The notes beneath the pieces were generated by a model that was not told the DNA's origin, made no database searches, and was given only the letters and a program-made list of their open reading frames with translations. Below, piece by piece: positions 1 through 64,000 of a stretch of DNA of 64,000 nucleotides. Made by a program: the position numbers and the translations under genes. The DNA lies in the NCBI RefSeq assembly GCF_024125425.1, contig NZ_JAMXWN010000010.1, positions 62,001-126,000 of the forward strand, in the 5' to 3' direction. The number at the start of each line of letters is the position of its first letter. The stretch's first letter is position 1. The DNA is from Sporolactobacillus kofuensis. GTDB taxonomy: Bacteria; Bacillota; Bacilli; Bacillales; Sporolactobacillaceae.

Positions 1-429
1 TATGCTCAATCAGGTTTTTTAAAGAACAAGGTTATCACAAAGAAAGCAAAACAATTGATTCAAGAATTTGATGTGCGCACGCCAAGCGAAAAAACACTCG
101 CGCGCTCACTATCCGGAGGAAACCAACAAAAGGTTATCGTTGCTCGTGAAGTAGATCGAAGCCCAAAACTCTTGATTGCTGCACAACCAACGCGCGGTCT
201 GGATATCGGTGCGATTGAATTTATTCATGGCAAATTGATCGAGGAAAAGAAAAAAGGAAAAGCTGTGCTTCTCATTTCCTTTGAATTAGATGAAATTCTA
301 CATTTAAGTGATCGAATTGCCGTGATCTATGAAGGGCGAATTATTGATATTGTCAATCCAAAGGAAACAAATGAAAATGAACTTGGCTTGCTCATGGCCG
401 GTCGTAGGAAAGGGGGAGCTGAGGCGTGA
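1..429 (+). CDS. nupO: Nucleoside ABC transporter ATPase, 3' fragment
   Basis: This is the C-terminal 142 residues of a double-ATPase subunit of a BmpA/NupNOPQ-type nucleoside importer; the gene enters from the left window edge. The visible part is the second nucleotide-binding domain. The signature LSGGNQQKV lies near visible residue 37. The Walker B region reads LLIAAQPTRGLD, lacking the usual Asp-Glu; as far as I recall this degeneracy is normal for the second domain of this family. The stop codon overlaps the GTG of the next gene by 3 nt, so translation is probably coupled. The family assignment is firm, but the exact nucleoside is not visible. Confidence 0.9.
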   Translation, partial: YAQSGFLKNKVITKKAKQLIQEFDVRTPSEKTLARSLSGGNQQKVIVAREVDRSPKLLIAAQPTRGLDIGAIEFIHGKLIEEKKKGKAVLLISFELDEILHLSDRIAVIYEGRIIDIVNPKETNENELGLLMAGRRKGGAEA

Positions 430-1490
430 TCAAATTAGTGAAAAAGATCAATTGGATGACATTGCTTGTCCCTGTTATTTCCGTTATTCTTGGACTTTTA
501 TGCGGAGCAGTGATCATGCTGGTGATCGGCTATAATCCGATTTTGGCATATCAATCCATTGTAGAATCCATTTTTCTACAGCCGTATTATACTGGCGAAA
601 CGATTCGAGCAATGATTCCTCTTGTGCTTGCAGGATTAGCGGTTGCTTTTGCTTTTCGCACCGGCCTTTTCAATATTGGTGTAGAAGGACAATTGATGGC
701 CGGTTGGTTAGCATCTGTAGCCTGTGCGATCGTTTTTGGACATCTTCCAAGAGTTATTTTACTTCCGCTCTCCGTTCTTGCTGGAGGGGCGGCAGGTGCA
801 CTCTGGGGTTATATTCCCGGACTGCTGAAGGCTAAGTTTAAAGTACATGAAGTCATTTCAACCATTATGATGAATTACATTGCTTTGTACACAACAGCCT
901 ATATTATAAAGAATTTCTTATATACTGAAGGTGAACGCACACCAACGATTCCCGCTGCTGCATCGCTGGCATCACCTTTTCTTGCCAATTTGACGCAGGG
1001 CTCACGGCTTCATTGGGGCTTTATTGTTGCCATCATTGCTGTAGTCGCTATGTGGTTCATCCTGTGGAAAACGACTAAGGGGTATGAACTGCGTGCCGTT
1101 GGATTCAGCCCGGATGCTTCACAATATGCAGGCATGAATGTGAGTCGAAACATCATTTTGTCTTTGACGATTTCAGGAATTTTTGCCGGACTTGGTGGAG
1201 CAATGGAGGGTCTCGGTACTTATCAATATATGACTATTAATTCTACATTTACTGGAATTGGGTTTAACGGGATTGCTGTTGCTTTGCTTGGCCTGAACAC
1301 ACCTATTGGTGTTGTGCTTTCTGGTGCATTGTTTGCCGGATTGCAGACTGGAGGATTGACAATGCAGTCAAATGCAGGAGTTCCGGTTGAACTGATTCAA
1401 ATTATTATTGCTCTGATTATATTCTTTGTCGGTTCAGGTTATGTGATTAAATGGGCGATGGGCCGTCTAACGAGAAAGGGGCACAAATAA
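426..1490 (+). CDS. nupP: Nucleoside ABC transporter permease NupP-like
   Basis: This 354-residue integral membrane protein of the BPD_transp_2 (branched-chain/sugar-type) permease family is the first of two permeases in the operon. Hydrophobic helices run through most of its length. It contains FRTGLFNIGVEGQLMAG near residue 77, a motif typical of the YufP/NupP group. The GTG start overlaps the stop of the ATPase gene (GTGA) and the stop overlaps the start of the second permease, indicating one transcript. It would form the heterodimeric channel with the next gene product. In B. subtilis the homologous system carries guanosine; that specificity is only inferred here. Confidence 0.9.
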   Translation: MIKLVKKINWMTLLVPVISVILGLLCGAVIMLVIGYNPILAYQSIVESIFLQPYYTGETIRAMIPLVLAGLAVAFAFRTGLFNIGVEGQLMAGWLASVACAIVFGHLPRVILLPLSVLAGGAAGALWGYIPGLLKAKFKVHEVISTIMMNYIALYTTAYIIKNFLYTEGERTPTIPAAASLASPFLANLTQGSRLHWGFIVAIIAVVAMWFILWKTTKGYELRAVGFSPDASQYAGMNVSRNIILSLTISGIFAGLGGAMEGLGTYQYMTINSTFTGIGFNGIAVALLGLNTPIGVVLSGALFAGLQTGGLTMQSNAGVPVELIQIIIALIIFFVGSGYVIKWAMGRLTRKGHK

Positions 1491-2455
1491 TGAGCTTATT
1501 TGAAGTCTTAACGATTATTGTTCCTTCGACTTTGCTTACCGCTGCTCCTTTGATCTTTACCTCATTGGGGGGCGTGTTTACAGAACGATCCGGTGTTGTC
1601 AACATTGGATTGGAAGGTTTAATGGGTGTTGGTGCCTTTACTGCTGCCGTTTCAACATTAGGATTAGAACATGCTGGATTAGGCGACGCATCCCCTTGGA
1701 TTGCCATTTTATTCGCTGCAATTGCCGGTGGGATCTTTGCTTTGATTCATGCGGTTGTTTCCATTACCTTTCGGGCAGATCAAACGGTCAGTGGTGTAGC
1801 ACTGAACTTTTTGGCAGCAGGCTTAACGATTTTTCTTGTCAAAATGATTTATGAGGGAAAAGGCCAAACGCCTTATATTACGCATAATATTGATAAAATT
1901 AATATTCCGTTACTGAGCAAGATTCCGGTTATTGGACCAATCTTTTTCCAACAAGTGACATATACATCATACCTAGCGATCTTTGTTTCGATCCTTGTAT
2001 GGTATATTATTTTTAAAACACCATTTGGATTGCGTCTCCGTTCTGTCGGTGAACATCCGGCTGCTGCAGACACACTTGGCATTAACGTAATAAGAATGCG
2101 TTATATTGGTGTTGTGTTGAGCGGAGTGTTCGGTGGGATCGGTGGAGCCGTTTATCTTGTAACCATTACATCCAATTACAATGTTTCGACTATTGCTGGT
2201 CAAGGCTTCTTGGCATTAGCTGCTCTTGTATTTGGCAAATGGCATCCGATCGGTGCAATGGGCGCATCGCTGTTCTTCGGTTTTGCACAAGCACTAAGCA
2301 TCACGAGTCAGCAAATTCCGTATCTCGATCGATTACCTTCGGTGATAATGCTTACTGCTCCATATGTGCTAACCTTAATTGTTCTGACAGGATTTGTCGG
2401 CAGAGCTGAGGCACCGAAAGCAGATGGTGTTCCTTATATTAAAGGACAAAGATAA
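1490..2455 (+). CDS. nupQ: Nucleoside ABC transporter permease NupQ-like
   Basis: This 321-residue permease is the partner of the preceding one. The reading frame is open further upstream, but I chose ATG 1490 because it follows a GAAAGGGG ribosome site and shares one base with the stop of the upstream gene. The motif TERSGVVNIGLEGLMGVGA near residues 33-51 parallels the NIGVEGQ motif of the first permease, as expected for paired BPD_transp_2 proteins. It is the last gene of the importer operon and is followed 35 nt later by a strong hairpin terminator. The substrate-binding lipoprotein is not in the window and should lie to the left. Confidence 0.9.
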   Translation: MSLFEVLTIIVPSTLLTAAPLIFTSLGGVFTERSGVVNIGLEGLMGVGAFTAAVSTLGLEHAGLGDASPWIAILFAAIAGGIFALIHAVVSITFRADQTVSGVALNFLAAGLTIFLVKMIYEGKGQTPYITHNIDKINIPLLSKIPVIGPIFFQQVTYTSYLAIFVSILVWYIIFKTPFGLRLRSVGEHPAAADTLGINVIRMRYIGVVLSGVFGGIGGAVYLVTITSNYNVSTIAGQGFLALAALVFGKWHPIGAMGASLFFGFAQALSITSQQIPYLDRLPSVIMLTAPYVLTLIVLTGFVGRAEAPKADGVPYIKGQR

Positions 2456-2487
2456 CCCCGAGTAATTACATGAGATGTAAAATCAAT

Positions 2488-2523
2488 AAAACCGCTGCTC
2501 GATTAGTCTAGCAGCGGTTTTTG
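2488..2523. terminator. Bidirectional terminator inside the 3' end of the acetyltransferase gene
   Basis: A 9-bp stem (ACCGCTGCT 2491-2499, AGCAGCGGT 2510-2518) is followed by TTTTT on the plus strand and by a T-rich stretch on the minus strand. The stop codon of the minus-strand acetyltransferase gene (2503-2505) lies in the loop, so its last codons form one arm of the stem. It serves the nucleoside importer operon and probably the convergent gene. Confidence 0.85.
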
Positions 2524-3096
2524 CATTGATGAATGCTGAACAAACTTAATCAGTTTTGCCGGATTGCCGGCAACCACTGCATAATCAGGAACATCTTTTG
2601 TGACAACAGACCCTGATCCAATAATGGCATGATCACCGATTTTCACTCCGGGATTGATGATTGCACGGCCTCCAATCCAAACATTGTTGCCGATGTGAAC
2701 GGGTTTTGCGAATTCAACACCCTCCATCCTTTTTTGGGGATCGAGTGGATGAGCAGCAGTATAAATATGCACACCAGGTCCGAGTAGACACTGGTCGCCG
2801 ATCACGACCGGGGCACAATCTAAAATGACACAGTCAAAATTGGCGTAAAAGTAATTTCCAACATGAATGTTATACCCGTAGTCACAGTGGAACGTCGGTT
2901 CAATGTAAAGTTTATCCTTAGTTGAACCGAATAATTGTTTCAAAAGCTTAGTGCGTTCTGAACGGCTTGTCTCGGGTGCTGTGTTATACGTTTGTAGTAA
3001 TTGACGGGCATTTAAACGTTCTGCGACTAATTCAGAATCTCCAGAGTCGTAGAATTCGCCAATGATCATTTTTTCTTTTTCCGTTCGTTCAGTCAT
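2503..3096 (-). CDS. maa: Maltose O-acetyltransferase / galactoside acetyltransferase family
   Basis: This 197-residue hexapeptide-repeat acyltransferase of the Maa/LacA/NodL group transfers acetyl from acetyl-CoA to a sugar hydroxyl in the cytoplasm. The N-terminal mac domain ([17 protein letters not shown]) is followed by left-handed beta-helix repeats such as [20 protein letters not shown], which contains the catalytic His of the family, and [16 protein letters not shown]. The start has an AAGAAGG ribosome site. It is a single gene convergent with the nucleoside importer. Which sugar it modifies cannot be read from the sequence. Confidence 0.9.
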
Positions 3097-3260
3097 TCAG
3101 CAACCTTCTTTCTATGTTCTCTAGTTCCATACTATAAAAAGATATAAATTTAATGATACATTAATCGTAGAAAAATTGGCAAAGCATTGGGAAATAATTT
3201 TCGCTATAATAAGATAAAGATACTTAGTTATGAGTAACATGAATAGATGGAGGATTGAGC

Positions 3261-3857
3261 ATGACAACAATTTGCCTCGTCAGGCACGGGGAAACGGATT
3301 GGAACGCATTGGGAAAGTTGCAAGGAAGAGAAGATATTCCACTGAATGAGAGAGGCAGGCAGCAAGCACAAATGGTTGGTGAGTTTCTGCAATCAGATAA
3401 GTTTGCTGCAGTTGTGACCAGTCCACTGAAGCGTGCAAAGCAAACTGCGGACATAGTGAATCATTATTTGGGCAATCTTCCGATGATCGAAAATAGCGAC
3501 TTTATTGAAAAAGCCTACGGCGAAGCATCGGGGATGACGATTCCGGAAAGAGATCAACATTTTCCAGATGGAAAAATTCCAGGTATGGAGCCTTTTGATC
3601 GGATAAAAAAACGGGTCGTTCGCGGACTTTCAACAGTGAAAGAGCGCTTTCCAGACCAATCTGTTCTGCTCGTTGCACATGGTGGCTTAATCAATGTAAT
3701 TTTGGCAATTTTGTCGAATGGAAAAATCGGTACGGGGAAAACGAAACTGTACAATACATGTATCAGCCATATCGAAACCACAGGAGATTCATGGAAGATT
3801 ATTGATTATAATTGCATTGATCATTTAAGTGAGTTTGGCAAAATAACGAGTGTTTAA
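3261..3857 (+). CDS. Histidine phosphatase family protein (phosphoglycerate mutase-like)
   Basis: This 198-residue protein of the histidine phosphatase superfamily carries the N-terminal VRHGETDWN signature with the phospho-accepting His near residue 9. It also has TSPLKRAKQTA near residue 54 and the second catalytic His in VAHGGLINV near residue 138. I chose ATG 3261 because GGAGG ends 7 nt upstream; an in-frame TTG at 3255 lies too close to it. The family covers cofactor-dependent mutases and broad phosphatases. Length and the RHGETDWN form suit a PhoE/GpmB-type phosphatase rather than the glycolytic enzyme. A TATAAT at 3205 is a likely -10 element. Confidence 0.85.
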   Translation: MTTICLVRHGETDWNALGKLQGREDIPLNERGRQQAQMVGEFLQSDKFAAVVTSPLKRAKQTADIVNHYLGNLPMIENSDFIEKAYGEASGMTIPERDQHFPDGKIPGMEPFDRIKKRVVRGLSTVKERFPDQSVLLVAHGGLINVILAILSNGKIGTGKTKLYNTCISHIETTGDSWKIIDYNCIDHLSEFGKITSV

Positions 3858-3870
3858 GCCCATTTTATGT

Positions 3871-3898
3871 ATAAAAAAAAGAACGGTTCATCCGTTCC
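3871..3898 (-). terminator. Terminator of the tRNA-Gly gene
   Basis: Read on the minus strand, a GAACGG stem (GAACGG 3881-3886, CCGTTC 3892-3897 on the plus strand) is followed by eight T residues. It lies just downstream of the minus-strand tRNA. On the plus strand the hairpin has no T tail, so it would be weak for the phosphatase gene. Confidence 0.75.
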
Positions 3899-3920
3899 AA
3901 TTACTTTTGACTATGATTTA

Positions 3921-3991
3921 AGCGGGTGATGGGAATCGAACCCACGACGAGAGCTTGGGAAGCTCTAATTTTACCATTAAACTACACCCGC
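3921..3991 (-). tRNA. tRNA-Gly (anticodon CCC)
   Basis: The minus strand folds as a 71-nt cloverleaf. The acceptor stem is GCGGGTG/CACCCGC with discriminator T, and the anticodon stem is AGAGC/GCTCT around the loop TTCCCAA. The T arm is GTGGG-TTCGATT-CCCAT. With U33 fixed, positions 34-36 read CCC, which decodes GGG glycine codons. CCA is not encoded. The gene stands alone between two protein genes and has its own terminator. The common Bacillus glycine tRNAs carry GCC and UCC, so this would be an additional isoacceptor. Confidence 0.95.
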
Positions 3992-4171
3992 ACAACTTTT
4001 AAAAACCATTACTAATCTTATAAGAATGAAATATTTTTGTCAACGTATTTGTGATTCACTGACTTGCTTGTATTGTTCTGAGATATTCTGTAAAAAAAGA
4101 TTAAGTCTAAGTTTGTACACGATTCATCGTTTTCAATACAATTATTTATAACCAGCTGGGAGTGACAAATA

Positions 4172-4441
4172 GTGAAGGCGATTTTAACGGTAATTGGTAA
4201 AGATAATGTCGGCATTATCGCAGGAGTTAGTAGTAAGCTTGCTGAACTTGATGTAAACATTTTGGATGTCACACAGACCATTATGAATGGGTACTTTACC
4301 ATGATGATGATTCTTGATCTATCCGGTGCCACGGATAGCTTTGGAGAAATCAAGAAGACTCTAACCGATAAAGGTACGGAATTAGGTGTTCAAATCAAGA
4401 TACAACGTGAAGAAATTTTCACGTCCATGCATAGTTTATGA
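4172..4441 (+). CDS. ACT domain protein, UPF0237 family
   Basis: This 89-residue protein consists of a single ACT domain ([22 protein letters not shown] at the N-terminus, [16 protein letters not shown] at the C-terminus). It matches the UPF0237/GcvR-like family, which probably senses small molecules. The GTG start follows GGGAGTGA. The stop overlaps an ATG of the next frame and the neighbour is the UPF0210 protein; the two families are repeatedly adjacent in Firmicutes as far as I recall, suggesting a functional pair. No ligand or regulatory target is established. Confidence 0.9.
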
Positions 4442-4461
4442 GTTGGAGGAAATCAGCAATC

Positions 4462-5817
4462 ATGGAAACGTCACAAATATTAGAAACGATTCGGATGATT
4501 GAAGAAGAAAAACTCGATATTCGAACCATTACAATGGGTATTTCACTTCTTGACTGCATAGACGGTGATGGGAAAAAGGCTCGCGAAAAAATTTATAATA
4601 AGATTACACGTCAGGCTGAGCATCTTGTGAAGACAGGTGAAGCAATTGAAAATGAATTCGGCATTCCGATCATTCATAAGCGTATCTCAGTCACACCAAT
4701 CGCCCTTGTTGCCGGAGCCTCGCAGGATGAGAATTATGCATCATTTGCGCAGACTTTGGACAAGGCTGCTAAAACGACGGGCGTTAACTTTGTCGGAGGA
4801 TTTAGTGCACTGGTTCAAAAAGGCTATTCTGTTGGCGACAGACGACTGATTCAATCAATCCCAGAAGCATTAGCCACGACAGAATTGGTTTGTTCATCTG
4901 TAAATGTTGGTTCAACACGTTCAGGGATTAATATGGATGCAGTGAAACAGATGGGACAAATTGTGAAACAGACGGCGGAACGTACGGCCGATCAACAAGG
5001 ATTAGGCTGTGCTAAGCTCGTAATTTTTGCTAATGCAGTAGAAGACAATCCGTTCATGGCGGGTGCATTTCACGGTGTAGGCGAGGAAGATTGTGTAATT
5101 AATGTTGGCGTGAGCGGACCGGGTGTTGTGAAGCGGGCACTTGAAAAGGTGAAAGGGCAACCCTTCGATGTGGTTGCTGAAACGATAAAGAAAATTGCCT
5201 TTAAAATTACACGAATGGGACAACTTGTCGGTCACGAAGCATCAACACGGCTTGGTGTTCCGTTCGGCATTGTCGACTTATCACTTGCGCCGACCCCAGC
5301 AGTCGGTGATTCGGTTGCTCATATTCTTGAAGAAATGGGCCTTGAGTCGGTGGGAACTCATGGGACGACTGCTGCTTTGGCACTTTTGAATGATGCAGTG
5401 AAGAAAGGCGGCGTCATGGCATGTAGCCATGTTGGTGGATTAAGCGGTGCGTTCATCCCCGTTTCAGAAGATGCAGGAATGATTCATGCTGTTGAACGAG
5501 GTGCTTTGAATTTAGAGAAGCTCGAAGCGATGACTGCTGTCTGTTCCGTTGGTTTGGACATGATCGCGATTCCGGGAGATACGCCTGCGGAGACGATTTC
5601 AGCAATGATTGCAGATGAAGCGGCGATCGGTGTGATTAACAACAAGACAACAGCAGTTCGTGTGATTCCAGCTCCTGGAAAAGCAGTTGGGGAAACCGTT
5701 GAATTCGGCGGATTGCTTGGTCATGCTCCGATAATGAATGTAAATCGCAAATCTTCTGCTGACTTTATTGCCAGGGGAGGCAGAATTCCTGCACCCATTC
5801 ATTCTTTTAAAAATTGA
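4462..5817 (+). CDS. UPF0210 (DUF711) family protein
   Basis: This 451-residue protein closely resembles streptococcal and lactobacillal UPF0210 proteins along its entire length. Shared stretches include [16 protein letters not shown] near the N-terminus, [20 protein letters not shown] in the middle and [17 protein letters not shown] at the end. I chose ATG 4462, preceded by GGAGG with a 12-nt spacer, because it matches the family N-terminus. An in-frame ATG at 4438 overlaps the stop of the ACT gene and would add eight residues. The function is unknown; the protein is sometimes described as related to pyruvate formate-lyase, which I cannot support from motifs here. Confidence 0.9.
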
Positions 5818-5832
5818 TATGAGAGGACTAGT

Positions 5833-5869
5833 AAAAAGAACGGAAACCCTTTGGTTTCCGTTCTTTTTA
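5833..5869. terminator. Bidirectional terminator after UPF0210 gene
   Basis: An 11-bp perfect stem (GAACGGAAACC and GGTTTCCGTTC) has a CTTT loop. It is flanked by an A run on the left and TTTTT on the right, so it can end both the plus-strand UPF0210 operon and the minus-strand small gene that ends at 5879. Confidence 0.9.
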
Positions 5870-5878
5870 TAAAGTTCA

Positions 5879-6094
5879 TTAGTGATCACGTTTTTGGCTT
5901 TTTTTCTGTTCGAATCCTTCTTGATAACCAGAATAATCTGCATTGTCGCCAGTTCTTTGAGCACGCTCACGTTCTTCAACTGAATGTTCATCAAGCGGTT
6001 GGGCAAACTCTTCGTTAAACTGATTTGACTTTTTGTTGAATTTTTCATTTTTTTGATTCAAAGTAGTCACAGCCTTCTTTGGATTTTGGCGCAT
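5879..6094 (-). CDS. Small hydrophilic protein of unknown function
   Basis: This frame encodes up to 71 residues rich in Lys, Gln, Asn and Glu, without membrane segments or Cys. The phrase FNEEFAQPLDEHSVEERERAQ faintly recalls minor small acid-soluble spore proteins (NEEFANEPL in SspO), which is weak evidence only. The start is uncertain. ATG 6094 has no good ribosome site, whereas a TTG at codon 12 lies 10 nt after AAGAAGG. It ends directly before a shared terminator, which supports a real transcript. I do not recognise the family. Confidence 0.5.
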   Translation of the reverse strand: MRQNPKKAVTTLNQKNEKFNKKSNQFNEEFAQPLDEHSVEERERAQRTGDNADYSGYQEGFEQKKSQKRDH

Positions 6095-6395
6095 CCGGTA
6101 TCGCCAAAAGTTAGTGTGAACGGAAATTTAATAATTATGCTGATCAGAGCATCTTACTGATCAGGAATGATCACTAATAAACCACACAGAATTTGTTGAA
6201 TCATTGATTCTTAGGTTTGGATAAATGGATGAATCATGAGAAAAAATTTTATCAATTGTGATGTTCTGAATCGTGTGCACCACATCGTTCCTTTTTTTAG
6301 GCTATACTTTAATTGCAGGACATAATCATCTGCCAAAGCGGAAGGATTAAAAGAATTCGCGCTCTCCGGGTGGAAACAGGCAGGGGGAGAAACCA
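6095..6395. other. Intergenic region with TGATCA palindromes
   Basis: About 300 nt between the small minus-strand gene and exopolyphosphatase hold no convincing gene. Three TGATCA sites occur close together (CTGATCAG at 6140 and 6157, TGATCA at 6168). A TATACT at 6303 could be a -10 element for the downstream gene. At 6102-6122 lies a 21-nt motif also found upstream of rpiA. Confidence 0.5.
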
Positions 6396-7937
6396 TTGGA
6401 CATTTTACAGAAGCACGCAATGATCGATATTGGATCAAACTCGATACGATTAGTGATTATTGGCGTTGACAAGGATTACTTTTCTAAAGAACTCCTGAAT
6501 TTTAAAGCAGTCGCAAGATTAAGCAATTACATAGACGAGCATGATCTACTAAGTAAGGAAGGCGTCTCGGTTCTGCTTACCGTTCTGAGACGGTTTAAAT
6601 CCATTATTGAACGGGAACAGCATGTCTGTTTTGTTGATGCTTTTGCAACAGCAGCGATGCGTAAAGCGAAAAATCGGGAGCAAGTCTTGAAACGTGTGTA
6701 TGAGGAAACCGGAGTCAAAGTACGATTGCTTCCAGGTTTAAAAGAAGCTTACTATGGTTTCTTTGCAGTCATTAATTCAACGTATGTTGAGAATGGCCTT
6801 ACCATTGATATAGGCGGGGGAAGTACAGAAGTTACGCTTTTTAAAAATCGACAACTCGTTCACTCACACTCTTTCTCATTTGGTGCTGTGACTCTTTATC
6901 AAACGTTTTACAAAGATGGTGATCCAAACGCCGGTGAACGACTGGAGGCATACATACGCAACGCGTTTTTTGCTTATGATTGGCTGAGAGGAAATGCTCT
7001 ACCTGTGATTGGTATTGGTGGAACGGCACGCAATTTGGCTCGTATTGATCAATTGCAGGAGCATTATCCGATGGTTGGTCTTCATCAATATACGATGCCA
7101 AGCGAGCGTCTGAATGAGTTAACAAAAAAGTTGGCATCTACGAAACTTGAGGAACGTGAACGGATGGATGGGCTTTCCAAAGACCGTTCAGATATTATTT
7201 TACCAGCGTCTGCAGTGATCAATTTGCTTGTTAAGATGAACCAAGGAAACTGTTTCATGTTAAGCGGAGAAGGATTGCGTGAAGGTGTATTCTATGAATG
7301 GATTCTAAAGCAACGGCATGAGGAACGTATTCCTTACGTATTGAATGAAAGTATGAGGCAACTGCGGAGGAACTTTAACTTGGATAGCCGTCATACCGCT
7401 TATGTCAAAACGTTGGCATTTCAGATCCTTGATGGCATCCTCAATTTACTAAGTGGCAAATACTCTGAGGATCGAATTGCTTGGTTGCTCTCACATAGTG
7501 CGGATCTGGCATACCTTGGTGAATTTGTAAATAATGAGTCAAGTAGTGCACAAACATTCTATTTGTTAACCAACATTAACATCAACGGTATAAGTCATGA
7601 TAATCGACTGGCGGTTGCCTTTATTGCTTCTTTTAAAAATAAATCTAAGATGATCGATTTTGCCAAACCTTTTCAACAGATGGTGACAAAAGATGATTTG
7701 AAGTTATACGAAATATTAGGTGCTGTCCTCCGTCTTGCGCATGACTTCGATCGCACAAAATTGCATGTCGTTGATCGGTTGTCGGTAAAGATGACCAAAA
7801 AAAAATCACTTCAGATTAATGCTTATTATCATGATGATGCATATTTTGAAGAACAAGCAGCGCAAAGACATAAAAAGCATCTTGAACGTGCATTAAAAAC
7901 AACGATATCGGTTCAATTTAAAAGAGTAGATAAGTAA
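6396..7937 (+). CDS. ppx: Exopolyphosphatase, Ppx/GppA family
   Basis: This 513-residue cytoplasmic enzyme of the ASKHA fold hydrolyses terminal phosphates from polyphosphate, or pppGpp in the GppA branch. The phosphate-binding motif IDIGSNSIRLVI is at the N-terminus and TIDIGGGSTEVTLF near residue 135. The C-terminal third is an HD-like helical region (HTAYVKTLAFQILDG, RLAHDFDRTKLH). TTG 6396 is chosen because GGGGGAGA ends 6-7 nt upstream; an ATG at 6420 is too far in. No polyphosphate kinase gene is adjacent, and galE follows 76 nt later. Confidence 0.9.
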   Translation: MDILQKHAMIDIGSNSIRLVIIGVDKDYFSKELLNFKAVARLSNYIDEHDLLSKEGVSVLLTVLRRFKSIIEREQHVCFVDAFATAAMRKAKNREQVLKRVYEETGVKVRLLPGLKEAYYGFFAVINSTYVENGLTIDIGGGSTEVTLFKNRQLVHSHSFSFGAVTLYQTFYKDGDPNAGERLEAYIRNAFFAYDWLRGNALPVIGIGGTARNLARIDQLQEHYPMVGLHQYTMPSERLNELTKKLASTKLEERERMDGLSKDRSDIILPASAVINLLVKMNQGNCFMLSGEGLREGVFYEWILKQRHEERIPYVLNESMRQLRRNFNLDSRHTAYVKTLAFQILDGILNLLSGKYSEDRIAWLLSHSADLAYLGEFVNNESSSAQTFYLLTNININGISHDNRLAVAFIASFKNKSKMIDFAKPFQQMVTKDDLKLYEILGAVLRLAHDFDRTKLHVVDRLSVKMTKKKSLQINAYYHDDAYFEEQAAQRHKKHLERALKTTISVQFKRVDK

Positions 7938-8013
7938 GCCTTGTCAAGCATTCTAATTAGGTGGAAAATAGGGAAAGTGGATCGATAATTCTGGGAACGA
8001 GAAGGGGTTACTT

Positions 8014-9018
8014 ATGTCAATTTTAGTATTAGGCGGCGCAGGTTATATTGGCTCGCACGCCGTTTATCAGCTTATTGATGCCGGTGAAGAAGTCGTTGTT
8101 GTTGATAATCTGCAAACCGGTCATAAAGAAGCACTGCACCCAAAAGCAAAATTTTACCTAGGTGATATACGCGATAAATCTTTTTTGGATTCAGTTTTCA
8201 AGAAAGAATCGATCACAGGGGTCATTCACTTTGCAGCGAATTCTCTCGTTGGTGAATCAGTTGAAAAACCACTGAAGTATTTCAACAATAATGTTTATGG
8301 TATGCAGGTGCTTCTCGAAGTCATGCATGAAAACAACGTCAAGCATATTGTCTTCTCATCAACAGCGGCTACCTATGGCGAACCGAAAACGGTACCGATT
8401 ACTGAAGAAATGGCGACGCAACCGACGAACCCTTATGGTGAATCGAAACTCACGATGGAAAAAATGATGAAGTGGTGCGACCGTGCATATGGGATGCGCT
8501 TTGTTGCCCTGCGCTACTTCAATGTTGCCGGTGCGAGCAAAACGGGTCTCATCGGTGAAGATCATCATCCCGAAACTCACCTGATTCCTATCGTCCTTCA
8601 GGTTGCTGCTGGGGAACGCGATCATATCTCCATATTTGGTGATGATTACGCAACCAAAGACGGCACTTGTGTCCGTGATTATGTGCATATCGAAGATCTT
8701 ATTGCTGCCCATCGGCTAGCCTTGCGTTACCTATTTGATGGTGGAAAGAGCGATGTCTTTAATCTCGGATCAAGCGAAGGTTTTTCTGTTAAGGAAATCA
8801 TTGAAGCTGCACGTGAAGTGACAGGAAAGGCGATTCCTGCAGAACTCGCACCGAGACGGGCGGGTGATCCAAGTACCTTAATTGCTTCACCGGAAAAAGC
8901 AAAACGTGTGCTTGGCTGGAAACCGGAACATACAAATATTCCTGAGATATTAGCAGATGCCTGGGCATGGCATAGCAGTCATCCGAAAGGCTACACTACA
9001 GAAGATCTAACAAAATAA
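8014..9018 (+). CDS. galE: UDP-glucose 4-epimerase
   Basis: This 334-residue extended short-chain dehydrogenase interconverts UDP-glucose and UDP-galactose using bound NAD. The Rossmann motif GGAGYIGS lies at residues 7-14, the catalytic SSTAATYG near residue 116 and NPYGESK, with the Tyr-x3-Lys pair, near residue 144. Length is normal for the family. The gene has GAGAAGGGG as ribosome site. It is not in a gal operon here, so supply of UDP-sugars for cell wall polymers is the likely job. Confidence 0.95.
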
Positions 9019-9042
9019 AGAAATTTTTGTGAAAATTAGGTT

Positions 9043-9071
9043 TTGACATGTAGTAGATTTCGGGTTACAAT
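9043..9071 (+). promoter_or_regulatory. SigA-type promoter of the methionine importer operon
   Basis: TTGACA at 9043-9048 and TACAAT at 9066-9071 are separated by exactly 17 nt. This is close to the vegetative consensus and lies about 25 nt upstream of the S-box aptamer. Confidence 0.8.
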
Positions 9072-9093
9072 CGTTTTACTAACCAATTGAATA

Positions 9094-9248
9094 CTTCTTA
9101 TCCAGAGTGGTGGAGGGACTGGCCCGATGAAACCCGGCAACCAAATGAAAATTTAGGTGCCAATTCCTGCAAAATCCGATTGGATTTTGAGAGATAAGAG
9201 AAGATATGGAATATTAGCGCTTCTCTCTTCTCGAGAGAAGCTTTTTTG
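9094..9248 (+). promoter_or_regulatory. SAM-I (S-box) riboswitch with terminator
   Basis: The S-box core GATGAAACCCGGCAACC lies within 9127-9144, preceded by CAGAGTGGTGGAGGGACTGGCCC-like P2 sequence. P1 pairs CTTATC (9097-9102) with GATAAG (about 9193-9198). A following 9-bp terminator stem (GCTTCTCTC 9219-9227, GAGAGAAGC 9233-9241) has a TTTTTT tail. High S-adenosylmethionine should stabilise P1 and terminate transcription before metQ. The fit to the class is unambiguous. Confidence 0.95.
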
Positions 9249-9344
9249 CATCTCCAAGTTCTTCAATTTAGGGAAAGCTGGATCGTTTAAGGGTAATGCG
9301 GTTAGAATTCAAAGTATTCTGGGATACGAACAGGGGGATTTAGA

Positions 9345-10163
9345 TTGAAAAAGTTTACAGCAGTTATCTCGTCATTGTTGATCTTTTCATTGATTTTTGT
9401 TTTGACTGCATGTGGTAACGGTTCTTCGAAAGAGTTGAGTGACAAAGAAATTACTGTTGGGGTCACAGGTGGTCCTCACCAGGAAGTGATGGAACAAGTC
9501 GTTAAATTAGCCAAGAAAGACGGATTGACCATTCATCTGAAAGTATTTAACGACTACAACCAACCGAACATCGCTCTGAATGAAAAAGAACTGGATGCGA
9601 ATAGTTATCAAACACTTCCGTTCTTGAAAGACCAGATTAAAAATAAAAATTACAAAATTACCGATGTGTTTAAAACAGTCGCTTTCCCGTTGGGAATCTA
9701 TTCAAAGAAGATTAAAAGTCTTAAAGATTTGAAAAATGGTGATAAGATAGCAGTGCCTAACGATCCGGCAAATGAATTGCGCGCGTTACAATTGTTTGAA
9801 AAAGCCGGTGTAATTAAATTGAAAAAGGGCGCAGGAGTCACAGCAACAAAACGTGACATCGTCAGCAATCCGAAACATTTGAACGTTGTTGAATTGGATG
9901 CGGCACAGCTTCCGGCACAGCTTGGCGAAGTTACTGCTTCGGCGATCAACACAAACTTTGCGATGGGCGCCGGATTGACCGTCCTGAAAGACTCGATTTA
10001 TCATGAACCTTTGAAAAATAACCCTTATCCAAACTATTTTGTTGTTCGTACCGATAACAAAAACGATAAGGTTGTTAAACAGATTAAGAAATACTACCAA
10101 TCAAAAGAAGTTAAAGCTTTTATTGCAAAGAAATTCGGCGGTTCAGTTGTTCCTGCATGGTAA
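9345..10163 (+). CDS. metQ: Methionine ABC transporter substrate-binding lipoprotein
   Basis: This 272-residue NlpA-family lipoprotein binds methionine outside the membrane. The N-terminal signal has a hydrophobic core and the lipobox LTAC, with the modified Cys near residue 23. GVTGGPHQEVMEQV marks the start of the mature binding domain and the length is usual. TTG 9345 follows a CAGGGGGA ribosome site. It is the first gene behind the S-box leader and is followed by metN and metP, so the order is metQ-metN-metP, unlike the metNPQ order of B. subtilis. Confidence 0.93.
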   Translation: MKKFTAVISSLLIFSLIFVLTACGNGSSKELSDKEITVGVTGGPHQEVMEQVVKLAKKDGLTIHLKVFNDYNQPNIALNEKELDANSYQTLPFLKDQIKNKNYKITDVFKTVAFPLGIYSKKIKSLKDLKNGDKIAVPNDPANELRALQLFEKAGVIKLKKGAGVTATKRDIVSNPKHLNVVELDAAQLPAQLGEVTASAINTNFAMGAGLTVLKDSIYHEPLKNNPYPNYFVVRTDNKNDKVVKQIKKYYQSKEVKAFIAKKFGGSVVPAW

Positions 10164-10175
10164 GGAGGAAGTATC

Positions 10176-11189
10176 TTGATTAAGTTGCAACATGTATCAA
10201 AGACGTTTCGTGTTGGAAAGAACAAAATTGAGGCTCTGAAAGATGTATCCCTCGAGGTAAATAAAGGTGAGATTTTCGGAGTCATCGGGTTCAGCGGCGC
10301 TGGGAAAAGTACACTGATTCGCTGCATCAACCTGCTTGAGCGGCCCACCAGCGGACAGGTGTTTGTGGAAGACCAAGATGTCCTGAAGCTCAGTAAAAAA
10401 GGGTTGCAACAATTGAGAAGGAAGATCGGGATGATTTTTCAAGGGTACAATTTGCTTGAAACAGCAAATGTCTATGATAATGTTGCAACCCCGTTGAAAC
10501 TTGAAGGTGTCCCAAAGGATGAAATTAAGGCGCGTACGGAGAAATACTTGGAAATTGTTGGCCTAACCGATAGGAAAAATGCTTTTCCGAGCCAACTTTC
10601 CGGTGGCCAGAAGCAGCGTGTCGCCATTGCTCGAGCCCTTGCTCATGAACCTGAAGTACTGCTTAGCGACGAAGCAACGAGTGCGCTTGATCCGAATACA
10701 ACGGATGCAATCTTGGAACTTTTACTTAAGGTAAATAAAGAGTTAGGAATTACGGTCTTTCTTATTACTCATGAATTGAACGTTATTCAGCGCATCTGTG
10801 ATCGAGTGGCGGTTATGGAAAATGGTCAGGTTGTCGAACAAGGTTCAGTAGTTGAGGTGTTTACTCAACCTAAAGAAGCCATGACCAAACAGTTTATCAG
10901 TAATGAATCAAAATTTTTGATTCCTGAACGATTGAAGCACGAATTGCTTGAATCAGGAAAACTTGTAAAGCTGACATTCCTTGGTGAATCGTCAAAAGAT
11001 CCTGTACTGGCGACCTTGGCAAAACAGTTTGATGTTCTACCCAGCATTATTGCCGGAGGTATTGACCAGTTAAAGGATCAGTCTGTCGGCAATCTGCTCG
11101 TTCATATTAAAGGTGACCGAACTAAGGTTGAAACAGCCATACAGTTTTTGCATGATCAGGACATTCTTGTAGAAGAGGTGCAAAGCTAA
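10176..11189 (+). CDS. metN: Methionine ABC transporter ATPase
   Basis: This 337-residue ATPase drives methionine import. Walker [10 protein letters not shown] lies near residue 38, the signature [15 protein letters not shown] near residue 141 and Walker [13 protein letters not shown] near residue 161. Residues from about 265 form the C-terminal NIL domain that senses methionine in this family. A TTG start follows TAAGGAGGAAG. It shares one base with the start of the permease gene, and the whole operon is under the S-box. Confidence 0.95.
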
Positions 11190-11851
11190 TGGCAGATTTT
11201 GTGAATCAATGGGGCAATGCAATATGGGAAGGGTTTATTCAGACAACACAGATGACCCTTATCTCCCTGGCATTTTCCATACTTATCGGTCTCCCTCTCG
11301 GTGTTCTGCTTATCTTGACTCGTAAAAATGGTCAATGGGACAATATTGTTGTCTATACGATTGTAAATACATTGATTAACGTTATTCGATCCATTCCGTT
11401 TATCATCCTGCTCTTCTTCATTTTGCCGTTCACACGAGCAATTGCGGGAACGACAATTGGGGTACGCGGTGTTATTGTTCCGCTCGTTGTAGCTTGCGCA
11501 CCCTATATTGCCCGCCTGCTTGAATCAGCAATGCTTGAAGTGAGTAAAGGTATTGTTGAAGCCTATCAATCAATGGGGATCTCAACCCCGAAAATCATTT
11601 GGCATGTGATTATTCGCGAAGCCCGATCGTCAATAATCCTTGGATTGACCATTGCAATCATTGGTCTAATTGGTGAAACAGCAATGGCCGGATTTGTAGG
11701 TGCGGGAGGTCTTGGTGATCTCGCTTATCAATTCGGTTACGTACGATTCCAGCCAGATGTGATGTACGCAGTAATTATTATCTTGATTGTGATCGTGCAG
11801 ATCATTCAATCGCTTGGTAATGGTATTGCTCGAAAATTAAAGAAAAATTAA
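11189..11851 (+). CDS. metP: Methionine ABC transporter permease
   Basis: This 220-residue MetI-type permease has five or so membrane helices and the family loop ESAMLEVSKGIVEAYQSMG, which contacts the ATPase. The ATG shares a base with the stop of metN. It is the last gene of the S-box operon, with a terminator 13 nt downstream. Together with MetQ and MetN it makes a complete high-affinity methionine importer. Confidence 0.95.
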   Translation: MADFVNQWGNAIWEGFIQTTQMTLISLAFSILIGLPLGVLLILTRKNGQWDNIVVYTIVNTLINVIRSIPFIILLFFILPFTRAIAGTTIGVRGVIVPLVVACAPYIARLLESAMLEVSKGIVEAYQSMGISTPKIIWHVIIREARSSIILGLTIAIIGLIGETAMAGFVGAGGLGDLAYQFGYVRFQPDVMYAVIIILIVIVQIIQSLGNGIARKLKKN

Positions 11852-11864
11852 GTATAATTTTTAC

Positions 11865-11914
11865 GCCTGTTTAACGCTTGGAAGTGATCATTCTAGCGTG
11901 AACAGGCATTTTTA
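11865..11914 (+). terminator. Terminator of the metQNP operon
   Basis: A long hairpin pairs GCCTGTTTAACGCT (from 11865) with AGCGTGAACAGGC (ending 11907) with one bulge. It is followed by ATTTTTAG. Confidence 0.8.
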
Positions 11915-11998
11915 GTTTATTCATGTTAGTATGGAAATAACAGGAAATAATGATGCGTAATTACTCGGTTAACCAAGAAGACATAGAGGAGGTATTTC

Positions 11999-12403
11999 AT
12001 GGATCGCAATAAAATTGATTGGATCATCACGACACTGCTACAATGGATATTAAATATTGTGCTCATCGCATTGGCAGTTGTACTAAGCGTCGCACTGGTT
12101 AAGGAAACCTATCAATTTTTCACCTATCTCTTTCTGAATGATAATGCTTCGTATTACCATTTGCTCGAAGGTATTCTTGTCTTCTTTCTTTACTTTGAAT
12201 TTATTGCTCTCATTATTAAGTACTTCCAGGCACACTATCATTTTCCGCTGCGCTACTTTGTCTATATCGGTGTGACTGCGATTGTTCGGCTCATCATTGT
12301 TAGCCATGATCATCCCGAATCAGTCTTGATGTATGCCATTGCGATTCTCGTACTTGTAGGGGCTCTCTACATCGCAAATACAAAGATGCTGAAACGGGAG
12401 TAA
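11999..12403 (+). CDS. psiE: PsiE family membrane protein
   Basis: This 134-residue protein has four predicted membrane helices and the family-typical stretch FPLRYFVYIGVTAIVRLI near residues 81-98. It matches PsiE, named after a phosphate-starvation-inducible gene of E. coli; the biochemical role is unknown. AGGAGG stands well placed before ATG 11999. It stands between the methionine operon terminator and the manganese pyrophosphatase gene, so a loose phosphate theme exists in this stretch, but there is no visible Pho box. Confidence 0.88.
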   Translation: MDRNKIDWIITTLLQWILNIVLIALAVVLSVALVKETYQFFTYLFLNDNASYYHLLEGILVFFLYFEFIALIIKYFQAHYHFPLRYFVYIGVTAIVRLIIVSHDHPESVLMYAIAILVLVGALYIANTKMLKRE

Positions 12404-12517
12404 TCAAGTTGTAAATCCAACTCTTGAAATTCCGATTGACATAAGGTAAGGTTTTGTTGAACGCTATGCGCGGGATTTTTTGTGAATAGCCAAATTAAGT
12501 GACTAAGGGGTAGAAAA

Positions 12518-13447
12518 ATGGGAAAAATGCTTGTTTTTGGGCATAAGAGTCCTGATACGGATGCGATTTGCTCTGCAATCGCGTTTGCTGATCTTAAGAA
12601 ACAACTTGGAGAAGATGTAGAACCTGTTCGCCTAGGTGATTTGAATGGCGAAACGGAATATGTGCTGAAACATTTTGGTGCTGACGTGCCGCGTTTGGTC
12701 AAGACCGTAGCAAACGAAGTACCGGCTGTTTACTTGGTTGACCACAACGAACGCGCACAAAGCGTTGATGACATTGAAGACGTAGACGTACTCTCTGTTG
12801 TTGACCACCACCGTATTGCCAACTTTGAAACCAAGGCACCGCTCTACTACCGTGCTGAACCGGTTGGCTGCACCGCAACGATTATCAACAAACTCTACAA
12901 AGAAGCAGGCATCGCCATTCCGAAAACGATCGCCGGACTGATGCTGTCTTCAATTATCTCCGACACATTACTGTTCAAGTCGCCGACATGCACAGAGGAA
13001 GACGTTAAGGCTGCTAAGGAACTGGAAGCAATTTCCGGAGTTGATACACAGACTTATGGTTTGGACATGCTTAAAGCAGGAACCAACATTGCCGATAAGT
13101 CCGCTGAAGAATTGATCGCTATCGACGTAAAACCATTTGAAATGGGAAAATACGCGGTAGAAATTGCTCAAGTAAATGTTGTCGATACGAATGATGCGCT
13201 TTCACGCCAGGCAGATTTAGAAGCTGCGATCACTAAAGAAATTGAGGCGAAAAACCTTGATTTGTTCGTTCTTGCAGTGACAAACATTTTGACCAGTGAT
13301 TCAGAGGCATTGATTCTTGGTAAAGCAGCAGCCGCCGCTGAGAGTGCCTTTAATGTGACACTGGATAATAATACTGCGACACTCAAAGGCGTTGTTTCTC
13401 GAAAGAAACAAATCGTTCCAGTACTTACTGAAGAACTGACAAAATAA
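12518..13447 (+). CDS. ppaC: Manganese-dependent inorganic pyrophosphatase
   Basis: This 309-residue family II pyrophosphatase of the DHH superfamily hydrolyses pyrophosphate to phosphate in the cytoplasm. Metal ligands are seen as His9, Asp13 and Asp15 in GHKSPDTDA and as the VVDHHR motif near residue 95. The C-terminal DHHA2 domain carries the substrate motif SRKKQ near residue 296. The length equals that of the B. subtilis enzyme. The start has AAGGGGT upstream, and a clear terminator follows. Confidence 0.97.
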
Positions 13448-13472
13448 TATAAGCGCTTGAAGGATAAATACA

Positions 13473-13507
13473 GGCAAAGGGTGAAGATCTCCCTTTGTCT
13501 TTTTTTT
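13473..13507 (+). terminator. Terminator of ppaC
   Basis: A 9-bp stem GGCAAAGGG / CCCTTTGTC (one G-T pair) is followed by eight T residues. Confidence 0.9.
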
Positions 13508-13587
13508 ACACGATAAGAGCGTATAAAAAGTAATCATGTATTACTAGGATGAACGGCATTTACTTAGTCGAAATTTAGGCTCAAACA

Positions 13588-13759
13588 CGAAAGTGCGAGA
13601 CTCCTGTGGGAATGCGAGCCAGGGGAGACCCCGCAGATAGCAGATTGAACGAGGAGGCTTCCGGATCGCCCGCGGAAAGCGAGCAGCTGAAGTGTCATAT
13701 ATACACAAGTTTGGAGATTTAAGCCGCATAAGGAGTGGACCAGGCTTAGCCTGGTTTTT
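13588..13759. repeat. Interspersed Bacillaceae-type repeat, fullest copy (R1)
   Basis: The stretch from GCGAGACTCCTGTGGGAA through GAGACCCCGCAG, ACGAGGAGGCTTCC and CGCCCGCGGAAAGCGAGCAG looks like the GC-rich interspersed element found in many Bacillaceae genomes. That recognition is from memory. It ends with a compact hairpin ACCAGGC-TTA-GCCTGGT plus T run (13739-13759) that would terminate plus-strand transcription. Partial copies are at 22539 and 38317. The 450-nt gap holding it has no gene; frames across it are by-products of the GC-rich repeat. Confidence 0.65.
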
Positions 13760-13897
13760 CGAAACTTATCTATTCCCAAGCCCGTTCTTCTCCGAAAGTT
13801 GCTCTCGTGTTCTACTTCAGTATCTTATTCATGCGTGAAAATCTTGAAACACGTATAATGAAAAAAAGATTTCATTTATAAGGGAGACTCAAGATTC

Positions 13898-14638
13898 ATG
13901 TACAACTCGACCATCAACACGCTATTGAATCATCGTTCGATTCGCAAATTCAAAGACCAGCCGTTAACGGATGAACAAATAAAACTACTTGTGACCTGTG
14001 CTCAAGCAGCCTCAACCTCTAGCTTTACACAATCCTTTTCCATTATTGGTGTGGAAGATCCAGAGATAAAGAAAGAACTAAGTCAAATTTCAGGTCAATC
14101 CTATGTTGAAGAAAATGGCTATTTCTTTGTATTTGTGGCTGATCAGTACCGTAATCATCAAATTGGTGACCAGCATGATGCCGACACATCGGTACTGGAT
14201 ACCACGCAGAGATTAACAGTAGCGCTTGGTGATGCAGCGTTTGCCGCCCAGAACATGGCGATTGCTGCTGAGTCGATGGGATTAGGTATCTGTTATATTG
14301 GCAGCATTCAGAATAATATTCAAAGAACTGCTGATCTCTTGCAACTTCCAAAGTATACATTCCCGGTTTTTGGTATGGCCGTTGGTTATCCGGACCAAAC
14401 TCCGGAAAAGAAACCGCGTCTTCCCTTCAACGCTGTTTTTCATAAAAATGTGTATAGGAAAACGACGAGTAACGATGAATTGAACGGCTATGATGATCAA
14501 GTTGCTAACTATTATTCGACAAGAAGCGGTGGACAGCGTAATGAGACATGGACACAGCAAATTGCAGAGGGATTAAGTGCGCCAGCACGTATGGCACTAA
14601 AACCATTTCTTGAGAAACAGCAGCTGGGCAAACGTTAA
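13898..14638 (+). CDS. nfrA: NADPH-dependent nitroreductase family oxidoreductase (NfrA-like)
   Basis: This 246-residue flavin reductase of the nitroreductase superfamily has the N-terminal FMN-binding HRSIRKFKDQPL motif and the central GLGICYIGSIQNN. The C-terminal extension KKPRLPFNAVFHKNVY is typical of the NfrA/FRP type that uses NADPH and dimerises. In Bacillus, NfrA1 reduces flavins, nitro compounds and disulphide-like oxidants. A TATAAT at 13854 suggests its own promoter. The membrane protein gene starts 2 nt after its stop, so they are likely co-transcribed. Confidence 0.9.
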   Translation: MYNSTINTLLNHRSIRKFKDQPLTDEQIKLLVTCAQAASTSSFTQSFSIIGVEDPEIKKELSQISGQSYVEENGYFFVFVADQYRNHQIGDQHDADTSVLDTTQRLTVALGDAAFAAQNMAIAAESMGLGICYIGSIQNNIQRTADLLQLPKYTFPVFGMAVGYPDQTPEKKPRLPFNAVFHKNVYRKTTSNDELNGYDDQVANYYSTRSGGQRNETWTQQIAEGLSAPARMALKPFLEKQQLGKR

Positions 14639-14640
14639 AA

Positions 14641-15498
14641 ATGTCTGGGATGCCGTGGGTGTCAATCGCGTTGAAGATTATTGGATTAACCATTTCTGAA
14701 TGGTTTTCTCTTCTCGGTGGTCTGATTGTTTTTGGTTTTCTTTTTGGGCTTCTTGAGCGAGAAACGAACAGTCGCATGATTCGCACGTTTGGGATAAAGG
14801 GGATCTACTTTACTGCTTGGTTGGGCACACCGATCCATGAACTTAGCCATGTCGTGATGTGCTTGGTTTTTCGTCATAAAGTCACCGAGGTGAAGTTGTT
14901 TCAGGCAATTGGTCCAGATGGAACGATTGGTTACGTTCGCCATACGTATCGTCCAGATCGTCTTTACCAGAGAATCGGTAATCTTTTTATCGGGATCGCA
15001 CCCTTAATTGGTGGAAGCCTAAGTATTGCATTTTGTGCCCGATTGTTTTTATCGAGTGATGTATCATTATTTTCAAGTGATCGTGCAAACGCACCATTAT
15101 TTTTTTCATTATTGGATCTGCCTTCGTGGGTAGTGCTTTGGAAGGCGGTATTTGCTCTTTTTCAAAGTCTCTTTGTGGTAGATCATTTTTCAAATGTGTG
15201 GTTTTGGGCATTTATGTTGATTGCGCTCTGCGTCTCTTCACGTATGTCGCTCAGTCCAGAGGATATTCGAGGTGCGCAGAGCGGGACGGGTGCGTTACTG
15301 GTGCTGTTTTTGATTGTAAATACCTTAAGCAGCCTTCTTGATCATGGGTTGTATCAACAGATGATGCACGGGATTGCGAGATTAAATTTTATTATGCTAC
15401 TGATGCTCAGTTTATCACTTTTCTTTGCGTTCCTTATTTTTCTAATTAGCAGTTTGTTGGAATTTGTTATACGGTATATTAAGCGTAGAAATTCATAA
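14641..15498 (+). CDS. Putative membrane metalloprotease-like protein (HELSH motif)
   Basis: This 285-residue, strongly hydrophobic protein has about six to seven membrane segments. The motif GTPIHELSHVVMCLVFRH near residues 59-76 contains HExxH (HELSH) within a hydrophobic helix, as in intramembrane site-2 (M50-like) proteases. A second metal ligand of the NPDG type is not evident, so protease activity is not established. The gene begins 2 nt after nfrA with no strong ribosome site of its own, which suggests translational coupling. I do not recognise a named family. Confidence 0.75.
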   Translation: MSGMPWVSIALKIIGLTISEWFSLLGGLIVFGFLFGLLERETNSRMIRTFGIKGIYFTAWLGTPIHELSHVVMCLVFRHKVTEVKLFQAIGPDGTIGYVRHTYRPDRLYQRIGNLFIGIAPLIGGSLSIAFCARLFLSSDVSLFSSDRANAPLFFSLLDLPSWVVLWKAVFALFQSLFVVDHFSNVWFWAFMLIALCVSSRMSLSPEDIRGAQSGTGALLVLFLIVNTLSSLLDHGLYQQMMHGIARLNFIMLLMLSLSLFFAFLIFLISSLLEFVIRYIKRRNS

Positions 15499-15522
15499 TA
15501 TACAAGGAGTTCGCGAGGGGGA

Positions 15523-16575
15523 ATGGCCGTGAGTCAATATAGAGCCTATATAGGTACTTATACGAAAGGAAAAAGTGAGGGCATCTATTCATTTGTATTA
15601 GATACAGCACGAAAGCAACTCACCGCACTCGAGGCAGTAGCACAACTCGGTAACCCTACTTATCTTGCCGTAAGTGAGGACAATCACTATCTTCATGCTG
15701 TTGAAAAGAAGGGTGCTCTTGGTGGTGTTGTGTCATTCGCAATTGGTGAGTCGGGAAAGCTTGTCCGGTTAAATGAGCAACTGGCAGAAGGTGCATCACC
15801 ATGCTATGTCAGTGTCAATCGATCAAACGGTTGCGTGTTGACTGCTAACTATCATAAAGGGACTGCTGACAATTATCCGGTAACAAATGAGAACGGGGTT
15901 CAGGCTGTTGCGGGTGTTGTGCAGCATAAAGGTTCAGGTACAGATCCAGATAGGCAAGAAGGACCGCATGTTCATTATGCGGATTTCACCCCTGATGAGC
16001 GTTTCGCGGTGACGGTTGATCTAGGCATTGATGAACTGACGACATACAGTCTCTCAAAGGGGAAATGGATAGTTCAGCATACCTTGAACCTCAAACCAGG
16101 GACAGGGCCACGTCATTTGGCCTATCATCCGTTTGCTTCATTTGCTTACGTGATGTCGGAGCTCAGTTCAGAAGTTATTGCCCTACAATTTGATGCGAAA
16201 AGCGGATCTTTTTCAGTAATTCAAACACTAAGTGCTCTTCCTGCCGATTATTCTGGGCACAATCAAGGCAGCGCGATAAAAGTCAGTGCCGATGGTCGAT
16301 TTGTCTATGTCTCCAATCGAGGACATAATAGTTTGGCTGTCTTTCATGTGGACTCAAGAAGTGGGAAGCTGACTTTAGTTCACCATGTAGGGACAAAGGG
16401 GGATTGGCCGCGAGACTTTGAACTCGACCCTAGTGGAAAATTCTTAGTTGTTGCCAACCAAAATTCTGGAGACCTCGTTCTCTTCGAGCGTGATGCTGAA
16501 TCCGGATTATTGTCTATGCTCGATTCAAAACTGAATGTACCTGATCCGGTATGTATTAAATTTCTGCATGTTTGA
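15523..16575 (+). CDS. pgl: 6-phosphogluconolactonase, lactonase (YkgB) family
   Basis: This 350-residue seven-bladed beta-propeller of the cycloisomerase 2/YkgB type hydrolyses 6-phosphogluconolactone in the oxidative pentose phosphate pathway. Family marks are YIGTYTKGKSEGIYSF at the N-terminus, GPHVHYADFTPD near residue 147 and HNQGSAIKVSADGRFVYVSNRG near residue 246. The start is ambiguous. ATG 15523 is preceded by AAGGAG at 13 nt, while GTG 15529 is better spaced from GAGG. No zwf or gnd gene is near. Confidence 0.88.
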   Translation: MAVSQYRAYIGTYTKGKSEGIYSFVLDTARKQLTALEAVAQLGNPTYLAVSEDNHYLHAVEKKGALGGVVSFAIGESGKLVRLNEQLAEGASPCYVSVNRSNGCVLTANYHKGTADNYPVTNENGVQAVAGVVQHKGSGTDPDRQEGPHVHYADFTPDERFAVTVDLGIDELTTYSLSKGKWIVQHTLNLKPGTGPRHLAYHPFASFAYVMSELSSEVIALQFDAKSGSFSVIQTLSALPADYSGHNQGSAIKVSADGRFVYVSNRGHNSLAVFHVDSRSGKLTLVHHVGTKGDWPRDFELDPSGKFLVVANQNSGDLVLFERDAESGLLSMLDSKLNVPDPVCIKFLHV

Positions 16576-16613
16576 TGCAAGGGGAGAGGAATCTTCTGAA
16601 TAGAGCAGGTACT

Positions 16614-16865
16614 TTATTGTAGCTCCTGCAATTCTTCATCAACTTTCTGTTCAATTTTATCTAAGCATTCATCAACAGTATTTGCGAAAATGCGGCGTCC
16701 ATTGACAATTGCAAAAGGCTTCAGACTGCACATACCACAGACATTAAGACAATCATAGTTCATCACCGCAACTTCGGGGTGTTGGGCTATTTTTTCCAAA
16801 TGCTGGACGGTCAGCGATCCGTAATCACATACCTCAATCGTTACCAGTCCCAATCCATCGTTCAT
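16614..16865 (-). CDS. DUF1450 (YuzB-like) protein
   Basis: This 83-residue cytoplasmic protein contains the cysteine cluster YDCLNVCGMCSLKPFAIVN, as in YuzB and other DUF1450 proteins with a thioredoxin-like-ferredoxin shape. ATG 16865 is chosen because it follows AAGGAGG; the open frame extends further upstream without a ribosome site. Function is unknown, though conserved cysteines suggest redox or iron-sulphur handling. It is convergent with the lactonase gene and upstream of sodA on the same strand. Confidence 0.85.
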   Translation of the reverse strand: MNDGLGLVTIEVCDYGSLTVQHLEKIAQHPEVAVMNYDCLNVCGMCSLKPFAIVNGRRIFANTVDECLDKIEQKVDEELQELQ

Positions 16866-16960
16866 AATCCATCCTCCTTGAAATGTGCCTAAGCGGGTCA
16901 TAACTATTCCTATTTTAGCGATGCCCCTCCACAAAAATCAAGCTAGGTGCAAGACATAGA

Positions 16961-16991
16961 AATCCCGAAGCAGGTTTGCTGCTTCGGGATT
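16961..16991 (-). terminator. Hairpin after sodA
   Basis: A 12-bp perfect stem AATCCCGAAGCA / TGCTTCGGGATT lies directly after the sodA stop on the minus strand. The following T tract is short, so termination may be modest. Confidence 0.65.
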
Positions 16992-16996
16992 CTTAG

Positions 16997-17629
16997 TTAA
17001 AGGACTGTTTTGGTTGCGCATGTCTTGTCATAAACGCCGGAGACAAAATCCCAGTTGATGACGTTAAAGAAGTTGTTAGCATACTCCGGACGCCGGTTCT
17101 GGTACTTGAGATAATAAGCATGCTCCCAGACATCGAGTCCGAGCAGTGGGGTGGCGCCGTCCATGAGCGGACTATCCTGATTCGGCGTGTTGGTGACTTT
17201 CAAAACATTGAGCTTTGTTACAGACAGCCAAGCCCATCCAGAGCCGAATTGGCCGGTCGCTGCATTTGTAAAGGCTTCCTTAAATTTGTCAAAGCCTCCG
17301 AGCTGTTTGTCGATTGCTTCTGCGAGTGCACCGGTCGGTTTCTGCGAACCGCCGGGGATTAGCACCTTCCAGAAAAAGCTGTGATTATAATGACCGCCAG
17401 CGTTGTTACGAACAGCTGTCCGAATATCCTCAGGGACTTTTTCCAGATGCATAATCAAATCAGTCAACGAACTGTGTTCGAGTTCCGGGTGCTTGTCAAG
17501 TGCAGCGTTTAGGTTCGAGACGTACGTTTGATGATGCTTATCGTGATGAATGAGCATCGTTTCCTTATCAATGTACGGTTCCAGAGCATCAGGAGCAAAT
17601 TCGAGTGCGGGCAGTTCAAAATGACTCAT
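16997..17629 (-). CDS. sodA: Superoxide dismutase, Mn/Fe family
   Basis: This 210-residue cytoplasmic enzyme dismutates superoxide. Metal ligands are seen as His28 in MLIHHDKHH, the His of [11 protein letters not shown] near residue 83, and Asp and His of [12 protein letters not shown] near residues 164-170. ATG 17629 has AAAGGAGG upstream; the frame stays open for another 89 codons, but that part is the tandem-repeat region and not protein. The presence of this enzyme argues that the organism meets oxygen. Metal choice (Mn or Fe) cannot be fixed by eye. Confidence 0.95.
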
Positions 17630-17738
17630 AGAGACCCTCCTTTGTACCAAATCAATTGCCAACCCCAATTCTATTGAATCAAACGATCGGCATTCTAAGC
17701 AATTATTCTGCCTCAACACCTGCACTTTTATGCGAGAA

Positions 17739-17921
17739 GCATTTAATCCAGCAAAAATAGGATTTAATTTGGAAAAAAGGCTTCTTAATCCGGCAAACTT
17801 AGAATTTAATCCGGTGAAAAGGCCGATGAATTTGGGCCGAAATTCCCCGCACAAACGGATTGAAAAATCGCGCAAAACGAGTCTGAACTTACACAAAACT
17901 GCTGAATTTCCGGTGTAAAAC
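17739..17921. repeat. Degenerate 21-bp tandem repeat upstream of sodA
   Basis: Consecutive 21-nt blocks begin at 17739, 17760, 17781, 17802 and 17823 and again at 17859, 17880 and 17901, with a 15-nt partial block at 17844. The clearest units share a core TTAATCCGGCAAA or close variants (for example TTAATCCAGCAAAAATA and TTAATCCGGTGAAAAGG). The later units keep only the AAA spacing. The 21-nt period equals seven codons, so all frames stay open, which explains spurious frames here. It lies in the 370-nt gap between sodA and the amidohydrolase gene. Confidence 0.75.
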
Positions 17922-18002
17922 CCTTAGCCCAATCGTATTCCAAATAGTAAAAATGCGTGGCACGCCGCCCCGCATCCTCATACCGCATCCGTTCACCAAT
18001 CA

Positions 18003-19340
18003 TTAAACACGAATGCCTGCGCGTTTCATCAATCGTTGGATGGCCTGTTCTGATTCTTTTAAAACAAATGTTTGATTAATGGTTTTCATTTGCCTATTTT
18101 CCATGACCACACGTCCATCGATAATGGTGGATTCAACATCTGAACGTATTGCCGAATAGACAATCCGTGAAATCGGATCGGTGCCGAATGAAGGATTGCA
18201 GTGAAATCCATTGAGATTGAGAATGGCAAGATCTGCCTTCTTTCCGGCTTCCAGGCTGCCGATGTCTTGATCCATGCCAACGGCACGTGCACCGTCTATC
18301 GTAGCCATCCTGAAAATCTGGCGGGCATTCATCGCCGTTGGACCATGAACAGGTTTATGGATAAGCGCCGCTAGTCGCATTTCGTTAAACATATCAAGGT
18401 TATTGTTGCATGGTGCACCATCGGCACCGAGTCCGAGATTAATACCCATGTCAATCATCTGGGGTACCTGAGCAATACCGGAGGCAAGCTTCAGGTTAGA
18501 GCCAGGGCAATGACTCACGTGCACACCGCGTTTTTTAATAATTTCTTTTTCCTCTTCACTTAGCCACACGCAATGGGCGAGGATCAGCCGTTTTCCAGCT
18601 AGGCCTATATGGTCAAGGTATACGATATTGCGCATACCTGTGTCCTGTTCAACAATGGCGATCTCGCCCCTATTTTCCGATGCGTGTGTGTGTACGAAGA
18701 CATTGTAGTGATCCGCAAGATCACGAACCTGTGTAAGCAGCGATTCTGTGCAAGAGATAACAAATCGTGGTGCGAATGCATAGCGAATTCTGTTGTGATC
18801 GTAACCGTTCCATTTCTCCAACAAATCCACACTTTCACGAATCGATGATTCCGTTTGTTCTTGAAGCCCAAGTGGGACATCCTCACCTTTATCCATCATT
18901 ACTTTTCCGGAAAGCGCACGAATCCCGCTCTCAGCAATCGCCTGAAATGCTTCGTTCGTGTAGTGAACGGTTTCCATATCGACAATTGTCGTTGACCCAC
19001 CGGAAATAAGCTCACCAATACCGAGCAGTGCAGACAGATAGATCGACTCCTGATCATGGGACGCTTCCAATGGCCAAATTCGAGTGCGAAGCCAATCCAT
19101 TAATTCCAAATCATCTGCCTTTCCTCGGAATAAGGTCTGGCATAAATGAATATGTGTTTGTATAAATCCAGGGATAACGGTACGTCCAGTCCCATCAATG
19201 ACCTGATCTGCCGGATCAGGTTTGATCTCTGGACCTACGGATACAATCCGGCTGTCTTCAATGAGCAAATCACCATGCAGAATTTCTTCAGCAACGTTCA
19301 TGGTAATGATTTCAGCGTTTTTGATAACAATTCTGTCCAA
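18003..19340 (-). CDS. Amidohydrolase of the TrzA/MtaD/guanine deaminase group
   Basis: This 445-residue zinc-dependent deaminase is of COG0402. Metal and catalytic marks are FIQTHIHLCQTLFRG near residue 60, the HTHASEN motif near residue 230, LAHCVWLS near residue 263 and GLGADGAPCNNNLDMF near residue 310. Annotation pipelines would likely call it 5'-deoxyadenosine or MTA/SAH deaminase. However, HIHLCQ has the Gln seen in guanine deaminases (HIHYPQ, HIHASQ), and the gene sits behind a guanine-type purine aptamer. A guanine or related oxopurine substrate is therefore plausible. TTG 19340, 9 nt after GGAG, is my preferred start; ATG 19355 and 19382 are alternatives. Confidence 0.8.
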   Translation of the reverse strand: MDRIVIKNAEIITMNVAEEILHGDLLIEDSRIVSVGPEIKPDPADQVIDGTGRTVIPGFIQTHIHLCQTLFRGKADDLELMDWLRTRIWPLEASHDQESIYLSALLGIGELISGGSTTIVDMETVHYTNEAFQAIAESGIRALSGKVMMDKGEDVPLGLQEQTESSIRESVDLLEKWNGYDHNRIRYAFAPRFVISCTESLLTQVRDLADHYNVFVHTHASENRGEIAIVEQDTGMRNIVYLDHIGLAGKRLILAHCVWLSEEEKEIIKKRGVHVSHCPGSNLKLASGIAQVPQMIDMGINLGLGADGAPCNNNLDMFNEMRLAALIHKPVHGPTAMNARQIFRMATIDGARAVGMDQDIGSLEAGKKADLAILNLNGFHCNPSFGTDPISRIVYSAIRSDVESTIIDGRVVMENRQMKTINQTFVLKESEQAIQRLMKRAGIRV

Positions 19341-19394
19341 ATCAATCATCTCCATTTGTATATTGGTTCTTGGACCCTTCATATTCCTGAAAAA

Positions 19395-19498
19395 CAAAAA
19401 AAGACTACGAAAAAATATGCATGCATATTTTTCGTAGCCGGGAATTTCCGGTTCCTCGGTAGAAACCCTCAAACCGTATTATTAAGGATATACGAAAA
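19395..19498 (-). promoter_or_regulatory. Purine riboswitch (guanine-type) overlapping a terminator
   Basis: On the minus strand, P1 pairs TTTTCGTA with TACGAAAA, and the aptamer core GTTTCTACC is intact. L2 (AATACGG) and L3 (CCGGAAA) keep the GG/CC loop-loop contact. The specificity base in GGCTACG is C, as in guanine aptamers. Two positions appear unusual: G in place of A before that C, and U for A in J1/2. The P1 3' strand is also the 5' arm of a 15-bp terminator (19405-19437, one bulge) followed by a U run, so aptamer and terminator exclude each other. This predicts an ON switch. Confidence 0.88.
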
Positions 19499-19843
19499 CA
19501 GAAAGGATGAAGTTTACGAATTTAATAATAGTTGATCAGATGAGAATGGTCAATAATCTTGTTAGATAATCTAACATAGTTTGTCGAAAACACAGCCGAT
19601 CTGACAAACAAGCTAAACAAATAAGCAAATAACTTAAAACGAGAAATACTAAGGAAAAAACACAGATAATAGGCTTAACTTTCTCATATGGGCAGTGCAC
19701 CATTAGATTATTCTATACCTAACATTACAAAATACCTCTAACGCATCTTTGTTCTTTTATATTATTATAGAGAAAATGATATTAATGTTAGATTTTATAC
19801 CGTCAAATGTATGAAGACTAGCTTTGCTTAGGGGGGCATTTGT
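19499..19843. promoter_or_regulatory. Divergent control region with two inverted repeats
   Basis: This AT-rich gap separates the riboswitch-controlled amidohydrolase (minus) from the amidinotransferase-family gene (plus). A perfect palindrome TGTTAGA-TAA-TCTAACA lies at 19560-19576. A wider inverted repeat follows, GTTTGTC (19579-19585) with GACAAAC (19603-19609). Half-site like TGTTAGA recurs near 19787. These look like operators, but the binding protein is unknown. I see no gene in the stretch. Confidence 0.55.
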
Positions 19844-20836
19844 TTGTCAGTACTACATAAATTTCTTGATGAGAACATGGTTCAGGATTCATTTGAAGAC
19901 ACTCGGCTTTTGCAGACGTATTGGTCAAGTGATTGGGGAAATACCAATGCGGTAGGAAAGGTGCGTAAAGTATTTGTTCACCGACCAGGAAATGAAATTC
20001 TAGAACTAAATAAAGCAAAGTTTGAGCCAGAAGCTGGTGCAAGGATTCTTCGTGATCAGAATGGATCAATTGTCAGCTACTGTTTAAGCAAGGAGCCACT
20101 CGATCTAGCTAAAATGCAGCAGCAACATGATCGAATGACGGATGTTCTAAAGCAAGAAGGGGTAGAAGTTATTTCAATGGTCGACGATGGGCAGTTATTG
20201 ACCAATAACTTATTTGCAAGAGATGTTGGCATGGTTATTCCCGGAGGCTTAATTCTCGCACGTTTTGCTTTGAAATTTAGATATGGAGAAGCAAGTCGCA
20301 CACTGAAAACAGCAGCAAAAGTCGGTATGCCAGTGCTGGCTTCGATTCAGGGGACGGGATTTGTTGAAGGTGGGAGTTTTATGGTCTTCGATCGAAAGAC
20401 AGCGATTGTTGGTCGCTCCATCCGTGTGAATCAAGCAGGCATTGAACAACTCCGCGCGATTCTCGCATGGCAGGGCATGGAATTGATCGTCGTTGATCTG
20501 CCCTCGAGTATGATTCATTTGGATGAAGTGTTTAATATGGTCGATGTTGATAAAGCGTTGGTTGATCCGACCAATTTACCCCACTGGTTTTTACAGGATT
20601 TGCAAAAGCGTGGAATCAAACTTATTTATACGGACCCGCTTGATCCGCCAATGACCACCAATTGCCTATGTCTAGCACCTGGAAAAGTGCTTTTCACTTC
20701 ACTCGGTGTACGAACGATCGAGGCACTTGAACAGGCAGGCGTTGAGGTGATTGCTATTCCTGTGGATGAGCTCAACAAAATGGGCGGCGGAATTCATTGT
20801 TCTTCGCTTGTGCTCCAGAGAGATCGAATTGGATAA
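19844..20836 (+). CDS. Amidinotransferase / arginine deiminase superfamily hydrolase
   Basis: This 330-residue enzyme of the guanidino-group modifying superfamily (DDAH, arginine deiminase, amidinotransferase) has the full catalytic set visible. These are an Asp in FARDVGMV near residue 127, GFVEGGS near residue 170, the His of IHLDEVFN near residue 224 and the nucleophilic Cys of GGGIHCSS near residue 319. At 330 residues it is shorter than the roughly 410-residue fermentative arginine deiminase. It would turn arginine or a methylated or related guanidine into citrulline or an ureido product. TTG start after AGGGGGG. RocB follows 27 nt later. Confidence 0.85.
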   Translation: MSVLHKFLDENMVQDSFEDTRLLQTYWSSDWGNTNAVGKVRKVFVHRPGNEILELNKAKFEPEAGARILRDQNGSIVSYCLSKEPLDLAKMQQQHDRMTDVLKQEGVEVISMVDDGQLLTNNLFARDVGMVIPGGLILARFALKFRYGEASRTLKTAAKVGMPVLASIQGTGFVEGGSFMVFDRKTAIVGRSIRVNQAGIEQLRAILAWQGMELIVVDLPSSMIHLDEVFNMVDVDKALVDPTNLPHWFLQDLQKRGIKLIYTDPLDPPMTTNCLCLAPGKVLFTSLGVRTIEALEQAGVEVIAIPVDELNKMGGGIHCSSLVLQRDRIG

Positions 20837-20863
20837 GCAAAATGAAGAGAGGAGAGACTCTAA

Positions 20864-22525
20864 ATGTATGACGAGATAAAAGACTTTCCTGTCAAAGCCC
20901 AGGCAGAAGCACTAACACGAGCGCTCGTAAGCGTTAAGAGTGTGAACGGTACCGACGGAGAAGTGAGTATGGCGGATAAGCTGGAATCGATCATCCGGTC
21001 TTTTCCCTATTTCAAACAACATCCCGAACAAGTTTGGACTCAGGTTCTGAAAGAAGATGCACTTGGAAGAAAGAATGTTTTCGCCTTGCTTAAAAGCACG
21101 TTTGAAAATAAGCAGACCATCATTTATCATGGTCATATGGATACTGTAGGTATCGATGATTTTGGCTCTCTAGAAGAGCATGCACTAGACCCGGATTTTT
21201 TGCAAAGGTATTTCGCTGACTATGCGAAAGATCGTGATGTCCAGGATGATGCAGCGACCGGAGATTGGCTGTTTGGTCGAGGCGCGTTGGATATGAAGAG
21301 CGGCGACGCTGTGCATTTGTGCAACTTGCTTTACTATTCTGAGCATCGAGAACAACTGCATGGAAATATCCTGGTTATGTTCAATCCGGTTGAAGAGAAT
21401 GACCATGAAGGCGTGATGAAAGCCGTTGATGAACTGATCAGACTGAAAAAGGAACAGAATCTGGACTATCTACTTGCCATCAACGGTGATTTTGTCAGTC
21501 CGCTCTATAAGGGTGATGCGCGCCGTTATGTATATACGGGTTCCGCTGGAAAATTGCTCGGCTGTTTCTACATTAGAGGTAGAGAGACACATGTTGGGGA
21601 GACCTTGGCCGGTATTGATCCTACGCTCATTGCTAGTAAAATAAACAGTGCACTGAACAATAACATGGACTGCGCAGAGAAGATTGCGGATGAAGTGATT
21701 CTCCCGCCGTCCTGCTTATATCTTCGGGATCAAAAGGCATTTTATAATGTTCAAACAGCAGGGACGACCCATCTCTATTTTAACTATTTTCTCTACGAAC
21801 GAACGCCGAAAGCAGTGCTTGCACAATTGAAGGATACGGCTCAGAAAGCATGTGATGACCTTGAATTGTTCTTTAGAGAGCAATATACTGTGTTCTCCCG
21901 GAATTGCGGGCTTGAAGGACAGTCTCCCGACTGGGCTATTGAAGTGATGACCTATGAAGCGTTTGTGGATTCACTCAAGTTGAAAGGTGTTCCTGTAGAA
22001 GAAATCACAGATCAAGTGGTTGAGGATCATCCACATGAAGATTTCCGCAAGATCAGTTATAAAATTATTGAAGCGCTGGAAGCACATGCAGGTGATAATC
22101 GACCGAAAGTGATTGTGTTCTTCGCACCGCCTTATTGTCCACATAATTACTTGAGAGAGGAAGTCCAAGTAGAAAGACGCTGTGATCAGATCCTTGACCA
22201 AGTATTGAGAGAGGCGGAACTAGAGACTGGAGAAACGTTCGCCAAAAAGCGCTTTTTTCCATATCTTGCCGATAGTAGTTACCTCGCTATGAGTGAGACG
22301 GCAGAAGAAACAGCATCGATATTAGGCAATTTTCCAGGTTGGGGTAAAACCTACAGTGTACCCCTTGAACAAATTCGAAAACTGAATATCCCTGTTCTGG
22401 ACATGGGTGTCTACGGTAAGCGTGCCCACACATGGATGGAACGTGTCTATAAGCCCTATTCCTTTGGCGTACTTCCTCAATTGATTCGTTCGATGACTCA
22501 GAAGGTTCTCGATGAATTTGCTTAA
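20864..22525 (+). CDS. rocB: RocB-like M20 family hydrolase
   Basis: This 553-residue protein matches RocB, the arginine-utilisation protein of B. subtilis with M20 metallopeptidase fold and no settled reaction. Metal-site motifs are IIYHGHMDTVG near residue 86, FGRGALDMKSG near residue 140 and MFNPVEENDHEG near residue 172. The start has a GAGAGGAGAG ribosome site. It is the second gene after the guanidino hydrolase. Members of the M20 fold also cleave N-carbamoyl compounds, so hydrolysis of an ureido intermediate is a reasonable but untested idea. Confidence 0.88.
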   Translation: MYDEIKDFPVKAQAEALTRALVSVKSVNGTDGEVSMADKLESIIRSFPYFKQHPEQVWTQVLKEDALGRKNVFALLKSTFENKQTIIYHGHMDTVGIDDFGSLEEHALDPDFLQRYFADYAKDRDVQDDAATGDWLFGRGALDMKSGDAVHLCNLLYYSEHREQLHGNILVMFNPVEENDHEGVMKAVDELIRLKKEQNLDYLLAINGDFVSPLYKGDARRYVYTGSAGKLLGCFYIRGRETHVGETLAGIDPTLIASKINSALNNNMDCAEKIADEVILPPSCLYLRDQKAFYNVQTAGTTHLYFNYFLYERTPKAVLAQLKDTAQKACDDLELFFREQYTVFSRNCGLEGQSPDWAIEVMTYEAFVDSLKLKGVPVEEITDQVVEDHPHEDFRKISYKIIEALEAHAGDNRPKVIVFFAPPYCPHNYLREEVQVERRCDQILDQVLREAELETGETFAKKRFFPYLADSSYLAMSETAEETASILGNFPGWGKTYSVPLEQIRKLNIPVLDMGVYGKRAHTWMERVYKPYSFGVLPQLIRSMTQKVLDEFA

Positions 22526-22538
22526 TTGACTCGTATGT

Positions 22539-22596
22539 ACGAGGAGGCGCACGGATCGCCCGCGACAAGCGAGCACCGGAAAGCCCCAACCGAGAA
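22539..22596. repeat. Interspersed repeat, partial copy (R2)
   Basis: ACGAGGAGGCGCACGGATCG followed by CCCGCGACAAGCGAGCACCG closely matches positions 13649-13692 of copy R1. It starts 14 nt after the rocB stop. Confidence 0.6.
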
Positions 22597-22684
22597 AAGG
22601 TAGCACAGACAATTGACTCTCTGATTTTGCTCCCTTTATGGGAATAAAATATACTTATTACTAAGAAAAAGAGGCGAATGATGA

Positions 22685-23461
22685 ATGATTAAAAAAATGA
22701 GTTTGATAATGATTGCACTGCTTTTGGTTGTTTTGTCAGCATGCAGCGGATCAGGCAGCAGTAGTTCAGAAAAGAAAAAAACAATTGTAATGGGTACAAG
22801 CGCGGATTACCCGCCATTTGAATCCGTGGATACAACAAACGGAAATAAAATTGTCGGTTTCGACGTTGATTTGGCTAAGTATATTGCAAATAAACTCGGT
22901 TATAACCTGAAGATCCAAAATCAGGACTTTAACGGATTGATTGCTGCATTGAACAGCAAGAAAGTTGACTTTGTAATGGCTGGCATGGTTGACACGCCGG
23001 AGCGCGAGAAACAAGTGGATTTCTCACACACCTATTATAATGAATACCAAGTTGTACTCGCCAAAAAAGGTGCGAAAATTAATACCGTTCAGGATTTAAA
23101 GGGCAAAAAAGTCGGTGTACAATTAGGATCGACTCAGGAAGCACTTGCTGTAAAACTGAACAAAACGATCCCAATGAAAATTCAAAGATGGGATAAGCTG
23201 AATGAAATGGTTGAAGCAATGAATGCAGGAAAGCTTGATGCAATCATTACGATTCAATCAGTTGCCTATGGTTATATCAGCAAGAGTAAGGATCTACACC
23301 AATTTAATGCATTGGTTAATGGAAAAACTGAAGCTGATCCAATCAGTGCCGCCTTCCCTAAAGGAAGTAAGCTTACCGCTCAATTCAACAAAGAAATTGC
23401 TAAGGCAAAGAAAAGTGGTAAACTGGATCAATTAGTGACGAAATGGATTAAAAACCAGTAA
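22685..23461 (+). CDS. Polar amino acid ABC transporter substrate-binding lipoprotein
   Basis: This 258-residue SBP_bac_3 family protein has a lipoprotein signal with lipobox LSAC (Cys near residue 20), followed by a Ser-rich linker. The ligand-binding motif GTSADYPPFESVD near residues 37-49 and GFDVDLAKYIA near residue 59 are typical of arginine, lysine, glutamine and cystine binding proteins. Its neighbours (guanidino hydrolase, RocB) suggest arginine or a related guanidino compound; it resembles B. subtilis ArtP. It is the first gene of a complete three-gene importer. Confidence 0.9.
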   Translation: MIKKMSLIMIALLLVVLSACSGSGSSSSEKKKTIVMGTSADYPPFESVDTTNGNKIVGFDVDLAKYIANKLGYNLKIQNQDFNGLIAALNSKKVDFVMAGMVDTPEREKQVDFSHTYYNEYQVVLAKKGAKINTVQDLKGKKVGVQLGSTQEALAVKLNKTIPMKIQRWDKLNEMVEAMNAGKLDAIITIQSVAYGYISKSKDLHQFNALVNGKTEADPISAAFPKGSKLTAQFNKEIAKAKKSGKLDQLVTKWIKNQ

Positions 23462-23485
23462 TTTGCCATTTCAGAGGAGGACATG

Positions 23486-24157
23486 ATGAACGAATTAATA
23501 ACCGGATTTAAACAAATGGCTCCTTCTATTCCATATATTATCAATGGCGTCTGGGTCTCATTGGGGATTGCACTAGGTGCGTCAATTCTCGGTTTTATCG
23601 GTGGTATTCTGCTTTCTTTATGTAAAATTGGACAAGTCAAGATTCTCAGTGGTCTTGCTCATGTATACACTTCGATCTTTCGAGGCACACCACTGATTTT
23701 GCAACTAGCAATCGCATATTTTGGGATTCCTCAGTTGTTCCAAATGGGGGATGTCAATCCGTTGACTTGCGCAATTATCACGTTTGGATTAAATTCCGCG
23801 GCCTATATGTCGGAAATCATTCGTTCCGGAATAAACGCCGTCGATAAGGGACAATTTGAAGCATCGAAAGCGCTCGGTGTTTCTTATTGGCCAACCATGA
23901 AGGACATTATTTTACCGCAGGCAATCAAAAATATTTTGCCGGCGATGATGAATGAATTTATTACGTTGACTAAGGATTCTGCAATTGTTTCGACCATTTC
24001 AGTGACCGATATGATGCGCAGATCGCAAATTGTTGCGGCAAATATCTTTAGCTATTTCCCGCCAATGCTTGTGTCTTTAGTCATGTATTACATTATTGTT
24101 ATGGCCTTAACCTACCTTGGCAACCGTTTGGAAAGGAGGATGCGACGCAGTGATTAA
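23486..24157 (+). CDS. Polar amino acid ABC transporter permease
   Basis: This 223-residue HisM/ArtQ-type permease has about five helices and the ATPase-contact motif [17 protein letters not shown] near residue 117. AGGAGG is best spaced from ATG 23486; another ATG at 23483 is only 2 nt from it. Its end overlaps the ATPase gene by 8 nt. It probably forms a homodimer in the importer. Confidence 0.92.
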
Positions 24158-24875
24158 AGCAGAACATATCTATAAGAACTTCGGAGACATCCATGTATTA
24201 AAAGATGTTTCAATGGAAGTGAATAAAGGTGAAGTGGTTGTCATTATCGGCCCTTCAGGTTCAGGAAAATCAACATTTCTGCGTTGCATCAACCTTTTAG
24301 AGGAGCCAACAAAGGGACAAGTTCAGATTGATGATCAGAACCTGACTGAATTGAGCCCGAAACAAGTGGTCAAAGTGCGTGAGAAGGTCGGCATGGTATT
24401 TCAGCACTTTTATCTTTTTCCTCATAAGACGGTACTCGAGAATTTAATATATGCGCCAATGAAAGTAAAAGGTCTTTCTCGAGATGAGGCTGTTGCTCGA
24501 GCTAAAGAATTACTGAAAAAGGTCGGTTTGTTCGACAAAATTAATCAGTATCCGAATAAATTGTCTGGTGGACAACAACAGCGTGTCGCTATTGCACGCT
24601 CATTGGCGATGGAACCAGATTATATGCTGTTCGACGAACCGACGTCTGCACTTGATCCGGAAATGGTTAAGGAGGTGCTGGATGTCATTCAGTCTCTAGC
24701 AGAGTCGGGCATGACGATGATTATTGTTACCCATGAAATGGGTTTTGCTAAAATGGTGGCTGATAAAGTCATCTTCATGGATGATGGTCAAATTCTAGAA
24801 TCGAACACACCGGAAAACTTTTTCAATCATCCAAGTACAGAACGTGCAAAAGACTTCTTGCAAAAGATTCTGTAA
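24150..24875 (+). CDS. Polar amino acid ABC transporter ATPase
   Basis: This 241-residue ATPase of the GlnQ/ArtR type has Walker [10 protein letters not shown] near residue 33, signature [16 protein letters not shown] near residue 135 and Walker [13 protein letters not shown] near residue 155. GTG 24150 is chosen because AAAGGAGGA lies 9 nt upstream; the frame is open further left within the permease gene. It ends 15 nt before the convergent LysR gene, with no evident terminator between them. Confidence 0.93.
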
Positions 24876-24890
24876 AAAGCTTTTCTGACC

Positions 24891-25775
24891 TTAGTGAATG
24901 GTGGTCCAATTCTGTTCGATTAGTCGAATAAGTTGCATCGTTTTTGGATCGCCGAGCTTGTGTGTTGCGATAATTAAAGAGGTTTGGATCTGGATTGGTC
25001 TCTTGTTCAAAAGGATTTCATACAACTGGCGTGAAGCCAGTTCTTTTTTAACCAGATTGCGACTGATTAATCCTACACCAATTGCATTCATGACGGCACT
25101 CTTAACCGCTTCAAGGCTGCTAGATTCCACAACCTTACGGGGGGTTATGCCGGTCTCTTGGAGATAATTGTTCATTTGCTGTTCAAAAGGACCAACAATC
25201 TCATATTTTATGAATGGGAAACGTTCAAGAAGCTCTTCAGTGGAGTGTTTGCTGTAAAGTTCCTTAGAGACAATCAAGACGAGGTCTTCCTTCTCAGAAA
25301 TGACAACGTTTGTTATTCCGGATTTGGTGTAGGAGCCTGATATAATGCCAATGTCAAAGCTATTGTTATTGATGCCGTCGATTACTTTGTCACTGGTGCA
25401 AGAAACCAGTTTGATGCCTATATCCGGTTGAGTAGTTAGAAATTGGCGGATAATCGGGGGGAAATAATGGGTACAGAATGTTTCGGAAGCAGCAATCACT
25501 AATTTGCTTGCCAACTGACTTTTTTCCTGCAAGTCACTTTCCATTTTTTCAAGAATGGAAAAAAGCTGATCCGTATATTTTTTAACGATTTCGCCGTGGG
25601 CCGTCAGGTAGGTTTGGTTTCCAATTCGGAAAAATAAAGGATAACCCATTTCTTTTTCAAGTGAACGGATTTGTGCGGTTACGGTTGGCTGTGAGAAGTT
25701 TAATTGTTTGGCAGCCTTTGTGAAATTTAACAATTTTGCAGCTGACTGAAAGGTTTTCAAATTTCTGAGTTCCAT
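24891..25775 (-). CDS. LysR family transcriptional regulator
   Basis: This 294-residue LysR regulator has an N-terminal winged helix (MELRNLKTFQSAAKLLNFTK, then AAKQLNFSQPTVTAQIRSLE) and a C-terminal effector domain. ATG 25775 follows TTGGAGGAA; the upstream extension has no ribosome site. It is transcribed away from the aminotransferase gene and converges on the ABC importer, so it is the natural candidate to control this island. An 18-bp palindrome lies 32 nt upstream of its start. The effector is unknown; an amino acid of the pathway is the obvious guess. Confidence 0.9.
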   Translation of the reverse strand: MELRNLKTFQSAAKLLNFTKAAKQLNFSQPTVTAQIRSLEKEMGYPLFFRIGNQTYLTAHGEIVKKYTDQLFSILEKMESDLQEKSQLASKLVIAASETFCTHYFPPIIRQFLTTQPDIGIKLVSCTSDKVIDGINNNSFDIGIISGSYTKSGITNVVISEKEDLVLIVSKELYSKHSTEELLERFPFIKYEIVGPFEQQMNNYLQETGITPRKVVESSSLEAVKSAVMNAIGVGLISRNLVKKELASRQLYEILLNKRPIQIQTSLIIATHKLGDPKTMQLIRLIEQNWTTIH

Positions 25776-25807
25776 TGACTGTTCCTCCAACCTTGACGGT
25801 AAATAGA

Positions 25808-25825
25808 TAAACAAATGTTTGTTTA
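25808..25825. promoter_or_regulatory. Palindromic operator candidate of the LysR gene
   Basis: TAAACAAATGTTTGTTTA is a perfect 8-2-8 palindrome located between the LysR start codon and the divergent aminotransferase gene. Position and symmetry suit an autoregulatory site. No TATA-type promoter can be assigned with certainty next to it. Confidence 0.5.
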
Positions 25826-25998
25826 AATTCATTATATATGATCTTGCAGCACTTGGTCTTGAATCTCGTTTCTCTCAAAGCCATAGAGGGAAGAAAGGTC
25901 TAGAGAGATTTAGTTAAGTGCAACTAAGCTGCTGACTGTGCCAAAGGCTTGCCAGTGAACAAGTTTACTAATCTTTGATAAAAAGAGGTATCCGTATT

Positions 25999-27303
25999 AT
26001 GCCAGAAAAAAGTATGTATGAAAAATCTTTGGATCTCTTTCCACCCGTAGCCTTGCGAGCCACGCAGCTAGGTGTTGTGAAAGGCGAAGGCGCCTATGTA
26101 TGGGACGAAGAGGGAAAGAAATATCTTGATTTTGCCAGTGGGGTTGCTGTAGTCAATTGTGGTCACAATCATCCGTATATCGTTCAAAAAGCAAAAGAAC
26201 AAATGGACAAACTGATTCATGGTGGGCATAATGTTGTCTATTATTCCTCTTATATTGAACTTGCTGAGAAAATTCTCGGACATGTCGGACATGATTATAA
26301 GATCTATTTTTCGAACAGTGGTGCCGAAGCCAATGAAGCGGTGATCAAATTGGCAAAGCAAGTGACCCATCGACCAGGAATCATATCTTTTAAACATAGT
26401 TTTCATGGCCGCACCTTGGCGACGGCAACGCTGACAGCTTCCAATGCGAAATATCGTCGTAATTATGAGGGATTGCTACCAAGTGTGTATTATGCCGAAT
26501 ATCCCTATGCAACTCGAACGGGTCTTACTGAGGAACAGGAAGTTGCACGTTGTCTCACACAACTTGAAGAAATATTTCATGACTTAATTGAACCTGAGCA
26601 AGTTGCATGCATCATTTTGGAACCTGTGCAAGGAGAAGGCGGCTATATTGTACCGCCAAAAGCTTTCCTACAGTCCATCAGAGAAATTTGTGACAAGCAT
26701 GGCATCCTTCTGGCTTTTGACGAAGTACAAACTGGATTTGGCCGTACAGGCAAGATCTTCGCTTATGAAAATTTCGATGTCAAACCGGATATTATGTCAC
26801 TTGCGAAAGCAATTGCTAACGGCTTTCCACTCAGTGCCATTGTGGCAAAGCGTGCGCTGATGGATCAGTGGCCGGCCGGTACTCACGGGGGTACTTTTGG
26901 TGGAAATCCTGTGGCATGCGCAGCCGGTGTCGCTGTATTTGAACTGCTTGAAGGCGGTTTGGTTGATCATGCAGCAGAAGTTGGCGATTACTTTAAGCAA
27001 AAACTTCTCGAATTAGCCGATAAGCATGATGAAGTGCTTGAAGTTCGGGGCCTCGGATTAATGATTGGCATTGAATTTGTTGACCGGAACGGAAAGCCGG
27101 ATGGTGATCTGGTAAATGTAATTCGGGCAAAGGCACTTGAGAAAGGTCTGATCCTTCTCTCTTGTGGTGTTGATCATAACGTCATACGCTTTATTCCACC
27201 GCTGATCGTAACGCATGAGCAAATTGATACGGCATTTGCCCTGTTTAGTAAAAGTTTTGAAGAAGCGCTTGCCGAGACTGATCAAAAGATTCAAGCAGAT
27301 TAA
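25999..27303 (+). CDS. Class III aminotransferase (GABA/ornithine type)
   Basis: This 434-residue PLP enzyme of the GabT/RocD/ArgD group has YFSNSGAEANEAVIKLA near residue 103, FDEVQTGFGRTG near residue 242 and SLAKAIANGFP near residue 269, the latter with the PLP-binding Lys. ATG 25999 follows AGAGGT. Candidate substrates are GABA, ornithine or another omega-amino acid. Because its neighbours handle guanidino and ureido compounds, ornithine to glutamate semialdehyde would fit the route, but motif reading cannot separate these. A terminator follows directly. Confidence 0.88.
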   Translation: MPEKSMYEKSLDLFPPVALRATQLGVVKGEGAYVWDEEGKKYLDFASGVAVVNCGHNHPYIVQKAKEQMDKLIHGGHNVVYYSSYIELAEKILGHVGHDYKIYFSNSGAEANEAVIKLAKQVTHRPGIISFKHSFHGRTLATATLTASNAKYRRNYEGLLPSVYYAEYPYATRTGLTEEQEVARCLTQLEEIFHDLIEPEQVACIILEPVQGEGGYIVPPKAFLQSIREICDKHGILLAFDEVQTGFGRTGKIFAYENFDVKPDIMSLAKAIANGFPLSAIVAKRALMDQWPAGTHGGTFGGNPVACAAGVAVFELLEGGLVDHAAEVGDYFKQKLLELADKHDEVLEVRGLGLMIGIEFVDRNGKPDGDLVNVIRAKALEKGLILLSCGVDHNVIRFIPPLIVTHEQIDTAFALFSKSFEEALAETDQKIQAD

Positions 27304-27308
27304 TAACC

Positions 27309-27356
27309 AAAAAAGCTGGCTTATTGTCCTATTGGACAACAGGTCAGCTTTTTTTC
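27309..27356. terminator. Terminator after the aminotransferase gene
   Basis: A two-part hairpin (AAAAGCTG with CAGCTTTT outside, GTCC-TATT-GGAC inside) is followed by a long T run on the plus strand. A matching A run on the other side makes it potentially bidirectional, serving the small minus-strand gene too. Confidence 0.8.
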
Positions 27357-27396
27357 TTTTGATCGTTGTTTTTTAAACCGATGGGGAGGTCTATTT

Positions 27397-27534
27397 TTAT
27401 CGATGTGTGAAAAATCGAAGGATAAATAGAACGGCAGCTGCAACAAGCAGAAGATAGATCAAAGTGCCACCGATTTTAAAAAGTAATAGAACAAGCCAGA
27501 TAAGCAACAAGATCCCAATGAGCGACCATATCAT
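27397..27534 (-). CDS. lmo0937-like small membrane protein (DUF5670 type)
   Basis: A 45-codon frame encodes MIWSLIGILLLIWLV followed by LLFKIGGTLIYLLLVAAAVL and ends in ILRFFTHR. An AAAAGGAGGA ribosome site lies 6 nt before the ATG. Two hydrophobic helices around a conserved FKIGG turn match the lmo0937 family of tiny stress-related membrane proteins found in Listeria and Bacilli. Function is unknown. It is separated from the GntP gene by about 70 nt on the same strand and may have its own promoter. Confidence 0.8.
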   Translation of the reverse strand: MIWSLIGILLLIWLVLLLFKIGGTLIYLLLVAAAVLFILRFFTHR

Positions 27535-27603
27535 AGGTACTCCTCCTTTTCATATGAGCGAGTCAATGCATTCCAAAAGTATCAACAATTTTAATCAAAT
27601 TAA

Positions 27604-28938
27604 TTACATGAAAAGTGAAAAGAAACTGATGAGTAGGATACCGATGACGGATAGAACGCTGCCCATAACTGTATAAGTCTTTAATGTATCTTTAAGATTC
27701 AGATTAAAATATTCCTTGAACAGCCAAAAACCTGGATCATTCACGTGACCACAAAAAATACTTCCCGCACCTGTAGCGAGAACAATTAAAGTAGGACTAA
27801 CGCCTGTGGAACCAACAAGCGGGGTGGCAACCCCGGCAGCAGTTAAGGCAGCAACTGTGCTTGAGCCGATACAGACGCGTAGAAGTACAGTCACGAGCCA
27901 AGCCAGAAGGAGGGGCGATAGAGGTGATCCTTTAAATAAATGAGCGACATAATCACCAACACCGCCTTCGATCATCACTTGTTTTAATGCACCACCTGCA
28001 CCAATGATCAAAAGGAGCATGGAAATTTGGCGGATCGATTTTGTAATGGTTTTTTCTAGATCATCCATTGAACGTTTCTGACGAATACCCATGGCATATA
28101 AAGCAAACAGAACACTGATCATCATAGCAGCAGGAGGCGAACCAATGAGTACAATGATCTTTTTAATTAACGCCGGCATGGAAATAAGATCAGTCGTGAG
28201 TTCAGCGAATATCATCAAAAAAACAGGGAGAATACACGTGAAAATACTCAGCCTCAATGAAGGAAGTGTCTGACCGTCAAATTCTCTTTTTGTTTCAAGC
28301 AATTCTTCACTTCCTGAGTGGGCATATACAGTTGGCATGATTCGGAAAAGAAGTTTGTTCAACACGATACCACCAAATAGGACAGCGGGAATGGCAACGA
28401 ATAGTCCTGTAAGTAGAACATAGGCGGTGTTTGCATGGTAACTTTGAACTAATGCAGTTGGCGCTGGATGTGGTGGGAGAAACCCATGTGTTGCCATTAA
28501 TGTGGCAACCATCGGCATGCCGACATAGAGAAGTGGTAAGTCAAAGGCAAGTCCTATTTCGAAAATTATAGGTATGAGAAGTACCAGTCCCACTTCAAAA
28601 AAAAGCGCAATGCCGAGAATAAAGGAAGCGATGATCACAGCAAGTTGTATTCTTTTCTTTCCAAATTTTTTTGCAAGCGAAACGGCGATACGATGAGCAC
28701 CACCGGCATCGGAAACCAATTTACCAAGGATGGCGCCAAGGCCGAAAATCAAGACCAGATCACCAAGCTGTGTGCCGATCCCTTTTTCAATGACCTCAGT
28801 GAGCTTTGTCAAAGGAATTCCTAATCCGATGGCGACCAGTGTGGAAACGAGTAGCAAGGATATAAATGTATTCATATTCAATTTCATAATTAATAGGAGT
28901 AACACAATGATCCCAAGTGCGACGATGACTAATGGCAA
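27604..28938 (-). CDS. GntP family gluconate/organic acid permease
   Basis: This 444-residue transporter with about 12 to 14 helices belongs to the GntP family. Typical stretches are MVATLMATHGFLPPHPAPTA near residue 143 and the C-terminal GAGSIFCGHVNDPGFWL near residue 398. Family members carry gluconate and related sugar acids by proton symport. The TTG start has only a weak AAGAAGTGA site, so the start could be slightly different. No gluconate kinase or dehydrogenase is nearby, so the substrate is uncertain. Confidence 0.88.
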   Translation of the reverse strand: MPLVIVALGIIVLLLLIMKLNMNTFISLLLVSTLVAIGLGIPLTKLTEVIEKGIGTQLGDLVLIFGLGAILGKLVSDAGGAHRIAVSLAKKFGKKRIQLAVIIASFILGIALFFEVGLVLLIPIIFEIGLAFDLPLLYVGMPMVATLMATHGFLPPHPAPTALVQSYHANTAYVLLTGLFVAIPAVLFGGIVLNKLLFRIMPTVYAHSGSEELLETKREFDGQTLPSLRLSIFTCILPVFLMIFAELTTDLISMPALIKKIIVLIGSPPAAMMISVLFALYAMGIRQKRSMDDLEKTITKSIRQISMLLLIIGAGGALKQVMIEGGVGDYVAHLFKGSPLSPLLLAWLVTVLLRVCIGSSTVAALTAAGVATPLVGSTGVSPTLIVLATGAGSIFCGHVNDPGFWLFKEYFNLNLKDTLKTYTVMGSVLSVIGILLISFFSLFM

Positions 28939-29022
28939 ATAATCACTTCTTTTGTTGAAATTTAGTTATTTTCTGTGCAGGAAATACATAGATAGGTTGA
29001 AAAACGCGGTGTGCAAAAGATG

Positions 29023-29322
29023 TTAACAACGAATTTCCAGATGAAAAGAATTGACTCTTAGCGCCGGCGTGCATAGTATCTCTATACCCTTTTTCGTCAG
29101 GTTCAAACATGAACCGACATGGTAGAGGATTTCTGCTTTTTGTCGAGAACGCGAACGGAGGGCCAAATATACAGAGGAATCAGAGTGTGCCCTTTTTACC
29201 CAAGCGCCCTGTTTTTGACGCGAATCCGAAATGATGATCACTGAATCGTCAATTTTTTCATCATTCAACAGCTTGTTTCGCAATTCATTATGCCGATATA
29301 ATAAATAGATTATTAGCTGCAA
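29023..29322 (-). CDS. Doubtful small ORF
   Basis: An open frame of 99 codons lies between the GntP gene and nrdD. It would start at TTG 29322, only 1 nt after GAGGTG, which is too close for normal initiation. The product is hydrophilic with several Cys and resembles nothing I know. It could be a decayed gene or chance. Apart from this frame, the 500-nt gap holds only the control region of nrdD. Confidence 0.25.
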   Translation of the reverse strand: MQLIIYLLYRHNELRNKLLNDEKIDDSVIIISDSRQKQGAWVKRAHSDSSVYLALRSRSRQKAEILYHVGSCLNLTKKGIEILCTPALRVNSFHLEIRC

Positions 29323-29434
29323 TCACCTCATTTTTGTGAAGACGTATGAATTTGCGCTTCATCCTCATTCAAAAAGATGTCACAATTTCATTTTCCGCTC
29401 TATGATCACGAAAATCACCATAAATCACCTTTTT

Positions 29435-29488
29435 GATCTATATATTGTGTTTAAGATCACTTTTAAACTCTATATATTGTTGTACAAT
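29435..29488 (+). promoter_or_regulatory. Two NrdR boxes and promoter of nrdDG
   Basis: Two copies of CTATATATTG lie at 29438-29447 and 29470-29479, embedded in ATCTATATATTGTGT and CTCTATATATTGTTGT, close to the NrdR consensus ACACwATATATwGTGT. The 32-nt distance (three helical turns) is the usual spacing of paired NrdR boxes. TACAAT at 29483-29488 is the probable -10 element, so the second box overlaps the promoter and binding should repress. The nrdR gene itself is not in the window. Confidence 0.85.
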
Positions 29489-29521
29489 GTTTTCATAGGT
29501 TGATTTGTAGGGGGTAACGTG

Positions 29522-31384
29522 ATGATAAAAGAACCGGTAATCCATGAGAAAACACTTGATGATAAAATACGCGACTTAATTAATATGGATGAATATGTCG
29601 CCAATGAAAATGCCAATAAAGATGAAAAGGTATTTAATACACAACGCGACTTGCTTGCAGGAGTGGCGGCAAGGGATTTTGCTCTTCGCCACATTCTTCC
29701 GGAAGAATTCGCGCACGCGCATAATCAAGGAATTATCCATTTTCATGATCTCGATTATTCACCATTTTTCTCAATGTATAACTGCATGTTGATTGACTTC
29801 AAAGGTATGCTTGAGAAAGGTTTCTCGATAGGTAATGCTGATGTGGAGCAGCCGCGTTCGATCAAAACAGCAACAGCGCTCGTTGCCCAGATCGTTGCTA
29901 ATGTTTCTTCAAATATTTATGGGGGGACGTCTTTCAATCGTGCAGATGAAGTATTGGAGCCCTATGCAAAGATAAGCTTCAAAAAGTATCTGCAAACAGC
30001 AAAAGAATGGTTATCGGATCCTCAGGAGCAAGAAGACTATGCATATTCCATGACGAGAAAAGAAATCTATGATTCCATGCAGTCACTTGAATATGAAATT
30101 AATACACTTTTTTCAAGTAATGGACAAACCCCATTCTTTACATTGAATTTCGGACTTGGTCGCTCATGGTTTGCGCGTGAAATACAAAAAGCGATTTTAA
30201 AAGTGAGGATCATTGGCCTTGGCAGAGACCACAAAACGGCTGTGTTCCCTAAGCTCGTGTTTACGATTAAACGCGGCTTGAATCTTGATAAAGATGATCC
30301 AAACTATGACATTAAGAAACTCGCTTTGGAATGTTCAACGAAACGGATGTACCCCGACATATTGAATTATGATCGGATTGTTGAGGTAACCGGAGATTTT
30401 AAAGCACCGATGGGCTGTCGCTCGTTCCTTCCTTCTTATCAGGAAAATGGAGAGTATATCGCAGATGGCCGGAATAACATGGGCGTTGTGACCTTAAACA
30501 TTCCACGTATTGCGATTGAATCAAATGGTGATCAAGCGGCTTTTTGGAGCCTCTTTGAAGAAAGGCTAGATCTTGTTTGTCGCGCACTTCTTTTCCGCAT
30601 TCATACTCTGGATAAAGTGGAGGCAAAGAACGCGCCGATTCTCTATCAGTACGGCGCAACCGGGAAACGGCTACTGGCCAATGAACACGTTCAAGAGATT
30701 TTTAAGAACGGTCGTGCAACGGTCTCCATGGGTTATATTGGTTTGTACGAAGCAGCAACTGTATTCTACGGACCGGATTGGGAACATAATCCGGATGCGA
30801 AAGCATTCACACTGGATATTGTGAAACGGTTTAAGACGGTTTCTTTGGAATGGCGCGAGAAAACCGGTTATGCATTTAGTGTCTATGCGACACCATCAGA
30901 AAGTTTGACCGATCGATTCTGTCGTTTGGATAAGCAGCGTTTCGGAACGATTAAGGATATTACGGATAAAGATTACTATACGAACAGTTTTCATTATGAT
31001 GTGCGTAAGAAGATTAATCCTTTTGAAAAAATTGATTTTGAAAAAGATTATGAGCCCTATACGGCCGGTGGCTTCATTCATTACTGTGAATTTCCTTCGC
31101 TCATTAATAATCCTGAAGGGCTTGAGACGGTGTGGGATTATACATACGACCGTGTTGGTTACTTTGGGACGAATACGCCAATCGACAAATGCTATGAATG
31201 CGGCTATGAAGGGGAATTTGAATCCACTGCGGAAGGCTTTAAGTGCCCAAGCTGCGGTAACCACAATCCGGAAACGACATCCTGTATTCGTCGACTTTGT
31301 GGTTACCTTGGCTCAGTGATTCAGCGCAAACCGATTAAGGGGCGGTTGAAGGAAATCAATTCCCGAGAGAAACAGCAGAGCTAA
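29522..31384 (+). CDS. nrdD: Anaerobic ribonucleoside-triphosphate reductase (class III)
   Basis: This 620-residue glycyl radical enzyme reduces ribonucleoside triphosphates to deoxy forms without oxygen. The C-terminal zinc site (CYECGYEGEF near residue 557 and CPSCG near residue 575) and the glycyl radical motif RLCGYLGS near residue 591 are present. The N-terminus starts directly with the catalytic domain; the roughly 100-residue ATP-cone of many homologues is missing, so dATP inhibition through that domain is not expected. ATG 29522 is better spaced from AGGGGG than GTG 29519. nrdG follows. Confidence 0.95.
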   Translation: MIKEPVIHEKTLDDKIRDLINMDEYVANENANKDEKVFNTQRDLLAGVAARDFALRHILPEEFAHAHNQGIIHFHDLDYSPFFSMYNCMLIDFKGMLEKGFSIGNADVEQPRSIKTATALVAQIVANVSSNIYGGTSFNRADEVLEPYAKISFKKYLQTAKEWLSDPQEQEDYAYSMTRKEIYDSMQSLEYEINTLFSSNGQTPFFTLNFGLGRSWFAREIQKAILKVRIIGLGRDHKTAVFPKLVFTIKRGLNLDKDDPNYDIKKLALECSTKRMYPDILNYDRIVEVTGDFKAPMGCRSFLPSYQENGEYIADGRNNMGVVTLNIPRIAIESNGDQAAFWSLFEERLDLVCRALLFRIHTLDKVEAKNAPILYQYGATGKRLLANEHVQEIFKNGRATVSMGYIGLYEAATVFYGPDWEHNPDAKAFTLDIVKRFKTVSLEWREKTGYAFSVYATPSESLTDRFCRLDKQRFGTIKDITDKDYYTNSFHYDVRKKINPFEKIDFEKDYEPYTAGGFIHYCEFPSLINNPEGLETVWDYTYDRVGYFGTNTPIDKCYECGYEGEFESTAEGFKCPSCGNHNPETTSCIRRLCGYLGSVIQRKPIKGRLKEINSREKQQS

Positions 31385-31432
31385 CCATGATCAGAAGTTT
31401 TTCGGAGAATGAAAAGCTAGGAGCGAGTAGTT

Positions 31433-31936
31433 ATGAATTACGCCGATTATAAACGTTTTGATTTTCTGAATGGGACCGGAATACGTCATTCACTTTTTGT
31501 CAGCGGATGCCATTTTCATTGCAAAGGCTGCTGGAATGCGGTCGCTTGGAATCCCCAATTCGGTCAATTGTATACAGATGAGATGGAAAATAAGATTATT
31601 GATGACCTCAATTTGCCTGAAATTGATGTTCAAGGACTTTCGCTACTTGGTGGTGAACCTTTTGATCACCCGAAAACATTAACCAAACTCGTGAAACGGG
31701 TCAATCGCGAATGTGCCGGTAAAGATATTTGGTCTTGGACCGGATTTCGATTTGAAGATCTTCTTCATGATCCTGACCGGAGGGAAATGCTGGAGCATAT
31801 TGATGTGCTTGTCGATGGGCAATTTGATTTAGCGCAGAGAAATCTTAAGCTTAAATTCCGCGGTTCGGCGAACCAAAGAGTCATCAACGTAAAAGAATCA
31901 CTCAAAGCAGGACAAGTTGTGTTGCAAATGAATTAA
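31433..31936 (+). CDS. nrdG: Anaerobic ribonucleotide reductase activating protein
   Basis: This 167-residue radical SAM enzyme installs the glycyl radical in NrdD. The iron-sulphur motif CHFHCKGC gives Cys26, Cys30 and Cys33 (CxxxCxxC), followed by LSLLGGEPFDHP near residue 74, the SAM-binding GGE motif. A ribosome site GCTAGGAGCGAG precedes the ATG. It is the second gene of the operon, with a strong terminator downstream. Confidence 0.95.
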   Translation: MNYADYKRFDFLNGTGIRHSLFVSGCHFHCKGCWNAVAWNPQFGQLYTDEMENKIIDDLNLPEIDVQGLSLLGGEPFDHPKTLTKLVKRVNRECAGKDIWSWTGFRFEDLLHDPDRREMLEHIDVLVDGQFDLAQRNLKLKFRGSANQRVINVKESLKAGQVVLQMN

Positions 31937-31987
31937 TGGATCGCCACTATAGAAACTTAAAGAAACAGGTACCGGAATTGAACTGAA

Positions 31988-32029
31988 CCCCTGAAGTTGG
32001 ACAATGAAAATCCAACTTCAGGGGTTTTT
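31988..32029 (+). terminator. Terminator of nrdDG
   Basis: A 14-bp perfect stem CCCCTGAAGTTGGA / TCCAACTTCAGGGG is followed by TTTTTG. Confidence 0.95.
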
Positions 32030-32112
32030 GTAGTTAATATATAGAACCTCTTGAGATCTAGGGTCGACGAACATCATGCTATCGCTTAGTCTCAGCAAAG
32101 ATGCACGAACGA

Positions 32113-32571
32113 TTATTTACTGCTCTCAAGATCGTCCATAGCCAAGTTTGCCAGTTGATCTGCGCGTTCGTTATATTCGACCCCATCATGTCCTTTCACT
32201 TTGTTAAAAGAAATGTGCTCCTGTTTCTGTGCAAGGCTGTTCAGCTGCATCCACAGTTCCTTATTTTTTACTGGCTTTCCGCCGGCTGTTTTCCAGCCCT
32301 TTTTGATCCAGCCGGGGACCCAGCTTGTCATACCATTGACAACATAGGCACTGTCTATATAAAAAGAGACGGGAATCTGTTCTGTTTTTAATGCTTCTAG
32401 CGCGCGAATTGCAGCAGTCAGCTCCATCACATTATTTGTCGTGTTACTTGCACCGCCGCGCAGTTCTTTGACATGATCGCCATATCTAAGAATAGCGCCC
32501 CAACCGCCAACATTATGTTCGCTTTGATTGCCGCGACATCCACCGTCGCAATAAATAATAATTTCATTCAT
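32113..32571 (-). CDS. rnhA: Ribonuclease HI
   Basis: This 152-residue enzyme cleaves RNA in RNA-DNA hybrids. The acidic catalytic residues are seen in IYCDGGCRGNQ at the N-terminus, NNVMELTAA near residue 46, FYIDSAYVVNG near residue 70 and YNERADQLA near residue 133. Length is typical of E. coli-type RNase HI. ATG 32571 lies 5 nt after AGGTGA; an in-frame GTG at 32580 is an alternative. Confidence 0.93.
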   Translation of the reverse strand: MNEIIIYCDGGCRGNQSEHNVGGWGAILRYGDHVKELRGGASNTTNNVMELTAAIRALEALKTEQIPVSFYIDSAYVVNGMTSWVPGWIKKGWKTAGGKPVKNKELWMQLNSLAQKQEHISFNKVKGHDGVEYNERADQLANLAMDDLESSK

Positions 32572-32846
32572 CGTATTCACCTGTCTCCATCAAATAGTCT
32601 TCTAAGTAATTCGCATTCGTTTTAGTGAATTCCTTTTAGAGAAAACTTCGCTCGTTCATTCTAAATCCGCATGAATCAGTATAACAAAATCATCGGCATT
32701 GCTCGAGTGCATAGGATGTTTTGCATTCTTTAACGGTAAAGTTGAGAAAAAACGCAGAAAATACTGTAAAATGGTCAGTAAGAGATAAAGAGATGGACTG
32801 CAACAGAGGCACAGACTTCTAGATATGGGATAGGGAGTGTTTGATT

Positions 32847-33785
32847 TTGAAAATCGCTGTGCTTGGCGCTGGGGCGATCGGTTGTTATTTTGGGGGAGTC
32901 TTGGCCAGAGAAAAAGTGGATGTAACCTTTATCGCAAAAGGTAGAACCTTAGAAAGGTTGCGCGACCATGAATTGATCATTAAGAGCATCAATGGCGATT
33001 TTACTTTGCCTGTTAAAGTAAGTGATGCAGAACAGTTGAACGCCGATATTAACTACGATTTTATTCTTCTCGCAATCAAATCAACGGCTTTAGAATGTGT
33101 CATTCCTGAGTTGCAAAAATTAACCGGACCAAGAACAAAGATCATTTGTCTGCTGAACGGTATCGGTAATGAAGAACGTCTTGCCGAGCAATTTGGTGAA
33201 GATCACGTGATTGGCGGTTCGGCATTTATATCAATCATTCGCGAAGCACCGGGGGTCGTCAATCATGTGGGGGATGGCAAATTAATCATTGGCCATTGGC
33301 AGACAGGTACAAGCGATGCTGCTTCTGAAGAAGGACTCGCTTATTTGATTGGCGTATTTAGAAAGTGCGGACTTGAAATTGAACTGTCTGAACATATTCA
33401 GCAAATTAAGTGGGAAAAATTACTTTGGAATATTACCTATAATCCGCTCACTGCACTGACAAGGACTCGTGTTGGTGAAGCATTGGCAGATCCGGATCTA
33501 TACCAATTATTAAAACAGATCAGTACAGAATTTCTAACGGTAGCTGAGCGTGCCGGAATTCATATAGGCGATCAATACAAAAAAGAACTGCTGAAACCCG
33601 ATGAGAAAATTCAAAATCATAAGACATCAATGCTACAGGACCTTGAAAATGGTTGCGAGATGGAACTGGATGCCATTCTTGGTTTTGTCATAAAAACAGC
33701 AAAAAGTCTGGGTTTGCAATTAAAGACGATTGAAACCATATACCATCTCCTTCGTTTTACAGACCATCATCCACTTAACGTATAA
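32847..33785 (+). CDS. panE: 2-dehydropantoate 2-reductase (ketopantoate reductase)
   Basis: This 312-residue NADPH enzyme reduces ketopantoate to pantoate for coenzyme A synthesis. The Rossmann motif is AVLGAGAIGCYFGG at residues 4-17, and the catalytic Lys lies in IKWEKLLWNITYNPLTALT near residue 192. TTG 32847 is chosen since GGGAG lies 9 nt upstream; TTG 32841 is only 3 nt away from it. Other paralogues act on different 2-oxo acids, so the pantoate role is likely but not proven. A C39-like gene follows 34 nt later. Confidence 0.85.
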   Translation: MKIAVLGAGAIGCYFGGVLAREKVDVTFIAKGRTLERLRDHELIIKSINGDFTLPVKVSDAEQLNADINYDFILLAIKSTALECVIPELQKLTGPRTKIICLLNGIGNEERLAEQFGEDHVIGGSAFISIIREAPGVVNHVGDGKLIIGHWQTGTSDAASEEGLAYLIGVFRKCGLEIELSEHIQQIKWEKLLWNITYNPLTALTRTRVGEALADPDLYQLLKQISTEFLTVAERAGIHIGDQYKKELLKPDEKIQNHKTSMLQDLENGCEMELDAILGFVIKTAKSLGLQLKTIETIYHLLRFTDHHPLNV

Positions 33786-33819
33786 ATCAATCCATAATCC
33801 TGTGAGAAAAGGGAGTACC

Positions 33820-34635
33820 ATGAAGAAACAGAAAACATTAGCGTCAATGATGACCGTTATCATTATTTTGTGCTGTGCAGTCTTAATTACACTGCTCATT
33901 CGCGATCTGGATCGGAATAAGACACATTCAGCGCAAACGAATCATTCACAAATTCAGCAAACAAAACCATCCTCACCAGTAATCAAGAAGGATAAGGTGA
34001 TAAAAAAGAAACACAAAGCAAAACCCTCAGTTAAAGAGAAAAAGCTAACTGCACCGTATGTGAGTCAAAAACCTGAACTGCCGAACGGATGTGAGGTGAC
34101 GAGTCTGACCATGCTGTTGCAATCGGCTGGGATCAAAGTAGACAAGTTAACACTTGCCGGGCAAATAAAAAAGGTCCCCTTTCAATCAGGGGGATTTATG
34201 GGTAATCCGAACGAAGGCTTCGTCGGAAATATGTATCATGGGAGCCGTAATAATCCAGGCTACGCAGTCTACCATGGACCGGTAGCAGATTTGGCGAGCC
34301 GATATCTCGGTCACCGCGTGAAAGATCTGACAGGAGATGCGTGGGAGGACATTGAGAAACAGATTGCTTCAGGGGTTCCTGTGTGGACGATTACAAGTAT
34401 TAATTTTCAACCGGTCCCTAAAGGATCCTGGCGAGAGTGGCATACAAAGCAAGGCACAATACAGATCACCTTTCAAGAACATTCGGTTTTAGTTACCGGA
34501 TATGACGAGGATTATGTGTACTTTAACGATCCGCTAGCGGGCGGACCGGGGAGCAAGGCAAGTAAAGCTGCATTTGTAAAAGCATGGAAACAATTTGGCA
34601 GACAGGCCATTTCTTATACGCCTGAATCCCATTGA
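33820..34635 (+). CDS. Membrane-anchored C39-like peptidase family protein
   Basis: This 271-residue protein has an N-terminal membrane anchor (residues 10-30), a Lys-rich linker and a peptidase_C39_2 domain. The likely catalytic Cys is in LPNGCEVTSLTML near residue 89 and the His in EHSVLVTGYDEDYVYFNDP near residue 224. It resembles B. subtilis YvpB. It acts outside the membrane, perhaps on cell-wall or secreted proteins; the substrate is unknown. ATG 33820 follows AAAAGGGAG. It is followed by the autolysin gene after 190 nt. Confidence 0.85.
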   Translation: MKKQKTLASMMTVIIILCCAVLITLLIRDLDRNKTHSAQTNHSQIQQTKPSSPVIKKDKVIKKKHKAKPSVKEKKLTAPYVSQKPELPNGCEVTSLTMLLQSAGIKVDKLTLAGQIKKVPFQSGGFMGNPNEGFVGNMYHGSRNNPGYAVYHGPVADLASRYLGHRVKDLTGDAWEDIEKQIASGVPVWTITSINFQPVPKGSWREWHTKQGTIQITFQEHSVLVTGYDEDYVYFNDPLAGGPGSKASKAAFVKAWKQFGRQAISYTPESH

Positions 34636-34824
34636 TGGGAAGAGGAGTCTCAAAAGTTTATAGGCTGAGAGGCCCTTTTTTTATGTCCTCAGACGTATCT
34701 TTTATTAAACGTTTAGTAAGAATCCTTTAAAAACAACACTTTAGACTAAACAATTTCCATAACTTTCCGATATAATATTAAAAATATTATCTTTCATTTT
34801 TAATAAACTCGGGGGTGGCTTACT

Positions 34825-37215
34825 TTGAGCCCAAATCGTAATCTAACTATTATAGGGACAGTTGCTGCAGCAGCAGCCGTCGCGGCTGTTACAGGAGCGC
34901 CTTCACACGCATCTGCAGACACATTTACACCCTACAAAGGACAGGCGACCGCGAATTTAAATGTCCGGAGTACACCAAGTACGGACCAACAACAGATTGG
35001 CATGTTGAAGAAAAATCAGACTTTTGATGTGATTGGAATAGATAAAAAGAGCGAAAAAGGAAATTGGTTGAAGATTAAGTATGAAGGAAAAACCGCCTAT
35101 GTTGATGGTTATTATGTGACTCATGCGACGACCACAACACCCCATATGCCCACATTATCCGTTCAATCGGTAGGAAATTATCAAGCGATGACGACTGAGA
35201 ATTTAAATGTTCGACTTTTACCATCTTTGAAAGGGACAGTGCTGACCACATTGAAAAAAGGAACGACTGTCACGGTTACGGGAAAGACAACGGATGGTTG
35301 GCTTCAGATCAAGTATAGGGATGGATCAGCCTACGTTTCTGCTGACTTTATAAAAACAGCTGGCACTTCTTCAGTGAATAATTCAACGGTTCGTGCAACA
35401 GTGTACACAGGAACGACGACGGACAATTTGAACGTACGGCAAGGATCCTCAACCTCAACCAAAGTGCTGACAACCTTGAAAAAAGGAAGCAGTGTAGAAG
35501 TTGTGGGGACGAGCGGCAGCTGGTTGAAAATTAAGTATAATGGCGGAACGGCCTATGTCTCGGGAAGCTATGTGAAGAAGGCAGGAAGCAGTTCAACCGG
35601 AATGGGAAGCAGTAACGCACCGGTACTGTACACGGGAACGACAACAGATAACTTGAACGTACGGCAAGGGGCCTCAACCTCAACCAAAGTGCTGACAACC
35701 TTGAAAAAAGGAAGCAGTGTAGAAGTTGTGGGGACGAGCGGCAGCTGGTTGAAAATTAAGTATAATGGCGGAACGGCCTATGTCTCGGGAAGCTATGTGA
35801 AAAAGGCAGGAAGCAGTTCAACCGGAACGGGAAGCAGTAACGCACCGGTACTGTACACGGGAACGACAACAGACAATTTGAACGTACGGCAAGGATCCTC
35901 AACCTCAACCAAAGTGCTGACAACCTTGAAAAAAGGAAGCAGTGTAGAAGTTGTGGGGACGAGCGGCAACTGGTTGAAAATTAAGTATAACGGTGGAACG
36001 GCCTATGTCTCGGAAAGCTATGTGAAAAAGGCAGGAAGCAGTTCAACCGGAACGGGAAGCAGTAACGCACCGGTACTGTACACGGGAACGACGACAGATA
36101 ACTTGAACGTGCGACAAGGATCCTCAACCGCGGCCAAAGTGCTGACAACCTTGAAAAAAGGAAGCAGTGTAGAAGTTGTAGGGACGAGTGGCAGCTGGTT
36201 GAAGATTAACTATAACGGCGGAACGGCCTATGTCTCGGGAAGCTATGTTTCCAAACCGGGGAGTGAAGGAACAACAGACGGCAACTCAGATAGCTCCTCC
36301 GGTTCTTCATCAGAGACAAAGAAAATGGGGCTCATCACAACTGGGGTTAATTTCCGTCAAGGAGCCGGCACTTCTTATCAAACTTATGGAGTGCTGAATG
36401 CAGGAACATTGGTGGAAATTCTCGCTGATGCACCTGAAGGATGGGTTAAAGTAAGCTATAACGGTAAAGACGGTTATATTTACGGACAATACGTGAAAGA
36501 TGAAACGACGACCACGATCAAAGAAGGCAACGCCGCTTATGTCACGACCAAATACCCAATTTCCTTTGGACAGGCATTGGCGAAAGAGCAGAAAGTAAAT
36601 GGCAGTTCAAGTCTGGCTTACTACCTGAACCCAAAGAACTTTACCAAAAGCAGTATTGAATACTATCAATTCCTTCAAATCTCATCCCTGGCGAATCTCT
36701 CGTTAAATGATGTAAACGCAATGTTGAGCGGCAAGGGCATTCTGTCTGGTCAAGGCGCTGCATTTATTCAAGCAGCCAAAGATTATAAAGTTAACGAAGT
36801 GTATCTCGTTTCACATGCATTGCTTGAAACAGGTAACGGAGTATCGATACTGGCAAACGGTCAAAATTACAATGGCGTAAAGGTTTACAACATGTTCGGG
36901 ATTGGCGCGTACGATGGCAGTGCGAATAAGAGTGGTGCCGCTTATGCATACAAGCATGGTTGGACCAGCCCAGCAAAGGCTATCGAAGGAGGAGCAGAGT
37001 GGATTGCGGCAAATTACATCTACAACTCCACCTATCGGCAAGATACACTTTATAAGATGCGTTGGAATCCTGATGCACTCATTATGGGAAGTGCGGCTCA
37101 TCAGTACGCAACCGATGTCGGATGGGCAGTCAAGCAGACCCAGAATTTTGAAAAAATGTATGCCATTCTTTCTAAGTACAATCTCGTATTTGATGTTCCC
37201 GAGTATGCAAACTGA
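34825..37215 (+). CDS. Secreted autolysin: seven SH3b repeats plus glucosaminidase
   Basis: This 796-residue secreted protein starts with a signal peptide rich in Ala (cleavage near SHASA, residue 32). It continues with seven SH3b cell-wall binding domains, each marked by NLNVR or VNFRQ motifs, then a C-terminal N-acetylglucosaminidase domain from about residue 600. The catalytic Glu is probably E668 in SHALLETGNG, and YNMFGIGAYDG follows. Domains 3 to 6 are nearly identical 75-residue units. It resembles LytD/LytG-type enzymes that cut peptidoglycan glycan strands during growth or separation. TTG start after GGGGGTGG; TATAAT at 34771. Confidence 0.93.
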   Translation: MSPNRNLTIIGTVAAAAAVAAVTGAPSHASADTFTPYKGQATANLNVRSTPSTDQQQIGMLKKNQTFDVIGIDKKSEKGNWLKIKYEGKTAYVDGYYVTHATTTTPHMPTLSVQSVGNYQAMTTENLNVRLLPSLKGTVLTTLKKGTTVTVTGKTTDGWLQIKYRDGSAYVSADFIKTAGTSSVNNSTVRATVYTGTTTDNLNVRQGSSTSTKVLTTLKKGSSVEVVGTSGSWLKIKYNGGTAYVSGSYVKKAGSSSTGMGSSNAPVLYTGTTTDNLNVRQGASTSTKVLTTLKKGSSVEVVGTSGSWLKIKYNGGTAYVSGSYVKKAGSSSTGTGSSNAPVLYTGTTTDNLNVRQGSSTSTKVLTTLKKGSSVEVVGTSGNWLKIKYNGGTAYVSESYVKKAGSSSTGTGSSNAPVLYTGTTTDNLNVRQGSSTAAKVLTTLKKGSSVEVVGTSGSWLKINYNGGTAYVSGSYVSKPGSEGTTDGNSDSSSGSSSETKKMGLITTGVNFRQGAGTSYQTYGVLNAGTLVEILADAPEGWVKVSYNGKDGYIYGQYVKDETTTTIKEGNAAYVTTKYPISFGQALAKEQKVNGSSSLAYYLNPKNFTKSSIEYYQFLQISSLANLSLNDVNAMLSGKGILSGQGAAFIQAAKDYKVNEVYLVSHALLETGNGVSILANGQNYNGVKVYNMFGIGAYDGSANKSGAAYAYKHGWTSPAKAIEGGAEWIAANYIYNSTYRQDTLYKMRWNPDALIMGSAAHQYATDVGWAVKQTQNFEKMYAILSKYNLVFDVPEYAN
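35403..36302 (+). repeat. Four 225-bp tandem repeats in the autolysin gene
   Basis: GTACAC at the start of each unit recurs at 35403, 35628, 35853 and 36078, an exact 225-nt period. Each unit encodes one SH3b domain plus a Ser/Gly linker. The units differ at only a few bases, including silent changes, which indicates recent duplication or gene conversion and possible length variation between strains. Confidence 0.95.
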
Positions 37216-37236
37216 TCGATGCGCTACCAATGTAAA

Positions 37237-37280
37237 TAAAAAGGTTCGAAGAGCAATTATCTTCTCTTCGAACCTTTTTC
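37237..37280. terminator. Bidirectional terminator between autolysin and uppP
   Basis: A long stem AAAAAGGTTCGAAGAG / CTCTTCGAACCTTTTT with a 10-nt loop has a T run on either strand. It can serve both convergent genes. Confidence 0.9.
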
Positions 37281-37355
37281 TATTCCATTACTTTTTTTAA
37301 ACCAACATCCAGCTCATGAAATGAGACACCAAGGTCATTGCTATGAGAGGATTCA

Positions 37356-38156
37356 TTAGAGTAACAGGAAGAGCGCGAAAGCTATGGCCAAAATAAAACG
37401 GTAAATGGCGAACGGAACTAACGTAAAACGTCTCAATAATTTAAGGAAGAAGACAATGGCAAACATCGCAACGATAAATGCTGTGATAAAACCTGTAGCG
37501 AATAACGGAATATCACTGACATGAAGAAAGCTAAGACTTTGCACGAAATCAAGCCCGCTTGCGCCTATCATCATTGGAACGGCAAGAATAAATGAGAATT
37601 CTGCCGCTGTTTTTCTTTCAACACCGGCAATAAGCCCACCCGCAATCGTAGAACCGGAGCGAGAGAAACCGGACCAAAGTGACAAACATTGAAAGAGTCC
37701 GATCACGAAAGCTTGTTTGTAGGAAAGCTCTTTCGTACCGCTATACGTATGCTTTTTGGCAATACGTTCGGCAATGATCATCAAAATACCACCGACAACG
37801 AGGGCAATCAGTACACTTTTAGGCGAAAACAAGTATTCTTTGATAAAGTCGCGCAATAGAAATCCAAGGATGATGGCAGGGATACCCGCGACAATAATAT
37901 GCAGTAGATTCAAATGCTCCGGACCACTTTTCGGTTCGTTACGATACAGTCCGAAAAGACTCCATAATCTTTTCCAGTAAAGTACAACGACAGCCATAAT
38001 TGAGCCTAATTGAATAATAACTTCGAAGGTTTTCGCTCGATCACCGGTGAAGTGAAGTAAATCAGCGGCAAGGATCAAATGTCCTGTAGAAGAAACAGGG
38101 GCGAATTCAGTCAACCCTTCAACTGCACCAAGGATGATCGCAATCAATTGTTCCAT
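37356..38156 (-). CDS. uppP: Undecaprenyl-diphosphatase
   Basis: This 266-residue integral membrane BacA/UppP protein recycles the lipid carrier undecaprenyl pyrophosphate for peptidoglycan synthesis and confers bacitracin tolerance. Motifs are [17 protein letters not shown] near residue 13 and [17 protein letters not shown] near residue 153; the more usual form of the latter is PGTSRSGST. About eight helices are present. ATG 38156 matches the family N-terminus; the upstream extension is not conserved in type. It is a single gene. Confidence 0.93.
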
Positions 38157-38316
38157 AAAGTCATTCACCAACCTAAATCTTAAGTATTTTCGTTCTTCAA
38201 ACAAGCTTTATCATTATAGCATATTCATCTTTCTCAACTTTAATCTAGTAAAAATACAATAGATTAAATTTTTCTCATCAAGTAAAAGGTATAAATTTTT
38301 TTGTGTAAAAATGTAG

Positions 38317-38372
38317 CGGAGATGTGAGACGCCTGCGGCAAGCGAGCAATCGAAGCTAATTCGATGCAAGAT
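38317..38372. repeat. Interspersed repeat, degenerate copy (R3)
   Basis: GGAGATGTGAGACGCCTGCGG followed by CAAGCGAGCAATCGAAG retains the ends of the R1-type element with the middle deleted. The 340-nt gap between uppP and the arg leader holds this copy and no gene. Confidence 0.5.
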
Positions 38373-38496
38373 CAAGGACCGTGCGTTTTTTTGCCCGGTT
38401 TTTCTTATCATAGAGAAATGTCTCTGATTGTGACTAGACATACAAACAATAAATAGAGAATAAATGTAATTTTAGAAAACAAATTTCAAATTAGGG

Positions 38497-38524
38497 TTGA
38501 CTTATGTGATCAGCAAGGTATAAT
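38497..38524 (+). promoter_or_regulatory. SigA-type promoter of the arginine operon
   Basis: TTGACT at 38497-38502 and TATAAT at 38519-38524 have a 16-nt spacer. It is the only strong promoter upstream of the T-box leader. Confidence 0.85.
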
Positions 38525-38544
38525 AAAAGTCACACAAGTTAGAA

Positions 38545-38885
38545 ATAACTGAAATGGAAGTTAATAGCCAGTGAAGAAGAGAGTAACAGTGAAGGACTGC
38601 TCAAGCGAGCCGGGTTGATGGAAGCCGGTGTAGCCAAATCTGTGAAACGCACTTCTGAGGTGACGGCCTGAAAATAGTAGGGTTGTCCGGGAACTCCCGT
38701 TACAGAGTCTTAAGCAGATTCCCCATTTTGAACAGAGGTTCAAAAAGAAGGATAAATGGCCGATACACAATTGTTTTGGAGTCGGAATTTAGTACCTTTG
38801 ATGAGGGAATAACCAGAGTGGTACCGCGGGCAAAGTGAACAACGCTCGTCTCTTTTCTATCGAAAAGAGGCGGGCGTATTTTATT
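38545..38885 (+). promoter_or_regulatory. Arginine T-box leader with terminator
   Basis: The T-box sequence AGAGTGGTACCGCGGG lies at about 38815-38830. Stem I includes GAAGAGAGTAACAG near its base, and the specifier region reads GTGAAACGCACTTCTGAG. This places the codon CGC (arginine) at 38648-38650. A terminator ACGCTCGTCTCTTTTC / GAAAAGAGGCGGGCGT (38842-38877) with a T-rich tail ends the leader. Uncharged tRNA-Arg should stabilise the antiterminator and switch on the arg operon. Confidence 0.93.
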
Positions 38886-39001
38886 TTCTATTGCCCGGAT
38901 GAACATGTAGTGGAGTGCCGCTATACATTAATAGTTTATCTATCTGAAGTGTTAATGCGGTGATTTGTGAAATAATTGTTGCTAAATTGGAGGCTTTACA
39001 G

Positions 39002-40039
39002 GTGAAAGCAGGTATTGTAGGAGCAAATGGATATAGCGGCATTGAATTGATTCGGTTGCTGCTGAACCATCCGCAGATCAAATTGGAGATGCTGATTTCT
39101 CATTCGACGAATGGAGAGAACATACAGGATATTTATCCACATCTCACAGGAGTCATTGAAAAGACCTTAGAAGATTTTGACGCGGATGAACTGGCAGACA
39201 GGACGGATGTAGTATTCTTTGCCACTCCTGCAGGTGTCAGCAAAGATTTGCTTCCTGAGTGCTTAAAGCGTGGTCTTATCTGTATCGATCTCTCAGGCGA
39301 CTTTAGATTGAATGAAGCTCAGGAATATACCGATTGGTATCACAATCAACCGGCAGACCCAACGCTCCTAAATGATGCAATTTACGGATTGGCGGAAATT
39401 AACCGCAAACAAATTGAAGGTGCGAGGTTCATCGCAAATCCAGGATGTTACCCAACCGCAACCCTGCTCGGATTAGCGCCTGTTCTGACGCATGACTTTA
39501 TTGATCTAAATTCAATTATCATCGATGGAAAATCAGGTGTTTCCGGTTCCGGGAAAAAAGCTATTACCGGAAATCTTTTTAGTGAAGTTAACGAGAATGT
39601 GAAAGCATACAAACTTGGACAGCATCAGCATACCCCGGAAATTGAACAGACCATTGCACAAATCAGCGGTGAGAAACATCCAATTACATTTACAACGCAT
39701 CTTGTCCCTATGACTCGGGGGCTGATGTGTACGATCTATGCCACTTTGGATCAGGGATTCTCAACTCGAGAACTTTTAGATCATTACGAAAAATTTTACG
39801 AAAAATCACCTTTCGTTCGAATAAGGCCCCTGGGTACTTGGCCATCAACTAAAGAAGTACTTGGCTCAAATTTCTGTGATATCGGGCTAAATGTTGACGG
39901 AAGGACGAGACGCTTAACCATTATTTCAGTAATCGATAATGTGGTTAAAGGTGCAGCAGGCCAGGCCGTACAGAACTTGAATATTATTAAGGGCTGGGAT
40001 GAACAAACAGGGCTTTCGTTCACCCCGATCTATCCGTGA
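39002..40039 (+). CDS. argC: N-acetyl-gamma-glutamyl-phosphate reductase
   Basis: This 345-residue NADPH enzyme of arginine synthesis forms N-acetylglutamate semialdehyde. The N-terminal VGANGYSGIELIRLL is the Rossmann motif, and the catalytic Cys lies in FIANPGCYPTATLLG near residue 147. GTG 39002 is preceded by GGAGG at 8 nt. It is the first gene after the T-box leader in a nine-gene arginine operon, followed by argJ after 13 nt. Confidence 0.97.
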   Translation: MKAGIVGANGYSGIELIRLLLNHPQIKLEMLISHSTNGENIQDIYPHLTGVIEKTLEDFDADELADRTDVVFFATPAGVSKDLLPECLKRGLICIDLSGDFRLNEAQEYTDWYHNQPADPTLLNDAIYGLAEINRKQIEGARFIANPGCYPTATLLGLAPVLTHDFIDLNSIIIDGKSGVSGSGKKAITGNLFSEVNENVKAYKLGQHQHTPEIEQTIAQISGEKHPITFTTHLVPMTRGLMCTIYATLDQGFSTRELLDHYEKFYEKSPFVRIRPLGTWPSTKEVLGSNFCDIGLNVDGRTRRLTIISVIDNVVKGAAGQAVQNLNIIKGWDEQTGLSFTPIYP

Positions 40040-40052
40040 GAGGGTGACGATG

Positions 40053-41279
40053 ATGGAAGAAACAATGATCAATCATGCAACATTTATTCAGATAGAGGAC
40101 GGAAGTGTTGGTACGCCAAAAGGGTATAAAACCGGAGGGCAGCACATAGGATTACGAACCAAACTTCCGGATATGGGATGGATCTATTCAGAAGTCCCTG
40201 CATCTGCTGCCGGCGTGTATACAACAAACTTGTTTCAGGCCGCTCCGCTTCAAGTGACGAAAGCGAGTATCGCTGAGCAACAGAAACTTCAAGCAATATT
40301 AGTGAACACGGTGAGTGCAAATTCATGTACTGGGCAACAGGGCATTGATAATGCGTATACAACGAGAAAGTGGATGGCTGAACATTTAGGGATCTCTGAT
40401 CACCTTGTTGGGGTTGCTTCAACCGGTGTAATCGGTCTGCAGTTGGCGATGGATAAGATGAAGCATGGGATTGATCAGATCACATTGGATCTTCCGAAAG
40501 CTCCATTTGAAAAGGCAATTTTGACAACAGATACGAAAACAAAACATCTTGCCGTTCAATTTGAAATTGACGGACAGAACGTGACGATCGGCGGTGCTTG
40601 TAAAGGTTCAGGCATGATCCACCCGAACATGGCGACAATGCTCGGCTTTGTGACAACCGATGCGGCAGTGGAGCCGGATGAATTGAAACAAGCGCTAAAA
40701 GCAGTGGTTGACAAGACTTTTAACCGGATCACTGTGGATGGCGATACAAGTACCAACGATATGGTACTTGTTCTTGCCAACGGTCTTGCCGCAAACAAAC
40801 CATTAAGTGCACAGCATCCGCAGTGGCCGGTCTTTGTAAAAGGTTTGGAAATGGTGTGCCAAGGTCTTGCAAAGTATATCGCTGCAGATGGTGAAGGAGC
40901 AACGAAATTGATTGAGGTGCAAGTGAGTGGTGCAAAAGATGATCACTCTGCTGAAGTCATCAGTAAATCAATTATCGGCTCGAGCCTAGTTAAGACGGCA
41001 GTCTTCGGAAGCGACGCAAACTGGGGCAGAGTGATCTGTGCAATGGGTTACAGCGGAGAGTCTTTCGATACAAATAAAGTATCCATGGCTCTCGGCGATA
41101 TCGTCCTTTTTCAAAACGGTATGCCCGTTGATTTTGACGAAGAGCAAGCAATCAAGTATTTGAATGGCCATAACGTTGTGATTAAGGCAATGCTTGGCGA
41201 AGGCAATGGCAAAGCGGTTGCCTGGGGATGCGACCTCACTTATAACTACGTGAAAATAAATGCATCGTACCGTTCGTGA
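40053..41279 (+). CDS. argJ: Bifunctional ornithine acetyltransferase / N-acetylglutamate synthase
   Basis: This 408-residue ArgJ protein recycles the acetyl group from N-acetylornithine to glutamate. The self-cleavage site is in KGSGMIHPNMATMLGF near residue 184, where the Thr becomes the nucleophile of the beta chain. ATG 40053 is best spaced from AGGGTGA; ATG 40050 and 40065 are alternatives. No separate argA or argE is seen, so the cyclic pathway is used. Presence of this gene fits the arg operon order argC-J-B-D. Confidence 0.96.
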   Translation: MEETMINHATFIQIEDGSVGTPKGYKTGGQHIGLRTKLPDMGWIYSEVPASAAGVYTTNLFQAAPLQVTKASIAEQQKLQAILVNTVSANSCTGQQGIDNAYTTRKWMAEHLGISDHLVGVASTGVIGLQLAMDKMKHGIDQITLDLPKAPFEKAILTTDTKTKHLAVQFEIDGQNVTIGGACKGSGMIHPNMATMLGFVTTDAAVEPDELKQALKAVVDKTFNRITVDGDTSTNDMVLVLANGLAANKPLSAQHPQWPVFVKGLEMVCQGLAKYIAADGEGATKLIEVQVSGAKDDHSAEVISKSIIGSSLVKTAVFGSDANWGRVICAMGYSGESFDTNKVSMALGDIVLFQNGMPVDFDEEQAIKYLNGHNVVIKAMLGEGNGKAVAWGCDLTYNYVKINASYRS

Positions 41280-41305
41280 GCAACTACATGATGAGGAGGA
41301 TGACA

Positions 41306-42109
41306 ATGAATCGCTATCTTGTGATTAAATGCGGAGGCAGCGTCTTTGAGAAATTAACCCCTGCCTTTTTCAAAAGCATACAAACCATTCAGGCGGAAGG
41401 TGAATGGTTGCCGGTTATTGTGCATGGCGGTGGTCCGGCTATTTCACAGATGCTGAATAAATTGGCAATCCCAACCGTTTTTCACCATGGACTCCGGGTA
41501 ACCACACAGGAAGTACTTGATGTTGCAGAAATGGTACTGAGCGGAACGATGAACAAACAGCTCGTATCGCAGATCAATGTCTCCGGTGGTAAAGCCATTG
41601 GATTGAGCGGCATCGATGGCGGGTTGTTCAAAGCAAAACCAATTGCATTGTCCACGTTGGGATTTGTTGGAGAAATCACAGCGGTGGATCCAGGAATCAT
41701 TCAATTCCTTTGTGAACAAGGACTCATTCCAGTGATCTCTCCAATCTCCATGGACGAGAACGGACAACATTATAACATTAATGCTGATCAGGGAGCCGCT
41801 GCGATTGCATCGGCACTGAATGGAAAACTTTGTTTTATAAGTGATGTTCCCGGTATATTGGTTGAGAAAAACGGTGAACTAACGGCTTTGAAACAGGTAT
41901 CTGATTTGGAAATTGAGAGACTCATTAAGATGAAACAAATCAGTGGCGGCATGATTCCAAAAGCGAAAGCAGCTGTGGACAGCTTAAAACAAAATGTTCA
42001 AGAAGTTGTTATTGTGAATGGCATGATGCCGGAATGCTTGATTGACTATACAAAAGGCGTCGAAGTTGGTACGAAAATATTTCTAGAGGAGGAAGCACTT
42101 CATGCTTGA
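41306..42109 (+). CDS. argB: Acetylglutamate kinase
   Basis: This 267-residue amino acid kinase phosphorylates N-acetylglutamate. Motifs are VIKCGGSVFEKL at the N-terminus, IVHGGGPAISQML near residue 42 and SGGMIPKAKAAVDSL near residue 213. ATG 41306 lies 6 nt after AGGAGG; upstream ATGs are within the ribosome site. Its end overlaps argD by 8 nt. Confidence 0.96.
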   Translation: MNRYLVIKCGGSVFEKLTPAFFKSIQTIQAEGEWLPVIVHGGGPAISQMLNKLAIPTVFHHGLRVTTQEVLDVAEMVLSGTMNKQLVSQINVSGGKAIGLSGIDGGLFKAKPIALSTLGFVGEITAVDPGIIQFLCEQGLIPVISPISMDENGQHYNINADQGAAAIASALNGKLCFISDVPGILVEKNGELTALKQVSDLEIERLIKMKQISGGMIPKAKAAVDSLKQNVQEVVIVNGMMPECLIDYTKGVEVGTKIFLEEEALHA

Positions 42110-43298
42110 GACAAAATCAGAGCACGTTGCACCCGTGATGGCCGCTTATGGACGGTTCCCCATTACAATCGAAAAAGGTAAAGGCAGTTATGTTTGGGAC
42201 AGTGAAGGTACAAAATATCTTGATTTTACAGCTGGTATTGCAGTTCTTGCACTCGGTCATGTGCCGGATGCCGTTGAGGAAGCATTGAAAAAACAATTGG
42301 ATACACTTTGGCACTGCTCTAATCTGTATCACATTGAATCACAAGAGAAATTGGCTGCCATGCTCACCGAACATTCATGCTGTGATCAAGTCTTTTTCTG
42401 CAACAGCGGTGCGGAAGCAAATGAAGGTGCAATCAAATTGGCACGCCGTTATGCTAATCTTGTTTTGCACAAACCAGAAGGACATATTGTGACCTTTAAT
42501 CATTCCTTCCATGGGCGTACATTAGCGACGATGACAGCTACTGCACAGGAGAAAATTCAAAGTGGGTTTGGTCCACTGGTCCCCGGATTTAAATACCTTC
42601 CTTATAATACGGATTCATCAGTGCAGGCGATAAAAGAGGATTCAGAATGTATTGGTGTGATGCTGGAGATGGTTCAAGGTGAAGGAGGCGTCATTCCGGC
42701 AGACAAGACTTGGGCACAGAACCTTGCGGCAGTTTGCAAAGAAAAAGGAATTCCGTTAATTGTCGATGAAGTGCAGACAGGAATTGGTCGAACAGGTACG
42801 CTCTTCGCCTATGAACACTATGGCATTGAACCGGACATTTTGACAGTAGCCAAAGCACTTGGTTCAGGAATTCCAATTGGTGCATTTCTCGCCAAAAAAC
42901 AAATCTCTCAATTGTTCACACCGGGTACGCATGGTTCCACATTCGGCGGAAATCCTTTTTCAACCGCAGCCGGTGTGGCGACACTTGAAGCTTTTGAAAA
43001 GCAAGATGTGCTGGCAAAATGTACAGCAAACGCCAACGATTTAACGATGAAATTGAACGAGATTAAAGAGAAGTATCCAGATCAGATCAAATCCGTTCGA
43101 GGTCTTGGACTCTTGATTGGTGTAGAGACTGCTGCACCGGCAATTTCAATTGTGAATGAGCTGCGAGAAAACTATCAGGTACTCATTTTGACTGCCGGAA
43201 AGCACGTGTTGCGTATTTTGCCACCGCTTGTTACAAATGAATCGGAAATTGATGCATTTATCGCTGCTTTTACTAATGTTTTAATCGAACACGCATAA
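42102..43298 (+). CDS. argD: Acetylornithine aminotransferase
   Basis: This 398-residue class III aminotransferase makes N-acetylornithine. FCNSGAEANEGAIKLARRY near residue 103 and DEVQTGIGRTGTLFAYEHYG near residue 222 are present, and the PLP Lys lies in VAKALGSGIP near residue 250. It starts inside the end of argB after GAGGAGGAAG. It is related to the aminotransferase at 25999, but it sits in the biosynthetic operon. Confidence 0.96.
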   Translation: MLETKSEHVAPVMAAYGRFPITIEKGKGSYVWDSEGTKYLDFTAGIAVLALGHVPDAVEEALKKQLDTLWHCSNLYHIESQEKLAAMLTEHSCCDQVFFCNSGAEANEGAIKLARRYANLVLHKPEGHIVTFNHSFHGRTLATMTATAQEKIQSGFGPLVPGFKYLPYNTDSSVQAIKEDSECIGVMLEMVQGEGGVIPADKTWAQNLAAVCKEKGIPLIVDEVQTGIGRTGTLFAYEHYGIEPDILTVAKALGSGIPIGAFLAKKQISQLFTPGTHGSTFGGNPFSTAAGVATLEAFEKQDVLAKCTANANDLTMKLNEIKEKYPDQIKSVRGLGLLIGVETAAPAISIVNELRENYQVLILTAGKHVLRILPPLVTNESEIDAFIAAFTNVLIEHA

Positions 43299-43309
43299 GG
43301 AGGCGGCAG

Positions 43310-44401
43310 ATGATGAAAAAAGGATACTTGCTTCTGGAGTCGGGCCAATTGTTCCAAGGGGTACGGGTCGGAGATCCATCCTCTGTAATGGGAGAGATTG
43401 TGTTCAATACAAGCATGACCGGCTATCAAGAGATCATGACTGATCCGTCTTATGCCGGCCAAATTATGACCTTTTGTTATCCACTCATTGGAAACTATGG
43501 CGTCAACCTTCAGGACAATGAGCATTCTAAAATTCAGATGCAAGGTGCACTTTTTAGTAATCTCTGTTCAAGTCCTAGCCATTATCAATCAATTAAAACG
43601 GTTGACCAATGGCTCAGTCAGGAGAAAATTCCAGGACTTGCAAACATTGATACTCGCGCAGTGGTCAAAGCAGTGCGTCTGAGCGGCACAATGAAGGCTG
43701 TTATCAGTGATTCACCTGACTTCTCAGCGATAAACTGGAGCCAGCCGCTTCCAACGGATTTGGTCAGCAGAGTGTCTACTAAGAAAAATATGATCTACGA
43801 AGGAATCGGACCACATGTTGTGTTGATTGATTATGGCTATAAGAAGTCAATGCTCCATGCGTTACTTGAGGAAGGCTGCAAGGTTACAGTCGTTCCTTAC
43901 ACGATCAAAGCTGATGAAGTCAAGGCGCTGAAACCGGATGCTGTGATGCTGAGCAATGGACCTGGCGATCCGCTACAACTGACTGACGTATTCAATGAAA
44001 TTAAGAAAATAACCTCGGCTTACCCGACGTTAGGCATTTGTCTCGGTCATCAGCTGATTGCACTCGCTTATGGTGCCAAAACCGGGAAATTGTTGTTTGG
44101 TCATCGCGGTGCAAATCATCCGGTGAAGGAAGTAGCGACGAATAAGGTATGGATCACCTCACAAAACCACAGCTACGTGGTTGAGAAGGAGAGCGTTGAT
44201 TCAGAACAGTTTGCGATTAGTTATTACAATGTGAACGATGGATCTGTGGAAGGCTTAAGTCATCGTACATTACCGATCAAAACTGTTCAATTTCATCCTG
44301 AGGCACATCCTGGTCCTGATGATACACATCTAGTTTTTAAACAATTTATGAAGATGATTAAACAGAGCAAAGGTGAAGTGAATCATGCCGTTACGTACTG
44401 A
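43310..44401 (+). CDS. carA: Carbamoyl-phosphate synthase, small (glutaminase) chain
   Basis: This 363-residue glutamine amidotransferase subunit supplies ammonia to the large chain. The nucleophilic Cys is in TLGICLGHQLIALAYG near residue 243, and the catalytic His-Glu pair lies in VQFHPEAHPGP near residue 328. AAGGAGG precedes ATG 43310 by 6 nt. Location inside the arg operon marks it as the arginine-specific enzyme, distinct from the pyrimidine one. It overlaps carB by 17 nt. Confidence 0.96.
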   Translation: MMKKGYLLLESGQLFQGVRVGDPSSVMGEIVFNTSMTGYQEIMTDPSYAGQIMTFCYPLIGNYGVNLQDNEHSKIQMQGALFSNLCSSPSHYQSIKTVDQWLSQEKIPGLANIDTRAVVKAVRLSGTMKAVISDSPDFSAINWSQPLPTDLVSRVSTKKNMIYEGIGPHVVLIDYGYKKSMLHALLEEGCKVTVVPYTIKADEVKALKPDAVMLSNGPGDPLQLTDVFNEIKKITSAYPTLGICLGHQLIALAYGAKTGKLLFGHRGANHPVKEVATNKVWITSQNHSYVVEKESVDSEQFAISYYNVNDGSVEGLSHRTLPIKTVQFHPEAHPGPDDTHLVFKQFMKMIKQSKGEVNHAVTY

Positions 44402-47400
44402 CATAAAAAAAGTGCTTGTCATCGGTTCAGGACCAATCGTCATTGGCCAGGCTGCGGAATTTGACTATGCCGGTACGCAAGCCTGCCTCGCTCTTAAAGA
44501 GGAAGGCATTGAGGTTGTTTTAATCAACAACAATCCCGCCACAATTATGACGGATGATCAAATTGCTGATCGAACATACATTGAACCACTGACTCTAGCA
44601 ACGATTAAAAAAATAATAGAGAAGGAACATCCGGACGGACTGATCGGTACCTTGGGCGGCCAAACCGGATTGAACCTCGCCGTATCACTTTATGAAAAAG
44701 GCATTTTAGCCCAATATGGTGTGGAATTATTGGGTACATCCGTTGATTCTATTCAGCACGGTGAAGATCGAGAGTTGTTTAAAGACTTAATGATCGAAAT
44801 CGACGAACCGATTCCCGATTCGAAGATTATTCGTTCTTATGAAGACGGTCTCGCCTTTACCAAAGAGATTGGCTATCCGGTCATTATTCGCCCCGCCTAT
44901 ACACTCGGCGGTTCCGGAGGTGGCTTTGCTTATAATGATCAAGACTTGGCTGTTGTCCTTAACAGAGGGCTCAAACTCAGTCCCATCCATGAAGTGCTGA
45001 TTGAGAAAAGTATTAAAGGGTGGAAAGAAATAGAGTATGAGGTCATGCGTGACGCCAATGATACCTGCATCATCGTTTGTAATATGGAAAACATGGATCC
45101 GGTTGGCGTACACACTGGAGACAGTATTGTTGTAGCACCTTCACAAACACTTTCGGATGTGCAATATCAGATGCTACGTAATGCATCACTAAAAATTATT
45201 CGCGCATTAAAAATAGTCGGTGGTTGTAATATTCAATTTGCGCTTAATCCAAATTCGGATGACTATGCCATTATTGAGGTGAATCCGCGTGTGAGCCGAT
45301 CATCAGCGCTCGCATCAAAAGCAACGGGTTATCCCATTGCCCGGGTAGCCGCCAAATGTGCGATTGGCTTTTACCTTGATGAAATCATTAATCCAATCAC
45401 GGGGACAACGTACGCATCGTTTGAACCAGCCATTGATTACATTGTTGTCAAAATCCCGCGCTTTCCATTTGATAAGTTCACTGAAGCTGATCGAAGCTTA
45501 GGAACACAAATGAAAGCGACCGGAGAAGTGATGGCCATTGACCGAACTTTTGAAGGGGCCTTGAATAAAGGGATCCGTTCGATGGAGATGGGGTTCAGCG
45601 GTTTGGAAAGCAAGGCGCTCAGTGTTCAAACTGAGGATGAATTAGCGCAACATTTAAAGAATACGACAGATTTACGACTGCTTGCGATTAGTGAACTGTT
45701 CCGCCGTGGACGTACGGTTACCGACATTTATAATCAGACTGAAATTGACCCATGGTTCTTGAATGCCATCCATGGCATTGTCACCTTTGAACTGAGTCTT
45801 GTTGGTAAAAGTATTCAAGAAATAACGGATGAAGAGTGGGCACATGCAAAATGGATCAACATCAGTAATCATCGACTTGCTGAGTTGCTCAATGTACCGG
45901 AAACAGCAGTCGCCACATGCATTCAAACTGCCGGTCTTTCACCATCCTATCATCTTGTGGATACGTGTGCAGGTGAATTCGAGGCACAAACGCCCTACTA
46001 TTATTCAACGTGGTTTGGGGCTGATGAAGCACCGGTCAGTGACAAAAAGAAGATTCTGATCATCGGTTCAGGTCCGATTCGAATCGGTCAAGGCATCGAG
46101 TTCGATTACTGTTCGGTACAAGCGACCATGGCTGCGAAGAAAAATGGCTATGAAGCGATTGTTATTAATAACAATCCGGAAACCGTCAGTACGGATTATT
46201 CCATTGCGGATCGCCTTTACTTTGAACCGCTGGCTGTTGAAGATATCCTGCACGTTGCTGAGAAGGAGAACGTACAAGGGGCACTTGTCCAGTTTGGCGG
46301 ACAAACTGCGGTAAATGTTGCTAAGGCGCTTGAGCAAGCGGGTATTCCTGTTTTAGGGACTTCAACAGAGAGTATCGACCGGGTAGAAGACCGTGAACAA
46401 TTTTATCAACTCTTGCAATCATTGAAGATTCCTCATATTCAGGGCTTGACAGTCCAAAGGATTGAAGATCTTCTTTCCGCAGGGGAGAAGTTAGGGTATC
46501 CGATTCTTGTTCGCCCCTCATATGTGATTGGTGGGCAATCCATGTTCCTGCTCCATGATCGGAATGAACTTGAGAACTATATCAATAGTGAGCGCAATCT
46601 GACGAATCAATCGTTCCCGCTGCTCGTGGATCGCTACATGCCGGGCCTTGAGTGTGAGGTGGATGCGATAAGCGATGGAGAAGAAACAGCAATTCCGGGT
46701 ATATTCCAACATATAGAGCGCGCAGGCGTACATTCCGGTGACAGTATTGCAGTGTTTCCTTCCTATAGCATTGATCAAAAAGTGCAGGAAGAAATTGCTG
46801 AGGATACGCGCAAAATTTGCCAAAGCCTGGCGGTCAAAGGACTCATCAACATTCAATTTGTCGTTGTTTCCGGAAAAGTATATGTATTGGAAGTGAATCC
46901 GCGTGCTTCCCGGACTGTCCCGATTATCAGCAAGGTGACCGGTATCCCAATGGTTGAAAAAGCAGTAAGTATCCAATTGGGAAAGCGTCTAAAACAACTA
47001 AATCTTCACGATGGTTATTATCCGAGACCTGATTTTTATGCAGTTAAGGCACCGGTGTTCTCTTTTACAAAATTGAAGGGTGTCGATCCGGTACTTGGTC
47101 CTGAAATGAAATCAACCGGAGAACAACTCGGTATGGGAAAAAGTGTTGAAGAGGCGTTGATGAAAGGTGTTTATCTCAACGAAGCTAATCCTTTTTCTGC
47201 AAAGTCAGATAAAAAAGCTATTCTATGCTCGATTGCTGAGAACGAACGGACAGAATCTCTCAACATCATTCAACAACTTAATGATCTTGGCTTTAACATC
47301 ATGGCAACATCGGGCACAGCTGATGCTTGTAAAAACGCCGGTATTGATGTCATTAAGTTGACCGAGAGTGAAGAGGAGATGCATCGTCAAATCTCAGGAG

Positions 47401-47621
47401 GTCAATTAGCAGCTGTATTCAATATTCCAACAGCAGGGCGAAACAGGCAATCCTTTGGCTTTACGATCAGAGCACTTGCACTGCGCTATCAGATTCCTGT
47501 GTACACCTGTGCGGACACAATTTCAGCGGCGTTAGCGGCTGTTGATACAGAACGATCTCAAGACGTGCATACGTTGGATGAGTATCGGGACCTTACTTAT
47601 ATGATGAATAAAGGGAAGTGA
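44385..47621 (+). CDS. carB: Carbamoyl-phosphate synthase, large chain
   Basis: This 1078-residue enzyme has two ATP-grasp halves. Phosphate loops are IRPAYTLGGSGGG near residue 168 and VRPSYVIGGQSM near residue 708. The N-terminal start motifs GSGPIVIGQAAEFDYAGTQA and the duplicate GSGPIRIGQGIEFDYCSVQA are present. The C-terminal 130 residues form a complete MGS-like allosteric domain. It makes carbamoyl phosphate for ArgF. Start overlaps carA; ribosome site AAGGTGA. Confidence 0.97.
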   Translation: MPLRTDIKKVLVIGSGPIVIGQAAEFDYAGTQACLALKEEGIEVVLINNNPATIMTDDQIADRTYIEPLTLATIKKIIEKEHPDGLIGTLGGQTGLNLAVSLYEKGILAQYGVELLGTSVDSIQHGEDRELFKDLMIEIDEPIPDSKIIRSYEDGLAFTKEIGYPVIIRPAYTLGGSGGGFAYNDQDLAVVLNRGLKLSPIHEVLIEKSIKGWKEIEYEVMRDANDTCIIVCNMENMDPVGVHTGDSIVVAPSQTLSDVQYQMLRNASLKIIRALKIVGGCNIQFALNPNSDDYAIIEVNPRVSRSSALASKATGYPIARVAAKCAIGFYLDEIINPITGTTYASFEPAIDYIVVKIPRFPFDKFTEADRSLGTQMKATGEVMAIDRTFEGALNKGIRSMEMGFSGLESKALSVQTEDELAQHLKNTTDLRLLAISELFRRGRTVTDIYNQTEIDPWFLNAIHGIVTFELSLVGKSIQEITDEEWAHAKWINISNHRLAELLNVPETAVATCIQTAGLSPSYHLVDTCAGEFEAQTPYYYSTWFGADEAPVSDKKKILIIGSGPIRIGQGIEFDYCSVQATMAAKKNGYEAIVINNNPETVSTDYSIADRLYFEPLAVEDILHVAEKENVQGALVQFGGQTAVNVAKALEQAGIPVLGTSTESIDRVEDREQFYQLLQSLKIPHIQGLTVQRIEDLLSAGEKLGYPILVRPSYVIGGQSMFLLHDRNELENYINSERNLTNQSFPLLVDRYMPGLECEVDAISDGEETAIPGIFQHIERAGVHSGDSIAVFPSYSIDQKVQEEIAEDTRKICQSLAVKGLINIQFVVVSGKVYVLEVNPRASRTVPIISKVTGIPMVEKAVSIQLGKRLKQLNLHDGYYPRPDFYAVKAPVFSFTKLKGVDPVLGPEMKSTGEQLGMGKSVEEALMKGVYLNEANPFSAKSDKKAILCSIAENERTESLNIIQQLNDLGFNIMATSGTADACKNAGIDVIKLTESEEEMHRQISGGQLAAVFNIPTAGRNRQSFGFTIRALALRYQIPVYTCADTISAALAAVDTERSQDVHTLDEYRDLTYMMNKGK

Positions 47622-47626
47622 AATGA

Positions 47627-48583
47627 ATGACCAATGAGACGGTTCCAGCATTAAAAGGCAGAGATTTTCTTACCATTGCTGAATTTACAGAAGAAGAAAT
47701 TAAACTATTCCTGCAAACGGCAGTTGCATTGAAAAAAATGCAAAAACAAGGTGTTCCGCATCACTTTTTAAATGGTCAGACATTGGGCATGATCTTCGAA
47801 AAAGCATCAACGCGAACACGCGTTGCCTTTGAAGTAGGCATGTACCATCTCGGTGGTTCTGCGCTCTATTTGAGCAGCAAGGACATCCAGATTGGTCGCG
47901 GTGAAACGATTGCTGATACAGCAAAAGTACTTTCGAGAATGGTCGATGGTATTATGATTCGAACCTTTGGTCATGACATTGTCGAGGAACTAGCAGCAAA
48001 CGCGGATGTTCCAGTGATTAATGGGTTGACCAATACGCATCACCCAACTCAGGTGATCGCAGATCTGCTTACGATTTATGAGCACAAAGGGAAATTAAAA
48101 GGACTTAAAGCATGCTTTATTGGAGACGGTTATAATAATATGGCACACTCGCTGATGGAAGGTGCTGCTGCTGTCGGTATGGATATGACCGTAGCCAGTC
48201 CTAAGGGTTATGAACCGGATGGAGCAATTCTGGCTGCAGCGAAGTCAAGAGGTCTTAAGAACGACTGTAGTATCGCATTTACTCATTCACCACAGGAAGC
48301 GATTGAAGGCTGTGATATTGTCATCACCGACACATGGCTAAGCATGGGTGACGAAGCGGAGACAGACAAGCGTCTCCATGATTTTCAAGGTTTCCAAGTG
48401 GATGATGCGCTTGTCACATTGGCAAAGCCGGATTATCTATTTATGCACTGTTTGCCTGCTCACCGTGGTGAAGAGGTAACAGCAAGTGTGATTGACGGTG
48501 CACACTCTATTGTCTTTGATGAGGCAGAGAATCGTCTTCATGCGCATAAGGCAATTCTGAAATGTTTAATGGAAAAGAACTAA
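47627..48583 (+). CDS. argF: Ornithine carbamoyltransferase
   Basis: This 318-residue transferase forms citrulline from ornithine and carbamoyl phosphate. The carbamoyl phosphate motif STRTR is at residues 61-65, HHPTQVIADL near residue 141 and the catalytic HCLPAHRGEEV near residue 272. It lies 5 nt after carB with a weak ribosome site (GGGAAGTGA), which suggests coupling. A catabolic role is less likely because it is inside the biosynthetic operon. Confidence 0.96.
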   Translation: MTNETVPALKGRDFLTIAEFTEEEIKLFLQTAVALKKMQKQGVPHHFLNGQTLGMIFEKASTRTRVAFEVGMYHLGGSALYLSSKDIQIGRGETIADTAKVLSRMVDGIMIRTFGHDIVEELAANADVPVINGLTNTHHPTQVIADLLTIYEHKGKLKGLKACFIGDGYNNMAHSLMEGAAAVGMDMTVASPKGYEPDGAILAAAKSRGLKNDCSIAFTHSPQEAIEGCDIVITDTWLSMGDEAETDKRLHDFQGFQVDDALVTLAKPDYLFMHCLPAHRGEEVTASVIDGAHSIVFDEAENRLHAHKAILKCLMEKN

Positions 48584-48619
48584 TAAGAAAATTATTCTAC
48601 GCTCAGGAGGGTTTCAACG

Positions 48620-49879
48620 ATGGCAAAAGAAAAAATCGTTCTCGCATATTCCGGTGGTCTCGATACCTCGGTCTGCATTAAGTATCTACAAGATAAGTAC
48701 AATTATGATGTCATTGCTTTGAGCATTGACGTTGGTGAAGAAGGCAAAGATCTTGATAAAGTAAAGCAAAAGGCACTCGATGTGGGTGCAATCAAGTCTT
48801 ATGTTGTTGATGCAAAGGTGCTACTTGCTGAAGGTTATCTGGCACCTGCCCTTCAGGCGAATGCACTTTATGAAGGTGTATATCCTGTTTCATCCGGATT
48901 GTCTCGACCATTGATTGGGAAATTGCTCGTAGACGTCGCACACAAGGAAGGTGCAATCGCAGTTGCCCATGGCTGTACTGGAAAGGGAAACGATCAGGTT
49001 CGTTTCGAACTAGCCATCCAAGCACTTGATCCATCGCTTAAAGTCGTTGCACCGGTTCGCGAATGGGGCATGACGCGCGACGAAGAAATCAAATATGCGG
49101 AAAAGAACGGGATTCCGATTCCTGTCGATCTTGATAATCCTTTCTCCATTGACGCCAACATCTGGGGCCGTGCGTGCGAAGCCGGTGTGCTTGAAAACCC
49201 ATGGAACGAACCACCGGAAGAAGCGTATGCGTGGACCAATCCAATTGAAAAGACTCCGGACACACCGGAATATATAGAAATTACTTTTGAAAAAGGCATT
49301 CCTGTTGCATTGAATGGAGAAACGAAACCATTCATTGAAATCATTAAAGAATTGAATGCACTCGGCGGTCTCCATGGTGTCGGAAGAATTGATCATATTG
49401 AAAACCGGCTCGTCGGGATCAAATCGCGTGAAGTCTATGAAAATCCTGCTGCACTTATTTTAATTAATGCGCACAAGGCACTCGAAACGATCACACTGAC
49501 CAAAGAAGTATCTAAGTTCAAACCGCTGATTGATAAAGAAATGTCTCAGGTGATCTATGACGGACTTTGGTACTCACCAATCAGAGAAGCTTTAATGGCA
49601 TTTGTTGAGCAAACACAGCAAGTGGTTTCCGGCAAAGTGCGTGTAAAACTTTTCAAGGGAAATCATATCGTTGTCGGACGCGCATCGGATCAAAGCCTCT
49701 ACAATGAAAAATTGGCTACTTATACAAAGGGTGATGCGTTTGATCATAATGCAGCAGTAGGATTTATCAAGCTTTGGGGACTTCCTACCAAAGTCAATGC
49801 CGAAGTTCATAAGAATGCGGAAATGGAGGCAGACCATGGCGAAGTTGTGGGGCGGCCGGTTTACGAAATCAACCAATAA
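48620..49879 (+). CDS. argG: Argininosuccinate synthase
   Basis: This 419-residue ATP pyrophosphatase-type ligase joins citrulline and aspartate. The PP-loop [10 protein letters not shown] lies at residues 9-18, and [16 protein letters not shown] near residue 115 binds substrates. CAGGAGGG precedes the ATG. Its last 44 nt overlap the start of argH in another frame. Length is slightly above the common 400 residues, all at the C-terminus. Confidence 0.97.
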
Positions 49880-51218
49880 ACTGGTTGACGAGTACACCGC
49901 ATCGATTTCTTATGACCAAGAATTAGCAAAAGAGGATATCGAAGGAAGCCTGGCGCATGTCCAGATGCTTGGTGAATGCGGGATCATCACTATGGAGGAG
50001 ACAAAGACCATTCAGAAAGGACTTCAGTCGATTCTGAATAAAGTGGAACGTGGTGAGGCAAAGTTTTCAACAGACATGGAAGATATTCATATGAACATCG
50101 AAAAGATGCTCATTGATGAAATCGGTCCTGTTGGCGGAAAACTTCATACCGGACGGAGCCGCAATGATCAGGTTGCAACCGACATGCACTTGTACATGCG
50201 AAAGAAAACCCATACGCTAATCGATTTACTCGAGGATGTACAATATGCACTTCTTGAACAGGCTAAGGCTAATGTGGACACGATCCTTCCGGGTTACACA
50301 CATTTGCAGCGTGCGCAGCCGATTTCCTTCGCACATCATATGCTTGCCTACTTTTGGATGTTTGAGCGAGACAAGGGGCGTTTGAAAGATAGTCTGAAAC
50401 GAATTAACATTTTGCCGCTCGGTGCAGGTGCGTTAGCTGGGACAACCTTCCCGATCGATCGCCGCCGTGTTGCCGATCTTTTGCAATTTGATGATATCTA
50501 CCCAAATAGTATGGATGCGGTCAGTGATCGTGATTTTGTGGTTGAAGCTTTAGCCGATTGTTCACTGATCATGGTTCATCTCTCACGGTTGTCTGAGGAA
50601 ATGGTGCTGTGGAGTAGTCAAGAATTCCAGTTCATTGAATTGGATGATGCGTTCTGCACAGGTTCCAGCATCATGCCGCAAAAGAAAAATCCCGACGTAT
50701 CTGAATTGCTTCGCGGTAAGACTGGACGTGTATTTGGGCACTTAGTGGGCCTGCTGACTGTGCTCAAAGGACTGCCGCTTGCCTACAATAAGGACATGCA
50801 AGAAGATAAAGAAGGCATTTTCGATACGGTGAAAACGCTAGAAGGTGCCCTACAATTGCTTGCACCGATTCTTGAGACCATGAACGTGAAGAAAGAGCGG
50901 ATGCGGCATGCTGTTGAGAAAGATTATTCGAATGCAACAGATATTGCAGACTATCTTGCCAAAAAAGGACTTCCTTTCCGAGAGGCACATGAAGTCACTG
51001 GGAAAATGGTTCTTTATGCCATAGAAAGTAAGAAGTATTTACTTGATTTGGATCTGGAGGAATTTAAACAGTTCAATTCACTGTTTGAAGCAGACATCTT
51101 TGAAGCACTGAAACCTGAACATGTGATGCGTGCCCGGGAAAGTGAAGGCGGTACTGCACCACATCAGATCGAAAAGCAGTTGAAACTTGCGGAAACAATG
51201 CTGCATCAGAATCAATAA
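49836..51218 (+). CDS. argH: Argininosuccinate lyase
   Basis: This 460-residue enzyme of the fumarase/aspartase superfamily splits argininosuccinate into arginine and fumarate. [20 protein letters not shown] is the usual N-terminus, [14 protein letters not shown] lies near residue 155 and the signature [12 protein letters not shown] near residue 276. ATG 49836, inside the end of argG, is preceded by TGGAGGC. It is the last gene of the arginine operon and a terminator follows at 51310. Confidence 0.97.
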
Positions 51219-51309
51219 TTCTGAGATAGCTGTTTCATATATGCCTTTGTATGCAAGAGCCTTTACAATTAGGTCTTGGATGCGGAGGGAGTACCCCCCT
51301 AAATTTGTG

Positions 51310-51342
51310 ACGGATACGAGATTTATTCGTATCCGTTTTTTT
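51310..51342 (+). terminator. Terminator of the arginine operon
   Basis: A 10-bp perfect stem ACGGATACGA / TCGTATCCGT with a 7-nt loop is followed by TTTTTTG. Confidence 0.93.
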
Positions 51343-51682
51343 GTGTATGGAAAATGGCTCCAGTGAACGAGATCTCTATCGGAATCAAGATCTAGAAGAA
51401 TAAGTTTACTTTATGATAGGATAGCAACAGGCGCTCTTGTACGATTACGTATCACAGCTTTCCTGATTGGACGAGCTTTGGGGTCAAGTATTTAATGACC
51501 GCTCAGCGATACTTGCTCTTGATATAAGTCGATTTGTACATGGTTTTCGCCGATTCTCCGCACTGGAGGCAATCATACATACTTCCCGATGACATGATGC
51601 TTTTATTGTGCGAGATAAGTGCCTTTAGTTATTCTTTATTCGTCAGTCTCTAAAAATCATAAAATGAAAAGAGATCAGTACA
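51343..51682. other. Intergenic region without visible features
   Basis: About 340 nt hold no gene and no clear promoter. The only structure noted is CAAGTAT paired with ATACTTG across a 17-nt loop around 51485-51515. It could be decayed sequence. Confidence 0.4.
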
Positions 51683-52069
51683 GTGAGACCATTTCTAATC
51701 GATTTATTTCAGATTCGTCCAAGCCAGCTTTATCTTGATCAGGACAAAATCGATCGTTTAAAAGGGTCATTTGACCCGCTCAATGTTCGATTTAACGCCC
51801 CTTTACCGATTAAGAAAAACGGCGGAGAAGCATTTCTAACTGATGGACATACCCGTGCATTTCTTTATAGTGAAGCAAAAATTTCAGTCATTCCTGTTTA
51901 CTGGGACACCGATGAACTGGATATGAAGCTCTATCAGAACTGTCTTGAATGGTGTCGGAGCGAGAAGGTCATTTTCATCGATGATTTAAAGGAGCGCATT
52001 TTGCCGCATGATCAGTTTCAGAAGCAATGGATTGAGCGTTGCGAGCAGGCAATGGAACAAAAGAAATGA
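51683..52069 (+). CDS. ParB-like domain protein of unknown function
   Basis: This 128-residue protein contains FQIRPSQLYLDQDKIDRLKG near the N-terminus and AFLTDGHTRAFLY near residue 50, matching the fold and DGHTR motif of ParB/sulfiredoxin-type domains. The remainder (PVYWDTDELD, LYQNCLEWC) recurs in related small proteins of Clostridia and Bacilli as I remember them. It is not next to parA, so it is not a partition protein. A nucleotide-dependent enzyme or phosphotransfer role is possible. GTG start with a weak AGAGAT site. Confidence 0.7.
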   Translation: MRPFLIDLFQIRPSQLYLDQDKIDRLKGSFDPLNVRFNAPLPIKKNGGEAFLTDGHTRAFLYSEAKISVIPVYWDTDELDMKLYQNCLEWCRSEKVIFIDDLKERILPHDQFQKQWIERCEQAMEQKK

Positions 52070-52098
52070 GTGACATTGTGTTTTATTAACGATATAAA

Positions 52099-52135
52099 GA
52101 AAACCCGGAAGACAATTCTTCCGGGTTTTCTTAGA
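52099..52135. terminator. Bidirectional terminator between the ParB-like and YceI genes
   Basis: An 11-bp perfect stem AACCCGGAAGA / TCTTCCGGGTT with loop CAAT is flanked by A-rich and T-rich sequence on both sides. Confidence 0.88.
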
Positions 52136-52148
52136 TCGTTAGTGATCA

Positions 52149-52673
52149 TTAAGCTTGGTGTGTATATTCTGCTTCTACATTAATTTTGATTTTGTTTCCG
52201 ACCACGAGGTTGCCATTTGCGAGCGACTGGCTCCAAACCAGACCGAAATCACGACGATCAATAGCGAAGGACAGGCTGGCACCACTGCGCTTCAAGCCGT
52301 ATGGATCGTCAATAGGTGCGCCGACTTCAGCTTCGAAAGTGATTGGTTTGGTCGTATCTTTGATTGTTAGATTGCCTTCGATTTCATAATCTTCATCGTC
52401 AGATGCAGTCACTTTTGTCGAAACAAACTTAATTTCAGGGAATTTTTCTGCATCGAAGAAATCTGCACTCTTCAGGTGATCGTCGCGATCCTTGATACGT
52501 GTGTCGATACTTGCGACATCAATGGTTACATTAACGCCGGTAACTTTTCCGTTTTCATCGGTTGTTACTGTTCCTGCAGTCGTTTTGAAATTACCTTTTA
52601 CATTGGAAAGGCCCATGTGTTTTACGGAAAATGCAGTCTCCGAGTGTGCGCTATCAATTGTCCATTCTGTCAT
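52149..52673 (-). CDS. YceI family lipid-binding protein
   Basis: This 174-residue lipocalin-like protein of the YceI family starts with TEWTIDSAHSETAFSVKHMG. It also carries DRDDHLKSADFFDAEKFPEI near residue 62 and TIKDTTKPITFEAEV near residue 102, all hallmarks of the family that binds polyisoprenoids or amphiphiles. No signal peptide is present, so it is probably cytoplasmic, unlike E. coli YceI. It is a single gene. Confidence 0.92.
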   Translation of the reverse strand: MTEWTIDSAHSETAFSVKHMGLSNVKGNFKTTAGTVTTDENGKVTGVNVTIDVASIDTRIKDRDDHLKSADFFDAEKFPEIKFVSTKVTASDDEDYEIEGNLTIKDTTKPITFEAEVGAPIDDPYGLKRSGASLSFAIDRRDFGLVWSQSLANGNLVVGNKIKINVEAEYTHQA

Positions 52674-52774
52674 AATAATTCACTCTCCCATTTTTAAATG
52701 ATATAAAATTTATAGGAATGATCAGTTTGGCTGAAGGAGCCGCACCAATACATTACGGACTAATTAACCTGAAT

Positions 52775-53413
52775 TTATTCTGGTTCAGATACAACAGTAA
52801 AACGTTCACCTACATGTTCGGGTTTTTCAATTTCATCCACAACTGCAGCTGCGTAATCTTCGTAGCTTACATAACTTTGACCTTCACGATTTATTAACAA
52901 GTGATCTTTCCCAGTTTTATAGTGGCCGGTTCTCTTTCCAAGGGCGAAGATCGCCGATGGGCTGATAAACGTCCAATTCAAATCAGTACTCGCTTGAAGG
53001 TCCGCCAAATTTTTCGCTTGATTAGAGGCCGTGGCAATGAAGGCTTCAGGGAAGTCTGGAGTGTCAATGACTCGAGTCTTTTTAGCCTCGTCAACGAAGA
53101 GACTCCCTGCGCCACCAACAACAATTAAGGTTGTGCCAGTAACCCCAGTTAGGAGCTCGATGAGTTTTTTTCCTGCTTCAACGTGAAGATGCTCTTTTCC
53201 TAAAGGAGCGCCAAAGGCATTAACAATGACGTCAAAGGCTGAGAGATCCTCACGAGTTAAATCAAACAGATCTTTCTCAATATAAGGAAGGCTTGCATCT
53301 GTTAATTTAGCGGGGTTCCTAACGATTGCCGTTACCTGATGCCCCCGGTTCTTTGCCTCTTCTAGAATGCGCGAGCCAGCTTTGCCGGTTGCTCCAATTA
53401 TTGCAATAGTCAA
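52775..53413 (-). CDS. ywnB: NAD(P)-binding oxidoreductase, YwnB-like
   Basis: This 212-residue atypical short-chain reductase has the N-terminal IAIIGATGKAGSRILEEA nucleotide-binding motif and matches the NAD(P)H-binding YwnB/YhfK group. TTG 53413 is chosen because AAAGGAGG lies 7 nt upstream; the frame continues further without a ribosome site. It sits downstream of the Rrf2 regulator gene, as in B. subtilis ywnA-ywnB. An operator-like palindrome lies in front of it, so it is probably the target of that regulator. The substrate is unknown. Confidence 0.88.
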   Translation of the reverse strand: MTIAIIGATGKAGSRILEEAKNRGHQVTAIVRNPAKLTDASLPYIEKDLFDLTREDLSAFDVIVNAFGAPLGKEHLHVEAGKKLIELLTGVTGTTLIVVGGAGSLFVDEAKKTRVIDTPDFPEAFIATASNQAKNLADLQASTDLNWTFISPSAIFALGKRTGHYKTGKDHLLINREGQSYVSYEDYAAAVVDEIEKPEHVGERFTVVSEPE

Positions 53414-53435
53414 TTGAGGGCCTCCTTTGATCTGC

Positions 53436-53454
53436 TGTAACATGTATAGTTACA
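53436..53454. promoter_or_regulatory. Rrf2-type operator upstream of ywnB
   Basis: TGTAAC-ATGTATA-GTTACA is a perfect 6-7-6 inverted repeat located 22 nt upstream of the ywnB start. A matching 19-bp site lies in front of the regulator gene. Confidence 0.75.
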
Positions 53455-53471
53455 TCTGGTTTTGACGAAAA

Positions 53472-53888
53472 TCATTCTTCTGCAAAAAGATCCTGAAGAA
53501 TGTCTTCAATTGTTTCACCGGAAAGATTCCTTTCCAGCGCATCTTGTGCTTCACTAAAAGCGCGATCGAGAACGCTTCGAATACCTTTGCCCACGGGACA
53601 GTGTGGATTGGGATTCTCGTGAACTGCGAAAAGACTATCTTTTGGTTCAACTGCCCTAAATACATCAAGTAATGTTATTTCAGAAGAAGGCCGTGTTAAC
53701 GAGGCACCTGCCTTACCAGCAGTTGTTCGAATTAAGCCTTCCTTTTTGAGCATACCGAGAATTCGTCGAATAACCACCGGATTCGTATTTACACTCGAAG
53801 CGATATAGTCCGAAGGCAAATCCTCATGGGGTTTAGAAGCGATCAACGCCAAGATATGAATTGCAACGGCAACACGTGTGTTAATCAT
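53472..53888 (-). CDS. ywnA: Rrf2 family regulator, YwnA-like
   Basis: This 138-residue winged-helix regulator of the Rrf2 family begins MINTRVAVAIHILALIASKP and carries a recognition helix around SVNTNPVVIRRILGMLKKEG. Only one Cys (in NPHCPVGKGI near residue 97) is present, so a [2Fe-2S] cluster with three Cys as in IscR is not possible. It may sense by a single-Cys thiol or a small ligand. ATG 53888 follows AGGTGGTGAGG. Its own operator lies upstream. Confidence 0.9.
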   Translation of the reverse strand: MINTRVAVAIHILALIASKPHEDLPSDYIASSVNTNPVVIRRILGMLKKEGLIRTTAGKAGASLTRPSSEITLLDVFRAVEPKDSLFAVHENPNPHCPVGKGIRSVLDRAFSEAQDALERNLSGETIEDILQDLFAEE

Positions 53889-53901
53889 GTTCCTCACCAC
53901 C

Positions 53902-53920
53902 TGTAACCATTATAATTACA
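53902..53920. promoter_or_regulatory. Rrf2-type operator upstream of ywnA
   Basis: TGTAAC-CATTATA-ATTACA is a 19-bp near-perfect inverted repeat, 14 nt upstream of the ywnA start. It matches the site at 53436. The position suits autoregulation. Confidence 0.75.
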
Positions 53921-54045
53921 GGAAAGTCTTCTGTCAACAACTTTTTCCAAATTTTATTAAAGACCCACCACATGGGAAGAGTATCATGCGATGAGTCAAA
54001 GTAAACGGTTGATTCTCAGAATAATGGAAGTCGTTTTACTCGTGT

Positions 54046-54720
54046 TTATTTCTTCTCAAAAGTTTCGACAGTACCGTTTGGGGCACCGACAAGTACCTTT
54101 TCCGTCATGCCAAGGAAAAGTCCATGTTCTACGACACCGGTTAAGTGATCAAGCTCATTGGCAAGTGCCTCAGGGTCGCTAATGGTTTGTAAATGCAGAT
54201 CGAGAATGTAGTGATGTGCATCTGTAACATAAGGGCGTTCATCTGCAGTAAGACGCAATTTTGGATTGTAGCCTTTATTGACGAGAAATGATTCGACATG
54301 TTTCCAGCCAAAAGGAACAACTTCAACAGGGAGAGGAAAGCGTCCTAACTGTTCGACTTTTTTGCGTTCATCGACAATCCATATTCTTTTTTTTGAGGAC
54401 TTGGCAACCAGTTTCTCAAAAAGGAGGGCACCACCGCCTCCTTTAATACCGTTAAGTTGCGGATCGAATTCGTCCGCACCGTCGATGGTGACGTCAATGG
54501 TGGAGACCTCATTCAATGTACGCATGGGAATTTTCCACTTCTTTGCAAGGTCGATGGTTTGTTGTGATGTTGCCACACCAGTAATCGTGAAGCCTGCAGC
54601 AACTTTTTCAGCGAGTGCTTCAAGAAAGAAATATACGGTTGAACCGGTACCAAGACCAATGGTCATGCCCTCGCGGATTTCATCAAGTGCTTTGATTCCT
54701 GCTGCTTTTTTTCCATTCAT
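54046..54720 (-). CDS. rpiA: Ribose-5-phosphate isomerase A
   Basis: This 224-residue enzyme interconverts ribose 5-phosphate and ribulose 5-phosphate. Motifs are GLGTGSTVYFFLEAL near residue 22, TIDGADEFDPQLNGIKGGGG near residue 78 with catalytic Asp residues, and the Lys-Glu pair in GALLFEKLVA near residue 97. GAGGGATATCT precedes the ATG. It is a single gene with a 21-nt motif upstream that recurs at 6102. Confidence 0.95.
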   Translation of the reverse strand: MNGKKAAGIKALDEIREGMTIGLGTGSTVYFFLEALAEKVAAGFTITGVATSQQTIDLAKKWKIPMRTLNEVSTIDVTIDGADEFDPQLNGIKGGGGALLFEKLVAKSSKKRIWIVDERKKVEQLGRFPLPVEVVPFGWKHVESFLVNKGYNPKLRLTADERPYVTDAHHYILDLHLQTISDPEALANELDHLTGVVEHGLFLGMTEKVLVGAPNGTVETFEKK

Positions 54721-54879
54721 AGATATCCCTCGATTTTTGATTCGTTTCGCATAACGCCAAAAGGTAGTGTTAACGCTCTCATCTCATTATAACGAAAGTC
54801 AGGGAGGGATCCAATGTCCTTTATCTTATAAGTAATTTCTTCCGACTTTGGGTAAAAACTGTTTAATCCTTATTATGGA

Positions 54880-55644
54880 TCAATCGCGCTTCGATTGCTC
54901 GCTTAGCTCATTGTGTAAAAAGTTTGCCCGTAGGTCGAGCGCGACTTCCGGGTAATCGGTAATGATCGCATCAAGCCCCATTTCGAATGAGAGTTGCATC
55001 AGCTTTGGTTTATTCACTGTCCATGCACGGACCTTGATCCCATGTTGCTGAAGTTGATGTGCTGTTTCTGAAAGGGCAGACGGCTGCCACAAATGTTGAG
55101 CAGTGGCACCGACCTGTTGTGTATAACGCCAAGGATCGGCAAGGCGTTCCCAAAGTAGGAGGGCAAGTTCTGCATTGGGATCAATTTTTTTCATCCGAAT
55201 CAGCGATTCATGATTGAATGAGGAGTAGACTACAGGCAGATCAGCACGATATTGGCGAACGAATTGTGCTACTTTCAGTTCGATTCCAGGATAGACATTT
55301 CGATCGGTTTTAAATTCGATATTAAGGATACCACTGAAATCAGATAATAACTCAAGAACCTGAACAAGCGTTGGGATGCGCTCGCCTTTATATTTTGGTG
55401 AGAACCAGGAACCTGCATCAAATTGTTTGAGTTCCGCTAATGAATAGTTTTTTATTTGTCCTTTTCCGTTGGTGGTTCGATCGATTTTTTCATCGTGCAT
55501 GACGACCACTTGTTTATCTTTAGTTAAGTGGACATCGAGTTCAATCCCATCACTTCCGACACGCATCGCTTCTTCAAATGCCGCAAGCGTGTTTTCAGGA
55601 CGGTTGGATTTGCTGCCTCTATGGGCAAAAACCGCAGTGTGCAT
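54880..55644 (-). CDS. Glycerophosphodiester phosphodiesterase
   Basis: This 254-residue GDPD TIM-barrel enzyme hydrolyses glycerophosphodiesters to glycerol 3-phosphate and an alcohol. FAHRGSKSNRPENTLAAFEE contains the catalytic His and Arg, GIELDVHLTKDKQVVVMHDE the metal-binding Glu, Asp and second His. No signal peptide is seen, so it is the cytoplasmic UgpQ/YhdW type rather than secreted GlpQ. GGGAGG precedes the start. Single gene. Confidence 0.93.
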   Translation of the reverse strand: MHTAVFAHRGSKSNRPENTLAAFEEAMRVGSDGIELDVHLTKDKQVVVMHDEKIDRTTNGKGQIKNYSLAELKQFDAGSWFSPKYKGERIPTLVQVLELLSDFSGILNIEFKTDRNVYPGIELKVAQFVRQYRADLPVVYSSFNHESLIRMKKIDPNAELALLLWERLADPWRYTQQVGATAQHLWQPSALSETAHQLQQHGIKVRAWTVNKPKLMQLSFEMGLDAIITDYPEVALDLRANFLHNELSEQSKRD

Positions 55645-56001
55645 TTTAAACCTCCCGCAACCATTACCCTTGTAATGGATTTTCTTATTTATATCCTATC
55701 GAAACGAGAAATCGGAACCTGTCTGTTCATGATTGGTTATCGCGTAATCTGTTGTTGTATTTAAAATCAATCAAGCAACATCTTATGGTTTCCATTATAT
55801 GCAATACTAATGGTATTAGGCGGGAGTTCCTGAACTCGAAATATCTACCTGTTTTTGTATACTAAAGATCTTCTTAATACCCATTAATTGTGCTAAACTA
55901 GATTTCTTCTGATTGGTTGAATAAGGCATTTAAACGGAGACAGTTATGCATTTTTAAGTTTTGTGAATGGTGAACGAGTGAACTTCGAGAGGGAGAAAAG
56001 T
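55645..56001. other. Intergenic region without visible features
   Basis: About 355 nt lie between the divergent phosphodiesterase and the DMT permease genes. It is AT-rich and must hold both promoters. I see no gene, hairpin or repeat that I can support. Confidence 0.4.
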
Positions 56002-56937
56002 ATGACCGTGCAAATACATCATCTTGTTCAAACGCGCTCCTGGAAGCGAGCGTTCGGTATCGGATTGGTACTTAGCGGGGCAACACTATGGGGCATTTCA
56101 GGGAATGTCGCCCAATATCTCTTTGAAAGTGAACAAATAAATGCAGGATGGCTGACATCGGTACGAATGATCACAGCAGGGTTATTGCTCCTTGTTTTTA
56201 CTTTACTCAGTAAAGACAGGCAATTGACTTGGATGATTTGGATGCAAAAAAGGACTGCATCTGCATTGCTAATCTTTGGTGTTTTCGGCATGATTGGCGC
56301 ACAATATACATATTTTGAGGCAGTGGCAGCGGGAAATGCCGCAACAGCCACTTTACTGCAGTATCTCAGTCCCGTACTGATCATGATCTACCTGGTCATT
56401 CGGCGGAGAAGAAGACCAAGTGTGACTGAATTGCTTGCCGTATTCATGGCGTTACTTGGCGTTTTTCTCATTGTGACTAAAGGTCACCCTGATCAAATAT
56501 CAATTGCACCAGCAGCTGTTTTTTGGGGCTTGCTTGCTGCACTCGGCGGGGCACTTTATTCCACGCAGCCTGGAAAAATATTAAAAGAATATGGAGCGGG
56601 CGTGGTAGTGAGCTGGGGTATGCTAATTGGTGGAACAGTGATGAGCCTATTTTATTCACCATGGCATGTGGACCATTCGTTTTCGTTAAATGAAATAGTC
56701 GGGGTTTCGTTTGTTATCGTGTTTGGTACTTTGCTTGCTTTTTATTTATTTCTAGCAAGTCTTAAGTACCTAAATCCCATTGAAACCAGCCTGCTTGGCT
56801 GTGCAGAACCGCTCTCCGCAGCACTGGTGAGTGTTGTATGGATGCATGTGCCGTTTACATTGTTCGACTGGGTGGGTATGGTCTGTATCATCGGTACTGT
56901 GGTCACGCTGACCTTTGCGAAGACAGCAAAGGTGTAA
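56002..56937 (+). CDS. EamA/DMT family permease
   Basis: This 311-residue transporter has ten predicted helices made of two EamA repeats. The first begins SGATLWGISGNVAQYLF near residue 24 and the second AAVFWGLLAALGGALYSTQP near residue 172. ATG 56002 follows GAGAGGGAG. The family exports or imports small metabolites and drugs; the substrate is unknown. Single gene. Confidence 0.9.
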   Translation: MTVQIHHLVQTRSWKRAFGIGLVLSGATLWGISGNVAQYLFESEQINAGWLTSVRMITAGLLLLVFTLLSKDRQLTWMIWMQKRTASALLIFGVFGMIGAQYTYFEAVAAGNAATATLLQYLSPVLIMIYLVIRRRRRPSVTELLAVFMALLGVFLIVTKGHPDQISIAPAAVFWGLLAALGGALYSTQPGKILKEYGAGVVVSWGMLIGGTVMSLFYSPWHVDHSFSLNEIVGVSFVIVFGTLLAFYLFLASLKYLNPIETSLLGCAEPLSAALVSVVWMHVPFTLFDWVGMVCIIGTVVTLTFAKTAKV

Positions 56938-57188
56938 TACTTAGAAACGGTATGTTAGGGAATAAGAAGAAAAATGATGTCGCATGCTGATTATTGCCTG
57001 GGAAATGAAGGGGAATAACACATTTAGTAAAAAAACTGTTGCTTTTTGTTCTTGCACGATTGAACATGACGGCATACAATCAATCTGCAACAATGGAAAC
57101 AATTATAAATTCGTTACTTCGTCCTCATAGTTCAACGAGCCTTACTTGAATGAGAAACGAGTACAAGATTTATTAAGGGAGTACAAAT

Positions 57189-59021
57189 ATGTTAACAAAA
57201 ATAAAACGTTTGCTTATTGGCAAACCGTTGAAATCCAATGAATCGCATAGTCAAAAACTAAATAAGTTTAAAGCGTTGGCGGTTCTGTCATCCGATGCAT
57301 TATCTTCTGTTGCGTATGGACCGGAGCAGATTTTGATCGTATTGATGGCGGCAGGAAGCAGTGCACTTTGGTTTTCATTACCGATCTCACTGGGTGTCCT
57401 TGTTTTATTGATCGCACTTGTTTTGTCCTATAGACAAATCATTTTTGCTTATCCGCAAGGTGGCGGCGCATATATGGTCGCCAAAGAAAATTTGGGAACT
57501 AATTTTGGACTTACTGCCGGAGGCTCTTTATTAGTCGACTATATTCTAACGGTAGCCGTCAGTATTTCTGCAGGTACAGATGCAATTACCTCTGCATTTC
57601 CATCACTTCATGCACATAGCGTACTTGTGGCCGTGATTATTGTTGTTGTGATCACCATCTTGAATTTACGCGGGTTGACAGATTCAGCGACATTATTGTC
57701 CTATCCGGTTTACTTTTTCGTACTGATGATGATCATCATCATTGGCGGTGGTTTGTTTGCTGCAATGACCGGGCATGTAGCGCCGTTACACACACATGCT
57801 GCACTGGGTACGCCGGTGATGGGCGTCAGTTTATTTCTCCTGTTGCGTGCATTCTCATCAGGCTGTTCGGCCTTGACGGGTGTCGAAGCCATTTCAAATG
57901 CGATTCCAAGCTTCAAGTCACCTGCTCCAAAAAATGCGGCACGAACGCTCTTAATGATGGGTGGTATTCTGGCTGTCCTGCTTGCAGGCATTGTCTATTT
58001 GTCTTATTGGTACGGCCTACAGCCATCAAGTGATCAAACGGTGCTCTCCCAATTGGCTGGGACGTTGTTCGGTCGTAATGTACTGTACTACATCATTCAA
58101 GTATCAACAGCCTTGATTTTGATCCTGGCTGCAAATACCGGTTATTCTGCCTTTCCGCTTCTTGCGTTTAATTTGGCCAAAGACAAGTATATGCCGAGAC
58201 CATTTAAAGTTAGAGGTGATCGGCTTGGTTATTCGAATGGTATTTTGACATTGGGCGCATTATCCATTTTATTAATTATCATTTTTGAGGGGAAAACGGA
58301 GAACCTAATTCCTCTTTATGCCGTTGGTGTATTTATTCCATTCTCACTCTCACAAACCGGAATGATTGTTCACTGGATTAAAGAACGGCCAAAAGCATGG
58401 ATGGGAAAACTGGTGATTAATTTAATCGGTGCGCTGATTTGTTATATGATTCTTGCCATTTTCTTTCTTACAAAGTTTACACAAATATGGCCGGTGCTTG
58501 TGTTTGTTCCAATTGTCATTTTTATTTTCCATAAAATTCATGAGCACTACATGCATGTGGCGGAGCAGCTTCGCATTAATTTCTCCGATCCACTGCCGGT
58601 CATTCATTCATCGGATAATGTGATTGTCGTACCGATTGCCGGCATTACAAAAGTTGTGGAACAGTCGTTAACCTATGCCAAATCGTTGTCGGATAATGTC
58701 ATTGCCGTCTATGTCGGTGACAGTCCTGAATCGATTGAAAAAATGACTAATGAGTGGAATGAGTGGAACCCAGGTGTACGCTTGATTACGCTTCACTCAT
58801 TGTACCGCAGTATTGTTAGCCCATTGGATAAATTCATTAGTACGGTAAAATATAAAGCAGATAAGCGTGGTGCAACCGTTACGGTTGTGTTCCCACAGTT
58901 CTATACGAAAAAATGGTGGCAGAGTCTTTTGCATAACCAGTCCGGTGTCCTGATCAAAGCGAGTCTGATCCGGCATAGGGATGTCGTGATTGCAACTGTA
59001 CCGTATCATTTCAAAAAATAA
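57189..59021 (+). CDS. kimA: High-affinity potassium transporter KimA
   Basis: This 610-residue APC-family proton-potassium symporter closely follows B. subtilis KimA (YdaO). Shared stretches include LSSDALSSVAYGPEQILI near residue 34, IFAYPQGGGAYMVAKENLG near residue 80 and VDYILTVAVSISAGTDAITS near residue 117. The C-terminal 150 residues form the cytosolic universal-stress-like domain that binds cyclic di-AMP in this family. A GGGAG site precedes the start. In B. subtilis a ydaO riboswitch controls this gene; I could not recognise one in the 250 nt upstream here. Confidence 0.93.
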   Translation: MLTKIKRLLIGKPLKSNESHSQKLNKFKALAVLSSDALSSVAYGPEQILIVLMAAGSSALWFSLPISLGVLVLLIALVLSYRQIIFAYPQGGGAYMVAKENLGTNFGLTAGGSLLVDYILTVAVSISAGTDAITSAFPSLHAHSVLVAVIIVVVITILNLRGLTDSATLLSYPVYFFVLMMIIIIGGGLFAAMTGHVAPLHTHAALGTPVMGVSLFLLLRAFSSGCSALTGVEAISNAIPSFKSPAPKNAARTLLMMGGILAVLLAGIVYLSYWYGLQPSSDQTVLSQLAGTLFGRNVLYYIIQVSTALILILAANTGYSAFPLLAFNLAKDKYMPRPFKVRGDRLGYSNGILTLGALSILLIIIFEGKTENLIPLYAVGVFIPFSLSQTGMIVHWIKERPKAWMGKLVINLIGALICYMILAIFFLTKFTQIWPVLVFVPIVIFIFHKIHEHYMHVAEQLRINFSDPLPVIHSSDNVIVVPIAGITKVVEQSLTYAKSLSDNVIAVYVGDSPESIEKMTNEWNEWNPGVRLITLHSLYRSIVSPLDKFISTVKYKADKRGATVTVVFPQFYTKKWWQSLLHNQSGVLIKASLIRHRDVVIATVPYHFKK

Positions 59022-59030
59022 TTGCAAGAA

Positions 59031-59062
59031 ACCGACGCGAGAAACGCGCCGGTTTTTTTTTT
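59031..59062 (+). terminator. Terminator of kimA
   Basis: The hairpin ACCGACGCG / CGCGCCGGT with one mismatch or bulge is followed by ten T residues. Confidence 0.9.
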
Positions 59063-59152
59063 GCAGAACGGTTTCAGAAAATAAAAAATGTCTGCAGGCT
59101 GAACGGTCGAATTTTAAACAACTGAATTCCATTTTTGTCACACACATGTTCC

Positions 59153-59195
59153 TTAAGAGAATTTTAAGAATCTCTCGATAAACTGATCCTATAAA
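59153..59195 (+). promoter_or_regulatory. Promoter with TTAAGA direct repeats for the ABC/two-component operon
   Basis: TTAAGA occurs at 59153-59158 and 59164-59169, 11 nt apart, the spacing typical of OmpR-family response regulator sites. TATAAA at 59190-59195 is the probable -10 element, and no good -35 is visible. The arrangement fits activation by the response regulator encoded in the same cluster. Confidence 0.6.
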
Positions 59196-59228
59196 CGTGC
59201 TTGATGAAGCAGCGGAGGGGTTAGAAAC

Positions 59229-60251
59229 ATGAAAAAAAGTTTGATTTTCATTCTTATTGCAGTAGTTGTGTTTGGAGGTGGCGGTGCGTACTGGTATTTT
59301 TCACGGGACAAGTCTTCCAACACGCGTGTCATGATTCCGACAACTACGGTTCAGAAAGGCACGATTTCAACTGATGTCAGTGGATCGGGCGCGCTGTCAC
59401 CGAAAATTGATGATGATGTGACGATTGATTCAGATGATGCAGCGAAAACGATTGACACAATCAAGGTTTCTGAAAACGATAAGGTTGAAAAAGGAGACAC
59501 GCTCCTGACCTATACAGACGGGACAACCCTTACGGCCCCTCATTCAGGCACTGTGACCAGCGTCAGTGCATACGCGGGCAATCGAGTCAATGCCGGACAA
59601 AAGGTTGCTCATATCACGAGTTACAGCGACCTTAACGCCGTACTGCAAATTGATGAGCTGGACATTCCGAAAATCAAAAAAGGACAAGCAGTTTCCGTGA
59701 CGGTTAATGCCTACCCAAATAAAACTTTTAGTGGAAAAGTTACATCAATTGCTCAAGAAGGAACGGATACGAACGGAACCTCTACATTTAATGTCACGGT
59801 ACACCTGAACAAATCCACCGGATTGAAATCAGGTATGACCGCAACAGGAAGTATTGTGCTTGAAAAAAAGACGAATGTACTCTATGTGCCTTCAGGAGCG
59901 GTTCATCAGTATGGAAATAGTTATTTCGTTTATCTGTCAAGTGGGTCAGATGGAACGGAAACTCAAGGTACCAGAGGCTTTAATAATGAGGAGACAGTCA
60001 GAGGCAAACAGCAGGGAGTAACGATCGGTATTCATAACGATAAATATATTGAGATCAAGTCCGGTCTTCAAGAAGGAGAAACCATTCAGTTAAACGCGAT
60101 TACGAAATCGTCGGGAACGAGCACGTCGTCAAACAGCCAAAATGGTTACCAAATGATGCGCTCCATGAACGGCGGTGGTTTTGGTGGCGGCGGATTTAAC
60201 GGCGGCGGTACTCGTTCAGGCGGCCAGAATGGAGGAGGCACTCGTCAATGA
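59229..60251 (+). CDS. Efflux adaptor (MacA/HlyD-like) with glycine-rich tail
   Basis: This 340-residue membrane-fusion type protein has an N-terminal membrane anchor (residues 4-22) and a biotinyl-lipoyl-like hairpin (TLTAPHSGTVTSVSAYAGN near residue 98). A beta-barrel follows (LNAVLQIDELDIPKIKKGQA near residue 136). The last 30 residues are an unusual GGGF/GGGT-rich tail. It works with the next two genes as a MacAB-like ABC system exporting peptides, antibiotics or similar. Start after GCGGAGGGG. It overlaps the ATPase gene by 4 nt. Confidence 0.9.
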   Translation: MKKSLIFILIAVVVFGGGGAYWYFSRDKSSNTRVMIPTTTVQKGTISTDVSGSGALSPKIDDDVTIDSDDAAKTIDTIKVSENDKVEKGDTLLTYTDGTTLTAPHSGTVTSVSAYAGNRVNAGQKVAHITSYSDLNAVLQIDELDIPKIKKGQAVSVTVNAYPNKTFSGKVTSIAQEGTDTNGTSTFNVTVHLNKSTGLKSGMTATGSIVLEKKTNVLYVPSGAVHQYGNSYFVYLSSGSDGTETQGTRGFNNEETVRGKQQGVTIGIHNDKYIEIKSGLQEGETIQLNAITKSSGTSTSSNSQNGYQMMRSMNGGGFGGGGFNGGGTRSGGQNGGGTRQ

Positions 60252-60934
60252 CCGAAGCCATGATCACAATGAGCAAGATTGAGAAAACATACCAGTCAGG
60301 CGATAACGTTGTTCATGCATTAAATAAAATTGATCTGACCATTGAGGCTGGTGCATTTGTTTCGATCGTCGGCCCATCCGGATCGGGAAAATCAACGTTG
60401 ATGAATATGATAGGCTGTCTTGATAAGCCGGACAGTGGTCAATATATGTTAGGTGGTAGCCATATTGACAAGCTGAAAGATCGGGAACTCGCTGAGATTC
60501 GCAATCATAAAATCGGTTTTATTTTTCAGAACTTTAATCTACTGGGAAAACTGACGGCAGCAGAAAACGTAGAACTGCCGCTGCTCTACCGAGGTGTAAA
60601 AACCAAGGAGCGGCACGCACGGGCACTTGAATGCTTAAGCATGGTCGGGCTGGCTGAACGTGCGCGCCATCAGCCAAATCAGCTTTCCGGCGGTCAGCAA
60701 CAGCGAGTGGCGATTGCACGAGCGCTTGCCGGAGAACCGCAAATTTTGCTGGCGGATGAACCGACGGGGGCTTTGGACAGCAAAACGAGCGAAGAGATCA
60801 TGAATCTGCTGATTAAATTAAATCAAAACGGGCGAACCATTATCCTGATCACACATGATCTAAATGTGGCACGCAAAGCAAAACGGACGGTAAGCATTCG
60901 TGATGGCAAACTGCAAGAAGGTGAACATATCTGA
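60248..60934 (+). CDS. MacB-like ABC transporter ATPase
   Basis: This 228-residue ATPase of the LolD/MacB/YknY group has Walker [10 protein letters not shown] near residue 40, signature [17 protein letters not shown] near residue 143 and Walker B ILLADEPTGALDS near residue 164. The ATG overlaps the stop of the adaptor gene (ATGA), and its own stop overlaps the permease start. Such ATPases power mechanotransmission-type exporters. Confidence 0.95.
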   Translation: MTEAMITMSKIEKTYQSGDNVVHALNKIDLTIEAGAFVSIVGPSGSGKSTLMNMIGCLDKPDSGQYMLGGSHIDKLKDRELAEIRNHKIGFIFQNFNLLGKLTAAENVELPLLYRGVKTKERHARALECLSMVGLAERARHQPNQLSGGQQQRVAIARALAGEPQILLADEPTGALDSKTSEEIMNLLIKLNQNGRTIILITHDLNVARKAKRTVSIRDGKLQEGEHI

Positions 60935-62097
60935 TGAATCTAGTCACATCCATAAAAATGGCAATTCGCAATATCCTAGGAAACAAGATGCGTTCCTTTC
61001 TGACGATGCTTGGCATTATCATCGGTGTCTCATCCGTTATTGCACTGCTGGCGATCGGTCAGGGATCAAGTAAGTCGGTGTCAGACAGCGTGAACAGCTT
61101 GGGAACGAACCTGATCACTGTGACTATTACAAATACGGATACACATTTTACCATGGACAATTTAAATCAAGTCAGTCAGGCTACCGGCGTCAAATCGGTA
61201 GCCCCGGTACTAAGTGGCAGAAGTACGCTGCGAAACGGTAGCACTTCATCGCAGGTCAGCGTGACGGGAACAACGTCCGGCTATCAGTCGATCCGAAATC
61301 TGACCGTCAAAGAAGGAAGATTCGTCTCCGCGCTGGATGAAAAATTTCGCCAGAAGGTTGTGGTACTTGGCAGCGATCTGGCAACGACATTATTTGAAAA
61401 TCAATCACCAATCAATAAGACTGTTCTGATTGACGGAGAACGTTATACGGTTGTCGGTGTTTTGAACAGCAAAGGCGGTTCGATGGGACAAAGCAGTGAC
61501 GATGCTGCCTTCCTTCCATTTTCCACCGCACAGCGGTTGATGAAAACGACCTATCTCACTCAATTCTACGCGCAGGCAGAAAACCAGAATTCAGTGAACT
61601 GGGCAATGGCCGGTATTTCTCGCGTCATGAGCCAAACGTACAGCGATTCTGATGATTACAGTGTGGTCAATCAACAAGATGTTATGGATGCAATGAGTTC
61701 GGTGACCGGAACAATGACGATGCTGCTTGCGGGTATCGCCGGCATTTCATTGATTGTTGGTGGCATTGGCATTATGAATATTATGCTCGTTTCCGTCACC
61801 GAACGAACACGGGAAATCGGTATCCGTAAAGCGATTGGTGCGCGGCGCCGCGACATTATGCTTCAATTTTTACTTGAGGCAGCCGTGCTCAGCATGCTCG
61901 GTGGGCTTTGCGGCGTTGGCATCGGCATTGCCGCGTCCGAATTGTATGCATCAATTGTCGGTGGAACAGTTGTGTACTCCATTTCGGTGATGGCATCGGC
62001 CTTTTTGTTCTCAGCGGTCGTGGGCATTGTGTTTGGTGTCTTTCCGGCCTATAAAGCATCAAAGCTCAACCCAATTGAAGCACTTCGTACAGAATAA
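60934..62097 (+). CDS. MacB-like ABC transporter permease
   Basis: This 387-residue permease has an N-terminal helix (FLTMLGIIIGVSSVIALLAI near residue 22), a large MacB periplasmic-core-like extracellular domain and three C-terminal FtsX-type helices. The motif SVTERTREIGIRKAIGARRRD near residue 288 is the family hallmark. Shares a base with the ATPase stop. Followed 62 nt later by the two-component genes, which probably control the exporter. Confidence 0.95.
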   Translation: MNLVTSIKMAIRNILGNKMRSFLTMLGIIIGVSSVIALLAIGQGSSKSVSDSVNSLGTNLITVTITNTDTHFTMDNLNQVSQATGVKSVAPVLSGRSTLRNGSTSSQVSVTGTTSGYQSIRNLTVKEGRFVSALDEKFRQKVVVLGSDLATTLFENQSPINKTVLIDGERYTVVGVLNSKGGSMGQSSDDAAFLPFSTAQRLMKTTYLTQFYAQAENQNSVNWAMAGISRVMSQTYSDSDDYSVVNQQDVMDAMSSVTGTMTMLLAGIAGISLIVGGIGIMNIMLVSVTERTREIGIRKAIGARRRDIMLQFLLEAAVLSMLGGLCGVGIGIAASELYASIVGGTVVYSISVMASAFLFSAVVGIVFGVFPAYKASKLNPIEALRTE

Positions 62098-62159
62098 GGT
62101 GCTTTTCATAAATCACGCGTTATGTGTACAATAGGTTTAAAATTTGAAAAGGTGAGGGG

Positions 62160-62840
62160 GTGGCTGCCCTGCGGTTGCTCGTCGTTGAAGACAACACGTA
62201 CTTGCTTCAAGAAATTGTCCGATTGTTGTCGGAGGAATATACAGTCGACTCAGCAGAGGACGGAGATGAAGCACTCTATTTAGCAGAACAAAATATTTAT
62301 GATGCGATCGTACTGGATGTCATGCTTCCAGGCATGGACGGCTTTGAAGTCACCGATCAGATTCGAAAAAAAGGCATTGCGACGCCGATCATCTTTTTGA
62401 CTGCACGTGACGCTGTTGACGACCGTGTGAAAGGACTGAATTTGGGTGGCGACGATTATATCGTAAAACCGTTCCAAAATATGGAACTCAAAGCTCGAAT
62501 TGCGGCTATTTTACGGCGCAGTTCGCCAATGGAACGTGACCACATCTTGCGTTACAAAGGCATTGAAATCGACAACAAACGAAAACAGATTAAAATAAAT
62601 GGCGAGATACTCTCATTTACGACGAAACAATATAATCTGCTTGAATATCTGATTCAAAATGAAGATCAAATTCTGACACGCGAACAGATTTTTGATCGCA
62701 TCTGGGGCTTTGACTCCGACACGACCGTTGGCATTGTTGAAGTGTATATTCACCAGTTGCGAAAAAAATTAAAGAAATACGCATATGACGAAGACATCCG
62801 GACGGTCCGGGGTATCGGTTATATGCTGACGGATAAGTGA
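62160..62840 (+). CDS. OmpR/PhoB family response regulator
   Basis: This 226-residue regulator has a receiver domain with the phosphorylated Asp53 (VLDVMLPGMDGFE), acidic pocket VVEDN near residue 8 and Lys in DDYIVKPF near residue 104. The C-terminal winged helix includes LTREQIFDRIWGFDSDTTVG near residue 171. The GTG start lies close to AAGGTGAGGG, so the exact start may be a few codons later. It is coupled to the kinase gene and probably binds the TTAAGA repeats. Confidence 0.93.
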   Translation: MAALRLLVVEDNTYLLQEIVRLLSEEYTVDSAEDGDEALYLAEQNIYDAIVLDVMLPGMDGFEVTDQIRKKGIATPIIFLTARDAVDDRVKGLNLGGDDYIVKPFQNMELKARIAAILRRSSPMERDHILRYKGIEIDNKRKQIKINGEILSFTTKQYNLLEYLIQNEDQILTREQIFDRIWGFDSDTTVGIVEVYIHQLRKKLKKYAYDEDIRTVRGIGYMLTDK

Positions 62841-64000
62841 GCAAGCGGATGACTCTATTTCGAAAGACACTCATAAAGCTTACGATCCTCAACGCTGCAC
62901 TGCTGATTCTGCTTTTGAGTTTATTGGGCAGCACTGTATACTTTTATGAAAAAAAGGTGTTGTTTCAGGGAAGCGATCGTGCGCTTCGTCAGGCTGCTTC
63001 AGATTTCGACAGGCATCCATTTAACGGTCTTGGTGAACCACATGTGCGTGACATTCGCGTGCCGACTGTGATCCTCGATTCGAAAAATAAAGTGATCACC
63101 TCCATGCCTGCAGGTATTATCGATACCAAAGCCATGAAACCGTTTTTGGTGAAAAGGTCCAATGTAATTGTTGAAAAACATGTCTATTGGCTACGCGGCG
63201 AATACTATCACATGATCCGAAAGCCATGGAACCCGGACCAAAAGCAGACATTGTATGTATACTTTATTATGAATGTTGACCCTGAGCGCAATTTACTCAA
63301 TACACTGCTTTCAATTATTCTCTACGGTCTGGCGATCGGTGCTGTTGTCTCAGTGGTGGTCGGCTATTTTCTTGCACGGCGCGCGCTACGTCCGATCGAA
63401 ACTGCTTGGAACAGGCAGAATCGATTTGTTGCCGATGCGTCGCATGAACTGCGGACGCCGCTGTCTATCATTCAATTAAAAATTGAAGGACTGCTCCGCC
63501 AGCCACGGCAAAGGGTGCAGGATGTTGGTGAAGATATAGCGGTTATGCTGGATGAAACGCGACGACTGTCGAAACTTGTTGCCAATCTGCTTACGTTGGC
63601 ACGTTCGGACGCCAACAGGCTTGAAGTCAATCTTGTACCTCTTGATCTAAGCACAATGCTGAAGAAAGTGACCGAGCCATTTGCGGAAATGGCAGAGTTC
63701 GAGGAAAAAAGTTTCACACTTGCGGGGACAGAAGAACCCATTTATATTAATGGAGATGAGCAGCGAATCCATCAGTTGCTCGTGATCCTTTTAGATAATG
63801 CGATGAAGTTTACACCGAAGGGCGGGAAGATCTCGGTCGCTTGCACACGGGAGAACAAATCCGCGCATTTATCGGTTTCTGATAGTGGATGTGGCATTTC
63901 TGAAGACGATCTGAAACATATTTTTGATCGATTCTACCAAGCCGATAATGCTAGATCCGGCCAAAAGGGCACTGGTCTCGGCTTGTCGATTGCGCAGTGG
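62837..64000 (+). CDS. Sensor histidine kinase, 5' part (runs off window)
   Basis: The frame stays open for 388 codons to the window end. It has a first helix (LTILNAALLILLLSLLGST near residue 15), an extracellular domain of about 130 residues and a second helix near residue 160. The H-box FVADASHELRTPLSII (His near residue 203), N-box LLVILLDNAMKFT near residue 315, G1 DSGCGISEDDL and G2 GTGLGLSIA at the very end follow. GTG 62837 overlaps the regulator stop (GTGA); ATG 62849 is an alternative. No HAMP domain is evident. Only the last residues are missing. Confidence 0.93.
   Translation, partial: MSKRMTLFRKTLIKLTILNAALLILLLSLLGSTVYFYEKKVLFQGSDRALRQAASDFDRHPFNGLGEPHVRDIRVPTVILDSKNKVITSMPAGIIDTKAMKPFLVKRSNVIVEKHVYWLRGEYYHMIRKPWNPDQKQTLYVYFIMNVDPERNLLNTLLSIILYGLAIGAVVSVVVGYFLARRALRPIETAWNRQNRFVADASHELRTPLSIIQLKIEGLLRQPRQRVQDVGEDIAVMLDETRRLSKLVANLLTLARSDANRLEVNLVPLDLSTMLKKVTEPFAEMAEFEEKSFTLAGTEEPIYINGDEQRIHQLLVILLDNAMKFTPKGGKISVACTRENKSAHLSVSDSGCGISEDDLKHIFDRFYQADNARSGQKGTGLGLSIAQW

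Follow-up and report, generated by a model that had tools for sequence, protein, structure and literature searches.

Guanine riboswitches are the textbook OFF devices, and most of those described shut their genes down. What, then, would a guanine-type aptamer do in front of a gene for a catabolic deaminase? This question is raised by a leader on the minus strand of a 64-kb stretch of the Sporolactobacillus kofuensis genome (the window, by which the whole 64,000 nucleotides analysed are meant). As judged from sequence comparison, this leader is quite probably a guanine-sensing transcriptional ON switch for a guanine-type deaminase.

The aptamer itself is readily recognised. With cmscan, the Rfam family RF00167 (Purine) was matched at 19515-19415 of the minus strand with 69.8 bits (cut-off 37, E 3e-10), and this is the single purine match above the Rfam cut-off in the 64-kb window. 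Two other leaders of the window also exceed their Rfam cut-offs, namely a SAM riboswitch at 9095-9200 (+, 94.5 bits) and a T-box leader at 38562-38856 (+, 103.1 bits). An earlier note on this DNA had read a complete minus-strand purine aptamer with the specificity base C and had set a covariance-model scan of the leader as a check; the RF00167 score bears it out, and the specificity base C74 stands at 19437. The complete aptamer occupies 19498-19429. Its P1 stem is formed by a 5' strand, UUUUCGUA (19491-19498, from cmscan and a pairing check), and a 3' strand, UACGAAAA (19429-19436), with all eight pairs between 19498-19491 and 19436-19429 being standard. J1/2 follows at 19488-19490 (cmscan and core parsing) with U22 (19490), A23 and, as its last base, U24 (19488). 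P2, of six pairs, and its loop L2 (AAUACGG) span 19467-19487, as placed by cmscan, folding and core parsing, and the stem is closed by the pair C25-G45 (19487 with 19467). J2/3 (19459-19466) reads G46 U47 U48 U49 C50 U51 A52 C53, with U47 at 19465 and U51 at 19461. P3 and its loop L3 (CCGGAAA) take up 19439-19458, the A at 19456 being a bulge as drawn, and J3/1 (19437-19438) consists of G73 (19438) and C74.

In the lowest-energy fold of the aptamer alone, P1 is kept and P2 and P3 are absent; the energy model used ignores the loop-loop contact. Among 30 distinct relatives, two-sided changes were observed in 12 of the 21 pairs, against a shuffled mean of 5.5. Because of this covariation, the Rfam E-value and the presence of the aptamer in 14 of 15 congeneric genomes, it is not a chance match.

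The bases that mark a guanine-type aptamer (U22, U47, U51 and C74) are all found in the window, in agreement with the guanine-type assignment made earlier. Among the 58 distinct deaminase-linked aptamers, U47, which we take to be a further ligand contact of guanine-type aptamers, and U51 are invariant (58/58), and C74 is present in 57, one being unreadable. U22, U51 and C74 are named as ligand contacts in the available part of PMC9295807.

The architecture downstream of the aptamer points to the direction of switching. An intrinsic terminator lies at 19396-19439 (minus), made up of a hairpin (19439-19403; 16 pairs, one bulge, -15.3 kcal/mol) and a run of seven T (19402-19396), and its formation excludes P1 and J3/1. 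Its 5' arm takes in the P1 3' strand along with J3/1, including C74. The earlier note had proposed that the P1 3' strand doubles as the 5' arm of a 15-bp terminator; the sharing holds, while the perfect 15-bp stem gives way to the 16 pairs and a bulge. A generic terminator scan, working with fixed rules on stems and GC pairs, reported none at the leader; the stem is A-U rich and bulged. With standard energies, the ligand-free fold containing the terminator, P2 and most of P3 reaches -23.3 kcal/mol, against -14.0 kcal/mol for the aptamer. In the pbuE adenine riboswitch of B. subtilis, the P1 3' strand likewise lies within the terminator and the ligand turns the gene on. The window leader has this same platform and would be ligand-on as well, but pbuE carries U74 and senses adenine, whereas C74 is found here.

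Upstream, a promoter-like site (TTGACC, 17 nt, TATTAT; 19525-19553, minus) has 10 of the 12 consensus bases and ends 26 nt before P1. Since 1.7 such sites are expected by shuffles, it is weak on its own; a TTGAC is present at roughly the same position in 15/15 congeneric leaders. Downstream, a GGAG ribosome-binding site was read at 19350-19353 (minus), 9 nt ahead of a TTG at 19340, which is probably the start of the deaminase gene (18003-19340, minus), as suggested by the congeners.

The gene encodes an amidohydrolase of the GuaD type, in line with the catabolic deaminase expected earlier. Its product matches the NCBIfam family NF005557 (5'-deoxyadenosine deaminase) with 723.9 bits against a cut-off of 522, and falls below the cut-offs for guanine deaminase (TIGR02967, 255.4 vs 375.4) and 8-oxoguanine deaminase (NF006055, 302.6 vs 532). 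The name 5'-deoxyadenosine deaminase was nevertheless not accepted at face value, as the catalytic glutamine is of the guanine/8-oxoguanine deaminase type. The glutamine of the HxHxxQ motif, following beta strand 1, aligns with that of the 8-oxoguanine deaminase 7ww2, whereas the MTA/SAH deaminase 4f0r has a Met at this position. The motif is present at all 80 deaminase loci compared, as THIHLCQ in 78 and THVHLCQ in 2. According to the portion of PMC12828455 that was available, enzymes of the GuaD cluster have a glutamine at that place which is essential for activity, those of the CodA cluster have one located elsewhere, and the remaining clusters have none; in the corresponding portion of PMC13054789, the Q74A mutant of a GuaD-cluster member is inactive. 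The window enzyme is thus most likely a guanine-type deaminase, predicted to convert guanine to xanthine and ammonia. As the xanthine dehydrogenase (XDH) molybdenum-subunit family PF02738 had no match in the window genome, xanthine is probably salvaged or released in this organism.

A gene for an Fe/Mn superoxide dismutase (16997-17896, minus) lies downstream of the deaminase gene, and the superoxide dismutase motif is found there in 9 of the 12 named Sporolactobacillus loci. Elsewhere the neighbours are varied. In one locus (L131), the deaminase is flanked by an allantoate amidohydrolase and by genes whose best matches are XDH subunits C and D; best matches to an adenine deaminase and a MocA-like gene stand beside it in L113 and L109, respectively. 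Only the allantoate amidohydrolase exceeds its curated cut-off among these neighbours, several of which are clipped by the ends of the loci. When the 80 deaminase loci were searched by motif, one gave XDH 2Fe-2S and two gave adenine deaminase. The deaminase of L134 is followed downstream by an ON-subgroup aptamer and by the XDH 2Fe-2S motif.

Aptamer and deaminase have largely been kept together. The deaminase was found in 15/15 Sporolactobacillus genomes searched (the window's own included), the other 14 proteins being 79-90% identical to it, and in 14/15 of these genomes the aptamer scores at or above the Rfam threshold. In the fifteenth, S. spathodeae (L048, whose contig is shared with L075), the leader is degenerate and scores 43.0 bits with our own model R1, which was built from 30 deaminase leaders including the window's. 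Among the best 80 of 431 relatives, R1 places the aptamer upstream of the deaminase at 65 of the 80 named loci, 29 of which supplied training sequences of the model. Of the 68 R1 matches in total, three were left out, namely the window's own, one in L068 that is antisense and one downstream of the deaminase in L134. Two of the 65 are weak (L075, 43.0 bits; L095, 24.3 bits and doubtful). The genera of Bacilli bearing the aptamer include Sporolactobacillus, Paenibacillus, Domibacillus, Niallia, Metabacillus, Amphibacillus, Halalkalibacterium and Fictibacillus. The remaining 15 of the 80 loci are without such an upstream aptamer, nine of these being titled Cytobacillus or Bacillus. Three Fictibacillus deaminase leaders (L113, L123, L139) carry another type of purine aptamer, with differing P2 and J2/3.

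The shared-strand layout was also seen to be widespread. A leader was scored as shared if four or more bases of the P1 3' strand fall within its best terminator; the rows counted are partly redundant. By this measure the layout is present in 68/69 deaminase-linked rows, which agrees with the ON architecture proposed in the earlier note, and in 14/14 rows of FAD-dependent dehydrogenases, 12/12 of true 8-oxoguanine deaminases (7 distinct sequences), 4/4 of XDH (3 distinct), the single adenosine-deaminase-like row and 4/9 of NCS2 permeases. It is found in 2/22 purE, 0/3 xpt, 0/2 phosphoribosyltransferase-like and 4/24 unassigned rows, the last including the deaminase loci L072 and L123, whose motif lay outside the stretch searched. 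The background was taken as 8 of 60 RF00167 matches from relatives, picked regardless of layout; some of the 8 are possibly real, and the set keeps poorly parsed rows (such as L254, L279 and L298). Many related bacteria thus have purine-related genes that are preceded by the aptamer in its predicted ON arrangement. The dehydrogenases, recognised by a GAGPAGIF motif, follow ON aptamers in L202-L218 (except L215), L176 and L184-L186, as well as in L220, L222, L223, L226, L227, L231 and L234. Purine-type aptamers with shared-strand terminators also occur in L188, L323 and L324, the P2 loop being enlarged in the latter two; the genes after L188 and L324 resemble EamA-type transporters.

The closing pair of P2 follows this layout. 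C25 and G45 are each present in 87 of 91 distinct shared-strand aptamers, against 4/47 (C25) and 1/47 (G45) of the distinct separate-terminator ones, in a set partly picked with a model of the ON subgroup. In a nine-genome set collected by RF00167 only, of which 43 of 54 aptamers were parsed and 11 left out of the counts, C25-G45 occurs in 19/43, all 19 being shared-strand; four further shared-strand aptamers are without it. It was found in 0/20 aptamers of this set with separate or no terminators, and in 0/60 of the unselected aptamers of relatives, including the 8 scored as shared. For the xanthine-II and guanine-II rows of the nine-genome set, the parse is shifted by two bases at positions 24-25, and G25-C45 is read by eye. 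As the sequences are related by descent, none of these aptamer counts represents independent events. The C25-G45 pair marks the putative ON subgroup. It was also seen by eye in L308, L309, L318 and L186, where core parsing had failed. Two aptamers of ON type with C25-G45, L235 (1593-1667) and L318, have an adenine-type U74 by eye; the genes after them are adenosine-deaminase-like and purine nucleoside phosphorylase-like, respectively.

Two core bases had earlier been called unusual, with a possible change of ligand preference. Both are indeed present, G73 before the specificity C (19438) and U24 in J1/2 (19488); yet G73 is found in 54 and U24 in 28 of the 58 distinct deaminase-linked aptamers (L095, which was not parsed, is absent from these), and the contacts U22, U47, U51 and C74 are kept. 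The guanine-I consensus has a conserved A73, which is not a named ligand contact; the window differs from it by G73, as do 5/21 purE aptamers. Among distinct sequences, G73 occurs in 72/91 shared-strand versus 10/47 separate-terminator aptamers, in the nine-genome set in 15/23 versus 10/15, and in 0/60 of the unselected aptamers of relatives. Separate-terminator aptamers of purE and NCS2 genes that carry G73 are L219, L221, L229, L233, L238, L165, L171, L311 and L316; G73 alone is thus no mark of an ON switch or of a new ligand. Across 87 distinct hairpins, position 73 and its terminator partner form G-C in 64, G-U in 5, A-U in 16 and C-G in 1, and in one the position lies outside the hairpin. 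Where G at 73 is replaced by A, the far arm has U instead of C; this supports the pairing but does not prove it, as the hairpins were chosen by a folding step that demanded pairing. Position 73 pairs inside the terminator of the ON subgroup, which gives a reason for G apart from the choice of ligand. An altered ligand was not accepted on the strength of G73 and U24, as G73 is common, occurs with separate terminators too, and pairs inside the terminator.

How does the aptamer compare with the known classes? With guanine-I (xpt type, RF00167) it shares the three-stem junction, the GG/CC contact of L2 and L3, and U22, U47, U51 and C74, but it differs in its presumed ON output, G73, C25-G45 and a catabolic gene. 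The best reading of its sequence is a guanine-type ON variant and not a standard guanine-I. Among the papers listed in a CC-licensed collection for guanine switches with a deaminase, XDH or ON control, only PMC9295807 proved relevant. A guanine switch of the ON kind is no novelty in itself, since the available part of that paper describes guanine-II as predicted ON, sensing guanine and keeping U22, U51 and C74, as the window does. The phosphoribosyltransferase-linked L319-L321, taken as guanine-II, carry CCAGGC as a long J3/1 and lack C25-G45, whereas J3/1 of the window has two bases; L319 and L321 were scored as separate-terminator. L313, L315, L317 and L322 have U51G and a long J3/1 and precede allantoinase-like or Rieske-dioxygenase-like genes. 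These two groups, whose genes were named by eye, fit what that part of PMC9295807 describes as guanine-II and xanthine-II. Guanine-II was rejected for the window, where J3/1 is GC only, without the insertion of L319-L321; as for the single J2/3 insertion of guanine-II, whether the window has an insertion or a bulge depends on the drawing of P3. Xanthine-II (U51G) was rejected as well, U51 being present in the window and in 58/58 deaminase-linked aptamers.

Another known ON type, the 8-oxoguanine riboswitch, occurs in Paenibacillaceae and is linked to the gene for 8-oxoguanine deaminase. It is mentioned in the available parts of PMC9295807, PMC9971707, PMC9881172 and PMC11625349. A true 8-oxoguanine deaminase (NF006055 above cut-off) was found in 13/35 Paenibacillus genomes, and 12 of these 13 genes are preceded by a purine aptamer. 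The J2/3 of these aptamers (GCUCUAC) is one base shorter, and A73 is present in all 7 distinct sequences; we infer that they (L145-L156) are the published 8-oxoguanine switches. As so assigned, they share with the window the shared-strand ON layout, C25-G45 and a downstream deaminase, and differ in the shorter J2/3, A73 and the deaminase family. Under the same assignment, their mean identity is 0.73-0.77 to the ON deaminase, dehydrogenase, NCS2 and XDH groups, 0.58 to OFF purE and 0.67 to separate-terminator NCS2 aptamers.

Could the window leader then sense 8-oxoguanine and turn on an 8-oxoguanine deaminase gene, in the manner described for Paenibacillaceae? The ON layout, the superoxide dismutase gene adjoining in 9/12 named Sporolactobacillus loci and the enzyme's glutamine, characteristic of a cluster that contains 8-oxoguanine deaminases (PMC13054789, in its available part), speak for it. 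The aptamers of true 8-oxoguanine deaminases differ, however, the J2/3 of the window is not shortened, the gene stays below the NF006055 cut-off, and the XDH-like neighbours in L131 suit xanthine and not urate as product; this type was rejected, and we hold it to be quite unlikely. That some other purine (hypoxanthine, xanthine or a modified guanine) is sensed, with G73 and C25-G45 reshaping the junction, would accord with the complete absence of both features from the 60 unselected aptamers and with the specificity variants among the ON relatives (U74 in L235 and L318; the 8-oxoguanine type), but the named contacts are kept and G73 also accompanies separate terminators (10/47 and 10/15), which leaves it unlikely.

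An OFF switch, terminating on ligand binding like those of xpt and purE, would conform to most described guanine switches and to the two further purine aptamers of the window genome (L001, L003), both with separate terminators. The terminator here is instead built from P1 and J3/1 bases and so cannot form while P1 stands, and folds of the aptamer and leader show no antiterminator; this alternative is considered very unlikely.

The guanine-sensing ON switch would work as follows. Without the ligand, once the aptamer has been transcribed, the hairpin would recruit the P1 3' strand, together with J3/1 and its C74, to the terminator, and the gene would be off. With guanine held by C74 and U51, P1 would stay together, the terminator would come too late, and the deaminase would be made. 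As the enzyme is predicted to turn guanine into xanthine and ammonia, the substrate would induce its own breakdown. In this scheme the aptamer, the shared-strand terminator, their conservation and the gene family are read from the DNA, and it is from these that the ligand, the direction of switching and the substrate are predicted.

It may tentatively be suggested, at a small probability, that the C25-G45 aptamers are a separate ON clade of Bacilli for purine breakdown and uptake with diversified specificity (guanine, 8-oxoguanine and adenine-type U74), whose deaminase branch may prefer a modified guanine. A broad ON subgroup before catabolic genes would show the guanine pocket wired to the opposite output, and C25-G45 would provide a base-pair signature for finding such switches. 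A large deaminase family would then also seem to carry the wrong name. By the resemblance of the aptamers, as assigned, the subgroup is further a plausible source of the 8-oxoguanine type.
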